Assembly (NCBI GenBank): GCA_037355855.1
Contig: CM074759.1
Coordinates: forward strand, 4,154,001 to 4,218,000
Direction: 5' to 3'
Origin: Pseudo-nitzschia pungens
Taxonomy: Eukaryota > Bacillariophyta > Bacillariophyceae > Bacillariales > Bacillariaceae
DNA length: 64,000 nucleotides
The translations under genes and the position numbers were made by a program. Numbering within the stretch: position 1 is the first letter of the stretch; each line of letters starts with the position of its first letter. The notes under the pieces are model-generated. The model was given only the letters and a program-made list of their open reading frames with translations, searched no databases and was not told where the DNA came from. Below are positions 1 through 64,000 of this stretch, one piece after another.

Positions 1-1403
1 GGAACCTTTTTTGTTTCGAGGAAAAAGAGGACCGTCAGCCGAATCAAAATCTTTTTTCGAATTTCTCGAACAACCTCCGGATTGACCCCTGCTCCAGAAA
101 GCCCCTGACGGTCCCGGGAATTCGAAGGTTAGGTAAGAGTACTCTTACTCTTACCGTAAGATTTTTAAGCTCACTGTTTTAGGTTTTGCAGGGGTCAGTT
201 GGTCGTGCGGCTTTAGACCGGTAAAAACCGTTTAATAGTGCTCCGTTCTCAGTTTTTTTTTAATTAAATTAGCATTCTACCGGTAAGGTTACTCTGCGAC
301 TGCTTAGGGCAAGGCAAGGGACATGGGTCGAAACCACACTTTTGAAAAGTGCGAATATACACTTTTTTAACTTTGCTACTAATACTTACACTCCTACTCA
401 CGGAAACTACCAACAACAACCCCAACAACCCCAACAACCCAACAATCCCAATCCCAACAACAACAACAAGAACCCCAACCCCAACAGTGTTAAGAGTGGT
501 GCGGTCGAGGCGCAAGTGTTTTGGTGATTCGATTGCTGGAGAAGAAGAAGAACATGGGTAATGTATGTAAGGTTACCGGTACGGTAGTTTAAAAGTGTGG
601 GTAAAAAGTGTGGATTAGACCTAAAATAAGTGTGTTAACGAACGGGTACCCAAGGGAAGTGCGAAAGGCAATAAAGGATCGTATGATCTGTACCATTGAC
701 CCAAGCCTACCATTGTCCAGTGCCGTAGTGAACAGAGCTGAACAGTGAGGAATGAGCACGTACAGTAGAATATAGAGCAGTAGGCAGAGTTGCTAAGCAG
801 GGATCTTTGGTATGGATACTATTCTCATTGTTTTCGCAAAGAGCAAGCCTTAAAGCTGTCTACGTGAATGACCGACAATGGCGGTCTGAGAAAAAGTTCC
901 CACCCTTCCCACCCTTGCGATGCACCTTTGCAACTGCTTCTAGCATGGGAATTAAGCCCTGCTACATGCACTTGCATATGCGATCACACTTTCTCTCTAG
1001 CAGCTTTGTTAGCCTGCCAACCTATGTCTAATAGTTAGTATACCTATACATAGGACCACAGGTCCCATAGCTCCTAGGAGGGTTGGTCAACGAGCAACAC
1101 GACACCTTCAGACCGGTAGTTGCTGGCCAGACGAGACAGCGCCCGGGAATTGGGCGTAGCAGATTCGCAAGACTTTATTTGCTGCAGTGCTACTAGAAGA
1201 TGATAGTACGCTAGGGTTATTATTATTATGTACCGGTATCAAACGCAGAGCAATGGTGGCGAGAGCAAATGAATCATCAAAACCTCAATCTCCCGTAGCA
1301 ACACCGATAAGCTGTACAATACTGTACATACGATCAATTCCTGTATGGGTACCAGTAAGGTTACTCGGATACAATAGTACTTGAAAGTCCTTCTACCGTA
1401 GTA
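1..1403. other. intergenic stretch with simple repeats
   Basis: I see no convincing gene here. Positions 409-486 are an AAC/CCCAAC-rich simple repeat that is open in several frames, so its small reading frames mean little. Short permutations of TACCGGTA and GTAAGGTTAC recur (for example near 220, 277, 577 and 1230), as they do in other intergenic parts of the window. Confidence 0.5.
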
Positions 1404-1997
1404 CTTCCTCCGTTCCGAAATAAGTGTGCGCTTCTCACATACAAGCTTGTGTATCGATCAATTTTCAACCAATTCAAATGGTTCTTTTTGGGTTAAACTC
1501 TCTTCAACTAAGTCCTTATGCCTGGTTAGACACTGATAGGCTCGTGCTATTGGTCTGCCTTTCATTAGGACTTGAAAAGGGCCCGTTTTGCCCTAAAAAT
1601 GTGATTTTACCGGTTGAAAGGGTTCCACCTGGCATTTGAACCTCTAGGAAGGTTCTTTGGAAAGCTGAGACACTAAACTTTTGTCTTGCAATAGGTGATA
1701 GAAACAAGAAGAGAGTTCTTGTCTTCCGTTTTATCGTCCAAAGATAGCCTATTTTTCGTGTCGATTGATTCATTAAAATTAATTAATTCTCGTATTTTGC
1801 GTGATAACACTAAGGCTAGTTATTTTTGTTGTGTGTGTTAATTATTTAATTTTGTGTGTGTTTTAGTGTGTTTTTTGCACGATGCGCACCTATTTTACTT
1901 CTGTAGTACAACTTTTACATAATTTCTACTCAAACGAACAGTTAATTGGGAACGCACACGTTTGGGTCATCGCACAGTTATTTCGGAACGGAGGAAG
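1404..1997. mobile_element. mariner/Stowaway-like MITE
   Basis: A 594-bp element with perfect 20-bp terminal inverted repeats: CTTCCTCCGTTCCGAAATAA at 1404-1423 and its reverse complement at 1978-1997. TA flanks both ends (1402-1403 and 1998-1999), which fits the TA duplication of Tc1/mariner elements. No transposase is readable inside, so it is non-autonomous. The terminal sequence resembles the CTCCCTCCGTTCC start of plant Stowaway-type MITEs as I remember it; I could not search a library. Confidence 0.8.
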
Positions 1998-2604
1998 TAC
2001 AAAATAAGTACTGTACCCGGTAACCTTTATCTTACTTCGAAATGAAAATAGGAAATCCGAGTTCGTACCGTACTCCTACGGTTACTCGTAATTCTTTACA
2101 CATTTCAGTAATGCTTAGGTAACCTTGCATATGGAACCCCGTAAACGTCCTGACGTACTGACCCACTACTGTTGTACTCGTACCGGTACCCTGCATCAGC
2201 TTCGGTGAAGTCATCACAGTTGTACTATGTTAAAAAAACAACTTCGATTTGTTCTTCAAACACAATACATCGTTTTCCCAACGCATTCACTTTGAACGAC
2301 ATAGAGCAAACTCGCCAAAATTTAAAAAGTATGTTCGCCTTACTTGGATGTGAGAGTCAACCAGTCTTCTTTTAACGCTCTCCATGCCGAGCTTTGTTGG
2401 ATTTTATTATACTTTCATTTATGTATATATTCATTGGTATGAAATTTCATCCCGGCACGTCAAACAAAGGATGTCAATTATTGGCCGTTACTTTTGTCAA
2501 TTTGATGATAGTAATCGATAATGCGTTAGATAACGGTCATTATTGCGATTCACGTTTTGAAGCATATTCTACTAGCGTTAATTCATGTTCTATTTGATTA
2601 TTTT
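1998..2604. other. AT-rich intergenic stretch
   Basis: AT-rich DNA with ACCGGTA-type short motifs (near 2186). The short open frames here have no recognisable features, so I call no gene. Confidence 0.4.
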
Positions 2605-2937
2605 ATGCCCACCAAATCACATCTTTGTCTCCTCGAGAAAACCAAGCACTTCGCAGTTTTTCTGGGTTCGATGGTCGTTCCGCCAACGTTCTCGCATCGA
2701 AGCCAACCAACGAAAACGACTCCTACCGCAACAAATACCATGATAAAAACAGCAGCAACATCACATGCAACACTGTTTGAGCATACAACACAAAGCATGC
2801 CTCGAATAGAAATAGAAGAGGAGAAAAAGGATCAAGCGATCGACTTAGAAGGAGACGGCAACGACGACGACAATCACATCCGTAAGTTTCGCAAAAAGTT
2901 CGTCGGAGGCACTTTTGATGTTGCAACTCGTGAATGA
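2605..2937 (+). CDS. possible small hypothetical protein or first exon
   Basis: An open frame of 110 codons from an ATG at 2605. The second half is acidic and basic (EEEKKDQ, then GDGNDDD) and the first half is Thr/Ser-rich. I recognise no domain. A strong splice donor (GTAAGTTT) lies at 2882, so this may be a first exon whose partner I could not place; splicing there would leave phase 1. It could equally be a chance open frame. No promoter signal is convincing. Confidence 0.25.
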   Translation: MPTKSHLCLLEKTKHFAVFLGSMVVPPTFSHRSQPTKTTPTATNTMIKTAATSHATLFEHTTQSMPRIEIEEEKKDQAIDLEGDGNDDDNHIRKFRKKFVGGTFDVATRE

Positions 2938-3720
2938 ATACATTACGGGTTTGGAATTCAGCTTCGGGTATATACATATTCATGTCTTTTGATAATATTA
3001 TAATTTTGATGGAGGCGTGCTTTCGTGCTCGGACTTCAGAGGCTGCACGATATCTACGGGAGTGATATGCAGTATGGTTCAGTTTGGTTCACTATCATCT
3101 CTTAGCACGGAGTATTTCTTTCCTCATGATGCTGCTAACGTTCGGTGCTTCATCATTTGAGGACTGGAACGAGAAACCAACTGAACCACATGCCTGCCGT
3201 AAATTTTCCAACAGATCGGTCTTCCCGATAAATCGGAATCTGCCTTTCAACGTGTTCTCTTCACAGACTTCAAACGCAGCTTAAGTGCTCGTGTTGGAAA
3301 GCGAGACGATCGGGTTCACTCCAACTACGATCACCTCGCGAAGTAGACTGAATCCGTTGACCACATCTCACCAAAACTTGGAACTTTCTTGTCTCGTTTT
3401 AACTCGGAATACTCTTCTTTTCCGTTGTATCAACATACAACCTACAATATCGAACGGATCTTGAACTTCTGTCATCGTTCGCGCTTGCTCGCTTACGGAA
3501 TAATAACCAAACGACGATTGACAAACACTCCTCTCGGTTTCAACATCTACGTGGGAACGAAAACATTACTACTCGCTTCGCATCGCACAAACGGTGGAAC
3601 AATCGGTTTTAAAACTCTTCTCTTGCGTTGAACCCATGCAAATCATTGAATACACGACAACCTTCAACGAAAACCCTGGGAACTGCTTGTGTTGTTCAAC
3701 TTTTTCTCGTCATAATTTTC

Positions 3721-6549
3721 ATGATGGATGAATCCTGGTATCGATGTGCCACAAAACACGAACGTGGTGAAGCAGACGCACCAGATAATACTTTGACCTC
3801 GAATAAAACTTGTTTCGAAGAGAAAGAGGATCAAACTGACATAACGCGGATAGAAGCCGGCAAAGTCTCTGGCGAAATAGACGTCAGATTACGAAGAAGG
3901 CACAGAAGCAGTTCGCCAACCGGTCTAAAGGTCTCAACGGCATCAATACCCGGGATATTTCAAGACAAAGATTACAACCCTCCGTTAGAGATTTTGAGAT
4001 CCTTTTCATCAGAATCAATGAAACCCATCAACAAGACTCAATCGGCGGATCCCGACTTCGACCGAGGTCTTCCTAGCGCAACAGCATCAATCACAGCTGA
4101 CTCTGTTCCTATCCCTTGCAGAAATTTGACTGAAGAATTCGAAGAGCTGTACTCAAAACCTTGTGAACCTTGGGAAAACAATGTTGCCGATTCTCCGCAG
4201 GTAAAAAACTTGAAGAATATGGGTGGGAAATCGAATGCGGGAAGCTCAAATGTGATTTCTCCTACAGGGGTCGCTGAGCTTGAAACGACAACAACTGTTT
4301 CAGTTGCTTCTTCTGAAACATCGTTGTCCTCCCCACCCACTGAAACATCAAACCTTGTCACGCCTATCAAACCGGACCGAACCACCACGCGAGATGGATC
4401 CAAAGAAGAACAAAAATCGTTTCAGTTTCGATTACATCCACAATTACAACGAGAGATGTCAGATGCACTTGTACGACGGGTATGCTTCTATTCAATTATC
4501 CATGACATAAACAAAGAAGCCACAACAATGGCATCAAATGATGATTCCGGGTACAATCGCAATCCAGATGAAATTAACGAAAAGTATGACCCTCTTATTA
4601 TGGCAATCAATGGGGATACGAGATCAGAGTTCACTGGCTCAACGTCAATGGTCAGCGTTGCACTCATAGACGAAGAAGAATGGCTTTTGGAGGCAATAAA
4701 TACAAGGAATCCCGACGAAATACGCTCCATCAAGGCTTGTCCCCCAACATTTTTGCAGGCCATGGGCGAAAGAGAGTACGAGAATCCATTGACATCTCTG
4801 TCGAATGGCAGTAGAACACAACTATGGAAGCCATCACGTAGTTGGTGGGAAGCGAAAAGTGGGAAAAACCCTTGGATCGAACCAAATAGTCACAACAAGA
4901 GGTGGAGGTGAGCAATATCTCACTTGTCATTGTTGAACGATTCTCGAGATCACCATTGATTCTAACTTTTGTTTGTGGTTTTATGTAATTCTCTCATCAG
5001 ATACTTATGGCCACTTATACATTATCATAAATTCCTCGCAAAGTGTATCAAGAAACTGAAGCGGAATAGCATTTGTGTCAAGAACTCTGTTTCGCCCGTC
5101 GCTGTTTTTCTGCGAGAAGAAGTGTGTGCTGTGTCTGACCACTTAGCCTCGGTTTCACTGTTCGATTCCGATGAATGGATGAGTTGCCTTCAACATTTTA
5201 AAGGTTGGGTGGAGTCCAGTGAAGATGCAGCAAGGAACTCTCGAGAGCTTGTTTCCAAGCTGAAGCTCAGGTCACTCCAGGAGCCCGGAGATGTAGACAG
5301 CACATTATTGCGTCATCAGATCGACGAGCAGCTTCTTCGGGCGATTGTTAATGCCAGAGAACAATTGACTGGAAAGGAAATCACCAAAGATGAGAAACGA
5401 ACATCAAAAGAACCTATGAGGCGCAGAGAACGCAATCAAAATGGCTCGGTGAAATCGTCGTTTTCGATCTCGTCGGTTGATGCTGAAGCACCTTGTCCTC
5501 GTCAAATCTCTACGCATCACTCGAAAGGGAGATCTGGCCACCAAAGAAACTGGCACGGGTACCCTCATAATGGTTGGTGGCAAAACAGTTGGCAGCATCA
5601 TCATCATCCATATCCCTACGGAGACGAGGGGAGTGTGCATTCGTCGTTGTCGTGCGACACGAGCTACTCACATGGTTTTATGAATGGTTATAATCATGGT
5701 GCTGTTCCTGCTCACCCACAGTTTTATCCATCTATGATGTATGCACAACATCATGCAATGCACGGAGGACCTCATGGATCGTATCCTTCGTCCGCGGTAC
5801 CGCCAAATCCTCCAGTGTATCCAGGTGATCCATATGATCCACAACACTTGGATCTCACAGGGTGGATGCGCCATTCCTCGGTGGACCAATATCATAGCCC
5901 CGAGTCACCCGCACAAACAGGAACACCAGTTGGCCACGATGAATCACAAAATTCTACTTTGGTTGCAGATCAAGAACCAACAGATTTGCCGGAAACCGTC
6001 CAAAACCCTGACGAATCATTCGATACTCATAGAACACCATACAAACCAAATTCAACTCATGTTCCCATGTCTCCATATTGGGCGCATCTTCAAGATCCGG
6101 CAACACTTGCGATGATGGGTTTGTCAAGTCCTCCTGGATCCGTTCCTCCTACGCCTCATCGGAATGCAGATTCATCTTTCGTTCAAGAGGACATTTCTTT
6201 GGTAGAAATGAAGAACAACATGAATGCACAGCCTCTTTTACTAAGGCAACAATACTATGGTTATGGTTATGGAAGCAGGGAAGGATATGCTCCACCATCT
6301 CCAGCCACTCAATTCATGATGTCGCCACAGGAAAGTTTTGCATACAGCTACGGTTATGGGTTTTCTCCTTCTCGTCGTTCTACGTCACAGGCGAAGCTCT
6401 TGAATACATCGATTAGTGAAGAAGAAATAGATGCACTTCATGGTATGCAGGAAGGCGCCCATACTGATCAAGAGCCCGTGAACCCGTCTGCACTAATAGA
6501 GAACGACCAGGATGGCCGAGATGAGACAGCTGATGTCAGCGAGGGGTAG
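3721..6549 (+). CDS. two-exon gene for a large disordered protein of unknown function
   Basis: Exon 1 (3721-4907) and exon 2 (5001-6549) join to a 911-residue protein. The 93-bp intron 4908-5000 has a GTGAGC donor and a CATCAG acceptor and splits an Arg codon in phase 2; both flanking frames stay open across it. I start at the tandem Met codons at 3721; the frame is open upstream to 3613 but has no other ATG there. The exon 1 product is Ser/Thr-rich and acidic. The exon 2 product begins with a helical part containing Trp/Leu/Lys (about 400-530) and then turns into a long His/Tyr/Gly/Pro/Ser-rich tail with GYGYG and YSYGYG repeats. This composition suggests an intrinsically disordered, perhaps condensate-forming or scaffold protein, but that is inference. 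I recognise no catalytic domain. Codon use and the clean frames say it is a real host gene. Confidence 0.75.
4908..5000 (+). other. GT-AG intron
   Basis: A 93-bp intron with donor GAG/GTGAGC and acceptor CTCTCATCAG. Removing it joins the two long open frames on either side without a shift, and the unspliced frame stops at 4909-4911. Confidence 0.85.
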
Positions 6550-6785
6550 TTACCATCCCATTCCGAAATGCATCGCTCAACACAAAGCACTGAGAAACGT
6601 ATGTGGATTATAGAATACATCCGCGGTCGGCCAAATCATTCGAGTTCTACAATATGTGCTCGATCAGATATGCTAACAACTCGATCGATGCTACATCAAC
6701 GCCCAGTTATTGGATAGAGAATCAGGAGATTCTGGTTTAGTTATAAAGTATTGATACCTGCTAAACATCATCTTCAAAATTCGAC
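6550..6785. other. convergent intergenic gap
   Basis: A 236-bp gap between two genes that point at each other (3721-6549 plus, 6786-9155 minus). It must hold both 3' untranslated regions; I see no clear terminator motif. Confidence 0.4.
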
Positions 6786-9155
6786 TCATTTGTCCTCTAC
6801 TTCGTTTTCTTCTAGTTCATTTGCCAGCTGAAGTCGTTTCTGATTTCCGGAATTAACCATGCGCTCTACCTCCCGTGCAGTTTCCCTGTTAATCGCGATC
6901 GACGGATGTTCATTGTTGTTCCTCTCTGCATCTATCTCATGTTCATCGTCATCTGTCCCAAGATTTCGTTTGAACAAACCACGAATTGGATTGTCATCAT
7001 CATCTGTATCGCCAAATTCTTCCTCGTAGGCCCCAACTAGACGATCTACTTTTACCGTCAGTATTTTCTTGTCATCGGCATTCATGATCTCAAAGCACCA
7101 ACCTCTGCTCATCACAAAGTCCCCAACTTGAGGGATTTCCCCAGCACACATACACAAAAATCCAGAGAGAGTCGCGAAAACCTTCAGAGCCTCCTCCTCA
7201 TCCAAATTGAGATTGAGAATAGTATCACAATCCCCTAGATCGGCATCTCCTCGAATGATGAAACTTCCATCATCCTGAAGAGTAATTGAATCTTCCGAAA
7301 AATCAAATTCTTCCTCGTCGTCCTCGTCATAAATTTCACCAACAACCTCCTCAACGATATCTTCTAACGAAACAAGTCCTTCTGTTCCACCATACTCATC
7401 AACAACAATCGCCATATGGACACGCCTACGTCTCATTTCTTGCAAAACCGACCAGCCATTTGCTGTCTCCGGTACGAAATAACAGTTTTCAATCAATTCC
7501 GCTTCACTGATAGATTTCTCCATTCTCCGGGCGAGCTCGAAGCCGGTCAATGGTTTCACATAGTTTTCTTTTCCCTTCGGTGTTTGAACGGTTGGCATAT
7601 TTGGAGTTGTGTATAGCTGTGGCGATGAAATGTCCTCCGCTGATGATGTCGATGACGCTTTGGAGTCTTCTTTCTTCGACAAATTTTCCTTTTGTTGGTT
7701 ACCGCTGCTAGTGTTGGAACTAAGAGTTTCTTCCCCTCGAATTTTTTTGACGACATCTTCGTCGACCAATACTCCATTCACGAAAAAATCAAGAACATTC
7801 TTAGCCAGGACAATGCCAACAATGTTATCGATCTCGCCATCGTAAACTGGAATGCGGCTGTATCCGCTTTCTCGAACTACACCTAGAACACTAGCCACAC
7901 TCATATCTTTGGGGACGGCAATTATTTCAACACGTGGTTTCATAATTTCCTTAACACGTTGGTTTTGCAAACCCAGAACACCTTGGATCATTTCCTGTTC
8001 GCCGTGATCGATAGTCCCCGAATCTCTAGCTCCCGTAACAATCAGTCGGAGTTGCGAGTCGGTGATTCCCGAATTTTCTTTACCCTTTAGACCGATAAGA
8101 CTGAGAGTTTTCTTTGCCAGCCAGCTCAAAGAGACTCCAATAGGTGCTACAAACATGGTCATGATGTTGATAGGCGGGACCATTATTCGTGCCACGCTTT
8201 CTGCGTTTGTTACACCAATCGATTTGGGCAATAATTCCACGAAGAAGAGGGTGAGAGCAGTAAGTGCCAGTGCGCCATACTTTTCCCCTGAGTTTCCAAA
8301 AACACCGGCAACTAAGTGTGTAAACACCGTTGTAGCAAAAATCGAGCAGGTTGTAGATGCAACCAGAATGGTCGTCAATACCCGAGTTATGTCTTCGTTT
8401 AAGCTTTTGAAAGTACCTCTCTTGCCGAGTTTCTCTTCTTCTTCCGCAAACTCTTTGACTTTCCATGGGTACAGGGTTGTAATGGCGATCTCTGCTGCAT
8501 GTAGAAGTGCGAGGCCCCCAAAAAGGCCGAAGAAGAGACCAAATAAGGAGAGTTGTTCATTCTTCGCCAACGGGACCCTAGATACGGCACTACCGCCTCC
8601 CATAGCTCCACCCATGGCGAATGCCATGGTCGGTCTAGCCAACGCTGAAAGAGTTAGAGAGGCAAAGGCCAGCCACATTCTACGATAACGAAGTTTTGCG
8701 AAGCGATTATTGTGTTTTGTTGAAAGCTTTCCACAGGGGAAGTTCTTCCTTCCACGTCGAAAAATTTGTCGTAAACCAGTTTTAACTCGCGAAAGTTTAG
8801 TAGACAAAGATCCAATCTCCTCATGGATATATTTCTTGCGACGGCAGTGCACCATCGTAATCTGATGCGCGTCTACAAAGGTTTTCGATCCGGTCGTTGT
8901 TAGCTTCCAAGATGCCACCGGTTGAAATCTCGTAGGAAATGGATTTTGCCTCCGTTTTCTTTTCTGTTGAATGTATAATCTACTACTGAATGACGAGGTG
9001 CGTAGTCCAAGCGATGAAGATGATGTGGGCAAGGGCAGTAGACCCTTCTCAATTGAAAAACCTGTAACTCTTTTAACGCTAGTTTGAAACAGCATCACAA
9101 ATAAGAGAAAAATCATCGTGACATTGATAGATGTTATGAATGCAGATTTTTTCAT
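6786..9155 (-). CDS. plastid-type CNNM/CorC family transporter with CBS pair
   Basis: A 789-residue single-exon protein of the CNNM/HlyC-CorC family, whose members are linked to Mg2+ and other divalent-cation transport. Order of parts: a hydrophobic N-terminal signal at about 7-25; a TG-F junction at 31-33 resembling the ASAFAP-type start of a diatom plastid transit peptide; a basic Ser-rich linker to about 160; the membrane DUF21/CNNM domain at 200-355 with the ELLPKSIG signature (307-314); CBS1 at 403-465; a Ser/Lys-rich insert at 470-530; CBS2 at 555-610; and a CorC/HlyC C-terminal domain at 622-705. An acidic tail follows. The closest family I can name is the chloroplast DUF21 protein group of plants (CBSDUFCH). 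RR at 158-159 followed by a hydrophobic run ending AFA (178-180) looks like a second, thylakoid-type signal. A plastid envelope or thylakoid location is inferred. The gene is convergent with its left neighbour and ends in TGA. Confidence 0.9.
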   Translation of the reverse strand: MKKSAFITSINVTMIFLLFVMLFQTSVKRVTGFSIEKGLLPLPTSSSSLGLRTSSFSSRLYIQQKRKRRQNPFPTRFQPVASWKLTTTGSKTFVDAHQITMVHCRRKKYIHEEIGSLSTKLSRVKTGLRQIFRRGRKNFPCGKLSTKHNNRFAKLRYRRMWLAFASLTLSALARPTMAFAMGGAMGGGSAVSRVPLAKNEQLSLFGLFFGLFGGLALLHAAEIAITTLYPWKVKEFAEEEEKLGKRGTFKSLNEDITRVLTTILVASTTCSIFATTVFTHLVAGVFGNSGEKYGALALTALTLFFVELLPKSIGVTNAESVARIMVPPINIMTMFVAPIGVSLSWLAKKTLSLIGLKGKENSGITDSQLRLIVTGARDSGTIDHGEQEMIQGVLGLQNQRVKEIMKPRVEIIAVPKDMSVASVLGVVRESGYSRIPVYDGEIDNIVGIVLAKNVLDFFVNGVLVDEDVVKKIRGEETLSSNTSSGNQQKENLSKKEDSKASSTSSAEDISSPQLYTTPNMPTVQTPKGKENYVKPLTGFELARRMEKSISEAELIENCYFVPETANGWSVLQEMRRRRVHMAIVVDEYGGTEGLVSLEDIVEEVVGEIYDEDDEEEFDFSEDSITLQDDGSFIIRGDADLGDCDTILNLNLDEEEALKVFATLSGFLCMCAGEIPQVGDFVMSRGWCFEIMNADDKKILTVKVDRLVGAYEEEFGDTDDDDNPIRGLFKRNLGTDDDEHEIDAERNNNEHPSIAINRETAREVERMVNSGNQKRLQLANELEENEVEDK

Positions 9156-9610
9156 CTTTCTTGGACATTAGTTGGTCTCTGATGTTTCGTCCTTTCTTTA
9201 TCTCTGTGATTTGCGAAGTACGAAGTAACTTGCGACGACGATTGATGCGAGGCTGATTAGATTATTTTTTGTTTCAAATCCGCGGGTAGAAAGAAGCCAC
9301 AAGGCTGCCAAATACGAAGTAAGTCTTACGAAGTACCGGTAAGCTTAAAAAACCTTTTCGTAATGAACATGACTACCTGTAAACCTTACGGTAATTAACC
9401 TTACCAGTAATTACGTATCGTAATGAGTCTGCGGGAATTTATAATTTTTCACGAAAGTGGTACAAATATTTGGGGAACCAAAATAAACGAGTTGCTCTTA
9501 AAAATTACTATTCCTCCCCCATTCACATGTCTCTACTTTTAATAAATTCCCGATTGTGAAGAATTTTCCTTCAAGAATTACCGTTTCTCCCTAAAAATGA
9601 AAAACTCCTG
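9156..9610. other. intergenic stretch upstream of the transporter gene
   Basis: This includes the 5' flank of the minus-strand transporter gene. It is AT-rich with ACCGGTAAG-type motifs near 9340-9400. I see no open frame of interest. Confidence 0.4.
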
Positions 9611-9705
9611 CAGCTGAGGGAAAAAAAACAAATTCCCGCAGCCACCAAATTTTTTTTGGGTTCAAAATTGGTGGCTGCGGGAATTTGTTTTTTTTCCCTC
9701 AGCTG
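9611..9705. repeat. perfect 38-bp inverted repeat
   Basis: Arms 9611-9648 and 9668-9705 are perfect reverse complements with a 19-bp loop. The arms begin with CAGCTGAGGG and contain an 8-A run and the word GCGGGAA. Transcribed RNA would fold to a long hairpin. It adjoins the GCGGGA-rich tandem repeat that follows and may be the core of a small hairpin element. Confidence 0.85.
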
Positions 9706-9719
9706 AAGGAAAGTTTTTT

Positions 9720-9860
9720 TGCTTCTGCGGGAGCGTTTTTTGCTTCTGCGGGAGTGTTTTTTCTTCTGTGGGAACGTTCTTAATGCTGAGGGAACGTTTT
9801 TTACGCTGAGGGAATGTTTTTAACGCTGCGGGAACGTTTTTAACGCTGTGGGAACGGTTA
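9720..9860. repeat. degenerate tandem repeat of about 21-22 bp
   Basis: About seven imperfect units of the type GCTTCTGCGGGAGCGTTTTT, drifting to ACGCTGTGGGAACGTTTTTA. The same unit occurs again at about 24190-24310, so this is a dispersed family and not a purely local expansion. Confidence 0.75.
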
Positions 9861-10096
9861 AGTGTAGTAATACACTCAATCTATCTATTGCCTGAATATG
9901 TTATCCATCGGTGTACCGGTACCGGTACCGTAAACCTTATGGGTTCCCCTCTCCTCGCGTCCCCTTACCCCCCATCTATCGATTTATGTTGCTGTATTCC
10001 GATCCACATTCTGTGACAGGGGCAGTCGCACCTCCCGGTAGTGGCAGTGGCAGTGGTAGTATTCCATCTCTGCGAACAAGCGGGACAGCGGGAAGG

Positions 10097-10258
10097 ACTG
10101 TCGACTGTCGACTGTCGACTGTCGACTGCCGACTGCCGACTGCCAACTGCCAACTGCCAACTGCCAACTGCCAACTGCCAACTGCCAACTGCCGACTGCC
10201 GACTGCCGACTGCCGACTGCCGACTGCCGACTGCCGACTGCCGACTGCCGACTGCCAA
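10097..10258. repeat. 7-bp minisatellite
   Basis: About 23 tandem copies of CTGYCRA: CTGTCGA, then CTGCCGA, then CTGCCAA, then CTGCCGA again. Variants sit in blocks and differ only by transitions. Because 7 is not a multiple of 3 and no variant makes a stop, frames on both strands stay open, which explains the apparent small proteins here. Confidence 0.95.
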
Positions 10259-10525
10259 CATCGATATCACCCAAATGGTCAACACCAAGGAATGAAAACC
10301 ATCAGAGAAGATGAAGAGGGCGTTGCCTCTGCTGCCAAGTGAGGGAGTGTTTTGTTTGGCGATAAGTAATGCAAGAGCTCAGATTATTTTGGCGATAGAG
10401 AGATTAATTTCTCGCCAAACAAGGGCCAGCATTATCACATTCATATCTAGATAATATTAATATGTCCCTCTAGTGATAACACGATGCTAGTGATCGTAAC
10501 TTACTAAAAAAAGTGATTACATTGC

Positions 10526-10889
10526 CCACCATCCGTGCGCTGAAGGCTGATCATTCTTCATGATACACATGATCTGAGATGAGCACGGATAGCAACGACA
10601 ACCATTTTTCACCCAACGCCCATGTGTTCGTGATGTTTCACCTATTTCACCCGACGTCCATGTGTTCAAGAGAACGCAAATATTATGATTACACATGATC
10701 TGAGATTTAAATGTACTCAATCTGACAAAATACATCCATGTGTTCAAGTCAACGCCAATACTGCAATAATGTGATTACGACAACCATTTTGCCCACCATC
10801 CGTGCTAAAACGAAGACTGATCTTTTTGACAAAATTTCACCAACATCTATGTTTAAATAATGTGATTACAAATGATCTGAGATTTTTAA
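10526..10889. repeat. degenerate repeats upstream of a broken transposase
   Basis: Three diverged copies of a block containing GATCTGAGAT, a partial TTTAAATG and ACGGATAGCAACGAC, together with repeats of CCATGTGTTCAAG and CCCACCATCCGTGC. The last block runs into the presumed start of the transposase gene at 10890. They may be old partial duplications of its 5' flank. Confidence 0.5.
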
Positions 10890-12393
10890 ATGGACTCAAA
10901 AACGGATAGCAACGACGTCCCTGTCGAGGAAGATTACTATGTTCGCTGTTCAGCTCTCTGGCATGAGAGATGTCTACGGTACATATATCATAATCAGAAC
11001 AAATCACAAGATCAATATTGGAATCATGAATTGGGGACAGTCAGACAATAAGGAAAACAACCACCGCCAAGAGTTCGAAGCACTTGGGCGTACTGGGGAT
11101 TTGCCCAGCAGTCAAGAAAACTCGTATCGCCATCAGTTCGATACACTACTAGGACTGGGGCGTCAATTTGCGAACATGGAACTCGGAGACGCTCGGGAAG
11201 GATCATACATGCCCGGATTTATAAACCAGGATGGAGAGATAAATTACGGCGAGCAAGTGAGGGCAGCACGAGCAACACGAGTGGGTGCGTATGCCATGGT
11301 TGACAATCATCTGGTTGCAGGAGAACGTCAAAATCCCATCCCTCTCTCCTCTCCCAAACTTCCGATGGATCTCACCTTCCCCAACAAAGATCTTGCTGCA
11401 AAGTTTGAAGTAATTGCATCTAGTTTGGCGGGTTGCGAAGACCTCTCAGATGATAGCCGTGGGAAGCCCATCCGAATTCGATTTGGGACGCCGGCGGTTG
11501 TAATGGCGAAGATATGGGAGCTCATTGAGGAAGAAGGCTGTGTCAACAAAACCTATCTTAAAGGAAATTTCGTCAGTCAGAAGGCGAAGCCTGTCCACCT
11601 TCTGTACGCGCTCTTTTTTCTGAAGACGAATACACCCATTGGATGCATGGGGGTAGCCGTAAAAGAGAAAGATGCTCCTAAAGAACCAGATCAAAAGACG
11701 ATCACCAAGTGGATTTGGGTGTTTCTTGAAGCGATCTGTAGTTTGAAAAACAAAGTGATTCTTTGGGAGAATCGAAAAAAGTTCGATAGGGGAAACGATG
11801 TGTTGGTGTCCGTCGATTGTAGAGACATTCCTTTTTCACAATTGAAGGTTCCAAAAAATGATGAACAAGGGCCCAAGACAAACAAATCACTTTACTCTCC
11901 GAAAATAAATGGACCCGCTCTTCGTTATGAAGTAGGGTGGTCCATTTTAACGAATGACATAGTACACTTCGCAGGGCCCTATCTACCAGGTGATTGGAAT
12001 GATCTTACTATCTTCCAACAAGAGCTGAAGCACAAACTAGACAAAGGTGAAAGGATCGTGACAGATAAGGGGTGTATTGCAGAAGCTCCTGAAAAAGTTA
12101 TTTGTCTAGGCGCTGTAGGTGTTTGTGGCAATGCCCAACTAACCCACTGGTGCAAAAGAATTGAAGGATGATTTGAAACTGGATTTAAACGAATCAAACG
12201 ATTCCGGTGCCTCACAAGTAATTTTTGAGCCAAGGGAAGTCCGGAACAAAAAATAGTGAAGCATGAGTGGATGATGACGAGCTGTGTTGTAATCACTCAA
12301 ATTGAACAGCAATACCAAATCCAACCACTTTACGGTATAGATATGGAAGAAGACAAATTTGGGCTTGGTGAAGTTGCCAATGAGGAGGTATAG
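10890..12393 (+). pseudogene. broken DDE transposase of the IS5/Harbinger type
   Basis: A reading frame with the layout of DDE_Tnp_4-like transposases: the VSVDCRDIPF block (first Asp), AGPYLPGDWNDLTIF (a conserved Asp region), and ERIVTDKGC (second catalytic Asp). A C-terminal block with FETGFKRIKRF carries the likely Glu, and ITQIEQQYQIQPLYGID ends the protein. It starts at ATG 10890 and shifts frame near 11030 into a frame open from 10939 to 12168. In-frame TGA codons stand at 12169-12171 and 12226-12228, and homology-like sequence continues to TAG at 12391. One shift and two stops mean it is dead. I found no terminal inverted repeats, so element ends are unknown. The family call rests on motif order and memory. 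Confidence 0.65.
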
Positions 12394-12570
12394 GCAGCCA
12401 GAATATTTCTAGTTTATTCCGTACATAACTAGTAGTGTATAACGATTAACGATTGTATTATAATTGTAAATAAATGCATGACGTCTCCCTACAGTTTCTT
12501 TACCAACGTGCCTCTATACGTCTCTTTGAAGTGAGAGAGAATTCCCTCTACGAATGTGTGGCACCTTTCT

Positions 12571-13386
12571 TCAATCAAGAGAAAGTCGATGAGCATTAAG
12601 AAAAACATCCTCCTCAACCAACCAGAGGGCAAGTTTAGCCATCTGCTCCAAACAGGACCAGAATTCAGCATAGGTCATGTTCTTTCGAAAAATAGAATTT
12701 GAATAATATTCTCTTTTTCCGAATACAGAATTGTTCCAATATACTCCCCCAACAACTAAGTTGGGATCCCAACCATCGAGTGAGAACCCATTCTCATAAT
12801 ATTCATAGGACCAAAACTTGTAACAGATGATCATAGCAACACGGCCTAGATTTGCAAATTCACGTAGAGATCTTGGCGCCCAAGGGCAGTTGGTCGGATC
12901 ACGGAGAGAGACAACTTCGACTCCATGAAGACAGTTTCCAAAGTCAGCATATATGGAGTTTGAATCATCATCGTCATCATCATCATAATGACGCGGCGTG
13001 CGGAGGGTACTATTCCTTAAAATGAGTTGATAGGAATCAGGCAGATTGTGTTTCATGGACTTTGGCTCTCTTTCAATGTCGTTCACAGGGCCATCTCTAC
13101 TGAGCGCTTCAAACCGTTCCCTGAGCTGCTCTAGCTCAGGATCATTATAATCATCCTCTGAGGGACGATAGGGCGAATGGGAAAAAAGCGGCATATTGAC
13201 GAAAACAAAATCGTCGATTTCTTTCTCCATGATAGAAATTGATAGTTTCCACCCAAAAATGTTCAATGCGATGCTGAGGATTGTCGAGAGCACAAGAATC
13301 TCAACAACTGACAATGATTTCACAAAGTTGAAAAGAAGGACGGATCCAAGGAAGCGAGCAGCTGAGAAGATGTTTGCGTTGTTCAT
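12571..13386 (-). CDS. unrecognised protein with GWDP box, copy 1
   Basis: About 271 codons from the ATG at 13386 (GTG three codons upstream is unlikely to start in a eukaryote). The N-terminus has a hydrophobic stretch at about 25-50 that could be a membrane anchor. The middle is acidic with a run of Asp. The C-terminal 80 residues contain CYKFWSYEYYENG, GWDPNLVVGG and a MAKLALWLVEE helix. The same order of motifs occurs in the genes at 13928-14683 and 19588-20255, so I group them as one family. This copy is head to head with copy 2. I recognise no known domain; function unknown. Confidence is for coding status. Confidence 0.6.
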   Translation of the reverse strand: MNNANIFSAARFLGSVLLFNFVKSLSVVEILVLSTILSIALNIFGWKLSISIMEKEIDDFVFVNMPLFSHSPYRPSEDDYNDPELEQLRERFEALSRDGPVNDIEREPKSMKHNLPDSYQLILRNSTLRTPRHYDDDDDDDSNSIYADFGNCLHGVEVVSLRDPTNCPWAPRSLREFANLGRVAMIICYKFWSYEYYENGFSLDGWDPNLVVGGVYWNNSVFGKREYYSNSIFRKNMTYAEFWSCLEQMAKLALWLVEEDVFLNAHRLSLD

Positions 13387-13455
13387 ATCATCCACCGTAT
13401 TTTATGCCATAGATGTTTGCGTTGTTCATATCATCCACCGTATTTTATGCCATAG
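13371..13455. repeat. tandem duplication of about 43 bp at a gene start
   Basis: Two nearly identical units ending in GTATTTTATGCCATAG lie across the 5' end of the minus-strand GWDP gene. The start-codon context is thus duplicated; only the copy nearer the gene leads into the long frame. Confidence 0.85.
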
Positions 13456-13520
13456 GTAGTAGTCGCTTATCAGATGCCAACCTGCCATTGACTCATTCAG
13501 TGATGCATCGCCAACATTGT

Positions 13521-13668
13521 GTTGTTTCTTCCGGTTGCTGTTTTAGATCTCTCTCCAATCAGCGATACAAATGCTATCTCTAGCCAACGTGCGTTGTTTC
13601 TTCCGGTTGCTGTTTTTTTTTAGATCTCCTCCAATCAGCGATACAAATGTTACTCTAGCCAACGTTTT
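13521..13668. repeat. two diverged copies of a 75-bp unit
   Basis: The block from GTTGTTTCTTCCGGTTGCTG to ACTCTAGCCAACG is present twice in a row with small indels. It lies in the shared upstream region of the two divergent GWDP genes. Confidence 0.8.
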
Positions 13669-13927
13669 GTCGCCAACCAGCATGAAATATGTGGATCCAT
13701 ACTTAGTGCGCTGCCCCTAATATTCGGTGTTGCCTCCATCAAGTATTTGGCAGTCCAGAGGTGCTTGGCAACAAAATTTCGATGAAATATATGTGGTTCG
13801 ATACAGTGCAGAGGGCCAGGAGATTTAAATCGCATGAAAGCCTTATCATCCTCACTTCAGATTGGTGATCGATAGAATTGAACGCACCTGTTCCGCGCAT
13901 AAAAAGGACTTTTCAACCTAGAAAACC

Positions 13928-14683
13928 ATGAATATTCAAATCCAAGAGGCACTTGCTGCACTTCGTAATGCATCCAACCACAACAATGGAGAGCACGATG
14001 ATCGAGTCCTATGGCTGGAACTGAAGCCTGCTACTCAACCTTCTCAGGATAACAATGCCGGATTCAGGAATTATTGTTCGTCACTGCACCAATACAAACC
14101 ATCTCAAGGAAGTCTGGATGACTACATCCCTGTGGTCGGATTGGTGTTGGGAGCTGAAAAGAATAGTAGCCCGCTTGCGGAATACTTGCTGGAACCTGCG
14201 ATCAATCAAATCATCTGTTACCACTACTATCGGTTCATCGAAACCTCCGGTATTCAAGGTTGGACACCCTGCAGACCCGGCAGTGACCTTCATCATCAGG
14301 AATACGGCTTTCTCAAGATTCTTGGCTCTCCATCTTCAAGATGGTTTTGTCTTGTTTGTGATCAGATGGCAGATCTGGCCGGCCGTATGGTCGGTGGGTG
14401 TGTTCGCCTTTCTCCACCAACATCTCCACCTGCACCTCCATCTCCACCTGATGATGGGTCTGCGGTACCAGTGCCGGAACCAGTGCCGGAACCGGAACCA
14501 GTGCCGGAACCGGAACCAGTGCCGGAACTGGAACCAGTGCACGGCAGGCCCACGGAACGAGAGCCAGATCGTTGGATGGTCCATGAGGCCGAGTCGGAGG
14601 CCGAGTTTGAGGCCAAGTCGGAGGCCGAGGAACCTTTTCCATCTGATTGCACGCCTTGTGGGCCTTATCATCTTTCATGTTGA
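13928..14683 (+). CDS. unrecognised protein with GW(D/T)P box, copy 2
   Basis: A 251-residue protein. A CATAAAAAGG box lies 25-30 bp ahead of the ATG and could be a TATA element. Residues about 100-160 hold the family motifs: ICYHYYRFIE, GWTPCRPGS, and CDQMADLAGRMVGG. After that come a Pro-rich run, tandem VPEPEP repeats (14466-14540) and an acidic Glu/Ala-rich tail, so the C-terminus is probably disordered. It is divergent from copy 1 with about 540 bp between them. No known domain recognised. The frame is intact and the start looks sound. Confidence 0.6.
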   Translation: MNIQIQEALAALRNASNHNNGEHDDRVLWLELKPATQPSQDNNAGFRNYCSSLHQYKPSQGSLDDYIPVVGLVLGAEKNSSPLAEYLLEPAINQIICYHYYRFIETSGIQGWTPCRPGSDLHHQEYGFLKILGSPSSRWFCLVCDQMADLAGRMVGGCVRLSPPTSPPAPPSPPDDGSAVPVPEPVPEPEPVPEPEPVPELEPVHGRPTEREPDRWMVHEAESEAEFEAKSEAEEPFPSDCTPCGPYHLSC

Positions 14684-15696
14684 TTCAAGACATGAAAGAC
14701 GGAGAGAACCAGGGATAATGTGATGACCCCTGAAAACGCACGTACCAACCCAAAAGAACCACACAAAAAATGTTGTTCAACGTCAATTAGAATGAATTGA
14801 CTAGATCAATCAACTGTAAAAAACAACTAAGTACAGTACCAGTATGAGTACAATAGTAGATGTACCCGTACTGGTTGCACTACAGTGCTTTCTCGTAAAA
14901 TAAAAACATACGTAGGGTTAGAGGTTAGTAAGTTTTACGGTTTTTACGAAGTAAAAAAAATGAACTATTTCTAGTAGAAACACGTACTCGTACAATGTTA
15001 CGCAAAGTCAACCATCAAAAACTCAATTAAGGTTAATTACTTGTACAAGGTTATTTTTTGATTCCACATGACTTGGTTGTTTTTTATGTGACTTTTGTGT
15101 TTTTTTTTCCCCGTGTATCAGATCCCACATAACTTGGTTGTTTTTTATGTGACTTTTGTGCTTTTTTTATCACGGTGATACACGGGTCATAACTATGACC
15201 CAAATGCCCTTGCACACATTTTTCTGGTATGATTCTACGTATTTTCAAATATTAGGAACACACAAGAACGGAGGGAGTAAGAGGTTATCCATTAGGCTCT
15301 CAATTTGTGCGTAAATAACCGTTGAGGTCGCAGTTGCGGTGGTGGTTGCGGCGGCTGTTGCGGCTTCCTCACAAACTGTTCACCGTGGATACATAAGCAC
15401 ATCATCGTGGGTAATCTTACTGTGTGATGATGAGCACTCCCTCCATGGTTTCCATCGTGGATAAAAACGGAGCTTGCTTTGTCTTCATGGTTTCTTTCAT
15501 CGTGGATAAAAGCAGGGCTTGCCTTGTCTTCATGATTTCTATCTCTTAAACAAACGGGAATGATTTTTCTCTCTCTTTATTTTGCAATCATCGTGAAAAT
15601 GACACTGTGTTGTAAACTAGAGAGGTCCCTCTCTGACCATGGAGCACAATTTCACTGCAAGGCAAAATCTGTCCAAAACTTCATAATTCAAGGATC
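14684..15696. other. intergenic stretch with direct repeats and a MITE-like end
   Basis: I see no gene. A block of about 45 bp containing CACATGACTTGGTTGTTTTT is present twice (about 15060-15105 and 15120-15168). At 15251-15278 a sequence ending AGAACGGAGGGAGTA looks like one end of a Stowaway-type MITE related to the one at 1404-1997; no partner end was found. Blocks around TTCATCGTGGATAAAA repeat near 15450-15510. Confidence 0.45.
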
Positions 15697-18427
15697 ATGA
15701 GCGATAACACGGATAGACTTGTTGACTTGTTCAACATTGTTGTGTACGGTCGAGAACACCACTGGACTTCTGTTCACACGTTGTGTGGAGGAGCCGATTA
15801 TTCTAGAGGAAGAACTATAGAGGCAGCCGAAGAGACATACAACTACTTGACTAGCACTGTACAAGGTATGAACGAGGACCACAGCATTTTTTTTAAATTA
15901 CGGTTCAAAAACGCTGATATTGAGACAATTGAAGTGTGCGCTCAAGCGCGCAAGAATTAGATTTGCATTGGGGAATTTTGACGATGATCTCCATGAAAAG
16001 GCGACCCTTCCAGAAGGTGTTGGAACGGGCAGCAATGGAGACTCTAGCAAAGACGCGACCTGCAATGGAGACTCTAGCAATGCCTCCATGACAGAAGCTG
16101 AAGACGCGACCCCTCCAATAGGTGCTGGGACGGGCAGCAATGGAGACTCTAGCAAAGACGCGACCCGCAATGGAGACTCTAGCAATGCCTCCATGACAGA
16201 AGCTGAACACGTGACTCGCTGGTGGATTGCTCAAAAATTTGTCTCGGTTCTTTCTCAGCTTTCTTGGCTGCATGCTCGTCGTGATGGTGTCAAGCGGGTG
16301 ACAAATGGACGACTCGACAAATCCGGCGATGCCACCGGCCAGCAGGGTGTGACCCAGGGGTCTCCAGCCAAGTCCAATGGAGAGAATGCCACTGGCTCAG
16401 GTGATGATATTGACAGTAAGATGCCTGCAATTGATCACAACAGCGGTGATGCCACCGGCCAGCAGGGTGTGACCCAGGGGTCTCCAGCCAAGTCCGATGG
16501 AGAGAATGCCACTGGCTCAGGTGATGATATTCAGAAGGCCAAAGAACAGGTGTTTTCGACAGGTCACAAGCGGCTGCAAGAGGACCGTAAAAAGGCAAGA
16601 CAAAGAACTCCTAAGAAATCGAAGTCTCCTCCGCGGTCTCCCTCACGCGCTACTCCTGGCAAGCCTCTGAAAGCATCTAATCATCAACCAAATAGGATCG
16701 GGAAATGCAGGTGCAACACAAAAAGACCCACGAGCCGACCTTTTGGGTTCCATCAAAGGAAGACAATTGTCCACCATGAGTACGCCTTCTTCCAGGGCAA
16801 GTCTGCTAAGTTCAATCAAAGAACGCCAATCTCCTTTGGAGAGTCCCGATCCCAGAGCTAACCTCTTGAGTTCCATCCAACAGCGGAAAACGCCCTCTGA
16901 AAATGACAGGGCAGGAACATTATGGAAAAATTTTTTTTGAGAAAATTTCCATATTCATGCGCGTTTCGCGCCATAAAAGTTTTTAACTGCTGTTTTTTGT
17001 TGTATATCCCTTTAACGGTAGAGTGTCCTCAACAATTGTCCTCAAAACTGTCCTCAACGACTGTCCTCAAAACGTGTCCTCAACGATTTTGTCCTCAACA
17101 GCTTGTCCTCAACCATTTTGTCCTCAACCATTTTGTCCTCAACGTTTTGTCCTCAACGTTTTGTCCTCAGCCTCTATGACTTCAACGTTGAGGTTGAGGA
17201 CAAAACGTTGAGGACATAATTGTTGAGGACAAAATGGTTGAGGACAAGCTGTTGAGGACAAAATCGTTGAGGACATGTTTTGAGGACAGTCGTTGAGGAC
17301 CAAGATTTCCGTTTAAAACCGTTAAATTATGGTCGCTCAGTATAATTAAAATTATAGTTAGTGACCCTGAGATTTTTGAGAATAGTTGGCGCATACAATG
17401 CGCGTGAATATGGAAATTTTCCAAAAAAACTTTTTTCCATAACGTTCCAGGTCTGGTGAATTCCATCAAACATCGCCAACCATCTTCGGGAAGCGATGAT
17501 CCTTCTGCGTCGAGAGCAGGTCTTTTGGATGCAATCAAGGAGCGCAAGCCGCCCCCCGCAAATGACAGGTTGAGTTTGTTGAGTTCAATCAAGGCACGCA
17601 AACCGGAAACGGAAAATGCAATCACTTCGTCAAACAGAACCAACAATGCCATGAGTCCCAACGGTAAGATGCCTGCAATTGATCACAACAGCGGTGATCA
17701 CGCAACTAACGGAAGCAAAAATAACGACGATAACGACTACAGCAACACGTCTGTGATTTCACGTACCAATTCTATCAATACCCAAAACAACTTCTCAGGA
17801 TCTACAACCGAGAAAGTGGACGCTACTGTGACTCCCTCTCCTGTTTCTACCAGGGCGCAAATCACCGACTTCAACGTCTCAGGATCAACAACCAGCGAAG
17901 ACGAAATGCCTGATCCTGCCCAAGTTACTACCGAGGAGCAAAGCAAGGTCTCAACCAGCAAAGAAAAAACAGTTACTACTGAAGAAAAAAGGCCCGTGAT
18001 TGCTGCTCCTGCGAATGCGGCTTTCTCCCCCATTACTACCCAGGAGCAAAGCAACCGCGACAACTTTTTTGCGTCTAGCCCTGAAGAGGATTTTGATGAG
18101 GATTCCGTTGGCCGTGTTGCAGAAAAAAAGGCCGAAAGCAAGAACGTTACAGCTCTAACCTGTGGAGACGAACCAGCAAAAGCTGCTACCAGCAAGAAAC
18201 GGGTCGCACCCACCTTAGAACAGACCAATGCCAACCAGGAAATTGAAACAGAGAGCAATGGCAATGAAGAATCAATGGGCGATGACGATGACAAGAAAAC
18301 GAAGTCCAATGGACAATCTAGACTTTTTGATCCGCCGAAGAATGTGCATAGCCCAAAGGACAAAACAGCACATAGAAAGCTTGGCCATTGTCTCATAGCG
18401 ACAAAATATCTACAGGCATGCTCTTGA
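15697..18427 (+). pseudogene. broken gene with six WH2-like repeats
   Basis: Coding-like sequence runs over three frames: frame 1 at 15697-15930, frame 2 at about 15930-16680, frame 3 to 16914, then, after a 533-bp MITE, frame 2 from 17449 to the TGA at 18425. The key feature is six copies of an RAxLLxSIKxRxxP motif, near 16725, 16792, 16852, 17449, 17508 and 17566. This matches the helix and LLxxI core of actin-binding WH2 domains, though the LKKT-like tail is not clear. Upstream are two internal duplications rich in Gly/Ser/Asn/Asp (near 16018-16200 and 16320-16530), and downstream a Ser/Thr/Glu-rich region. An actin-nucleation or scaffold role is inferred. Two frameshifts plus the MITE suggest a pseudogene; assembly errors could explain the shifts but not the MITE. 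Confidence 0.5.
16915..17447. mobile_element. MITE with CAG duplication, inside the WH2-repeat gene
   Basis: A 533-bp element flanked by CAG (16912-16914 and 17448-17450). Ends are GAACATTATGGAAAA and its reverse complement with one mismatch. The inside is two opposed arrays of a TGTCCTCAAC-type word, so the whole would fold into a giant hairpin. A second copy sits at 21805-22343. Removing the element and one CAG joins the flanking frames at an Ala-Gly-Leu sequence in the middle of a WH2-like motif. A 3-bp CAG duplication fits the CWG preference known for some PIF/Harbinger elements. Confidence 0.85.
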
Positions 18428-18508
18428 GCGAAGGAGGGTTGTCCAAAGCTATCGCATTTTCTGTTGAGCATCGATAACTTGAGACAGGAGTCTCAAAACA
18501 AGAAGGGG

Positions 18509-19000
18509 ATGCGAGCTGGACTGAAAAATCCAAATTTTGCTGTTTTAGTACCAGATGGGGAATTTGACGTTGAGGCATTTTGTGACAGTATGAAGAAGCT
18601 GGTTGATGCATTGCAAAATCCGAGGCGTATTCCGGAGGACATGCGTTTATGTTTCAGAAACACCGATGGAATTGAGAAAGATAGTAAAGATCCACGTGTT
18701 TGTGTGAATGGATCCAACTTCTTGGTCACGAACGATTTGCATGAGTACCAAAAGTACCTATGCGGTACCAGAAGAAGCAACGTTGTGAAGGATTTTGTGG
18801 TTTATGACGGACAGTGTTTCGAAGCATCATACACAAGTGACAGTGAACCAATTCTGGCAAAGGATGGTACTAGGGTGCTGTCCAAGCGAGAAGTCTCCAA
18901 GCGAAAAGTCTCTACTGGTAGAGTGGAGAACAAAGCCTCAAAGAAAAGGAAGGTGCTTGCATCGTTTCGATCGCAGTATAGTTCCTTTTGGCGGTTGTGA
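18509..19000 (+). CDS. hypothetical protein or displaced 3' part of the WH2-repeat gene
   Basis: An open frame of 163 codons from ATG 18509; the frame is open further upstream to 18428. It contains an FAVLVPDGEFDVEAF segment, a helical stretch, and a Lys/Arg-rich C-terminus (SKREVSKRKVS) that could act as a nuclear signal. It is in the same frame as the last part of the WH2-repeat gene and follows its TGA by 80 bp. It may therefore be that gene's natural C-terminus cut off by a nonsense mutation. No domain recognised. Confidence 0.4.
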   Translation: MRAGLKNPNFAVLVPDGEFDVEAFCDSMKKLVDALQNPRRIPEDMRLCFRNTDGIEKDSKDPRVCVNGSNFLVTNDLHEYQKYLCGTRRSNVVKDFVVYDGQCFEASYTSDSEPILAKDGTRVLSKREVSKRKVSTGRVENKASKKRKVLASFRSQYSSFWRL

Positions 19001-19035
19001 TCGCAGTATTTACTTTTGGCGACGAAAAACTCATA
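19001..19035. other. short spacer
   Basis: A spacer between the open frame and a retrotransposon fragment. Nothing else seen. Confidence 0.3.
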
Positions 19036-19135
19036 TCAAATGGTATATATCATCTTCAACTGGTTCTCCGAACAAGCATATCTCTTTTCCATTGATACTA
19101 CTCAACTCCGAACCTATGCCTCTTCATTATTCGAT
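19036..19135 (+). mobile_element. fragment of a B-family LTR element (3' internal region)
   Basis: About 95 bp closely matching 33998-34085 of the B1 element, between its gag region and polypurine tract, including TATATCATCTTCAAC and TGATACTACTCAACT. No LTR or gag remains here. Confidence 0.75.
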
Positions 19136-19587
19136 TTTGGCGAGTATTACTCTTTCTCGCTCGTATACATACTTCAATACTACTTCATATTTATTTAAAT
19201 TAACTTGATTTATATGACCTTGAACCTTACCGTCACGGGATTTTTTGGGTGAGGAGGCCAACGAAGTGTTTGTCCAATGTCGGTTTAAACATCTTAAGAG
19301 GGAAAAATCAACGAACAATGCCGGTTTAAGAGGGAAATCCATTGTTGCTGACACCTGCCAAGCATCCCAAAAAAATAATTGAGAGAGTGTTTGAATGTGC
19401 TTTAGTAATCAAGGAGGAATCCGTTTGTAATCAAGGAGGAAACTGTTTGAACATCCAACCACCAAGATGAATACCATCGGATCGACTCAGGGTGCGTACG
19501 GCACAGTGGCACCCATGGAATAGAGTCGACCATCACAGATCAGATGGTGCGGATTGGTCATAATCAAGATATCAAACGACGTAAACC
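19136..19587. other. intergenic stretch
   Basis: AT-rich DNA with two short near-repeats (CGGTTTAAGAGGGAAA type, and ATCAAGGAGGAA). No gene seen. Confidence 0.4.
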
Positions 19588-20255
19588 ATGGAGTTTCCTG
19601 AATCCTACGATTATACTGATTTCCTTGCCCTGAAACGCAAGACAGATGCGGAAGCATTGAGACTTGGCTACATCGCAAAATTTGAGAAGATCCCAAAATC
19701 TGAAGCAATCACGGACAAATACCCACTTTTACACCAATTAAAAGCTCGGAGTCTAAGAACCTTGCCATCAATGCCATTGATAGTCCTGACAAAGTTCCAT
19801 CTGACACTATTTCGGTTGTCGGCAAGGATTCGAATGCCAGTACAAAGAGAACTCTACAAGACAAAAGCAATACACCTTCGAAGAAAATTCGCTTCATGGC
19901 ATCAACCAGTCCAAATCATAAGAAACGATCTTGCGAAAACGTTGAGATGTTCGAGCCCCATTTCAAGAGGCGTTCGACCCTCACGAGAAATGATCTAATT
20001 TCGGAGTACTACTGTCTCAAGCCGGACGCTCAGTGGGTGTGCTTCATGTATTGGACCTACGTAAAACAAAAAGGTGCATTTGGATGGGATCCGACCCTTT
20101 CTGGAAGTAACCAAGACTACATTGAGTTCATGAACATGTGTGGGCATATTCAATGGTTTCGAGGCTTCGCCGATTCGCTTGCAGGGCTTGCAATTGAGAT
20201 TTCACGTCTTCCCGACAAACTTGTTCCACCATACTCGTACGGGTACCAGTACTAA
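19588..20255 (+). pseudogene. GWDP-box family, copy 3, with a frameshift
   Basis: It starts at ATG 19588 in one frame (about 40 residues with FPESYDYTDFLALKRKT). The coding-like signal then moves to another frame between about 19705 and 19760 and stays open to the stop at 20253. The second part reads as a Ser/Lys-rich linker, then CFMYWTYVKQKG, FGWDPTLSGS and a WFRGFADSLAGLAIEI helix. These are the same motifs in the same order as in the genes at 12571-13386 and 13928-14683. No usable intron was found at the switch, so a single-base shift, true or from assembly, is likely. Function unknown. Confidence 0.55.
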
Positions 20256-20646
20256 TATTCCGCATGATCCGTGATGTGTCATAGGAACGCGCATAATCCG
20301 TGTGGATCAGAAGATAATCGTACTAGGTACATAGTGTTTCATTTCAACGCGCAAAATAAAACTACGTACAAGTACGGTAACCTTACTTACTTATACCAGT
20401 AACAATATTAGTACAATAATAGTAGTACACATAATATTATTGTCGTGGAACAACACAAAGCGTTCAAATTCGAGAAAATGAGGGTCTTTTCGAAGGGTGG
20501 TAACTTGATCACAATATTTCTACAGGGTTTCTACAGACCTGTTGTACTAGGATCCAATACGATATGCAAAAAATGCTGTGGAACGCTTTCTGGAAGCGAT
20601 TCGGTCACATGGCTTGCAAACATGAAGAAGTGGGGGCAGTTTCGCT
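20256..20646. other. intergenic stretch
   Basis: A small open frame at 20445-20648 (67 codons) shows nothing recognisable and overlaps the edge of the MITE that follows. No gene called. Confidence 0.35.
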
Positions 20647-20649
20647 AAT

Positions 20650-21072
20650 GAGTGATTCCTGGAATTACATATTGGAGTATTACATATTAGCATTCCCGGA
20701 ATAGTAGAACACATATAAAAATTGCGCACCCAACGGAAGAACTAGATTTGTCTCAACGCACGAGGCCTATTTTGGAATTTGGAATCTTGTCCAAAGAAAC
20801 AAAAATCGTCTATTAACTGCCGAACCGGGCCTCTACTTTTTTTTCTGCGCGTCGTCACATATGTTTGATTACACATGTAGGCATGCGTTGAGTGATTGAA
20901 ATTTTGGATTTTTAAATTCCATCTATTTTTATGCACGATCGTAGTCAGACAGACGGCACTACAAGGTTATATGTACGTTTGAATCAGATATACGAGTCTG
21001 GTTATTCCGGGAATGTTTTTTACCTAAGATATGAACGCCTAAAAACGTAATATGTAATTCCGGGAATCACTC
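20650..21072. mobile_element. small MITE with AAT duplication
   Basis: A 423-bp element with ends GAGTGATTCCTGGAATTACA and the matching inverted end (one mismatch), about 24 bp long. A second inverted block, GCATTCCCGGAATA, lies just inside each end. AAT flanks both sides (20647-20649 and 21073-21075). No coding sequence inside. Confidence 0.75.
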
Positions 21073-21105
21073 AATAATAATAAGACTAGTAGTCTGAATT
21101 GACTC

Positions 21106-23104
21106 TTAATTGTGATTGTTTTGGTTGATATAAGACGCAAGTTCTAACAGATGGCTGTTGGCTTCTCTCAATGTTGCAATTGGATCAATATTCAATGACT
21201 CAAACGACACATCGTCATATGAATCTATGGGAGGTAACGAGATACTCTCATTTCACAAATCATCATCGACTCGAGTATGGATGTCGGAGGCTTCGAATAT
21301 GCTTGCATCAACAGAGTTGTTTTTGTAGTTGTTTGCGCGTTTTGGATCTCTTGCGAAGTCGTCTCGAACCCCGGTTGCCATGGTGATGTCGTCCTCTCTA
21401 CCCCTTAGTCCGCAATTACTACCACCACCTTTAATCGTACGGCGTCAAAGTTTAGAGCGTCCAGGGGTCGTAATTTCAGTTTGTTTCTGAACGACAAAAG
21501 ATGCCCATGAACCTGACTTGAGATCATCAATGACAGGTTGTTCTTGTCTCATTTCGATGTCATAGAAAAAGGGTTTCATTTCGAAAGGTAGTGTGAAAAT
21601 ATGACTTACAATTACCAAAGACTCGCCTTCTTTTTTCACTTCAATGAAATTCGGATCGTCAGGAACCCCCAATTCAGCAACGGTGTCCCAAATCTTATCA
21701 AGCTAAACTTTCAATCCAGCGTGAAGTAGATGATTGCAATCGGCTTTTCCAACGTGATGTGTTGACGTCTCAACAGTGGCTGCCGGACCAAAGTGTGATT
21801 TCAGGAACATTATGGAAAAAAAACTTTTCTGGAAAATTTTCATTTTCATGCGCGCGACTACTCTCAAAAAAATCTTACGGCAATAACGGCTCTTCTATAT
21901 TTTTAATAATTAAAGAAGAGCGACCATAATTTAACGGTCTTCAACCGTCATCTTTGTCCTCAAAAAACGATTGTCCTCAAAAAGTGTCCTCAACGATTTT
22001 GTCCTCAACAATTATGTCCTCAACCATTATGTCCTCAACAATTATGTCCTCAACGTTTTGTCCTCAACCTCAACGTTGAAGTCATAGAGGTTGAGGACAA
22101 AACGTTGAGGACATAATTGTTGAGGACATAATGGTTGAGGACAGTCTGTTGAGGACAAAATTGTTGAGGACACGTTTTGAGGACAGTTTTGAGGACAGTT
22201 TTGAGGACACTCTAAGTACGAGTACTCGTACATCCAGCCGTTAAAGTGTATATTTAACAAAAAACAGCCGTTAAAAATTACATCAATTTTACGCGCATGA
22301 ATATGGAAATTTTTCTCAAAAAAAACTTTTTTCCATAATGTTCCAGGAAAGTCCTCTCCATAAGTATCTCAGTTTTATTCTCGGCAATGGACAAACTTCC
22401 GTCAAAATTTTGAGGAAGAAGGAATCAACAGAAACAACGCCCGTCAGGGAAGAAGACGATTTGCTTTTCAAGAGGGTTCATGGTATTGGTGGGAGACTGC
22501 GAAGACGTTTTTGTTGAAGGTGCAGGTGGTACTTTTGGCACCGGTTTCAGAGGAGGAGACGTTGCGGATGCGTTGGGCGTTGATGTCAGAGGAGACGTTA
22601 GGGGTGCCTTTTGCGCCGGTTTTGTCGGAAGAGACTTCGACGGTGCCTTTCAAGCGGATTTGGGTGAAGGAGGCTTTTTTGCTTCTCGAGCGGCTTTGGG
22701 AGAGGACAAAGCTGCTTCTTTCGCCTTCTTATTTGTTTTCGCTGCAACGAAATGGGACTTGGGTTTCTGGAGAACTTTGCCCTTTAATTCCAATTCTCCT
22801 GTAGCGAACAAAAAAAAAGAGAAAAAGGTGATGTCAGACAGCCGTAAACGTCTGTCGTATCTGATGAAACAACGCACTCACTTCTAGGAACTTCCTGCAA
22901 TGATTTATTAATGATGAACTTTTTCACCCGTTTCCTGAAATGGGTATAGAAGTTTTTCTTCTTGACATTGTTCTCGGCAAACACAGGTGACATCTCATAA
23001 ACCTGGTCAATCTCATGAGGCTCATTCCAGGTAGGATCTACGACCCCTTCCTCTTGGAGTAGGAGGTCCAAGGCCGCATTGCACTTGTCATTCCACATCC
23101 TCAC
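21106..23104 (-). pseudogene. unrecognised spliced gene with five in-frame stops and a MITE
   Basis: Exon 1 is 23104-22882; an 83-bp intron (22799-22881, GTGAGT donor, CGCTACAG acceptor) follows; the rest runs to the TAA at 21106. Once the MITE at 21805-22343 and one CTG are removed, a single frame runs the full length with no shift. It is broken only by stops: TGA at 22650, 22425, 21445 and 21253, and TAG at 21703. The product would have an N-terminal MWNDKCNAALDLLL helix, a basic region, a Pro/Ala/Lys-rich linker, then a more ordered part with KSHFGPAATVETSTHHVG and FEMKPFFYDIEMR. I recognise no domain. The long frame with only point stops suggests recent loss or base-change decay and not random indel decay. 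Confidence 0.6.
21805..22343. mobile_element. second copy of the CAG-duplication MITE
   Basis: 539 bp, flanked by CAG (21802-21804 and 22344-22346), with the same GAACATTATGG ends and the same opposed TGTCCTCAAC arrays as 16915-17447. It sits inside an exon of the minus-strand gene, and its removal with one CAG joins the frame through Phe-Leu-Lys. Confidence 0.85.
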
Positions 23105-23718
23105 TTACGTTTATGAGAAGACAAAATTATGGAGTTCCATTCGAAAGCTGCAACCAGTTGCGAATTAACACAGCTGTAACAGGTCCCCCCTGTATTCATC
23201 GCCCAGAGCTGCAGTTGCAACGTCCAGGAGCTACAATCTGGTCAGAGATAATTCCTGCGACTCAATCATGTGTGACAAGCAGCTAAACGTTGAGGCAATC
23301 TTAATGAAATTGATTCGAACGGTGCCTACATAATTTTTTGTTCTCTGATGAACAACATACTCCATGAGAGTGCATACAAGTACCGGTATTCGATGTTGAT
23401 ACTTCAGAAATTGAAAAATTTTGACAGACGTCCCACATTATATACGTAGGAATTCCACTCGTACCGGTACGAGAGTAAATTACGCATGGATAATACTCCG
23501 TAGAACATGAAATATGTTAAAAATACAAGTAACATGAAAGGTCTTACTCCGACATAAATGATGTGAATGAACACACAGACCCATTTCATAACATCATAAT
23601 AATACATTACGAGTAAAAAGTTATCTGTCCGTGTATGATTAACTTGGGTGATGTATATCGATATGTAGAAAATTAGTAAGTTACTGTGATCGCTTATAGC
23701 AAGGGAAATGCGAAAGCT
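23105..23718. other. AT-rich intergenic stretch
   Basis: AT-rich DNA with GTACCGGTA-type motifs near 23383 and 23462. The minus-strand open frame at 23404-23724 is Phe/Ile/Tyr-rich, as expected from AT-rich noncoding DNA. No gene called. Confidence 0.4.
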
Positions 23719-23870
23719 CGCCAATCATCGCCAAGCATCACCAAGCATTGCCAAGCATTGCCAAGCATTGCCAAGCATTGCCAAGCATTGCCAAGCATTG
23801 CCAAGCATTGCCAAGCATCGCCAAGCATTGCCAAGCATTGCCAAGCATCGCCAAGCATCGCCAAGCATCC
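23719..23870. repeat. 10-bp minisatellite
   Basis: About 15 tandem copies of GCCAAGCATY with only C/T variation at the last place. Open in several frames by chance. Confidence 0.95.
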
Positions 23871-23892
23871 CCGGCACAGAATAATTGGATCA

Positions 23893-24026
23893 AATCGGAT
23901 CGGATCGGATCGGATCGGATCGGATCGGATCGGATCGGATCGGATCCGATCGGATTGGATTGGATTGGATTGGATTGGATTGGATTGGATTGGATTGGAT
24001 TGGATCGGATCGGATCGGATCGGATC
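23893..24026. repeat. 5-bp satellite with block switching
   Basis: Tandem CGGAT units, then a CCGATCGGAT join, then a block of TGGAT units, then CGGAT again. It follows the 10-bp array by about 20 bp. The blocks differ by one C/T transition. Confidence 0.95.
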
Positions 24027-24189
24027 CGTTGTCTCTGATGATTCATTCATTCCTTGGTGTTCACCACTATTTGGGTGATGTCGATGATTCATTGTCGGCG
24101 GTCATGCGCTGTCCCGCTCCGTGCAAATGGTTGTTCGTAGAGATGGATTCCACCAGTAGCTCTCCCACCACGATTTTTTGTCTGCGGGA

Positions 24190-24310
24190 AAAAAAATAAA
24201 TTCCCTCAGGCTGCGGGAGCGTTTGCTGCTTCTGCGGGAGCGTTTTTTGCTTCTGCGGGAGCGTTTTTTGGTTCTGTGGGAATTTTTATTGCTTCTGCAG
24301 GAATTTCTTC
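24190..24310. repeat. GCGGGAGCG-type 21-bp tandem repeat
   Basis: About five units of the CTTCTGCGGGAGCGTTTTTTG type, the same family as the array at 9720-9860. Confidence 0.75.
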
Positions 24311-24350
24311 ATTTTTTCCCCCTTAAATGTAGTTTTGATTCCCTCAACAC

Positions 24351-24707
24351 ATGTTTTTTGGAGGACCAATTGTAGGAAAACATGATTTCCCGCAGACTCA
24401 ATCTTACCGGTACGGTAACCTTAAGGCTAGCTCTTTTCTTTTGATGAATATGAATTTTAAGAGTAAACCTTACGTTAAGGTTACTACGCGTCCGAGAAAA
24501 ATTGAGACTGACATCCAAATTGCACTGAATTCTGAATTTCGCACCAATCCAATGCCAGGAAGTGGAGCCTGGAACGCAGATGCCACAATCAAAGTTGAAG
24601 GGAACACAGATAGGGTAAGTTATTTCGAGTTGGAATTCTTTGATTGGTACACTAATCTGGTAAAAAACCAAAACGGGGATGAATTCTCTGGTAATCAAAA
24701 GAGATGA
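24351..24707 (+). CDS. doubtful hypothetical frame
   Basis: A 118-codon open frame. Its second half (from about residue 45) has balanced composition (IQIALNSEF, MPGSGAWNADATIKVEG), which looks more protein-like than the surroundings. The first half overlaps repeat-like DNA. It may be a remnant exon. No domain recognised. Confidence 0.2.
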   Translation: MFFGGPIVGKHDFPQTQSYRYGNLKASSFLLMNMNFKSKPYVKVTTRPRKIETDIQIALNSEFRTNPMPGSGAWNADATIKVEGNTDRVSYFELEFFDWYTNLVKNQNGDEFSGNQKR

Positions 24708-25459
24708 TATTTTTGTCTGTATTCACATATTCAGTAAATAATTATTTTAATGATGCTCATGGATCATCCAATAGATCACCTTGTATCTGCGCTGCTTGTC
24801 AGAGAGCAAACTGCATCAATTATTGCAGCTTTCAATATCGTGTTTTGTTTCTTCGAACGTACAACAGAGGCCCGGCTAATAGTAAAAAAAAGAAAAATGG
24901 GGGGTTTCGTGGACGTCTCGTTCCAGCATAAGGACCTTTTTCCCCGCATGCTTTCATGTACTGTCCGGCTGTTAGGGCCTTTTGCCCCACACACCAAATC
25001 TTATCCTGGCACATCCCAAGACTATTAGCCTATTATAAGTTGTTTCTTCCAGTTGGACCACACAGGTCCCCAAACTGGTTGCTGTGTACATACAGCTCAT
25101 TTGTCGTGTTTAGCATGGCTCAGCTGAGATTTGATTCAGCTGTCCATCCGCTGTTCATACAGCTCATGTCATCCTTGGATATCATGATAATTGTGAGCAA
25201 GCTGTCCCCGGAACTGTATAACTGTTGGTCCTGTTCCACTCAGTTCATTGGTAGGAACACTTCTCCAATTGTTATCATAGATCCAAGATAAAATGCGCTG
25301 CTCCTGCAACTCGTTCATTAGTTCGTTTGTTTGATCATGAGCAAGCCGTCGTCCCTGGAACAGTACTATTCCAATAGTCTGCATGGTATCGTTTGTCGCT
25401 TCTCATCGTTATCAATCCGAATCACACTGCTTGTCCTGTAATACTGTCTTTCAAACAGC
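24708..25459. other. unassigned stretch left of the retroelement nest
   Basis: No credible gene. Two diverged blocks around GAGCAAGC and GTCCCYGGAAC followed by ATTCC-type sequence (near 25190-25250 and 25335-25375) suggest an old local duplication. The minus-strand pol of element E breaks off at about 25460, so this may be what replaced or interrupted it. Confidence 0.35.
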
Positions 25460-25696
25460 AGCTTCGGGACAACAAAAGTTGGCATGCCCCATTCAGTTGC
25501 ATAACATCTTTCAAGGATACCAATTTTCACTTTGCGCAGTAGTTCAGTTTTAACAGCGTCCTGTTGGTGGATAGGAATGCTGTAGGGTTGTTTGATATGG
25601 TAAGGCCTTGCACCAGGTTGGAGTTCAATGTGGAATTCCTTGTGGGGGGAAATTCCAAGTTCTCTGGGAGAGAGACCTTCAAACAGAGGATGGTGT
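25460..25696 (-). pseudogene. element E, N-terminal part of reverse transcriptase
   Basis: Translates (minus strand) as the usual Ty3 lead-in to the RT: HPLFEGLSPRELG, then FHIELQPGARPYHIKQP, then a helix and EWGMPTFVVPK. The next RT block, normally KKDG followed by an LSDFR-type motif, is missing, so the gene is cut at about 25460. It continues the frame that ends at 34458, across B1. Confidence 0.7.
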
Positions 25697-26034
25697 TGTG
25701 ACGGGCTGGCGTAGGTACCCCTACGAGAGACTCTAAATGATTATTGAATCCCGCATGTACTCCAATATATATGGTATTCATGTATGTATATTTGGTATAT
25801 ACATACATACAACGGATACTGACAAATATCAAGATATTTGGGACTCACCGATTATTGATATTATGCCCGCCAAATAATATATCCATTATTCGTCCATTCA
25901 TTCCATACTCAAGAAATCATTCCCATCTCGTAAAGTATTCAACCATTCTCTTTGTAACACAATTTATTAACCTTTCATCTTTAAAATACCTCTATCCCGT
26001 ATTACTCCATCTAATTCTACCTTAGACCGTAACA
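25697..26034 (+). repeat. 5' LTR of B1
   Basis: 338 bp, starting TGTGACGGGC and ending CCGTAACA. The terminal parts match the B2 LTR (as its reverse complement), with internal indels. Confidence 0.9.
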
Positions 26035-26046
26035 CAGTAATTACTG
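26035..26046. promoter_or_regulatory. palindrome at the primer-binding position of B1
   Basis: CAGTAATTACTG directly follows the 5' LTR; with its flanking bases it is the 14-bp perfect palindrome ACAGTAATTACTGT. No tRNA-complementary TGG start is seen. A second palindrome, TCAGTACTGA, lies at 26077-26086. The same pair is found in B2 and C. Confidence 0.7.
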
Positions 26047-26293
26047 TTTGTGCTTTAAAGTAGAAACAGAACCAACTCAGTACTGAATCCAAGAAACATC
26101 CTTTATCCTAAACAACAGGTATACATCGATACCCTGACAAGCAAAATCCTACAAGACAAGCGATCGAACTAAACGATCGCAATTGCAGAAACGACGATCG
26201 ATCGGAATCTACGATCGAACGAAACGATCGACCAAAACAACCAACACGACAGATACGAATCGATCGATTGATCCGATCGAACGCTTCGAAACA

Positions 26294-27214
26294 ATGGCAG
26301 GACTTTACAGAGATCCACCAATCAATTACACTCCTTCCTTCAACAGAGGCAAGCCCAAAAGAACCAAGCTCTCCATTACAGATGCCAATGGACACCAAGA
26401 CAGCATGAAGATCCCTCTATTCACCGACAAAGGAGGTCTAGAAGAATTGCTCTTTGTTGAGGAAGCCTTTCGAAATGCAGCAAAGAATCTATCTCTCCCA
26501 GCAAGCAATTATTTAGGACACTTCACCAGATGCCTAAATACAGACGCCCAAAGCAAATGGATACACATGCTACAAGATCCATTAGAAGCCAAGACCATTC
26601 TGCTGCACACCTTCCCAAGCAAATGGATCAACAGCTATGGTCTAATCCACCAAGGAATACAAGAAGATACCACTGTACAATTCATCGTCGACCATATGAG
26701 CTGCTTAGAGCGCCAAGCGAAAAGACGTTCGGAATCTTACGACACTGACGATCAGAGTAACAGCCATAAATCGAACGCTCATTCCGACTCTTATTCGAAC
26801 GCCGACAGCGACAGCTCTGACTCTGACGCTAGTGACAGTGATGATAACAGTGACAATGACAGTGACAGGGAAAGCAAAGCCTCTGATACAGAAGACAATA
26901 CAGGGCAAGAGCCATCAAGTGGCAAAAGAAAATACAACAATCCCTGCAGGATCCCCGGACATGATCACGATTGGTCCAAATGTCCGAAGAACAGATATTC
27001 CAAAAGAAACAAGAGCAATAGCAGCAACAACAGCACTGCTACGGCTCCTGGCAACGAAACTGGAAGCAACGAACCTGGAAGCAACGCAACTGGAAGCACT
27101 GCTTCGAATGAATCTTTCAACGCCCACATCAGGCAAGCAATCCAAGCCTATTGCATGGAACATGGAGGCCGCGTCGCAGGACACCTTGATGGCAGTCTCC
27201 AATGGCAACCATAG
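26294..27214 (+). CDS. gag: gag-like protein of B1
   Basis: 306 codons from ATG 26294 (MAGLYRDPP), the same start as in the gag genes of B2 and C. The capsid-like part is cut short: an in-frame deletion between DPLEA and KTILLHTFPSKW removes about 80 residues that B2 and C keep. A Ser/Asp-rich linker follows, then a zinc-knuckle variant C-R-I-P-G-H-D-H-D-W-S-K-C (Cys, two His, Cys) in place of CCHC. The C-terminus (AHIRQAIQAY, HGGR) is conserved. Gag would package RNA into particles. The leader before it is rich in CGATCG. TAG ends it; the remnant protease lead-in downstream is in another frame. Confidence 0.75.
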   Translation: MAGLYRDPPINYTPSFNRGKPKRTKLSITDANGHQDSMKIPLFTDKGGLEELLFVEEAFRNAAKNLSLPASNYLGHFTRCLNTDAQSKWIHMLQDPLEAKTILLHTFPSKWINSYGLIHQGIQEDTTVQFIVDHMSCLERQAKRRSESYDTDDQSNSHKSNAHSDSYSNADSDSSDSDASDSDDNSDNDSDRESKASDTEDNTGQEPSSGKRKYNNPCRIPGHDHDWSKCPKNRYSKRNKSNSSNNSTATAPGNETGSNEPGSNATGSTASNESFNAHIRQAIQAYCMEHGGRVAGHLDGSLQWQP

Positions 27215-28146
27215 CCACTCGAACAACAACAATATAAGGATCACAGTATCCAGCACCGTGCCTTCAGCTCCCCTGGAACTGGATGCCAGCTCAGCCCTGC
27301 TGACTGGGAAGACGCATGGAGGAGAATTCCCAAGAAAAGAGGGGAAGGAACCTACAGAGATGAGCCCTGTTGCAAACAAAATGTTCGAACTAAAATCCAA
27401 AGCGCTCCAGTCCGCTCCAGAGTGACGGCAACAATCAACCAACAGAATAAACAAATCAAAAATAAAGATTCATATGGCAAATAAATAATCGCAAAAGGTT
27501 TGGACGCAAACTAATTGCACGGGTACAGACGCTAAAGCCATGAATCAACGATCGAACCGAATCAAATTGTAGATTGGTATCAATAAAAGGGTACAATCGC
27601 AAAATGGTACAGCAGCAATAACAAGGCCAACCTTGTTCCGGACAAACAAATAATCCACAGGGAGCTCCAAAAATAAGAGAGCAATCCCACAAAATTCATA
27701 TTCTACACCCACAGAGGTGCTCTGGAGTTACAAAATTCGAAACTCCAGTAGACTGCTGCAAATATACCCAAAAAGACCGGACAAAGTATATGGCAAATCG
27801 AAACATTCAATTTCACCACGAAACTAACAATGCGTCCCCTCTCTGCCTTAATATACAATCGCAGACACCGCTACGGACCAACAACAATAACACGCTGAAC
27901 GCAACGCTCGGCTTTTCACCTACCTTACTCCGATTCCTATTACAGGAGGTGCTTTTATGTCTAAGAGCAATCAATTTCAATTGCTCAAAATTGCAAATCA
28001 GCTCCACTACCTGGGGAGGTACATCACAGTTGGGGGAGGAAAAGAATTTTCTTTGACTCTTTTTGCTATTTTTAGCATGTCATTATGACCCTTCTCAAGA
28101 ACAAGAAACAAATCTTCGATTTTTTGAGTATCACAAAGAACCTTCT

Positions 28147-28336
28147 TGCCATACCCCGGGTCTACTAGTTAATAAAGTAGTGATATGCAAATTGTGAGCT
28201 CTATTGATTAGTCTATTTGCTACAGATCCAGCAACCTTCCTGAATCGGCGATTCTATCGGATCGCTAATCTTTTCTTTTATCCCTATCCTTAATCCAGTC
28301 CCGAGTGGGCTCGTGACTGTGTTCCGGTGCACGGCA
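28147..28336 (-). repeat. 3' LTR of element A
   Basis: 190 bp; no difference seen from 33755-33944. Purine-rich GGGGGAGCA (minus strand) lies just upstream of it. Confidence 0.95.
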
Positions 28337-28360
28337 TGCTCCCCCATGGTACTGTTACTT

Positions 28361-31300
28361 CTACAACTTAGTGTTATCCCTGCAATAATAGGGGTGCACT
28401 CTCCTGATGTTAACCCGGTCGGTTACAAAGGGAGCAGTTTCGATAGTCACAGTTCCATTATCATGGGCCTTGAGCACCTTGTAAGGTCCTTGCCGTGGGA
28501 AGGATAGTTTTGGAATAATGCCCTTCCTTTCCAGGGTGACATAGTCTCCTTCTTTATAGACATGGGGGATCCTCTTCTGGTTCTCCCTGGTGTTGCTCTT
28601 GTGGATGCTTTTCTGCTTCCGTGCTTGGATTGCTTCCCAATCCACTGGGAAGTTCACCGGCATGAACATGTCTCTACCAAACACCAGCTGCGCGGGGGAG
28701 TACCCCAGGGTGGTGTGGATGGCACTTCTAATGGCATATGCTGCCTTGGTGGTGAATTCCTCAAAAGGGTCCTTCTCGTGGAGGTCCCTGTTTTCCAGGT
28801 TGAAGGATAACAAACAGTCCTTTAGTACCTGGTGGATCCTTTCCAACACTGAGTTGGATTGCGGATTCCATGCCCCACTGGGCTTTCTTTTCATCCCCAT
28901 GTTCTCGCAGAGCTCTTGGAACTCTGCTTTGAACTCACTCCCACCATCAAAGCCAATTTCTTTTGGGCGCGGGTATCTTGCCAGCCATGTACTGTCCAAC
29001 AATCGTTGAGTTTCAGCTGCAGTTGGGGAGTCCTTCAGGTGAGCCAGTTCAAACCATCCGGTCACTGGATCCACCATGGTGAGGACATGGATATGGTAGT
29101 CTTTGCCATTTTTGTTGTGGACAGATGCCGGTCCCCAGAGGTCCACATTGACCCTCTGCCATTTGGTGACCTCAGCTGCCTTCTCCGGTAGTAGTCCATA
29201 CTTTTTCCGGCCACTCTTCTTAAACATCTGGCATGTGTGGCAGTGTTTACAGAGGTCCTGGACGTCCTTCCGTAGGCCCTTCCAGGTGCAGACTGAGCGG
29301 ATGCTCTGTTCCATTCTCTTTTCCCCCGGGTGCACCAACATTGTGTGGTACCACTCCATCACTCTTTGTTTGAGCTTGTCGGGAATCAGGATTTTGCCTT
29401 CTTTGTGGATGAGACTGAAACCTTCCACATTTTTGGTGGTTAGGCCTTTGTCTTTTTCCAGATCATTCATGATTTTTGTGTTCTTCTGCTGGTAGAACTG
29501 AATCATGTCCGGAGCAAGTGGGAATGCACTATTGCCCTGGAATTCTTCCGGCGATTCTTCTCCAAGTGGGAATAGGAGTTGCCGGAGGTGCGCTTCCTCA
29601 TCCGCGTAGGTGAGGGGCTTATTTGGTGGTAGCCATTCCACTGTGTCCGCTGGGTCATCCGTAATGTCCAGGCGAGACAGCGCGTCTGCTGCATCATTTT
29701 CTTTGCCAGCAACATGCTTGACTATTGGGTGGAACTCCTCCATAAGGAGTCTCCACCGGACCATTCTTTGGGTCGGCATCTGCTGGTACAGTAGGTTCAG
29801 GTGATCCGTGTGAATGGTTACATCCTGGCCTCGCAGGATTCCTTCAAACGCTTTTAAGCCTTCTACTATGCCCAGGAGTTCCTTTTCTCCCACGGTATAG
29901 TTGAGTTGCGCTGAGTTCAGCTTCCGGGTGTAGAATCCAAGTGGTTTTCCATCTTGGCATACAGTTGCTCCCAGCTGCCGGTCACTGGCGTCTGAGTAGA
30001 GATGAAATGGTTTCGTAAAATCCGGGAATGCGAGTTTTGCTTCGTCTGCGAGCATCCGTTTCGCCTCCATGAAAGCTTTCTGCTCTGCTGGTCCCCAGTA
30101 CCAATTCATTTTGCCCTTCTTCCCTGCTAGTTTGTTGAGGGGGGCTAGGATGTGGGAGCGTCGCTTCCACATATCCCGGTAGAAATTTACCATTCCAAGG
30201 AACATCTTGAGTTGCTTGGTGTTCTTGGGGGCTTCCAGGCGTTTCATCGCCTCCAGTTTCTTTGGTTGGGGTTGAATGCCCTCTGTGGTTAGGAGAAAAC
30301 CCAAATACTCCACTTCTTTTTGCATGAAGAAGGATTTTCTAAGGTTGGCTCGAAAGCCAGCGTCATCCAGTCTCTGTAGGACGGTATCGATTTTGTCGAG
30401 GTGGTCCTGTTCAGACTCCCCCTCTCGTTGGATGATTAGGATATCATCGATGTAGACAAGGACGTAGTCCAGGTCGCCCAGTAGGTTCATCATGACAGAC
30501 TGGAAGATATCCGGTGCGCATGCAATCCCCACAGCCAATCTCTTGTAGGCATACTTGCCCCATGGCAAGATGGTAGAGCAGATTTTCTGGCTCTCCTTGC
30601 AGATGGGAATGGTGTAGTATCCTTGGGACAGGTCCAGTGCTGTAGCGGACTTGAATTTCTGTAGCCGTTGGATAGTCTCCCCTATTCGTGGTAGTGGGAA
30701 TGGTTTCCGTTGGATTGCGGCGTTCATCTTCCGAAAGTCTGTAAGGACTCGTATGTCCCCTGTCTTTTTGGGTTGACAAAATGTCGGTGATGCCCATGGT
30801 GAGTCATCATCATGAGGAAGTTTCTCCAGGACTCCAATATCACAGAGCCTGTTGATTTCCTTCCGGAGTGCTTGTTCAAAGGCATGGGGTACGGAGTAGT
30901 ACCTCTGCCGGACCGGTTTGACCCCCGGTTGGAGTTCAATGGATACCGGGTCGATGTTTTTGAGTAATCCCAGACCTCCTCCAAAGAGTGTCGGGAATTT
31001 CTTTAGTGTTTGTTTTAAGGCCTCCTTGGACTTGTTTGTGATCTCGAGGTCGTCGACCATAGTGTCGATATCAACCTTGGAGTAATCTGCGTCCAGGATT
31101 TTGGCTTGCCTTTCTTCTTCCTGTTGAAGGATTGGACTTTGGGTGTTGGCAAAGAATACTGCCTCACATTTGTCCCGGTCGGAGAGCTCCCCCATTCTCT
31201 TCATGGGAATGGAGTCACCCTGCCATGTGATGGATTGGGAACTGTATTTGATATCCAGTCCCAATTGTGCCATCAGGTCGGATCCTATGATCATGTCATA

Positions 31301-31639
31301 GGGTACCTCCTCGTGGTGATGGTACTCATCCACTTGGAAGGTCCATTTGATGGTCTTTGAGTTTGAAAATTCTATCAGCCTTAGTCCCACTGAAGCCGCA
31401 GACTTTGTTCGGAATTTGCCCCCATAGGTGTTATAGGTGACAGATCGTTGGTCTCGGTGTAACATGCTACGTGTAAGTTGACTTCGGTCGACGAAGTGTT
31501 TTAGGATTATGGACTTGGAGCATCCTGAGTCCAGAAGGCCCCGGAGCATCCTCCCCCTTCCCTTGTGGTCCAACGCCTCCACGCAGACATCCGCAAATCG
31601 GTTGATTATGCATGGTCCAGTGTGGATGGCGTCGGCCAT
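28361..31639 (-). CDS. pol: Pol polyprotein of element A (protease, RT, RNase H, integrase)
   Basis: 1092 residues. Protease with LLDSGCSKS (Asp37) and YDMIIGSDL (about 114-122). RT at about 250-460 with catalytic YIDD at 396-399. RNase H at about 545-660 with SDASD and HTDHLNL. Integrase: an HHCC finger from His770 to the KHCHTC block near 800, catalytic Asp833 (NVDLWGP), Asp898 (GFDGG) and Glu933 (VLERIH), then a GPY module near 1051. This order (integrase last) is Ty3/gypsy. All catalytic residues I looked for are there and the frame is intact. It begins with ATG right after the gag TGA in the same frame, so it can be made by stop readthrough or by restarting. The acting site would be the gag particle in the cytoplasm, then the nucleus for integration. 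Confidence 0.95.
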   Translation of the reverse strand: MADAIHTGPCIINRFADVCVEALDHKGRGRMLRGLLDSGCSKSIILKHFVDRSQLTRSMLHRDQRSVTYNTYGGKFRTKSAASVGLRLIEFSNSKTIKWTFQVDEYHHHEEVPYDMIIGSDLMAQLGLDIKYSSQSITWQGDSIPMKRMGELSDRDKCEAVFFANTQSPILQQEEERQAKILDADYSKVDIDTMVDDLEITNKSKEALKQTLKKFPTLFGGGLGLLKNIDPVSIELQPGVKPVRQRYYSVPHAFEQALRKEINRLCDIGVLEKLPHDDDSPWASPTFCQPKKTGDIRVLTDFRKMNAAIQRKPFPLPRIGETIQRLQKFKSATALDLSQGYYTIPICKESQKICSTILPWGKYAYKRLAVGIACAPDIFQSVMMNLLGDLDYVLVYIDDILIIQREGESEQDHLDKIDTVLQRLDDAGFRANLRKSFFMQKEVEYLGFLLTTEGIQPQPKKLEAMKRLEAPKNTKQLKMFLGMVNFYRDMWKRRSHILAPLNKLAGKKGKMNWYWGPAEQKAFMEAKRMLADEAKLAFPDFTKPFHLYSDASDRQLGATVCQDGKPLGFYTRKLNSAQLNYTVGEKELLGIVEGLKAFEGILRGQDVTIHTDHLNLLYQQMPTQRMVRWRLLMEEFHPIVKHVAGKENDAADALSRLDITDDPADTVEWLPPNKPLTYADEEAHLRQLLFPLGEESPEEFQGNSAFPLAPDMIQFYQQKNTKIMNDLEKDKGLTTKNVEGFSLIHKEGKILIPDKLKQRVMEWYHTMLVHPGEKRMEQSIRSVCTWKGLRKDVQDLCKHCHTCQMFKKSGRKKYGLLPEKAAEVTKWQRVNVDLWGPASVHNKNGKDYHIHVLTMVDPVTGWFELAHLKDSPTAAETQRLLDSTWLARYPRPKEIGFDGGSEFKAEFQELCENMGMKRKPSGAWNPQSNSVLERIHQVLKDCLLSFNLENRDLHEKDPFEEFTTKAAYAIRSAIHTTLGYSPAQLVFGRDMFMPVNFPVDWEAIQARKQKSIHKSNTRENQKRIPHVYKEGDYVTLERKGIIPKLSFPRQGPYKVLKAHDNGTVTIETAPFVTDRVNIRRVHPYYCRDNTKL

Positions 31640-32560
31640 TCAGTTATGGGATCCTTTCTTTTTGAAGGTTTTCCTGTACTTCCTCCTGTACTCTTTGAGG
31701 TCTCTTTCGGAGATATCAATCTCGTCGTCAGAGACTTCATGATCAGCTTGGGCCGTGGCCAGTACGTAGGAGTACTCGTGGTTGGAGAGGTTCCTTCCCC
31801 AGTGGGGTTTGGAGTGTCGCTCGGTGTCCGAGTCTTCTTTTGCCACAAAATGCTCCTTGAGCAGATTGATGGTTTCCCGGTCAAATTTTCCCTTTTTGGG
31901 TGGTCCTCCGGTTAGTTTCCAGCATTTGCCGGCGTGGGTCTTGCCACAAGTTTTGCATAGTTGCTTCTCCATTGGGCGCTTCTTTTTGTTGGGAGACTTG
32001 TTGTTTCCTCCCCCAGAAGGGGCCTTGGAGTTCTTCTTGGTGCCACCGTTTTGTTTTTCCAGTTCGGTGATCCGTTTGCGAAGTTCTTCTTCGTTGCGGA
32101 TGGTGGGTTCCAAGTTTTCGAGTTTGTCGATCGTGGTGTTGAAGGAATGGGCAAAGACATCCCATCCAATGTGTTCCAGTTTGTCCCTCTGGGTGTGGGT
32201 CATGCTGGTGTCCAGGATTTCCTTCATCTCGTCGTGAGTGAAGCTGGAAGGTGCCATTCCTGTGGCGGCGCCACTTTCCCAGAGGCATTCTGGTAGGTAG
32301 CTTTGTAGTTCGGCCATTCGGTTGGCCCAGGCTCGGATGCCGTGTTTCATGTCGACTCGCATCCCCCGCATAAAGCGGCGGAGGAGGATGTACGAGCGTT
32401 TCCCGTTCATGTCATTGCCAAAGACTTTCAGCTTGAGTGCATACATGCATTCCTCAATGACATCCTTTTTGTACTCCTCTGATTGGTAGTACTGTGTGAG
32501 GGCGTCGGGTGCCTTTTTCTTGGGGATTGGAGTGTCAAGATCCTCGGACTCTGTTTCCTC
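31640..32560 (-). CDS. gag: gag of element A, C-terminal part with short zinc knuckle
   Basis: The frame is open from at least about 32560 (upstream of the first ATG at 32446) to the TGA at 31640-31642. From ATG 32446 it would be 268 residues. It has a helical capsid-like half, a coiled-coil stretch (RNEEELRKRITELEKQ, about 117-132), a Lys/Gly-rich linker, and a zinc knuckle CKTCGKTHAGKC at 164-175. The spacing there is CX2CX3HX3C, shorter than the usual CX2CX4HX4C. The upstream coding-like sequence joins the frame of 32535-33032 by a +1 shift. The stop is followed directly by the ATG of pol in the same frame. Confidence 0.75.
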   Translation of the reverse strand, partial: EETESEDLDTPIPKKKAPDALTQYYQSEEYKKDVIEECMYALKLKVFGNDMNGKRSYILLRRFMRGMRVDMKHGIRAWANRMAELQSYLPECLWESGAATGMAPSSFTHDEMKEILDTSMTHTQRDKLEHIGWDVFAHSFNTTIDKLENLEPTIRNEEELRKRITELEKQNGGTKKNSKAPSGGGNNKSPNKKKRPMEKQLCKTCGKTHAGKCWKLTGGPPKKGKFDRETINLLKEHFVAKEDSDTERHSKPHWGRNLSNHEYSYVLATAQADHEVSDDEIDISERDLKEYRRKYRKTFKKKGSHN

Positions 32561-33032
32561 CCCTGATTGTGCCGTGGCAGTTGGTTTGGTTTTGTCGGTC
32601 TTTTGGGTGGAGTTCGACCGGCTCCTTGGGCGTGCCAGCGGGAGCTTCTGTGGTTAGGTCGGTTGTTTCGATCTTTTGGATCCGTTTTTGGACCAGTTTG
32701 TTGTTGTGTGTCTTGTGACCTGGTTCGGCGTAGTAGGACCGGCCTAGAGTCATTTGGACAATAGAGAGTGCCTCGTTGGAGAGGACCCTCTGGAGGACGT
32801 CCAGTTTCTGGTCTCCTTGGAGTTTGTCATTGCCAGCAATTTTCTGGTCAAAGTCTCTTTTCCAGATGATAAACAGTTCCGGTCTTTCAGTGCCGGTGAG
32901 TACTTTTAGGTAGTCGCTGAACGCGACCCCTCCCTTTTCGGAGTCGATGCTCATTTTTACAGTGGTGGCATCTTCTGGCCAATCCTCGCGTGTAAAGTTG
33001 AAGGGTTTCTGTTTGGTTCCTTTGGACGCCAT
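32535..33032 (-). CDS. gag: gag of element A, N-terminal part
   Basis: 165 codons from ATG 33032, within an A-rich context after a long leader. The product has FTREDWPEDATTVK near its N-terminus and a helical region. Coding-like sequence passes from this frame to the next one (+1) somewhere in about 32585-32640, so gag is split over two frames. Given identical LTRs and an intact pol, this is either a programmed +1 shift, a fresh mutation, or an assembly error. I see no classic slippery site. Confidence 0.65.
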   Translation of the reverse strand: MASKGTKQKPFNFTREDWPEDATTVKMSIDSEKGGVAFSDYLKVLTGTERPELFIIWKRDFDQKIAGNDKLQGDQKLDVLQRVLSNEALSIVQMTLGRSYYAEPGHKTHNNKLVQKRIQKIETTDLTTEAPAGTPKEPVELHPKDRQNQTNCHGTIRGGNRVRGS

Positions 33033-33740
33033 GGTTAATCAGTTTTATTTAATTAATTTAGTTACTTTATTCTGTTATCTGTTAATTTCAGTGTGGAAAT
33101 GAGCAAAAGTGGTTGCTCCAGATTTTGCAGTTTTTGCTACTAAATTTGATTTCCACGCGATAACTCGTGTTGTAACTGATTTTGCTTCCAACCATCGTGA
33201 TGGTGGGAGTTGTTTCTCTCTTTGGTTCCCGGGAATCCTGTGGTTCTCCGGAGTTGTTTCTGTTTTTATCTCGTGGGATTCGATTCCCGTGGTTCTCCGG
33301 CGTTGCTTCCCTATTAAGCAATCACCGGGCCGGTCCCACTTCCTGTCTCCCGTGGGATTTAGTGGTGTTTAGGTATTTATTTTATACCTGTCCGGATATT
33401 TATATGTTCTGGTTTTGGTCGGCATACCCTTTTTGGTCTGTCCGTCCACTCAGTGTTGGTCCAATTAGTCCATTCACTGGATTATGTGTCTCTTTATTTT
33501 TGATTATTTCTTTGTTGTCGACCATGGTCCTGTTTAGGTCCTTAGGTGTCTCTGTTGCTGCAGTTGCTCCCTGTAATGGAGCCAACTGTTGCTGGGATTG
33601 GTATTCCTTAGTGCTGCAGACACCGGATGTCCTTCTCCCTGTTTGCTTCTATGTGCCTCCATTTTTCGGCAGTTTCCGACGTCGGTCCCCTTTCGGTCGA
33701 TCGTTCGGTTGTTTCTGCTCATGGTCTTCAGCACTCAGCT
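33033..33740 (-). other. leader of element A
   Basis: About 700 bp between 5' LTR and gag, without credible genes. Open frames on the plus strand here are Cys/Phe/Ser-rich and look like chance. Confidence 0.5.
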
Positions 33741-33754
33741 TGATTTTAAAATCA
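33741..33754. promoter_or_regulatory. palindrome at the primer-binding position of element A
   Basis: TGATTTTAAAATCA is a perfect 14-bp palindrome that abuts the 5' LTR. There is no TGG start as expected for priming by the 3' end of a tRNA. A different palindrome of the same length holds the same place in B1, B2 and C. Confidence 0.7.
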
Positions 33755-33944
33755 TGCCATACCCCGGGTCTACTAGTTAATAAAGTAGTGATATGCAAAT
33801 TGTGAGCTCTATTGATTAGTCTATTTGCTACAGATCCAGCAACCTTCCTGAATCGGCGATTCTATCGGATCGCTAATCTTTTCTTTTATCCCTATCCTTA
33901 ATCCAGTCCCGAGTGGGCTCGTGACTGTGTTCCGGTGCACGGCA
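33755..33944 (-). repeat. 5' LTR of element A
   Basis: 190 bp, identical by eye to 28147-28336. Confidence 0.95.
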
Positions 33945-34119
33945 CTTCTTCAATCCCACTTCAATCTACATTACCATATATCTTCGAAATATTTCAAATG
34001 GCATATATCATCTTCAACCGGTTCTCTGAACAAGCATATCTCTTTCCATTGATACTACTCAACTTCGAACCTTATTGTATTGAACCATATGCAAAATTCA
34101 CCTAATCATTGGGGAACTA

Positions 34120-34457
34120 TGTGACGGGCTGGCGTAGGTACCCCTACGAGAGACTCTAAATGATTATTGAATCCCGCATGTACTCCAATATATATGGTAT
34201 TCATGTATGTATATTTGGTATATACATACATACAACGGATACTGACAAATATCAAGATATTTGGGACTCACCGGTTATTGATATTATGCCCGCCAAATAA
34301 TATATCCATTATTCGTCCATTCATTCCATACTCAAGAAATCATTCCCATCTCGTAAAGTATTCAACCATTCTCTTTGTAACACAATTTATTAACCTTTCA
34401 TCTTTAAAATACCTCTATCCCGTATTACTCCATCTAATTCTACCTTAGACCGTAACA
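34120..34457 (+). repeat. 3' LTR of B1
   Basis: 338 bp, one difference seen from 25697-26034. Confidence 0.9.
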
Positions 34458-35232
34458 CGTGTTTGGAGAGGATTTGGAGCAACTGGGATTGTTGGTCACT
34501 GGAAAGATGGGTTTGGTTGGAGACCAGTTCTTGCAAGTTGGTTTTCTCATACTTGGTTGCACTATCAACGTAGGATTGATTGGTTTGTGCAATGTAGGCT
34601 TCAGCAATGGCGTAGGGTTCATTGCTGATGATCTTCCGAACCAAGGTTTGATCAGTGAAGTAGGATCTTGGATGAAAGGGCATTTCCTTATCAAACCAGG
34701 AAATAAGGGAGGCTTCAAAATCCATTTTGATGGCAAGATTCTTCATGGTGGCATGTCCAATAATCAAATCATAATACATGTTGTTGTCAACCACAAAACA
34801 AGTCAAGCTCTTAACGCGCCTGGAATAAGAGAGCTCTGGGAACATAATGTCAGTAAGATGCACATATTCAGCGCGTTTGAACTTGCCATTTGGGGTTTCC
34901 AATCCAATTGGAGATTTGAGAACATGGATGGGAATGTTCTTGGGGATGTGGTTCTTGGAGATTAATTCAAAGGTGGAGCCACTATCAAAGAGGGTCTTGA
35001 AATAAAACTTGCCAGATGTATTGTTGATGGATTTGCATGTAGTCAATGTAGTTGGAGCCAAATCAGTGGAGGGTTTGGAGATGAGTGGTTCAAATGGTTC
35101 AGGATTTGGATCCGGCGGAGATGGAGATAAAACAATGGAAGGATCATAAGGATCATCAGGGACGTTGAACACTTCAGCAAGAGGTGGTGTATCATCAACG
35201 GTGGATGGTGCAATAGGGAAGCGTTGAAGATC
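34458..35232 (-). pseudogene. element E, protease and RT lead-in
   Basis: Continues the E gag frame directly after the TAG at 35233-35235. It shows LFDSGSTFELIS (retropepsin active site), YDLIIGHATMKNL (a second protease motif) and a helical linker to SQLLQILSKH, where B1 cuts in. The frame resumes at 25696. Apart from the insertion the frame is clean. Confidence 0.7.
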
Positions 35233-36142
35233 CTAATTATAATAAGCTGGATCAATTAACAGGTCAACCCAAATGTCTTCTGGTGGATTGATGAACGTGC
35301 AGACATTGCCATCACCAGAAGAAGAAGGAGGATTGCTGGGAGCATTATTCACAGAAGAAGTGTGAGAGGTGTTTGCAGAGGCTGTTGCGGCATTTACATC
35401 AGCTGAAGACCGATTGTTGTTGGAAGGACCACGGCGCTTGCCATTAGGATTGTCAATATTCTTAAAACATTGACCCCAAGTATGGTTGGCACCAGGATGG
35501 ATGGGACAAGGATCAGAGTCTTTAATTTGGTGGTTGGAACTAGAGTTGGAACTGGAGGTGGAATTCTGCAAGAAATTGTTGTTGTTGTTTGAACGCCGAG
35601 TGTTGTTGTTGTTGTTGTTGTTGTTGTTGGAATTATGGTTGTTGTTGTTCTGATTTCTACCAGTTTGTCTGTTGGAGGACTTGTTAGCGTTGTTGTTGCT
35701 GTTGTTGTTGTTCTTACGATTGGCCTTGGTACAGTAACGTTCCATTCTTGTGATGATATCAGCAAGAGAGTCATCAAACGGAGAGTGGTTGTCGTTGTAG
35801 ACATCTTTCCAATCAGAAGGCATGGAATCGTAGATGAGGCTTTTAAAATCATCCTCAGGAATAATGGCATCTGCAACAGTAACTGGAGCACCAGGCAACA
35901 AGGGAAGGACAACGTTGTTGTGGTAGGTAACCAAGGAAACAAAGCTGGAGACAGTCATGGAAGTGGTTTTCTTAATCTGAGACAGGAATCGTTTGTGGTT
36001 TTGATAGACGTCATCATTGTTGGAGAACTTGAACCGAATGAAGGCTCGGACGTCCTGTTCAAAGTGAGGGACAGTGTGAGTATGCCCAAGGATATTGGTG
36101 TTCCACCAAGTCTTATCAGAATAATTCCTTAGGATATCAGGG
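35233..36142 (-). pseudogene. gag: element E, gag body with CHHC-type knuckle
   Basis: About 303 codons. It opens with PDILRNYSDKTWW right at the edge of the C LTR, so the N-terminus is elsewhere (probably 53960-54137). A capsid-like helical region is followed by an Asn-rich low-complexity stretch encoded by GTT repeats on the plus strand (35575-35720). Then comes a knuckle variant C-P-I-H-P-G-A-N-H-T-W-G-Q-C, spaced CX2HX4HX4C. The gene ends with TAG, and the protease frame continues in phase, so readthrough is the likely way to make gag-pol. Confidence 0.7.
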
Positions 36143-36440
36143 TGTAACACTCTAAGGTAGAAATTCGGAGTAGTATGAATAATTGTGTGTTATTTCACTT
36201 TACGAGATGGGATTAAAATTAAACAGAGGAAATAATGAGCGATGAGGTCATCGCGATCTCTTCATATAATCTACATCCCTGTATATAACATATATTCTGT
36301 ATGTAACCTTAATCGTACGATCGCTCTCTTCTGCATCGTGAAATTTTTGCTAAAAAACGAGCAAAATTTGTCTCACACTTGGAGCACAAAAACTCTGCGC
36401 GCGAAGAACTCTGCAAATCGTGTATTCAAATTGAAATACA
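36143..36440 (-). repeat. probable 3' LTR of element C
   Basis: Plus-strand reading starts TGTAACACTCTAAGGTAGAA, like the B2 LTR, and ends about 36440 (ATTGAAATACA). About 298 bp against 296 in B2 but diverged inside. The inner boundary is tentative. Confidence 0.55.
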
Positions 36441-36587
36441 GCAGCCCACTGGCTTGAAATTTCGAATCAGATATGATTCGAATTGAGATATAGCAGCCCC
36501 CAGGGAAGTTAGTAGCTTGAAAACAGGGGCTTTAGTAGGAACACTTAGGGACCGGGGGATATTTATGGCAGGGCACACTTAAAAGGC
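36441..36587. other. 3' noncoding part of element C
   Basis: A stretch between the integrase stop and the 3' LTR, with two diverged copies of a block containing GAAATATAGCAGCCC-like sequence. No gene. Confidence 0.4.
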
Positions 36588-36721
36588 TCAGGAGGGAACT
36601 TGAAGTTCAAACTCGCAAGTACTTATAAGTGGAAACAGTATCCAGGGGCAATTGGCTTGAAAACAGGGACGTATCCATACCTTATCATTCACTTGGAAGG
36701 TGTGATTGATTCTTTTGGCAT
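36588..36721 (-). pseudogene. element C, C-terminal tail of integrase
   Basis: Reads AKRINHTFQVNDKVWI and continues to a stop at 36588. It joins exactly to the RDNA end of the integrase at 39757 when B2 and one GGCAT copy are removed. Confidence 0.8.
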
Positions 36722-37017
36722 TGTTACACTCTAAGGTAGAAAATACGCGATAGGAGTATTTTAAAGATGAATTGTTATAAAATTGTGTTACCAAAGAGAA
36801 TGGTTGAATACTTTACGAGATGGGAATGATTCCTTGAGTATGGAATGAATGATCGGTGAGTCATCGGAATCTTTGTTTGAATTGTATGTGTATTCGTGTA
36901 TGTTGAATATTCAGTATATGTACATGAATATTATATATATTCTTGTGTATTGGAGCACATGCGGGATTCAATAATCATTTAGAGCCTCTTGTAGGGTACC
37001 TACGTCAACATGTAACA
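36722..37017 (-). repeat. 3' LTR of B2
   Basis: 296 bp, TGTTAC...GTAACA. TTGGGGAACTA (minus strand) is the presumed polypurine tract next to it. Confidence 0.93.
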
Positions 37018-38136
37018 TAGTTCCCCAATGATTAGGTGAAGTTTGCGTGTGGTTCGATAGTATAGGTTTGGAGTTGAGTAGTATCGATGGAAAGGAGATA
37101 TGCGTGTTCGGAGAACCGGTTGAAGATGACATATGCCCTTTGAAATATTTCAAAGATATATGGCAATGTGGATGGAACCGAGATTGAAGAATGTTCTTTG
37201 TGATATTGAAGAAATCAAAGATTTGTTTCTTGTTCTTGAGAAGGGTCATAACGACATGCTAAAAATAGCAAAAAGAGTCGAAGAAAATTCTTTTCCTCCC
37301 TCAACTGTGATGTACGGTACCTCTCGGGATAGTGGAGCTGATTTAAAATCGATAGACTTGAAAGTCGATTGATGTGAGAGCGATTGCTTGTATTGTTCTT
37401 GGTAGGCATAAAAACACCTCCTGTAATAGGAGTTTAAGGTAGGTGAAAAGCCGAGCTGCGTTGGATGTGTTGCTTGCCGAATCTGCGAGAGTATGTGTTC
37501 AAGCAGAGAGGGGATGCATTGTGAGTTACTATTTATTGGGTGAATTGATATGGAAATTCAGTTGCGAGTTGCCGGATACGTTGCCGGTCTTTTGGTTGGG
37601 TGTATTTGCAGCAGTATATTGGAGGTTCGAATTTTCGTAACTCCAGAGCACCTCTGTGGGTTTCGAATTTGGATTCTGTGGGATTGCGCTATTATTTTTT
37701 TGGAGCTTCCTGTGGACTATTTGGTTGTCCGGAACAAGGTTGGCCTTGTTATTGCTGCTGTACCCTTATCGATATCGATATATGATTCGATTCGATTGTT
37801 TGATTCATGACTGTAGCGTCTGTACCTGTGCAATTGGTTCGCGTCCGAACCTTTTGCTATTATTTATTTGCCATTGAATCTGTTTATTGTTTTGTTTTTT
37901 TATTTGGTTGATTGTTGTTGCCGTCACTTTGGACCGGACTGAGCGCTTTGATTTAGTTCGAACATTTTGTTTTGTTGCAACAGGGCTCATCTCTGTAGGT
38001 TCCTTCCCCTTCTGGGAGTTATCCTCCATGCGTCCTCCCAGTCAGCAGTGCTGTACTGGCATTTGGGTCCAGTGGAGCCAAAGGCACGGTGCTGGATTCG
38101 TGATCCTTATATTGTTACTACTATTTGTTTTGGTGG
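37018..38136 (-). other. noncoding internal part of B2
   Basis: It contains a remnant of the protease lead-in (KGKEPTEMSP near 38000) and sequence shared with B1. The pol genes are deleted. The stretch near 37150-37260 is the uninterrupted counterpart of the site where A entered B1. Confidence 0.6.
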
Positions 38137-39198
38137 TTATGGTTGCCACGTAGGACTGCCATCGAAGTTTCTTTCGATGCGTCCTCCATAGTGCGTGCAA
38201 TAGGATTCCATTGCTTGCTTGATGTAAGCTTGGAAGGATTCATTGGAAGCAGTGCTTCCAGTTGCATTGCTAGGAGCCGAAGCAGTGCTGTTGTTGGTGC
38301 TATTGCTCTTATTTCTTTTGGGATATTTATTTCTTGGACATTCAGACCAATCATGGTCGTGTCCTGCAATTCTGCAAGGGTTGTTGTACTTGCGTTTGCT
38401 GTTGTTGGTATTGTTTGATTCTTCTTTGTCTTCAGATTCAGTGTTGCTGTCGCTGTCTGAATTAGAGATGTTGCTTTCCGCGTTTGGATTGCTGTCGGAA
38501 TTGCTGACGCTGTTGATATCAGAATCGTATGGATTATCGATGGAAGACTGTTTTCGTTTGCTGAGTCTGTCCAGAGAGCTCATATGATTGATTATGAACT
38601 GGATAGTGGTTTGTGGTCTGATTCCTCTGTGGATTCTGCAATAGTCTTCAATCCATTCATTTGGAAAGCTGTGGAGCAGGATAGTCATCTGTTGTAGTTG
38701 GTTTAGATCAGCAGCAAAGCCTTGTAGTTTGGCAGTGTATTTGAAGAGCTGCTCCATTCGGTTTGCATGGTCTTTGCACGAAACGTTGCTTGGTTTCTTA
38801 CAAGTTCGGAGATGAGTGTGCATGATGTCTTTTGCATCTTCGGCGCTGCAGTATTGCTTGATAAATGCTGAGAGAGCTCTGTTGTATCCATTTCTTGTAT
38901 TTGGATAATCATGTTGGCTTCTTGTTAAGGATCTCCACTTAGTTTGGGCATCGACAGAGAGACATCGGCCGAAGTATTTGATATATTTGGTTGCTGATAG
39001 ATCAAGATCTTCGGCTGCGTTTTGGAAGGCTTCTTCTGTATGTAGGAGTTCTTCTAAATCGACGTTCGTGAATAGAGGGACCTTGACGCTGTCTTCTTGG
39101 TCTTCGGCGTTGTAAACTGTTAATGTAACAAGCTTGGGATTGGAGCTGTCAATGGCTCTCTTGTAAGGGATTGGAGGATCTCTGTATAGTCCTGCCAT
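38137..39198 (-). CDS. gag: gag-like protein of B2
   Basis: 353 residues, intact. Starts MAGLYRDPP. A capsid-like helical region follows (LEELLHTEEAFQNAA; the conserved AEDAKDIMHTHLR; ILLHSFPNEW near 180; IIRPQ-like IRPQTTIQFIINHMSSLDRL). Next are a Ser/Asn/Asp-rich linker and the knuckle variant C-R-I-A-G-H-D-H-D-W-S-E-C at about 280. A C-terminal AYIKQAMESY helix closes it. This is the most complete gag of the B family; B1 lacks about 80 residues of the capsid part. It would supply particles or bind its RNA, with RT and integrase from an element like C in trans. TAA ends it. Confidence 0.85.
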   Translation of the reverse strand: MAGLYRDPPIPYKRAIDSSNPKLVTLTVYNAEDQEDSVKVPLFTNVDLEELLHTEEAFQNAAEDLDLSATKYIKYFGRCLSVDAQTKWRSLTRSQHDYPNTRNGYNRALSAFIKQYCSAEDAKDIMHTHLRTCKKPSNVSCKDHANRMEQLFKYTAKLQGFAADLNQLQQMTILLHSFPNEWIEDYCRIHRGIRPQTTIQFIINHMSSLDRLSKRKQSSIDNPYDSDINSVSNSDSNPNAESNISNSDSDSNTESEDKEESNNTNNSKRKYNNPCRIAGHDHDWSECPRNKYPKRNKSNSTNNSTASAPSNATGSTASNESFQAYIKQAMESYCTHYGGRIERNFDGSPTWQP

Positions 39199-39443
39199 GG
39201 TTGTTTCTTGATTCGTATAGTTCGATCGATCGTATCAGTTGTTTCGTAGTTGTCGATCGTTTCGTATCGGCGTTTCGTAGGTATCGATCGTTTCGTTCGA
39301 TCGGTTCTTTCAATCGGTTCTTCTTGTTTGGTTTGTAGGATTTTGCTTGTCAGGGTATCGATGTATCCCTGTTGTTTGGGATAAAGGTTGTTTTGGATGA
39401 TTCAGTACTGAGTTCCTGTCTGTCTTCTACTTTAAAAGATAAA

Positions 39444-39455
39444 CAGTAATTACTG
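39444..39455. promoter_or_regulatory. palindrome at the primer-binding position of B2
   Basis: CAGTAATTACTG next to the 5' LTR (14 bp with its flanking bases), and TCAGTACTGA at 39412-39421. Same pair as in B1 and C. Confidence 0.7.
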
Positions 39456-39751
39456 TGTTACACTCTAAGGTAGAAAATACGCGATAGGAGTATTTTAAAG
39501 ATGAATTGTTATAAAATTGTGTTACCAAAGAGATTGGTTGAATACTTTACGAGATGGGAATGATTCCTTGAGTATGGAATGAATGATCGGTGAGTCATCG
39601 GAATCTTTGTTTGAATTGTATGTGTATTCGTGTATGTTGAATATTCAGTATATGTACATGAATATTATATATATTCTTGTGTATTGGAGCACATGCGGGA
39701 TTCAATAATCATTTAGAGCCTCTTGTAGGGTACCTACGTCAACATGTAACA
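39456..39751 (-). repeat. 5' LTR of B2
   Basis: 296 bp; one difference seen from 36722-37017. Confidence 0.93.
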
Positions 39752-39756
39752 GGCAT

Positions 39757-42076
39757 TGTCTCTGAGTAGGTTTTTGTTGATTCCTTGTTGCCTGAGTTGT
39801 TGCAAAGCTAACAGATTGGAGGTTAGTGGCAGATCAATCAGCATGTCCCGATTGAATACTAGGGAACCTGGGGATGCCTGTAAGGCAGCGTTGACAGCAC
39901 ACCGAGAGGCATGCATGCAGGTTGCCAAAGCATTGTCCATGAGCTGACTGGCTCTGGTGTTGACTTGAGGGGGATTAACATGCACTAAAACTCTGAGAAT
40001 ATCAGCAACTGTATGATGGACTCTTTCACAGATGGCATTTGACTGGGGATTCTTCACTGTGGTGGGAATGGACTGAATCCCATACTGTTTGAGTGTCGTC
40101 TGGAACTCAGCCCCTAGGAATTCACCACCATTGTCATGGATGCATCTGATAGGTCTTTGGTATCTTGAGAGCCAACAGTTCTTGAATTGGTCTGATACAT
40201 GCTGGGAGGACTTGTCTCTGATTCTGATAATCTCTAGGAGGTTAGTAACCGGATCGATACAGGTTAGGGCTTTGAAGTTATAGTTCTTGCCCTGAGCTGT
40301 GATCTTCCATGGGCCTATGAGATCCACATGTATCTCGTTGAATGGAGCTAGTGGAGCTTCTTTCGGTGGCAGCTTCCCATACTTGGAGTGCTGGTTCTTG
40401 TACTTAATGCAGCTGCCGGGGCAGATGTAAGTCTTGCATAGGTTGGATAAGTTGTCGGCGTAGAATCTTGAGGAGATGGTTTGATATAGCCTGGTGGATC
40501 CACAATGACCCAACAGGAGATGGTACCATTTGATGGCATCGTTGGAGAGAGAGCTTGGTATGTATATGCGCCAGTTGTCTGGGTTTGATTGGTTGGCATA
40601 GCAGAGGATGTTATTGCCTTCCAGTTCTTGATAGAAGAAGGCTTTGGATTGAATCTTGAACTTGATAGTAGGATCCTTTTGTTGATGAAGGTAGATATTG
40701 GAATAGTTCACCAGGCATTCCAGGTCTTGATTGTTTGGTAGATTGACTAGGCACTCATTGTTCAGCAAGCAGGATTGCAGTTCCTGGTCTGCGTCATTGC
40801 ATAAGTGCCGGAAGAGGTTGGGGAACTCTATTAGAAACAGTTCTTCATCTTGTTTAGGAACTTCAAGCTTCAAGAAATTGATTAAGGTGCCCTTTGAGAG
40901 GGCTTTCTTCCCTTCAGTAGGTGGATCCATCCTGGGGAGTCTGGAGAAGGCATCAGCAAGAACATTCTTTTTGCCTTCCACATAAGTGAGGTTGACACCA
41001 AATTCTTCGAGGAATAGCCGCCATCGGAGGACTCGTTGGACTGATAGGGTTCTGAAGGTAAGGTTCTTATGGTCAGTGTATACGTTGATAACACCACCAA
41101 GTAACATTTTGCGGTACTCTTTGCAACAGAGTACAAGAGCTAGGAGTTCTTTTTCCATAGTAGTATAATTCTTTTGGGCATCAGATAGTTTCTTGGACCA
41201 GTATGCAATAGGCTTGCCATCTTGTATTATGGCAGCGCCTAATTGTAGGTCTGAGGCATCAGTGTACAGTTCAAAGGGCTTGTTGAGGTCCAGATAGGTG
41301 TTCAGCGCATCTGCTGCCACCATTGCTTTCATCTCTTGAAAGGCCTTATCTTGAGCAGGTCCCCAAGTGAAGGTGGAAGGAGCTTTCCTTTGTTTGGCTT
41401 TGATGGTAGCTGCTTGAGGAGTCTTCTTGGGGGTTCCAGTGATATCAAAGAGAGGAGCTAGGACATGGGACCTTTGGGGCCACATGTCTCTGTAGTATCC
41501 TACTGCGCCAAGGAAGGATTTGACTTGAGTCACAGTTCGTGGTCAATCCATGTGTAGAATGGCTTCAATCTTCTTTCTCCATGGCTTGACAGCTGTAGGG
41601 GTCATCCAATATCCAAGGAAGTCAGTTTCTTGTACAGCCCAGTCACACTTGAGTGGGTTGCATTTAAGTCCATTTTGGTTGAGCCGGTCTAAGATCTTGT
41701 CAATGGTCTTCATGTGGAGGTCAAAGGATCCATTGGTCCAGACACCAATATCATCAATATAAACAGTGCAGTCGGTGTCTTGTAGGATATCTTCCATTAG
41801 TTGCTGAGCAACATCTAGAGAGACTTTGACACCCATTGGTAGTCTTTGGTACTCGTAGCAGCCGTATGGAGTGACTATGGTACAGAGCTTCTTGCTTGCA
41901 TCATCAAGTTCAAAGCAGTAGTATTGCATGGACAAGTCAATCTTGGTGAAGTGAGTGTACTTGCCCCTCTTGTTCATGATATCCTGTATCCGGGGAATTG
42001 GATAAGGACGTCTTTCAAGCAGTTCATTCAGTTCCCTAAAGTCTGATACCCATTGTACCCTGTTATCTTTCTTTGG
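39757..42076 (-). pseudogene. pol: element C, RT core, RNase H and integrase
   Basis: Two open stretches in one frame parted by TGA at 41543-41545. The first has RT motifs WVSDFRELNELLERRPYP, KIDLSMQYY and the catalytic YIDD (CTVYIDDIG). The second has the FLGAVGYYRDMW connection, RNase H (YTDASD, YTDHKNL, ADAFSRLP), and the integrase with the HVDLIGP Asp, HDNGGEF Asp and ICERVHH Glu. B2 cuts the end after RDNA; the D pair cuts the start at PKKDNRV. The TGA lies where related proteins have an Arg-Pro-Arg stretch, so CGA to TGA is likely. Confidence 0.85.
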
Positions 42077-42531
42077 TAATCCGAAGTTTTCTCGGATGAG
42101 CACGTGCACTCGCACCTAAGTAATAATTTGAAAAAGCGCGCACAACGGAAAAAATGAGAGTCATTTCTTTAGTAATCGAGTTATTTCTTTGGTAATGAAT
42201 TGCATTTCTTTGGCAATGAATTGCATTACTTTGGAATTGCTTGGAATTGATCCTCCCAGAACGCACAAAGGCACTCACCAGAAAGGGACAAAGCACATGC
42301 CAAAATAAAGCTGAGAATGGTCAAATGGACCCATTTCTTGCCAGAGAGCACACCATGGTGATTATCGAGGCTGTAGATGCCAAAATCCATGCAAAATGAA
42401 GGTGACTTGAAGAACAGAAAACAGAGCTTGTAGAGCAGGCAGAGTTGGGCTCGTAGAGGACCCGAAGAAATGGACATGTAGAGCAAGTAGAAACGCGCTT
42501 GTAGAGAGCCTTGTAGAAAGTGCAACCTCGT

Positions 42532-42582
42532 GCTGGGCTGCTGTTTGTCCTCGGCTTCGCCTCGTACAAACAGCAGCCCAGC
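42532..42582. repeat. 17-bp-arm hairpin, copy in D1
   Basis: Perfect arms GCTGGGCTGCTGTTTGT and its complement, with a 17-nt loop holding CTCGGCTTCGCCTCG. Relatives at 47153-47203, 47303-47353 and 50357-50408. Confidence 0.9.
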
Positions 42583-44289
42583 GCTCGGTTGTCGTAGAAC
42601 AGAACCATGACGCGAAGCAAGAACATGACGCAAAGCAAGATGACACAAAGCTGCTGCTGAGCAGCGCTGCCGCTTGCAATTCGTTGCAGCGCTCGAAACG
42701 CTCGTAGTTCGGACAGAGGCTTCGTTGCAGCGCTCGAAACGCTCGTTGTTCGGACAACAACAGCAGAACTCTTCCCTATGGTCAAAGAAAGCAAAAAGGA
42801 GCAGCGGGTGGTTCCCCTTGGTACAAACAGTGGACCCGCACTTGGTTGACCGCAATCACCGCTGCAAGAAGAACAGCAATGCAATCGCAACACATTAGAA
42901 ATGGCGGTTACAATAGGAACGGACAGACACGAAGCAACAGCAGCAACACGTCAAACAGCAGACGTGGCAGCTGCAGCAGCAGCCGCAGACACAGCAGCAG
43001 CAGATGCAACACGCATCAGCCGCAGTAGCAACAACGACGACAGCAGCAACGCTTTCAGGACTTACAGGAGCAGAGGAACTGAGCTTTCGTTTTCGATTTC
43101 GCTTTCGCTTTCCATTTCAGTAATATTGAGATAAACACCAGCATCGTCCTGCTGCCGATAGGACTCGTCGTTCTCGGCTGCGTGGACGTCTTCGTTCTGC
43201 TGCCGGTCGCTTTCGCTCTCGTTCTCGTTCTCGATTTCATATTCGTGTTCGTGTTCCGGCTCATCGAATCCGAGGATCGGTGCTCTCATTGTTGCTGAGC
43301 AGAGGAACTGGGCTTTCACCATGGTCGACATCAAATTTGCTTTTGAAAACTGATCGGTTTCAAAATTATGAGCAATCAAGACGCAGCAGCGGCAACAACA
43401 GCAGCAGCAGACGCAGCAGCAGCAACAACAGCAGCAGCCAAGAACGCAACAACAACAACAGACGCAGCAGCAGCAACAACGGCAGAACGCAACAGCAGCA
43501 GACGCAGCAACAGACGCAGCCGCAGCTGCAGCAGCAACCGCAACAGACAGCAACAGATGCGAAAGCAGCAACGACAGCAACAGCGACGCGTTAGAGAACT
43601 TACAGGGGCAGGGGAACTGGGCTTCCCCCATGGTCACCAGCATTTAACCATGGTCGACAGCAAATTTGCTTTTGAAAACTGATCGGTTTCGAAATTATGA
43701 GCAATTGGTGGTGGGATCCAAAAAAAAGCTCACATGATTACACCGTGTACAGATGTAGACCTCAGTACTAATTCTACTGAGATCTTCAGTCCCACCTACA
43801 AAGTCTGTTGGATCTCTCTTAATCTCTCTTATTAATGCACGCAGGGGTGTGCGCGCACCGAGTTGTGTATGAAAATCGTCCCCTCACTTCTCTCCTACAC
43901 AACACTATGTACTGCTCACCTACAGAGTCCCATGACAAAAAACAAACTTATTACTTCAGTAACATTCTCCAGTTTTCGTGTACGGATACCTAAAAGTACA
44001 GTACAAGTTTTGGCGTACCCGGATCCAAATACAGTAATTACTAGCGATTGGGCACGCTGCAAAGTTAGCAAAGCAAATTTTGCTTTTTGCTTTGCAAAAT
44101 TTTGCTTTGCCCACGAAAGCAAAAGTTTTGCTCCCACTTTGCTCCAAAACGGATAGATGGACGGACGCTCATTCGCTGGGTGAACGGAAAAAGGACAGAC
44201 GCTGTGTTGACGGAAAAAGGACGGACGCTCATTCGCTGGACAGACTCTATTAGTACTTGTAAAGGTGCTATTCAGTGTCCTATTCAGTT

Positions 44290-45605
44290 CATGTCAGTGA
44301 CTCTAGTCATTATTTGTGTGATTCCAGTGTAAATATTCCTCAAACTATGCACGGGCAACAGTATTCAAAAATAAGTATTGAGAAATCACCAATAGTTTGG
44401 GTGTCACCACTGATTGATTAATATTTAGCCCTGTGCTGTACAATCCGCTAGCTAATACCATCACATCCAATATCTGAGTGACTCTGACCATCATTTGTGT
44501 GATTCCAGTGTGAATATTCCTCAAACTATGCACAGGCAACAGTATTCAAAAATAAGTATTGAGAAATCAGTGATAGTTTAGATGTCACCACTGATTAATT
44601 AACATTTGGTCTAACACTGGAGAATTTACTAGAAAATAATGTCAAACTGAATATCTGAGTAACTCTGACCAACATTTGTGTGATTCCAGTGTGAATATTC
44701 CTCAAACTATGCACAGGCAACAGTATTCAAAAATAAGTATTGAGAAATCACCAATAGTTTGGGTGTCACCACTGAATAATTAACATTTGGTCTAACACTG
44801 GAGAATTTACTAGAAAATAATGGTAAACTGAATATCTGAGTGACTCTGACCATCATTTGTGTGATTCCAGTGTGAATATTCCTCAACCTATGTATAGGCA
44901 AGAGTATTCAAAAAGAAGTATTGAGAAATCAGTGATAGTTTAGATATCATCACTGATTAATTAATATTTGGTCTAACACTGGAGAATTTACTAGAAAATA
45001 ATGGTAAACTGAATATCTGAGTGACTCTGACCATCATTTGTGTGATTCCAGTGTGAATATTCCTCAACCTATGTATAGGCAAGAGTATTCAAAAAGAAGT
45101 ATTGAGAAATCAGTGATAGTTTAGATATCACCACTGATTAATTAATATTTGACCCACTACTGGAGAATCTGCTGAGAAATTCCAACAAATCAAATATCTG
45201 AGTGACTCTGACCATCATTTGTGTGATTCCAGTGTGAATATTCCTCAACCTATGTATAGGCAAGAGTATTCAAAAAGAAATATTGAGAAATCACTAATAG
45301 TTTAGATGTCACCACTGATTAATTAATATTTGACCCACTACTGGAGAATCTGCTGAGAAATTCCAACAAATCAAATATCTGAGTGATTCTGGTTCATATT
45401 TGTATAATTCCAGTGTGAATATTTCTCAACTTTTGCATAGGGAGGCTGATTAAAAAAGAATGAATGAACAATCATTCATAGTTAGGATGTCAGCACTGAT
45501 CATTCAATATTCGGCCCAGTACTGGGGAATTGACTAGAAAATCCACATTTGAATGATTCCAGTCTAAATATTCCTCAACCCATGCATGGGGGAGCCCATT
45601 AAAAA
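44290..45605. repeat. 181-bp satellite array inside D1
   Basis: The word ATTCCAGTG (or a close variant) occurs at 44321, 44502, 44683, 44864, 45045, 45226 and 45407: six spacings of exactly 181 bp, then a shorter one (149 bp, to 45556). Units carry GTGTGAATATTCCTCAA and AAGTATTGAGAAATCA. Divergence is by base changes with no net indel until the last unit. Confidence 0.93.
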
Positions 45606-46457
45606 AGAATAAATAAAAAATTAGTGAAAAATTGGTGATAATGTAGGTAGAGCAAATCAGCGTTACTGGTAAAAAAAAGTCCACAAAAGGACTTGAACCT
45701 TCAGAGTCAACTTGTGTGATACCACTGTATATGTAGATATATAAGTTAAATTACATCTGCTAGACCAATAGTATATGTAGATATATAACTTGAATTATAT
45801 TCTGCTAGACCCAATAGTATGATTATTTATCATCTGTTCATTCCCTAATAGCATATAACAGTGCTATGGATCATATACTACAGCATACACTATGAACTAC
45901 TAGTATATTATGCTACAAGCTATGCTACCAACTGTCATCATGCTACTGCCTTGGGTAGAGTCAGTAGGTACCACATGCCAACCTTTGCCAGTACCTCATG
46001 TGCTGCTGTTATTGCTACTCTTATTTTTATTATCATCCCTCCCTTGCTAACAAGCAATCTCTTTCTATTGGCAAGCAATTTTGAAAATTTTTTCGCCTGC
46101 GGCAGGCCATCAACCCCCCTTTCCCCCCATTCTTGGGGGGTTTGGGGAGCTGCGCTCCCCATTTCGGGGTGTGCCCCCATTTTGATTTTGCTTTGCAAAA
46201 TTTGACTTTGCTCCCCAAAAAGCAAAAGCAAAAAAAGGCAAAATTTGCTTTGCTCTCAAAAAAACAAAGTGTGCCCAATCGCTAGTAATTACGGTACTGA
46301 TGCAATCCAAGTTTTCGTGCACCCGCAACGAAAACGCGCTGCAGCAGCAACAAGCAGCAAGCGTTGCTTGCTGGCAAAGACCTCCTCCTCCCTTTGTGCT
46401 CACCTCGAAACTTTGGATTACGCAACTAATATACCTTACCTCCTTAACCTCCTCCTC

Positions 46458-46558
46458 GTGGTCACCAGAAACAGCAGCTGCAACATCCCTGCTCTTTTCC
46501 CTCGGCTAGCGCCTCGAAAAAGAGCTGGGATGTTGCAGCTGCTGTTTCTGGGGACCAC
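46458..46558. repeat. terminal hairpin of D1
   Basis: An inverted repeat of about 40-bp arms, nearly perfect, around a loop with CTCGGCTAGCGCCTCG, about 85 bp from the right end of D1. The D2 counterpart is 51270-51371. Confidence 0.85.
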
Positions 46559-47071
46559 GAGGAGTCGGATTGGTTGGCACGTGTCGAACCCTAAGTATTG
46601 AATATTCCGAGGCGCGACAGGAGGACGGTATATTACTTTCAGTAATCCGAAGTTTTCTCGGATGAGCACGTGCACTCGCGGATGGGCACGTGCACTCGCA
46701 CCTAAGTAATAATTTTAAATAATTTGAAAAAGCGCGCGCAATGGAAAAAATGAGTGTCATTTCTTTAGTAATGGACTTATTTCTTTGGTAATGGATTGCA
46801 TTTCTTTGGTAATGAGATCGCATTTCTTTGGCAATGAATTGCATTACTTCGGAATTGCTTCGAATTGATCCTCCCAGAACGCACAAGGGCACTCACCGGA
46901 AAGGGACAAAGCATATGCCAAAAATAAGGCTGAGAATGGTCAAATGGACCCATTTCTTGCCAGAGAGCACACCATGGTGAATATTAAGGCTGTAGATGCC
47001 AAAATTCCTGCAAAAATGATGGTGTGTTGTAGAACAGAAAACAGAGCTTGGAGAACGGGTAGAACGGGTAG

Positions 47072-47420
47072 AATTGCGCTCGTAGCGAACCCCAAGAAAT
47101 GGACATGTAGATCAGGTAGAAAATGCGCTTGTAGTAGAAAGTGCAACCTCGTGCTGGGCTGCTGTTTGTCCTCGGCTTCGCCTCATACAAACAGCAGCCC
47201 AGCACTCGGTTGTTGTAGGGAATTTGCGCTCGTAGCGAACCCCAAGAAAATGGACATGTAGATCAGGTAGAAATGCGCTTGTAGTAGAAAGTGCAACCTC
47301 GTGCTGGGCTGCTGTTTGTCCTCGGCTTCGCCTCGTACAAACAGCAGCCCAGCACTCGGTTGTCGTAGGGAATTTGCGCTCGTAGCGAACCCCAAGAAAA
47401 TGGACATGTAGATCAGGTAG
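47072..47420. repeat. 150-bp tandem repeat carrying hairpins in D2
   Basis: About 2.3 units of 150 bp (AATTTGCGCT at 47221 and 47371; a shorter first one at 47072). Each full unit carries one 17-bp-arm hairpin (47153-47203 and 47303-47353). Confidence 0.9.
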
Positions 47421-47435
47421 AAATGCGCTCGTAGA

Positions 47436-50241
47436 TTAATATCGTGAAAAACGATCATCTTCTCTTCTTCTGTAGGGATTACGAGGATGCGCTTCAGGGC
47501 CAGGTCGAAAAGGATGGTGGTGATCAGGCTCAAAAGAGACACGCCTGCTGTGTTCCCTTTCCATGGGAGAGAGCCTGTGGTGTTCCTCATAGGTGTGATA
47601 GTGATTATCCCCAAAAGAGACACGGTGAGGGCGTTCTTGCTGACGAGAGCGTTCTCGTGGAGCACAAACTCCATACGATGAAGAGGACCACCGAGCTGCT
47701 CCCCTTTCACCAAGAGTGGGGGGTTCCTGAGGGTGTTCCTGAGGGTGTTCCTGAGGGCGTTCTTGTGGAGCATAGAAAGACCGACGAGCTCGAGGAGGAG
47801 GATAGTACTCCTCGTCCTGGTGGTGGTACTCAGCAGTGTGTCGTGGTGTATCATAGTAAGACAAGCGACGCGGGTAGTAATTCTCGTAGTATGATGATTG
47901 CTCATCGCGTTCATGATAGTGTCGGTCGGGAGGATAGGGCATCCGACGCTGATCTTCAAAAGAGAGAGATCGAGGGCAGTAGCAGCCGCGCCGATCCTCA
48001 TACCGATCCTCATGCTGGTGTTGCCAGGATTCCTCGTACCGTTGCTGATTGCGCTCTTGCTGATTCTTGTTCGTAAGCTCAATAAATGGAGGGGGGGCAG
48101 GAGACGATCCTTCTTGCGATTCGGAAAGAGTAATATTGGATGGGATATTACGACTAGTAGCCTTGATTGCTGGTGGTACCTCAAATCTCTGTGTCATCAA
48201 ACCCAGATCTCCAGCCGCTTGTTGAGAAGAACATGAATTCTGGTCGTCCTTGGAGCCATCATTGAACGAACCTAGTGTGTGGATTGTTCCCAGAGGGGAA
48301 TCACTGTAGGGATCTGAAGAATCATTCAAAAATTGATTGCAAGCAGCTTGATCATCTGCATGAGAGAGAAGGCTCTTACTCAAATCTTCAGTCGTAGTAG
48401 AGTTCAATGATGCTGGAGAGGGGGGCTTCTTCAACTCAGCTCGGATTTTTGACGGTGAGCCGTGTTTCACCAGAATCGCCTTATCGAAAGCTTCTTGATT
48501 AGGTTCCATGTAATTCATCGTCGTAGAGATATGTGAATGACCACCAATAGTTTTCAGCACAGCTGCAGTTACACCACCATTTACAGCCTTAGAGATAGCG
48601 CCGCGTCGCTTTCCATGAGCAGTACACTTCTCTGCGTTAGTGTAGCCGCTCCACTTAGCAATAAGCTTCATTTTCTGATTCACACTGTGCTTGCCAATCA
48701 CCTTGCTTGCAAACGCACTCAGTCTCCATGTTTTTCCTTGCTTTTGCCACTCCTGCAAAAACAGAAAGATCGATTAAAAAAAATGTGAGTAAAATCGTTG
48801 TACAGAGGAGAACAAAAAGGGGAAAACTTACTTCAATCTGTGCCTTTGATGCAGGCCTCCGGAAGATGCGATTAGCACCTTCACAGTCGTCGGGGACCCA
48901 AGAAAGGAGTTTCAGTGTAGTTTGGTAGCAGGACATGGGATGGCGATTGAACGGACAGGGGAGAATCTTCTTCTTGTTATTACCATCCTCACGCGTTGGA
49001 TTCCGAAGTGAGAGTGTATTTTGTTTCTGCCCAGTATAATTGTCCTTCAACCGAAAGTAAGGGATATCTTTGAACGCGCCTTTCTCAATTTTACCAAGTT
49101 TGAAGTCTTCTTTTACGAGCTGTGTGGGTTCTTTGCAGCCACGAAGAGCGCATTCAAACAGGAGATTCTCCAGGGCACACCAGACAAAGTGTTCATCATT
49201 GCCAAAAGGATCAAGCGGGTTGTCCGGATCTTTGATGGCCTTCCACCTCTTCTCGAACCACTTCGGATCAAAACAGGCCTTGTTGGGGAGGGTACCATAC
49301 AGACTCCTGTGTTCCAACACAATTTCGCAGTTCCTCTTCCAATATGCTTGGAGTTCACCTTGAGCGTTGAAGTCCTTCTTAAACGAATAAGTAATACCAT
49401 TTTTACTGAAGACAGCGAAAAGGCGTTTGTACATGGTTTCGAGAGTGGACACTTCAAACTGGGCTTCAGCCCAGAGCTTGGGGTCTTTGGATAGATCAAT
49501 GCCTCAATATTCTTTCTTGTAGAGTGTCAACGCGTGAACAATCAAACATTTGTTCAAGACCGACTTCTTCAGTGGACTGATAGGAGCGCGACATTCAACA
49601 TAGAGACGCCGAGTCTTGAGAGCAGGACACTCTGGATCAGGAATGATATCAGCAAGCGATCCCAACTGTGGATGCTTTTCCAATGCTTGGAAGAACTCAA
49701 ACTCGTCTACCAACTTTGCCTTCTCGTAAGCCTTGGTATTGAAGTGAAGACCTGTAATCTCCTCAGTGTTTGTACCAAATGCAACTGGATTCTCAGCAAT
49801 ACCCTTCAGAATTGCCGCCAGGGAGAACACTCCATCCACTACACCACCACCATTCGCGGTGACTTCTGGCAGCTGAAGCTCTTCAACATCAATACCGACT
49901 GCTGCATCTTCAATAAGAGTGGGGGGGGCGTCGTTCGAAGATGGTGTTGTCGTACTTCCCGCGGGCTCAGTAGGAGGAGGAGATAGTGTCGTCCAATCAG
50001 TAGTATTCTGGCGGTGGCATTTCTGTCCCTTTCCAATGGTGATAGGAGGAGAGGTAGCAGGGGGAGGAGCCTTCTTCTTCTTGGTGTAGGGGTTCTTCCG
50101 TATTGGATTGTTCGATGCTGCTGTAGATTGTTGTCTTCTTGTTGATGCTGTAGACACAGAACGACTCCTCGGAGCTGGAGCTGCAGTAGACCGAGTTTGC
50201 CGACCGGTAGTGATGCCATTGCTGCGAGTAGTCCTCACCAT
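47436..50241 (-). pseudogene. Crypton-type tyrosine recombinase gene with one in-frame TGA
   Basis: Exon 1 is 50241-48832, intron 48753-48831 (79 bp, GTAAGT...TTTTTGCAG), exon 2 48752-47436; about 908 residues if the TGA at 49504-49506 were read through. The N-terminus is Ser/Thr/Arg-rich. The catalytic domain shows box I Arg in CALRGCKE, the H-x-x-R box in TAHGKRRGAIS, then GGHSHISTTMNYM with the second His and the Tyr nucleophile. This enzyme would cut and rejoin DNA through a 3'-phosphotyrosine link. The C-terminal 250 residues are disordered and rich in Arg, His, Glu and Tyr. No RT or DDE domain is present. The TGA falls between KKEY and GIDLSKDPKLW, where the frame is otherwise clean, so it is either a fresh nonsense change or an assembly error. 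Confidence 0.75.
48753..48831 (-). other. GT-AG intron in the Crypton recombinase gene
   Basis: 79 bp, donor GTAAGTTTTC, pyrimidine-rich acceptor TTTTTGCAG, phase 0. Both flanking frames continue. Confidence 0.85.
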
Positions 50242-50356
50242 GGTGAATGCTGTAAAAAAATGGTCAGCAGTGAAAAGTGTTGTCGTTGTGAGTAATCGAG
50301 AACCAAAAACGCCACCAGCGCGTCAAAGAAAAGGAGCAAAAAGCACTCCCTCCTCG

Positions 50357-50408
50357 TACTGGCTGCTGTTTGTTCTCGGCTAGCGCCTCGTACAAACAGC
50401 AGCCAGTA
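50357..50408. repeat. 17-bp-arm hairpin, copy near the recombinase start
   Basis: Perfect arms TACTGGCTGCTGTTTGT and complement. The loop holds CTCGGCTAGCGCCTCG. It lies about 120 bp upstream of the recombinase ATG. Confidence 0.9.
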
Positions 50409-51269
50409 CTCGGATATCGTTGAAACTTACCAGTGAAGAGAGCTGATCCCATGGTCAAAAGCAAAAAAGCGATTGTCGTCAGTCACTGGAATTAACTGAC
50501 GAGTAGTCGAAAACACTTCCACAGCGCTCCCTGAGCACACAAAACACACCAGATGATACTCTTGCACTTACAGACTAGTATATAAACTTGGATACAGTTG
50601 AAATAGGATGGAAAGAGTCGAAAAGCAGAATCCCATGGTCCGACGCGTTTTGTAAATCGAATTTTTTGAAATAATGATTTGGTCGATAATCCAAGCAAAT
50701 CCAAGCAAGAAGCAAGAAGCACCGTGTACACTCGTTGAAACTTAAAAATGCAGTACATATCATACAGAGCCGTACGTACACAACTTTCAATCGCGCCTGT
50801 TGGATCTCTCTTAATGCGCGCAGGGCACGACTCATTTGCTCAAAGCACGGAGTTGTGTGTGAAAATCATCCCCTCATTTCTCTCCTACACAACACTGTGT
50901 ACTGCTCACCTACAGAGTCCCACAACAAAAAACAAACTTATTACTCCAGTAACGTTCTCCAGTTTTTGTGTACCTTTGCCTAAAAGTGCAGTACACGTCG
51001 TTATCGTTACGGGATAGAAATACAGTAATGCAAATCAAGTTTTCGTGTACCGTTGCCATTAACTGCAGTACACACACAGGTTTTTGTGTACCGCAACGAA
51101 AACACGCTGCAGCAGCAACAAGCAGCAAGCGCTGCTTGCTGGCAAAGATGTTGCAGCAGCAACAAGCAGCAAGCGCTGCTTGCTGGCAAAGACCTCCTCC
51201 TCCTTTTGTGCTCACCTCAAAACTTCGGATTACGCAATTAATATACCTTACCTCCTTAACCTCCTCCTC

Positions 51270-51371
51270 GTGGTCCCCAGAAGCAGCGCTGTAACATCCC
51301 CAGCTCTTTTCCCTCGGCTAGCGCCTCGGAGAAAGAGCAGGGGATGTTGCAGCGCTGCTTCTGGGGACCAC
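51270..51371. repeat. terminal hairpin of D2
   Basis: An inverted repeat with arms of about 42 bp and few mismatches, beginning GTGGTCCCCAGAAGCAGCGC, loop with CTCGGCTAGCGCCTCG, about 98 bp from the right end of D2. Just left of it lies GGATTACGCAATTAATATAC, an inverted echo of the element's left end. Confidence 0.85.
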
Positions 51372-51471
51372 TCGGAGTCGGATTGCGCGCCTCGGAATAT
51401 TCAATACTTAGGGTTCAACACGTGCCAACCAAAACAGGAGGACGGTATATTACTTTCAGTACTATGAAGGT

Positions 51472-52779
51472 TGGAAACGCCCATTTGGCCGGTCCAGTGC
51501 AACGCTTGAGTACTCCATCATTACAAAGATTCTGGAGCTCCCTTTTGAATAGGTCTTCTCTTTTGTATGCAACTGGATAAGGCTTCTTGTGTATAGGCTT
51601 GGATCCGGGCTTCAGTCTTAGCGAGATCTTCTTGTGTGGATACTTCCCTAATTCTCCATTGAAGACGTTAGGGTACTTGTTTAGTATGGCTTGGAACTGC
51701 TGCTGCTCTGCTTTGGACATGTGGGACTGTTGCTGTGCGACTGTAGATGGATCTGTTTCTTGGTAGGCTCTATCTAGGATGACTTTGGACTTGTATGGAT
51801 TTGCGAAGGAGAGATCATCAGCGAAAAGTTCAGCATCTTCTAGTTCTTCCATGAGCATGGTGTGGTTGTCATGGTATAAGGAGGTGTCCTTCATAGGAAT
51901 GGTTCTATCCATCCACTGAACTGCTCCTTCTTTGAATAGGAGATCGATCCTTGCTAGGTGGAGGAAGTCTCTGCCTAGTATCAGATCATATTTGCAGTTG
52001 GGGGAATGGAAGAGCCTTGCCTCTTGTCGGTCGATGTTGTAGTTGCCAAACTCTTGTAGCTTGATATTCTTCATGATGATATGCTTGGTCGTATCAAAGC
52101 TTCCATTCGCTGTTGTAGTTAGGACTTGATGTTTGCTTCGAATCAGTATGGTACCAAATGGTAGGGCTCGTTTGTTGATTAGAGTTCCGGAGGATCCACT
52201 ATCTAGTAGTGCTAGTAGTGGTCTTGATTTGGTGGGAATGCCTTGTATGTACTGTACTGTGGTTAAAAGAATAGGAGCCACGTTGCTCTTATTCGGGAAT
52301 GCCTGTTCTGCTGTATTTCCAGCAGTCGACAGCAGCTTTAAATAATTTTGCTCCAGCGCACCTCCTCTGGTGTAGTCTTTGGAGTTTTGGGTATTGCAAT
52401 AGAGATTTTTGGCTGTACCCGTGGACCAATTCCTTGCCAGGGACAAGAGTGGTTTATTTATTGCTGCTGTCTGATGTTGGTTGATTGTGTTCATCGACCG
52501 ATTAGGATCAATGGTCGTATCGTTCGTTCTAGAGAATTGAACTGTTTTTGTTGCTGCCGTGGCAGAATTTGTTGCTGCGTTCGCAGGCTTTGCTGAGCGC
52601 TCAACAGGAATACTCCATCCTATAGGTTCCTTCCCCTCTTTATCTGGGAGATCTCCTCCATGCGTCATCCCAGACAGCAGGGCTGTGCTGGCATCCAGTT
52701 CCCGGGGAGCTGGAGGCAAGGTGATTGCTGGTTTAGGTGAAGCCGGGGGCTTCTTTGGAGGCCGGGGGCCTTTGGAGAC
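51472..52779 (-). pseudogene. pol: element C, protease and start of RT
   Basis: Continues in the gag frame after the TGA at 52780-52782. Shows a Pro/Lys-rich linker, the protease site LLALLDSGSSGTLI, KYDLILGRDFLHLA, and the RT lead-in LKPGSKPIHKKPYPVAYK to GPAKWAFPTFIV, where D2 cuts in. The frame resumes at 42076 with PKKDNRV. Confidence 0.8.
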
Positions 52780-53825
52780 TCAGGGGAGCAACACGAGTTC
52801 CCCATCGATGCTCCTTTCTGTTCGACCACCATGATTGGCATGGTATTCTTCAATTGCCGCTTCGCGAGCTGCATTAATGTGGGCTTGGAAGGTTTCGTTG
52901 CTTCCTGGTATCATAAGAGCGTGTGTATGAGTGTGAAAGGACTCAGTTTGGTTGTTACCGGAGCCCTTGTTGTGGTTCTTAGAGAACCGGTTCTTGGGAC
53001 ACTCAGACCAATCGTGGTTGTGACCGGGGATCCGGTAGGGATTGGACTTCTTCTTATTCTGCTTTCCTTTGTGGTTGGAATTATTGCGCTTGCGAGAGTT
53101 GCTGTTGTTGTTCGAGCGCTTCTGCTGTTGTTTGTTGTTGTTCTTGTTGCATTTCTTGTTAGCTTGGCGCTCGTGACAGCTCATGTGGTTCACAATGTGT
53201 TGGACTGTGGTGTCTTCTTGGATTCCACTGTGGATAATGCCATAGCTCTCGATCCATGCAGAGGGAAAGGAATGGAGGAGGATGGTGAGTTTCTCCACTC
53301 TGGAAAGGGGCGCGCTGCTCCCATCTAGCTTCTGGGTGTATTTCATGAGGATGAGGATCCGGTCAGCATGCTCTTTGCATGTGACGGAAGGAGTCTTCCG
53401 GCATTCTGCGCTCCTTAAATAGGTGTGCATGATGTCTCTGGCATCTCTGGTGTTACAGTAGAGCTTGGTGAAGTCAAGGAACGCCTGTTCATATCCTCCA
53501 ATCTCTTCTTGATCATATTGATACTCTTCTGGATCCAGTGGATCCTTTATCATGTCGTTCCACTTGCTCTGAGCATCCGTAGTGAGGCATCGGCTGAAGT
53601 GGGTTAGGTAGATGTCAATTGGAAGTCTTAGGAGCTTGGCGGCATTTCGAAAAGACTCCTCCACAAAGAGCAATTCTTCAAGGCCTCCTGTTTCTGTGAA
53701 AACAGGGGGATCTTCATGCTGTCGGTCTGGTCTTCATCGACATTGTACAGGGTGAAAAGCTTCGGCTTGGTTCGATCAAAAGAGCTCTTGTAGGCAATGG
53801 GGGGGTCTCTGTAGATACCTGCCAT
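52780..53825 (-). pseudogene. gag: element C gag, with a frameshift
   Basis: Starts MAGIYRDPP at 53825. After about 48 residues the coding signal moves to another frame at a C-run near 53700 and continues (LFVEESFRNAAKLL) to TGA at 52780. It has the full capsid part missing from B1. The knuckle reads N-P-Y-R-I-P-G-H-N-H-D-W-S-E-C, with Tyr in place of the first Cys, a loss that would harm zinc binding. Asn/Lys-rich linker. The protease frame follows the stop in phase. Confidence 0.8.
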
Positions 53826-53939
53826 GGTTGCTGTTTAGTTTGCTGGAGATAAAGGTGCCTCTGTTGTTGAGGCTGTGGATATTTTCGTGTTGATGAGAGT
53901 TCAGTACTGAATTCTACTACTGTTCCTACGTGAAAGCGG

Positions 53940-53953
53940 ACAGTAATTACTGT
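53940..53953. promoter_or_regulatory. leader palindrome of element C
   Basis: ACAGTAATTACTGT next to the LTR remnant, and TCAGTACTGA at 53901-53910. Same pair as in B1 and B2. Confidence 0.7.
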
Positions 53954-53959
53954 GTAACA

Positions 53960-54137
53960 CTAATTCATAAATAGAATGAAGCATCTGTAAGAGGGTTGAC
54001 GTTGAAGTAATGTAGGTGACCTTCACCTTAGTTGTTTCAGTTTCATTGTCGACAGTTATCACGCGCTTATACTCAGCCTTTTCAAGTTCTTCTACGTTGA
54101 AGTCGAACTTAAATGGAAGGGGTGTTGACGTGGTCAT
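53960..54137 (-). pseudogene. gag: element E, gag N-terminus
   Basis: About 60 codons from ATG 54137: a FDFNVEELEKAEYKRV start, then KVKVTYITSTSTLLQMLHSIYEL, where C begins. Plausibly the missing N-terminus of the gag at 35233-36142, since both abut opposite ends of C. The join lacks some residues and shows no target duplication, so part of the host was lost. Confidence 0.5.
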
Positions 54138-55006
54138 GATTGCTGGGTACTGCTGGATACTTGGAAGTATATGGAAGGGACTTGGTGTATATGTGTAGGT
54201 ATATATAAGTTAGAAGGTATTGGTGGATACCTAAGACAACTTGTAGTTAGAGGAAGTAGGTGTCAAGTGTCTTCGGAGAACCTTAAGCTTGTTTGCTTAA
54301 GTATAAAAAATAAAGTTAAAAATAAATAACCGAAGGTATGAAGGACCGAAGGTAGGTATGATGTTGTTGAAGGACAGACCTAAGGTATGAAGGACCGAAG
54401 GTAGGTATGATGTTGTTGAAGGACAGACCTAAGGTATGAAGGACCGAAGGTAGGTATGATGTTGTTGGGTAACGTTTGAAGGTATGGTATGGGTACGTGT
54501 TGAGGTACCGAAGGATTGAGTGGTATGGTAGGTTACCACTGAAGAAATATTCGGATTAAGGTGAGTTAAGAAATATAATCAATTCAAAGAATTGACAATG
54601 GTGGTCGTCATATAATCGACTGTAATTACAGTGTCATATCTCTGGAAACCAGGAAATGACTGAAGATAAAAATGGTGGGTTTGATAATTTGTTGATTTAA
54701 GAATTATGATTGAAATTAACTAAAAGATAAAATAGAATGTTTCTCGTACAATGTCGTGTTGTTTATCTTGATAAAAATCTTGATAAAAGCAAACAGACAT
54801 AGAGAAGCTTTTGGAATGGTCTTAAAGAACCTAAAAGTCATAAAGAACCTGAGTCATGGACATCAGTCATAGAGAACCTTGAGGTTGTAGAAACAGTGTT
54901 TGTTTCTTAATTCATAATTAGATTGTTTCTTGTGTGTCGTAGTTTTGGGAGATAGGACAGGAACATATTAGATTTAATTTTTTTCTAATAATTTTAATTT
55001 TTCCAG
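54138..55006. other. flank of element E with tandem repeat
   Basis: AT-rich DNA, perhaps the leader and 5' LTR of E, which I could not delimit. It holds the 49-bp tandem repeat given separately. No gene seen. Confidence 0.4.
54335..54467. repeat. 49-bp tandem repeat, 2.7 copies
   Basis: GGTATGAAGGACCGAAGG starts units at 54335, 54384 and 54433, exactly 49 bp apart, with no difference seen between units. Confidence 0.95.
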
Positions 55007-55283
55007 CCCAATCATGCGCCAGCTACGAAGGGTGTCAACGGACAGACGGGAGAAGGTAAGTCGACCGCGCTTGCGCGCGCGCAGGCAAAGTTGCAGCAGC
55101 AACAACAGCAGCAAGTTCCTCTCCAGCAAAGCGCTAGGAAGCAGTGAGCTCATAAACTTCACTGAAGACCAAGCGCATTGGACTTCTCCCCCTTCCTTGA
55201 GTGACTAAGTCAGTGAAAGAATAACCATAGACAGGAAAGCGCGCCCTGATCAGGTTGCAGCCAGCTAAGTCTATTTTCGTTCA
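55007..55283 (+). repeat. split direct repeat A1
   Basis: 277 bp, starting CCCAATCATGCGCC. It holds a CGCTTGCGCGCGCGCAGG stretch and a short ATG frame (55014-55055) that ends at a GTAAGT donor. Confidence 0.93.
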
Positions 55284-55309
55284 GCCGCTGTCCCCGCATC
55301 CGCTCCACC

Positions 55310-57694
55310 ATGTCCACTGATCCTTTTGACTTTTCTGTGGCTTTGGGCATCGATCTTCATGCTCCTCCCACTGGGGCGGGGGGCTCTCCCGCCGCCACGG
55401 GATCCCCTTCTATTGCGGGTAAGTCCGGGGGGGGGTTGTTGTTGTTTAGTTTACGTGTTTTAACACTGTCCGATCCCCAACTCTGTTGGGGTCAGGTCGG
55501 TCATAAAGGGCGCTTTTGCGTCTCCACTTCTTGTTCTATTGCCACCCACGCCACTCGCAAGTTCGAGTTCCACTTAGAGCCCAGTTCTCCCAGCAACACC
55601 TATGCCTTTGTCGAAATCAAACCCAACGTTATGTCCTCCACCACCTTCATTCCTATCGAGTACTTGGGATCCTCAACCAATGACCTTCTCTCCCAAAACC
55701 GGTCATTGAACCAGTGGGACGCCATCTTCTCGCAGCTCGCTGCGCGCGGCACGCCATCTAACCCAAGTGAATCTGAAGAACACGCCATTGCTCTCGCCGA
55801 AACCAGCAAACGCCTATCGGAAATCCCCATTAGCCTCTTGGCGCCGCCAGACAAGCGCCAGAAAAAGGCAGCCATCCGCTCTGACGTCGAGCGCTCCCTG
55901 CCCCCCATGGAACCTCTAAGCGCCATCAGTGACCCCAATACAGTCAAGGAAGCCCTTGAGAACCTACACGCGCAAGCTTCCCGTATGCGTTCCGTGCTCA
56001 TCTCGACAGCATCATCGGTACAAGAACTGGACGTCTCAGCCCTAGACTTACGGATCGCGCACCTTAAGTCAGTAGTAGGGGAAAGGGACTTGGAGTCTAA
56101 CCCCTCACCCATTCTACAGGAACTGCAGCAGATTTCTCAAGCACTTGACAAACTTAACAAGAACTCTCTTTCCCGGTCCAACAAAGAAGCCATCGACTCG
56201 ATCCTACTCAAATATGGTCCAAACCTGTCCTCCCTGGGCACTCAAATTGCCGCTGGGTTCAAGCGAACCATCTATCCCCTCCTTCTCTGGTACAAGCAGT
56301 GGATCATAGATGGGAAATTCCAATCCAAACTTAACGACATCGAGTCCAAGGTCACCACAGCAACACTCTCCTCCAGCCTGGACGCCATGTATCTCGAGCA
56401 GGCGTCCCCTAAACCCAAGGAAGTGATAGATCTAGAGGGTTCTTCTTTGCAAGAAAGAGTCGCATCCCTTGAAAAGCAACTCGCCACCCTCAACAATCGC
56501 TCTCTGGGGAAAGAGATCAGGCTCAGGTCACACACTTTCGAAACTGTAGAGGATGTCCAGGCATGGATCACAACCCATGCCTACACGCCGGACAAGGCGT
56601 ATTACCTGTTCGTGGATCCTCATTCATTGCTCTCCTTGGCGCTTAATAAGGTCAAGGACCCAGAGGCAGGAACGGCGTCGGTTTCCAACGCCAAGAAGGC
56701 AGGATATAAAACAGCAGCCGAGGCCCTCATGCGGCAAACCTTTGACTTCGAAATGCCTTTTGTCCTGGATAAGGGTCGGAGAGCCACACTACGGAAGACT
56801 CGGTCCTTCTTCTCGAACTATGTACACACCTGTCCTGAAGGAACAGGAGCCTCCTTCATGAGCGACGGAGGAAGCTCCCTCACCATCTCAGGTTCAGACA
56901 CCAACAAACTTTGGTTTAGACGCTTCTCCATAGGTTGTCATCGGAGAATGGGAGACGTTTGGCTTCCGGATTCTCCGGTGACAAAGGAAATCATGTTAGG
57001 GTGCTTACAGATCCTGGAGAGGGAATGGAACAGAGATTTGGGGAACATGGAAGCTCTCGATAGGTGCGCGACGACAGCGGGAATCCTCATCGCCGGATTT
57101 TTTGGTGGATTGCGGGGAGAAGAAATCAATCGCGTGGACCTGGGAGGAATGCTCAAGTATTGGAAGGAAGCAGTGGAAGCGTCAGGGAACAAGAGACACG
57201 TCCCACTGATACTCTCGGGTTCGTTTAAGCGGGAACGAGGCTTAAAATTCTTTACGCAGCCCCTCTCCCCCACGACAAAGGGAGGAATTAAAATTCAATT
57301 GTGGTTCCAACGCTTGTTGACAGTCCGAACAAAGCAAGGAAGAAAGTCGGGGCCTATGTTCTTAGGAAAGGACTCCAAGAGAAGAGCTTCCATAAGTGAA
57401 ATGGACACCCTCTTTTTATCCTTGTTAAATCGGCTCCACAGGTCCCACCCAAGCCTCTTAGGGGAAGAGCCCGCTCTTGAAGGAAAGTTCAGCACATACA
57501 GATCCCTCCGGCGCGGAGCTACCTCAGAAGCCCAAAACCAAGGGATCCCTGAAAACGTGATCCAGGCCAATAATCGATGGCGCAAGTTCAGCAGAAGTAA
57601 TGGACTTCTTCCCGGGATGTCTATGATGGAAAGATACTCAGACGCCAAGGCTTCAGTTCCCACTTTGGTTCGGTTCTCCCACCACCTGATCTAG
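55310..57694 (+). CDS. tyrosine recombinase of element F
   Basis: 794 codons from ATG 55310 (CACCATG). N-terminal 400 residues: Ser/Pro-rich start, then helical and coiled-coil stretches (210-290, 380-400). The catalytic domain is C-terminal: box I Arg602 in GFFGGLRGEEINRVD, Lys640 in GSFKRERG, the box II region TYRSLRRGATSEA at 729-741, Trp757 in NNRWRKF, and Tyr776 in MERYSD. The usual H of H-x-x-R appears to be Arg731 (R-S-L-R), and Trp757 stands in for the second His, a substitution known in this superfamily. It should recombine the CCC-flanked ends. A possible alternative start uses a 14-codon exon in A1 (55014-55055) spliced to 55496, which is in phase. No RT in the gene or beside it. 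It differs from the Crypton recombinase of D2. Confidence 0.85.
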   Translation: MSTDPFDFSVALGIDLHAPPTGAGGSPAATGSPSIAGKSGGGLLLFSLRVLTLSDPQLCWGQVGHKGRFCVSTSCSIATHATRKFEFHLEPSSPSNTYAFVEIKPNVMSSTTFIPIEYLGSSTNDLLSQNRSLNQWDAIFSQLAARGTPSNPSESEEHAIALAETSKRLSEIPISLLAPPDKRQKKAAIRSDVERSLPPMEPLSAISDPNTVKEALENLHAQASRMRSVLISTASSVQELDVSALDLRIAHLKSVVGERDLESNPSPILQELQQISQALDKLNKNSLSRSNKEAIDSILLKYGPNLSSLGTQIAAGFKRTIYPLLLWYKQWIIDGKFQSKLNDIESKVTTATLSSSLDAMYLEQASPKPKEVIDLEGSSLQERVASLEKQLATLNNRSLGKEIRLRSHTFETVEDVQAWITTHAYTPDKAYYLFVDPHSLLSLALNKVKDPEAGTASVSNAKKAGYKTAAEALMRQTFDFEMPFVLDKGRRATLRKTRSFFSNYVHTCPEGTGASFMSDGGSSLTISGSDTNKLWFRRFSIGCHRRMGDVWLPDSPVTKEIMLGCLQILEREWNRDLGNMEALDRCATTAGILIAGFFGGLRGEEINRVDLGGMLKYWKEAVEASGNKRHVPLILSGSFKRERGLKFFTQPLSPTTKGGIKIQLWFQRLLTVRTKQGRKSGPMFLGKDSKRRASISEMDTLFLSLLNRLHRSHPSLLGEEPALEGKFSTYRSLRRGATSEAQNQGIPENVIQANNRWRKFSRSNGLLPGMSMMERYSDAKASVPTLVRFSHHLI

Positions 57695-57957
57695 GGCCGG
57701 ACAAGATGCTTCGGCTCGTTAGGACTGAAGGGCTCGGGGGGAGGCCTCATTCCCCCCACGACAAGTGCCAACGCTTGTTGGGCGTCTAGGGAGCCCATCC
57801 CAATCCCTAGGTCGATTTCGGCGCTTCTGGGTAATGCGCTTCGATCCAGTTCCCAGCATGGACATCAGTGTCGGTTCAATGTTTATCTTCTGGCGGATTA
57901 ACTCCCACACAGGTGAATGATTCTCCATGACTCCGGAAAATGAAGTGTTCGAGGGGG
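57695..57957 (+). other. 3' flank of the recombinase gene in element F
   Basis: About 260 bp between the stop and repeat B1, with GGGGGGAGGCC-type and G-run sequence at its end (57953-57960). No gene. Confidence 0.5.
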
Positions 57958-58453
57958 GGGACTTATTGTCTAAGATTCTATGGAATCTTTCAGTGTTTTG
58001 CTTTCCTGTCTCTGGGTCATCAGTCACCCAGATTACCAAAAGGTTCTGAAGTTTCCAAGCTTGGCAACTTGGAAACCACAGAGAGTGGATAGGATATGCA
58101 GAATATGCGCCACGAAACTCTATCTTGTTGTTGAGGCTAGTACCCCAATAAAAGATATCCGGTCGGTAGTCTACTCGTGATCTGTATACCCAGGGTCAGA
58201 AGCAGCCTACTGCATGTCGAGAATTCGGCACCACTAGGCAGAGAGACAGAAGAGTTTGCATGCTTCTGGAAACAGAAAACGGTCATTTTATTTAACCCTT
58301 GAAAAGGGGTTAATTCCGTTATCTAAGCCCCTGGGTCATTTCCTACCCCCTTCGTATACTGGGGACATTAAACCCCTTATCACCAATTAACAAATTTATT
58401 TTGAGTCACTCCAAGATCGTCTGACACTCTGCCACTTGGAACATAGTAAACCC
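57958..58453 (+). repeat. split direct repeat B1 of element F
   Basis: 496 bp, from GGGACTTATTGTC to AGTAAACCC; identical by eye to 58744-59239. Contains GAATTCGGCACCA and a TTAACCCTTGAAAAGGGGTT inverted repeat. Confidence 0.93.
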
Positions 58454-58727
58454 AATCATGCGCCAGCTACGAAGGGTGTCAACGGACAGACGGGAGAAGG
58501 TAAGTCGACCGCGCTTGCGCGCGCGCAGGCAAAGTTGCAGCAGCAACAACAGCAGCAAGTTCCTCTCCAGCAAAGCGCTAGGAAGCAGTGAGCTCATAAA
58601 CTTCACTGAAGACCAAGCGCATTGGACTTCTCCCCCTTCCTTGAGTGACTAAGTCAGTGAAAGAATAACCATAGACAGGAAAGCGCGCCCTGATCAGGTT
58701 GCAGCCAGCTAAGTCTATTTTCGTTCA
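58451..58727 (+). repeat. split direct repeat A2 of element F
   Basis: 277 bp, identical by eye to 55007-55283; shares CCC with the end of B1. Confidence 0.93.
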
Positions 58728-58743
58728 CCCACCCACCCATCCC

Positions 58744-59239
58744 GGGACTTATTGTCTAAGATTCTATGGAATCTTTCAGTGTTTTGCTTTCCTGTCTCTG
58801 GGTCATCAGTCACCCAGATTACCAAAAGGTTCTGAAGTTTCCAAGCTTGGCAACTTGGAAACCACAGAGAGTGGATAGGATATGCAGAATATGCGCCACG
58901 AAACTCTATCTTGTTGTTGAGGCTAGTACCCCAATAAAAGATATCCGGTCGGTAGTCTACTCGTGATCTGTATACCCAGGGTCAGAAGCAGCCTACTGCA
59001 TGTCGAGAATTCGGCACCACTAGGCAGAGAGACAGAAGAGTTTGCATGCTTCTGGAAACAGAAAACGGTCATTTTATTTAACCCTTGAAAAGGGGTTAAT
59101 TCCGTTATCTAAGCCCCTGGGTCATTTCCTACCCCCTTCGTATACTGGGGACATTAAACCCCTTATCACCAATTAACAAATTTATTTTGAGTCACTCCAA
59201 GATCGTCTGACACTCTGCCACTTGGAACATAGTAAACCC
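58744..59239 (+). repeat. split direct repeat B2 of element F
   Basis: 496 bp; right end of the element at CCC. A 16-bp spacer CCCACCCACCCATCCC parts it from A2. Confidence 0.93.
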
Positions 59240-61899
59240 CCGGCGTACAACGCTCAAAACAAACATTGTCGATTTTTTCCCAGGTTTCTTCAAAATTAGC
59301 GGTTCCCCAGGGCCGTCCTATGAAGATATTTCACCTCGATATTATACTTACCGTCGGGGTATGGTCATTGTGTACGATTTGTACTATAACCAGATACCCA
59401 GCCCCTGCAGTCAGTCCATGAGCGAGCGAGTTAGCAAGCGCATCGATTCAAGTACAGTACTACAGTGTACAGCACGTACACTATGTACTGGATCTACAGG
59501 GTGTCAGTAAAAGGTATGGTCAGTACGTTCAATTAAGTACTGGACCTACGTACCCTGACCCTTACCGACATAATGAATCAGCGATACGGAACAATTATTC
59601 GGAGCTCCATCCGAGCTCTCACTCTTTGGAATACTCTCAGTTTAAACCTCTAAAAGAACACATCATGCCCAGCAACAATACTTTACATCTCTAATGTACC
59701 TCTAGAGTGGTAACTAGTGTGCTCATGGTATATGCAATAGCCCTTGAACACTATCCTCTGTAGTCTAACCAACTGCCAGCACTCCGTGCTGTACTGTTGT
59801 TGCTGCTCTCCCTGTTTTGCTGACGAGCAAAATCTTAACAGTTTATCAGACCCAAGGTCCTGCGGTCCAAATCACCGCAACGTGATAAGGACACATTCGA
59901 ATCGCCAAAACACGATAAGAATGCCTTTGACGTCAGGACGCTGGCTAGAGCCTTGAAGAAATCTGAACGCCTGATCTGTAACGGCATCATGCAATTGATG
60001 TAAAACAAATGCACAAACAGTCAGCTGATCACCCTCTGGCATCTGCGATTCTTGGAACCAAGCGTTGTACCCAAACGTCTTGAACCTGAGCTCCCTGGAT
60101 GTAAAAGAACCATCTGCGGGTGTAAAACTCAGCTTCGGCGCCTACAGTACAAGTTACAGGAGCTGACATCACAGATACTCCCCTCGTGGTTCTTTGCCGG
60201 AACACTCTCCGGATTGACCACAGTGATGTAAATGGGAACTCGCTGCTGAATATACAGATTGGGGCACTAGGACAGACCCACTCCAGTGTCTATAAAACAG
60301 AGCAGGATGGTGACTCCATCAAGTCTCAGCGCGATCAGCAGGAGCAAGTGGGGACCCACTGCGGAAAGGGCCGAAAAGAAGGCCCAACTGAACAATCCGC
60401 AGAGTCCAACCGGGAACGAATCAAACCAATGGATCAATCCGTTGCCTGAAGGTGCGACCATTGCAACAGAGCCAAAAGCATGAAAAGAAGAAACGCAATC
60501 GGTGCCACAGAACAAATCGATCAGAATAACACTTTCGACGTCTTTCACCTGGACAACCGACAGATCCAGTGATTGCCATTCTTCTCGATTGGATAGAGGG
60601 TATCCATGTATCAGAAGAATTGAAGATTGCAATGTTTGCAATAGGACAAACCAAACAGAGGCTGCAAGGCCTGCGTGTCGCAGAAGGCAACTGCGACCTA
60701 GACCCTGTTTCCAGGGATGGATTGACGGCCGAAAGGCCTGTATGTCTTCTAGATATCAAATCTGAACGTTTGTGACGTTCCTTCGATGGCCAAAAAGCCT
60801 ATATGATGACCGTAAGGCATGTATATTTGCAATTATTTGCAAAAAGTATCTCTGAAACTACCAATATCCTCAACAAGAGGCCCATCTTTGCTGGTGAAAG
60901 AAGAAAAAGTGTCATCGGTAGTGCCTGAAGACTGATCTACGAGAAAGACTGATGTACGAGCGGACGCTCAAGCGAGAACCGGCAAATTGTCTCCCCTGAA
61001 GAATTGCTCAGCAACAATGATCCTGTATGGCCGCTTTCACTGAAAGAACAACGGGGACAATGTGCTCTATGTAGCTTGTCCTTACACTGAAAGCGCACGA
61101 GCGATTGCTGTATTCTGTGGAACGGCGAAGCATTTGATTGATTGCTGTATTCTGTGGAATGGCGAAGCGCTCGATGGATTGCGAGGGATCGATACCAATG
61201 GATCAATAACAACGGATTGATGTAGCCAAGATCGATAACCAAAATCGATAGCAACGGATTGATAGCAAGGGTAGCTGCAACAGCGACGAACCAGCAGACC
61301 CTACTAGACGCTAAACGCGATCCACAGCAGACGCTAGATGCAAAGCTCTTGACAGCAACGGATCAATAGTCAGCTCGATTGCAAAGGAAGATACATTCCT
61401 GTCCTTACAACGATGCCACAGCAGACGCTAAACAAGTGGATTCACAGCTAGACGCTACAGCAAACGCCAGACCGATTGATTCTCTTTCCCTGAAGAACAG
61501 CAGGGACGATGTAATATGCCTGTCCTTGCAGCGAAAGCGCAGCAGCAGCAGCAGCAAGAGGACAACGTCAATGCCCTGACAGGAGAGAAGCCTACAACAG
61601 CTAGAAAAAGGATTGACTGGAGCAAGGGGACAAGCAAGGGGACAAGCGCAGCCTGGACGCATGACAACAAAGGGAACAAGCGCACCTTGGACCTGCAGTG
61701 CATAGTTGGCAGAATACTATATGACGGATTTGGACCTGTATTCCAGGATGCCCATCCTCTGCCGCTGATACTATATTTAATTGAGAGGATTGTGGGAAGC
61801 AACCAAACCACAGCACCAACAAAGACCAAGGATTCACCGCTTCAGCCAGCGGGGACAGATTCAACCGTTCCTGCCTTCACGGTGAATACCGACGCTACT
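59240..61899. other. intergenic stretch without a convincing gene
   Basis: Several open frames of 60-157 codons occur on both strands (for example 60186-60449 and 61516-61989), but none has recognisable motifs and they overlap each other. GATCGAT and CAGACGCTA words recur at 61150-61450. A CAG run lies at 61535-61560. Confidence 0.4.
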
Positions 61900-62430
61900 G
61901 TTACGATGCTATGGACCATCTATGGACCTGCTATGACGTGCTCTAACACGAGGGGACTTGGCCTGTTATGGCATTCCCTGCTAGCATGAACCTGCTACGA
62001 TGTGGACTCGGCCTGTTATGGCATCCCCTACTAGCATGGACCTGCTACAATGTGGACTCAGCCTGTTCAAAGAATAGCGTATCATGACAACACACTGGAT
62101 TGCAGGAAGCAATGCCAACACCGTGCTGGATCCAAGGATGCTAGCGCTCCTGTGGATGGTGTCGCAGCAAGTGAGGCAAGCATCCACCGCATCAGACAGC
62201 GGGGACAGATTTGCCTGATCCTGTCTTCACGGTGTATGCTGACGCTATTGTTACAGTGCTGATACCTGTGGGGACTCGGCCTGTTATGGCGTTCCCTGCT
62301 ATGGACATGGGACCTGTGGGAACTTGGCCTGTTATGGCATTCCCTGTTATGGACCTGCTACGACGTGCTCTGTTACAAGGGGACTTGGCCTGTTATGGCA
62401 TTCCCTGCTATACAATTTTCGCGAAGCGCA
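61900..62430. repeat. degenerate repeats of about 50-60 bp
   Basis: Many imperfect copies of GGACTYGGCCTGTTATGGCR followed by TTCCCTGCTA and GACCTGCTAC-type words. In addition a larger block (about 61850-61930 and 62190-62260; GCGGGGACAGATT to GACGCTA) is duplicated. No gene function is visible. Confidence 0.75.
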
Positions 62431-62674
62431 TTTTGTCCGACGTTCCGATGTTCCAGTACTAAAAATACATAGATTTCTACATACATTTGCCATGCGATAT
62501 CTTGCTACCTTCTACACCCCCAATCACAATACCAGGACCTACATGTATTAACCAAGACCTACGCTCTTCGTTTCTGCTATCAGTTCAGTTGTTTGCTGCT
62601 TTGTTCAGTTGCTTTGGTTGCCTTCACCATGGTCGTCATATCGTTTAGTTGCGGCAGAAGAAAAAATTGACATA
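62431..62674. other. short spacer
   Basis: No gene or repeat recognised. Confidence 0.3.
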
Positions 62675-62835
62675 TGATACCATACCCTGAGTCTAGTAGT
62701 GATTAGAATAGTAGTGATATGCAAATTGTGAGCTCTACGGGTGAGTCTATTGCTATTGCTTTCCAGCAGTCTCCTACAATTGGCAATAAGGAGACCCGCT
62801 GATCTTTCATTTCCAATCCTGAGTGCAACCTGCCG
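62675..62835 (-). repeat. diverged LTR related to that of element A
   Basis: Matches the element A LTR over most of its length: TGATACCATACCCTGAGTCT against the TGCCATACCCCGGGTCT start, then AGTAGTGATATGCAAATTGT and GAGCTCTA in the same order. The right end is unclear. It may be a solo or truncated LTR of a sister family. Confidence 0.65.
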
Positions 62836-62852
62836 CCATTGCTGAATTGGGT

Positions 62853-62899
62853 GTCAAAGTGATCCTGGGTGTCACTGTGACACCCAGGGTCACTTTGAC
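62853..62899. repeat. 22-bp-arm hairpin
   Basis: Arms 62853-62874 and 62878-62899 match except for one base, with a 3-nt loop. It begins GTCAAAGTGATCCTGGG. Confidence 0.9.
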
Positions 62900-63040
62900 T
62901 CCTGATAGTGTCATCAAGTGTCAAGTGTCAAACATTTTGACAGTTGCAAGATAGGTTGGCAGTGAGTTGGCAGCTTGTTCATTGCTTGCAATTGGGTGTT
63001 TTCTCAAAACTGAAGTAGTTACAGTCCCTTGCATTGTCAT

Positions 63041-63699
63041 TCAGTGGAAGGAACCTATCAGCAAAATCCCATTGTAGTGACTGAGCAGATAGACTATAAT
63101 TCTTCTTGAATCCTGGATCAATACAGACCCTTCCTCCATGGGAACACTGTTAGTGAATGGCTTTCCATCATTGCCCCTATGCATCTTGCCATGCCAATCA
63201 AACTCATAGGTTGTACAGACTCCCTTGAAGACAGGAATATCAAAGAGCTCTACATAGTTGTACTTCTTTAGAGGGTGTACGAAGCCTTGCATCAACCTCT
63301 GGTACAGTTGGAGCCCTACTAGTAGTAGCAATCCTAAACAATGGATTTGCTGATTCAGGGACCACCATGTCTTCTGGGTCAAGGAGTCTCCAGTACATGG
63401 TATCAGGGAACCAATGCATCATGTTCTTGTTGTTTTTGTTGTTCTTTGCTACTGCACAGGGGTGTCCACTTTAAGGCCTACTTGCCCTTGCTTCCTCCAA
63501 AGAATTGCATAAAGAAAGGACCTTTTGCCCCATCACTGTCATATCCATCTTGGAATTCAATAGATCTCTTCCCAAGCCTGCTGAGGTCCTGGAGCCTTGG
63601 GCTATTACAAATATTGCTTTCAGTGATCACTGAGGGCTGTTTTGATTGCTCAGAGGCTGCTGGAGTGCAATCCTCCTCATTCACACCATTTTGTCGCAT
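63041..63699 (-). pseudogene. unrecognised minus-strand gene with frameshifts
   Basis: Coding-like sequence starts at ATG 63699 (Gln/Ser/Glu-rich, then DGYDSDGAKGPFFMQFFGG), meets TAG, and continues in phase (ALKWTPLCSSKEQQKQQ). It then changes frame near DALVP (WRLLDPEDMVVPESANP) and again near 63270 (YVELFDIPVFKGVCTTYEFDWHGK). The end is at 63041. At least two shifts and one stop make it broken. I recognise no family; the diverged LTR just to its left suggests it could belong to a retroelement. Confidence 0.45.
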
Positions 63700-64000
63700 G
63701 ATAGTACTACTAGTACAGCATGGAATCAGAAGATCAGGTCGTATCTCCTCAGTTTTCTGCTTTTTGCCAAATTGACCTGCAAATGGCTCAGATTGCAGCC
63801 CTTGAATAGAAGGAGAGGATGGTGTCCCTAGATCTGTGATCAGTGGTCAGGAAGTGCCTTCTGGTTTAAATTGATTCCCATGGTGATGGGAATATTTGAG
63901 TTTTCACAGCTGTTGCCAAAAAATGGACTAGCAAGCTGCTGCCAGTGCTCACAGTACAACCAATATTGGGAGTAGCATGGACCCCTGACAAATCATGTTC
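63700..64000. other. window edge
   Basis: Nothing recognised up to the window end; this may be the upstream region of the broken gene. Confidence 0.3.

Follow-up and report, generated by a model that had tools for sequence, protein, structure and literature searches.

The element at positions 55007 to 59239 of the Pseudo-nitzschia pungens window (the whole stretch of 64,000 nucleotides analysed here, C2:4154001-4218000) is almost certainly a young, internally deleted and presumably non-autonomous copy of a split-direct-repeat tyrosine recombinase (YR) retrotransposon of the order DIRS, with repeats of the Ngaro/PAT/VIPER type. It is an ordinary deletion copy, and its appearance of lacking a reverse transcriptase (RT) does not mark a new class of mobile element. 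Its features are given below in window coordinates, together with the comparison to L009, a full-length copy in the same genome.

55007 to 55283, plus strand: A1 repeat (left terminus), AATCATG with the target-derived CCC in front
55310 to 57694, plus strand: chimeric open reading frame (ORF) of 794 codons, Gag-position residues 1-491 joined to YR residues 216-517
56782 to 56788, plus strand: deletion junction, 4849 bp missing relative to L009, not GT-AG, with a 2-nt filler or one substitution
56786 to 57694, plus strand: YR catalytic part, with R325, K363, R454 (for His), R457, W480 and Y499 in L009 ORF3 numbering
57958 to 58453, plus strand: B1 repeat
58451 to 58727, plus strand: A2 repeat, its opening CCC shared with the end of B1
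58728 to 58743, plus strand: C-rich spacer of 16 bp between A2 and B2
58744 to 59239, plus strand: B2 repeat (right terminus), ending AAA/CCC

A1 and A2 were 100% identical over 277 bp, with the first difference at 55284/58728, B1 and B2 were 100% identical over 496 bp, and B1 and A2 overlapped by one CCC (58451-58453). The A1-gene-B1A2-B2 order and the 277-bp A and 496-bp B copies described in a sequence-only reading of the window were thereby confirmed in both coordinates and identity. Chance alone would not be expected to give identical repeats of anything like this length, and a genome search found the same A and B ends bounding 10 further copies. Three 49-bp tandem repeats (54329-54475) were also observed to the left of the insertion.

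The genome (66.9 Mb, 28 contigs) was searched with window positions 55500-57800 as the query. In the relatives, the two parts of the query lay several kilobases apart, with extra sequence between them. Both matches broke at window position 56786 in five copies (L009, L010, L011+L012, L013 and L014+L015), and they broke at 56781 and 56786 in the more divergent L016. The extra sequence amounted to 4848-4853 bp in the four copies measured (L009, L010, L013 and L016); additional inserts of ~2-3 kb were present in L011+L012 and L014+L015. Altogether, 11 copies were bounded by A on the left and by B on the right: the window copy, L009, L010, L011+L012, L013, L014+L015, L016, L017, L018, L019 and L020. 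This count is separate from the L021 fragment, the duplicated L067/L068 fragments, short relics of A plus the end of B, other partial B matches, further divergent A matches (40 of 51 candidates scored) and an old relative at C3:4549292-4554496, which has stops and ~50% identity in the YR.

An RT frame, whole or partial, was found in 7 of the 11 copies (L009, L010, L011/L012, L013, L014/L015, L016 and L017) and was absent in the window copy, L018, L019 and L020. The RT frame of L017 had no start, and that of L014/L015 was interrupted; one TGA was noted within the RT frame in each of L010, L011/L012 and L014/L015. The full-length layout, as seen in L009, begins with A1 and ends with B1A2B2; between them lie, in this order, ORF1 in the Gag position (676 codons), ORF2 with RT and RNase H (1254 codons) and ORF3 with the YR (517 codons), the ORF2 and ORF3 lengths being counted from non-ATG starts. 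ORF2 carried the motifs D607/D609 and Y/F-x-D726-D727 and the RNase H residues D942, D1009 and D1061, together with a fold match, and the family encodes a tyrosine recombinase. Named relatives of ORF2 came from Fragilariopsis cylindrus and Fragilaria crotonensis, and others carry the label Psemu1, which we take to be Pseudo-nitzschia multiseries; these names are in keeping with a diatom host. The longer relative with the same repeats plus RT that the sequence-only reading had suggested looking for was thus present in the same genome, L009 included, and these full-length RT/RNase H relatives support the first of its two alternatives, a non-autonomous derivative of a split-repeat YR retrotransposon.

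The window copy is L009 without 4849 bp; its ends and repeats are intact, and it lies at a different chromosomal site. The missing part comprises RT/RNase H, the end of the Gag-position ORF and the start of the YR. The two copies agreed in 1494 of 1494 bases 5' of the junction and in 1163 of 1163 bases 3' of it, and the only differences across the element were a target base at 55008, the base at 56784 in the junction and a single G within a G-run. The junction reads GGTCGGAGAG-CC-ACACTACGG in the window; the corresponding left and right sides in L009 are GGTCGGAGAGACAACTT and CAATTTGAGACACTACGG. This net loss placed ORF1 and ORF3 in a single frame, and an open frame across the junction is expected from random deletion at best about one time in three. 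With up to 3 mismatches allowed, the junction occurred once in all, and thus nowhere else in the genome. The deletion may have arisen through template switching in reverse transcription, or through error-prone repair, at a brief stretch of matching sequence (GAG/GAGACA) and with either a 2-base filler or a single substitution; the YR would have joined a circle or circle precursor to a CCC-type target. Alternatively, the deletion may have occurred in place after insertion, since the junction has no second copy.

Most copies of the family are 99-100% identical, which is where assemblers err, and a full-length copy could in principle have been collapsed by the assembler at the window locus. However, the flanks there are unlike those of the 10 other copies, the join carries bases that the parent lacks, and different deletions are found in four further copies; we therefore consider such an artefact very unlikely. 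We also considered whether the element was copied from a reverse-transcribed spliced (subgenomic) RNA, the 4849 bp being the intron of a Gag-YR messenger. An AG does end the 3' side directly before ACACTACGG, and the join does result in a single frame, but the 5' side (GGAGAGACAACT) has no GT or AT donor, bases of the join are missing from the parent, and the join has no second copy. Splicing is unlikely because there is no GT donor, and this origin, which has only a very slight chance of being correct, was rejected on the missing donor together with the extra bases at the join.

Internal deletions that differ from that of the window copy were found in L017, L018, L019 and L020, with a 3-bp ACA match in L018. 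Old diverged relics (L051, L052, L069 and L070), which resemble mini-elements of the SIRE/TRIM type, consist of A, at ~73-86% identity, and the terminal 25-55 bp of B, and L070 also keeps some ORF1-like sequence. The four differing deletions and the A/B-end relics together indicate that elements of this lineage have repeatedly lost their middle while retaining both ends. No deleted form was found at two unrelated sites in the genome. Two C5 loci that looked like an amplified derivative of A plus ORF1 turned out to be one segmental duplication (98% identity over ~2.5 kb including flanks).

What had been read as an intact 794-codon gene is indeed an open frame from 55310 to 57694, but it consists of two truncated genes joined by the deletion. 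The proposal that the element kept only the recombinase was likewise inexact: the frame also retains 491 of the 676 residues of the Gag-position ORF, and of the recombinase ORF (517 residues) it keeps only residues 216-517. The 4849-bp deletion has removed RT and RNase H, and the window copy is therefore classed as a derivative of split-repeat YR retrotransposons rather than as a full member. When the complete 794-residue protein was used as a database query (8000 candidates scored), 54 matches were obtained, with coverage never above 62%; 3 matched the first part only, 51 the second part only and none both. Neither the genome junction search nor these 54 matches yielded a second independent copy with the same Gag-YR architecture.

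In the ORF3 model (mean pLDDT 70.6, and below 50 at residues 207-213 and 227-249, adjoining the junction), five longer helices (129-146, 151-170, 189-201, 214-225 and 257-270) extend from residue 129 to the catalytic part. The window YR begins at residue 216, so the first three of them are lost. The core-binding domain of Cre consists of five helices, and, in comparison with Cre, the model suggests that the window YR likely lacks more than half of this domain. We infer from the model that the fusion does not yield a functional recombinase; as more than half of the domain is likely lost, further movement would need proteins from full-length copies. This bears on the second alternative of the sequence-only reading, a distinct RT-less split-repeat class whose Gag-YR protein would move the element as a DNA circle. 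The open 794-codon frame and the exact, identical repeats would suit such a class, but the junction is unique in the genome, no database match spans both halves, an RT-bearing relative identical to the window copy exists, and the YR has probably lost more than half of its core-binding domain. We regard this class as extremely improbable; a full-length relative with RT is also what the sequence-only reading had itself named as the mark of a simple deletion copy.

The integration joints were compared across the 11 copies of the deleted and full-length elements. The right joint was AAA/CCC in all 11, and the flank beyond it differed among copies. On the left, the base before AATCATG was C in 11 of 11, and the two bases further left varied (triplets read by eye: middle base C in 9 and T in 2; first base C in 7, A in 3 and G in 1). 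A B/CCC/A site recombined with a C-rich target, with no duplication of the target, would give such joints. A search of this one genome for the predicted empty site elsewhere, as a joined 36-nt flank pattern and tolerating up to 3 mismatches, gave no match.

The number of A-B units after B1 also differed: the unit was present once in 6 of the 11 copies (the window copy and five others), five times in L010, and not at all in L013, L014/L015, L018 and L020, which end after B1 without A2-B2. In L010 (and G000:C12:1236364-1240789), the five A-B units lie behind a full-length copy at 786-bp spacing and are identical where compared. One tentative explanation, which we think rather unlikely, is that the YR recombines two B/A junctions of a circular intermediate, releasing 786-bp A-B mini-circles. 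If true, this would account for 0, 1 or 5 A-B units with identical units in the array, it would be carried out by a recombinase with Arg for the catalytic His, and full-length copies would move the window copy in trans as a substrate. Both YR action on a circle and unequal homologous recombination would give these A-B unit numbers.

Catalytic residues were assessed in an ORF3 alignment of 121 sequences (L009 and the best 120 of 213 matches). R325 and K363 were invariant, and R457, W480 and Y499 were present in 114, 118 and 117 of the 121 sequences, respectively. Residue 454 of L009 ORF3 falls in what motif spacing and fold-alignment ranges suggest to be the catalytic-His column of H-x-x-R, which presumably corresponds to His289 of Cre; the 121 sequences have Arg at this position in 118 cases, Gln in 2 and Ile in 1.

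The split-repeat pattern is common to Ngaro-, PAT- and VIPER-like elements (PMC6681497, PMC4157794), and the PAT-like and VIPER-like elements, so described, share it with the present family. The family resembles the Ngaro elements of Cafeteria, zebrafish and fungi in its A1-[ORFs]-B1A2B2 repeat order, and its full-length members also do so in the order Gag-position ORF, RT/RNase H and YR; it thus shows the repeat order (A1-[ORFs]-B1-A2-B2), RT/RNase H and YR that characterize split-repeat YR retrotransposons. The window copy, unlike Ngaro, has no RT or RNase H; among Ngaro deletion variants, a type 2b without ORF1 is known (PMC8547959). The Cafeteria Ngaro YRs are described there with His-X-X-Arg, whereas the L009 ORF3 family lacks this motif and has Arg at the putative His position. 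Lack of a methyltransferase separates Ngaro from DIRS/PAT. For PAT elements, a putative methyltransferase has been described (PMC4157794); no Pfam methyltransferase match was detected in our family, although this is a weak test, as Pfam missed the RT and YR too.

VIPER was described from kinetoplastids, and SIRE of Trypanosoma cruzi is non-autonomous and matches the A2-B2 region of VIPER (PMC6681497). The variable A-B unit number and the short A plus B-end relics can be likened to SIRE as so described; however, the window copy retains ~2.7 kb of internal sequence, and A-B units in this family were seen only within longer copies or in the form of a few old relics. Cryptons are YR-encoding mobile elements that have been reported from a diatom as well (PMC3212892). 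They are DNA transposons without RT or long direct repeats, whereas the present family has both, and its RT frame in 7 of 11 copies sets it apart from an element with a YR only. DIRS/Ngaro-like elements have been reported in the brown alga Ectocarpus (PMC3145265). Among the matches listed, judged by title and the start of the abstract in a search that covered a minority of subscription papers, there was no paper on diatom YR retrotransposons.

The profile search proposed for the 794-residue protein gave no relevant Pfam or NCBIfam match, and the same applied to ORF1, ORF2, ORF3 and the aligned relatives. The matches obtained were weak and unrelated: Dynactin_p22 (0.02-0.04), FcmC (0.14-0.22) and, among 22 YR relatives, one to DUF5981 (6.5e-4) and one to BLF1 (0.029). 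The Pfam RT, RNase H and integrase models did not detect the full-length proteins, and a sequence search of the PDB returned conglutin alone (E 0.48-0.72). When the RT and YR alignments were compared, profile against profile, with RTs of LTR elements and Crypton-like YRs of the same genome, probabilities stayed below 1%, but the templates were too shallow for this to be informative. In the search for relatives on viral contigs, 7 and 30 pattern matches were obtained and none was confirmed. The family is thus one of split-repeat YR retrotransposons that have diverged beyond the reach of the Pfam RT and integrase models. Its copies are young and nearly identical, its integration joints are clean, and its A-B unit numbers form a natural series, features that make the circular-intermediate model testable in a culturable alga.

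The window contains a second YR locus at 47439-50322 (minus strand), with exons in three frames, which is probably Crypton-like. Its Pfam Phage_integrase match fell just below the cut-off as one frame (E 8e-6) and above it in the genome search, where 10 matches of this kind were found. In addition, a 297-codon frame at 52780-53673 (minus strand) resembles, by eye, a copia-type Gag piece of another retroelement.
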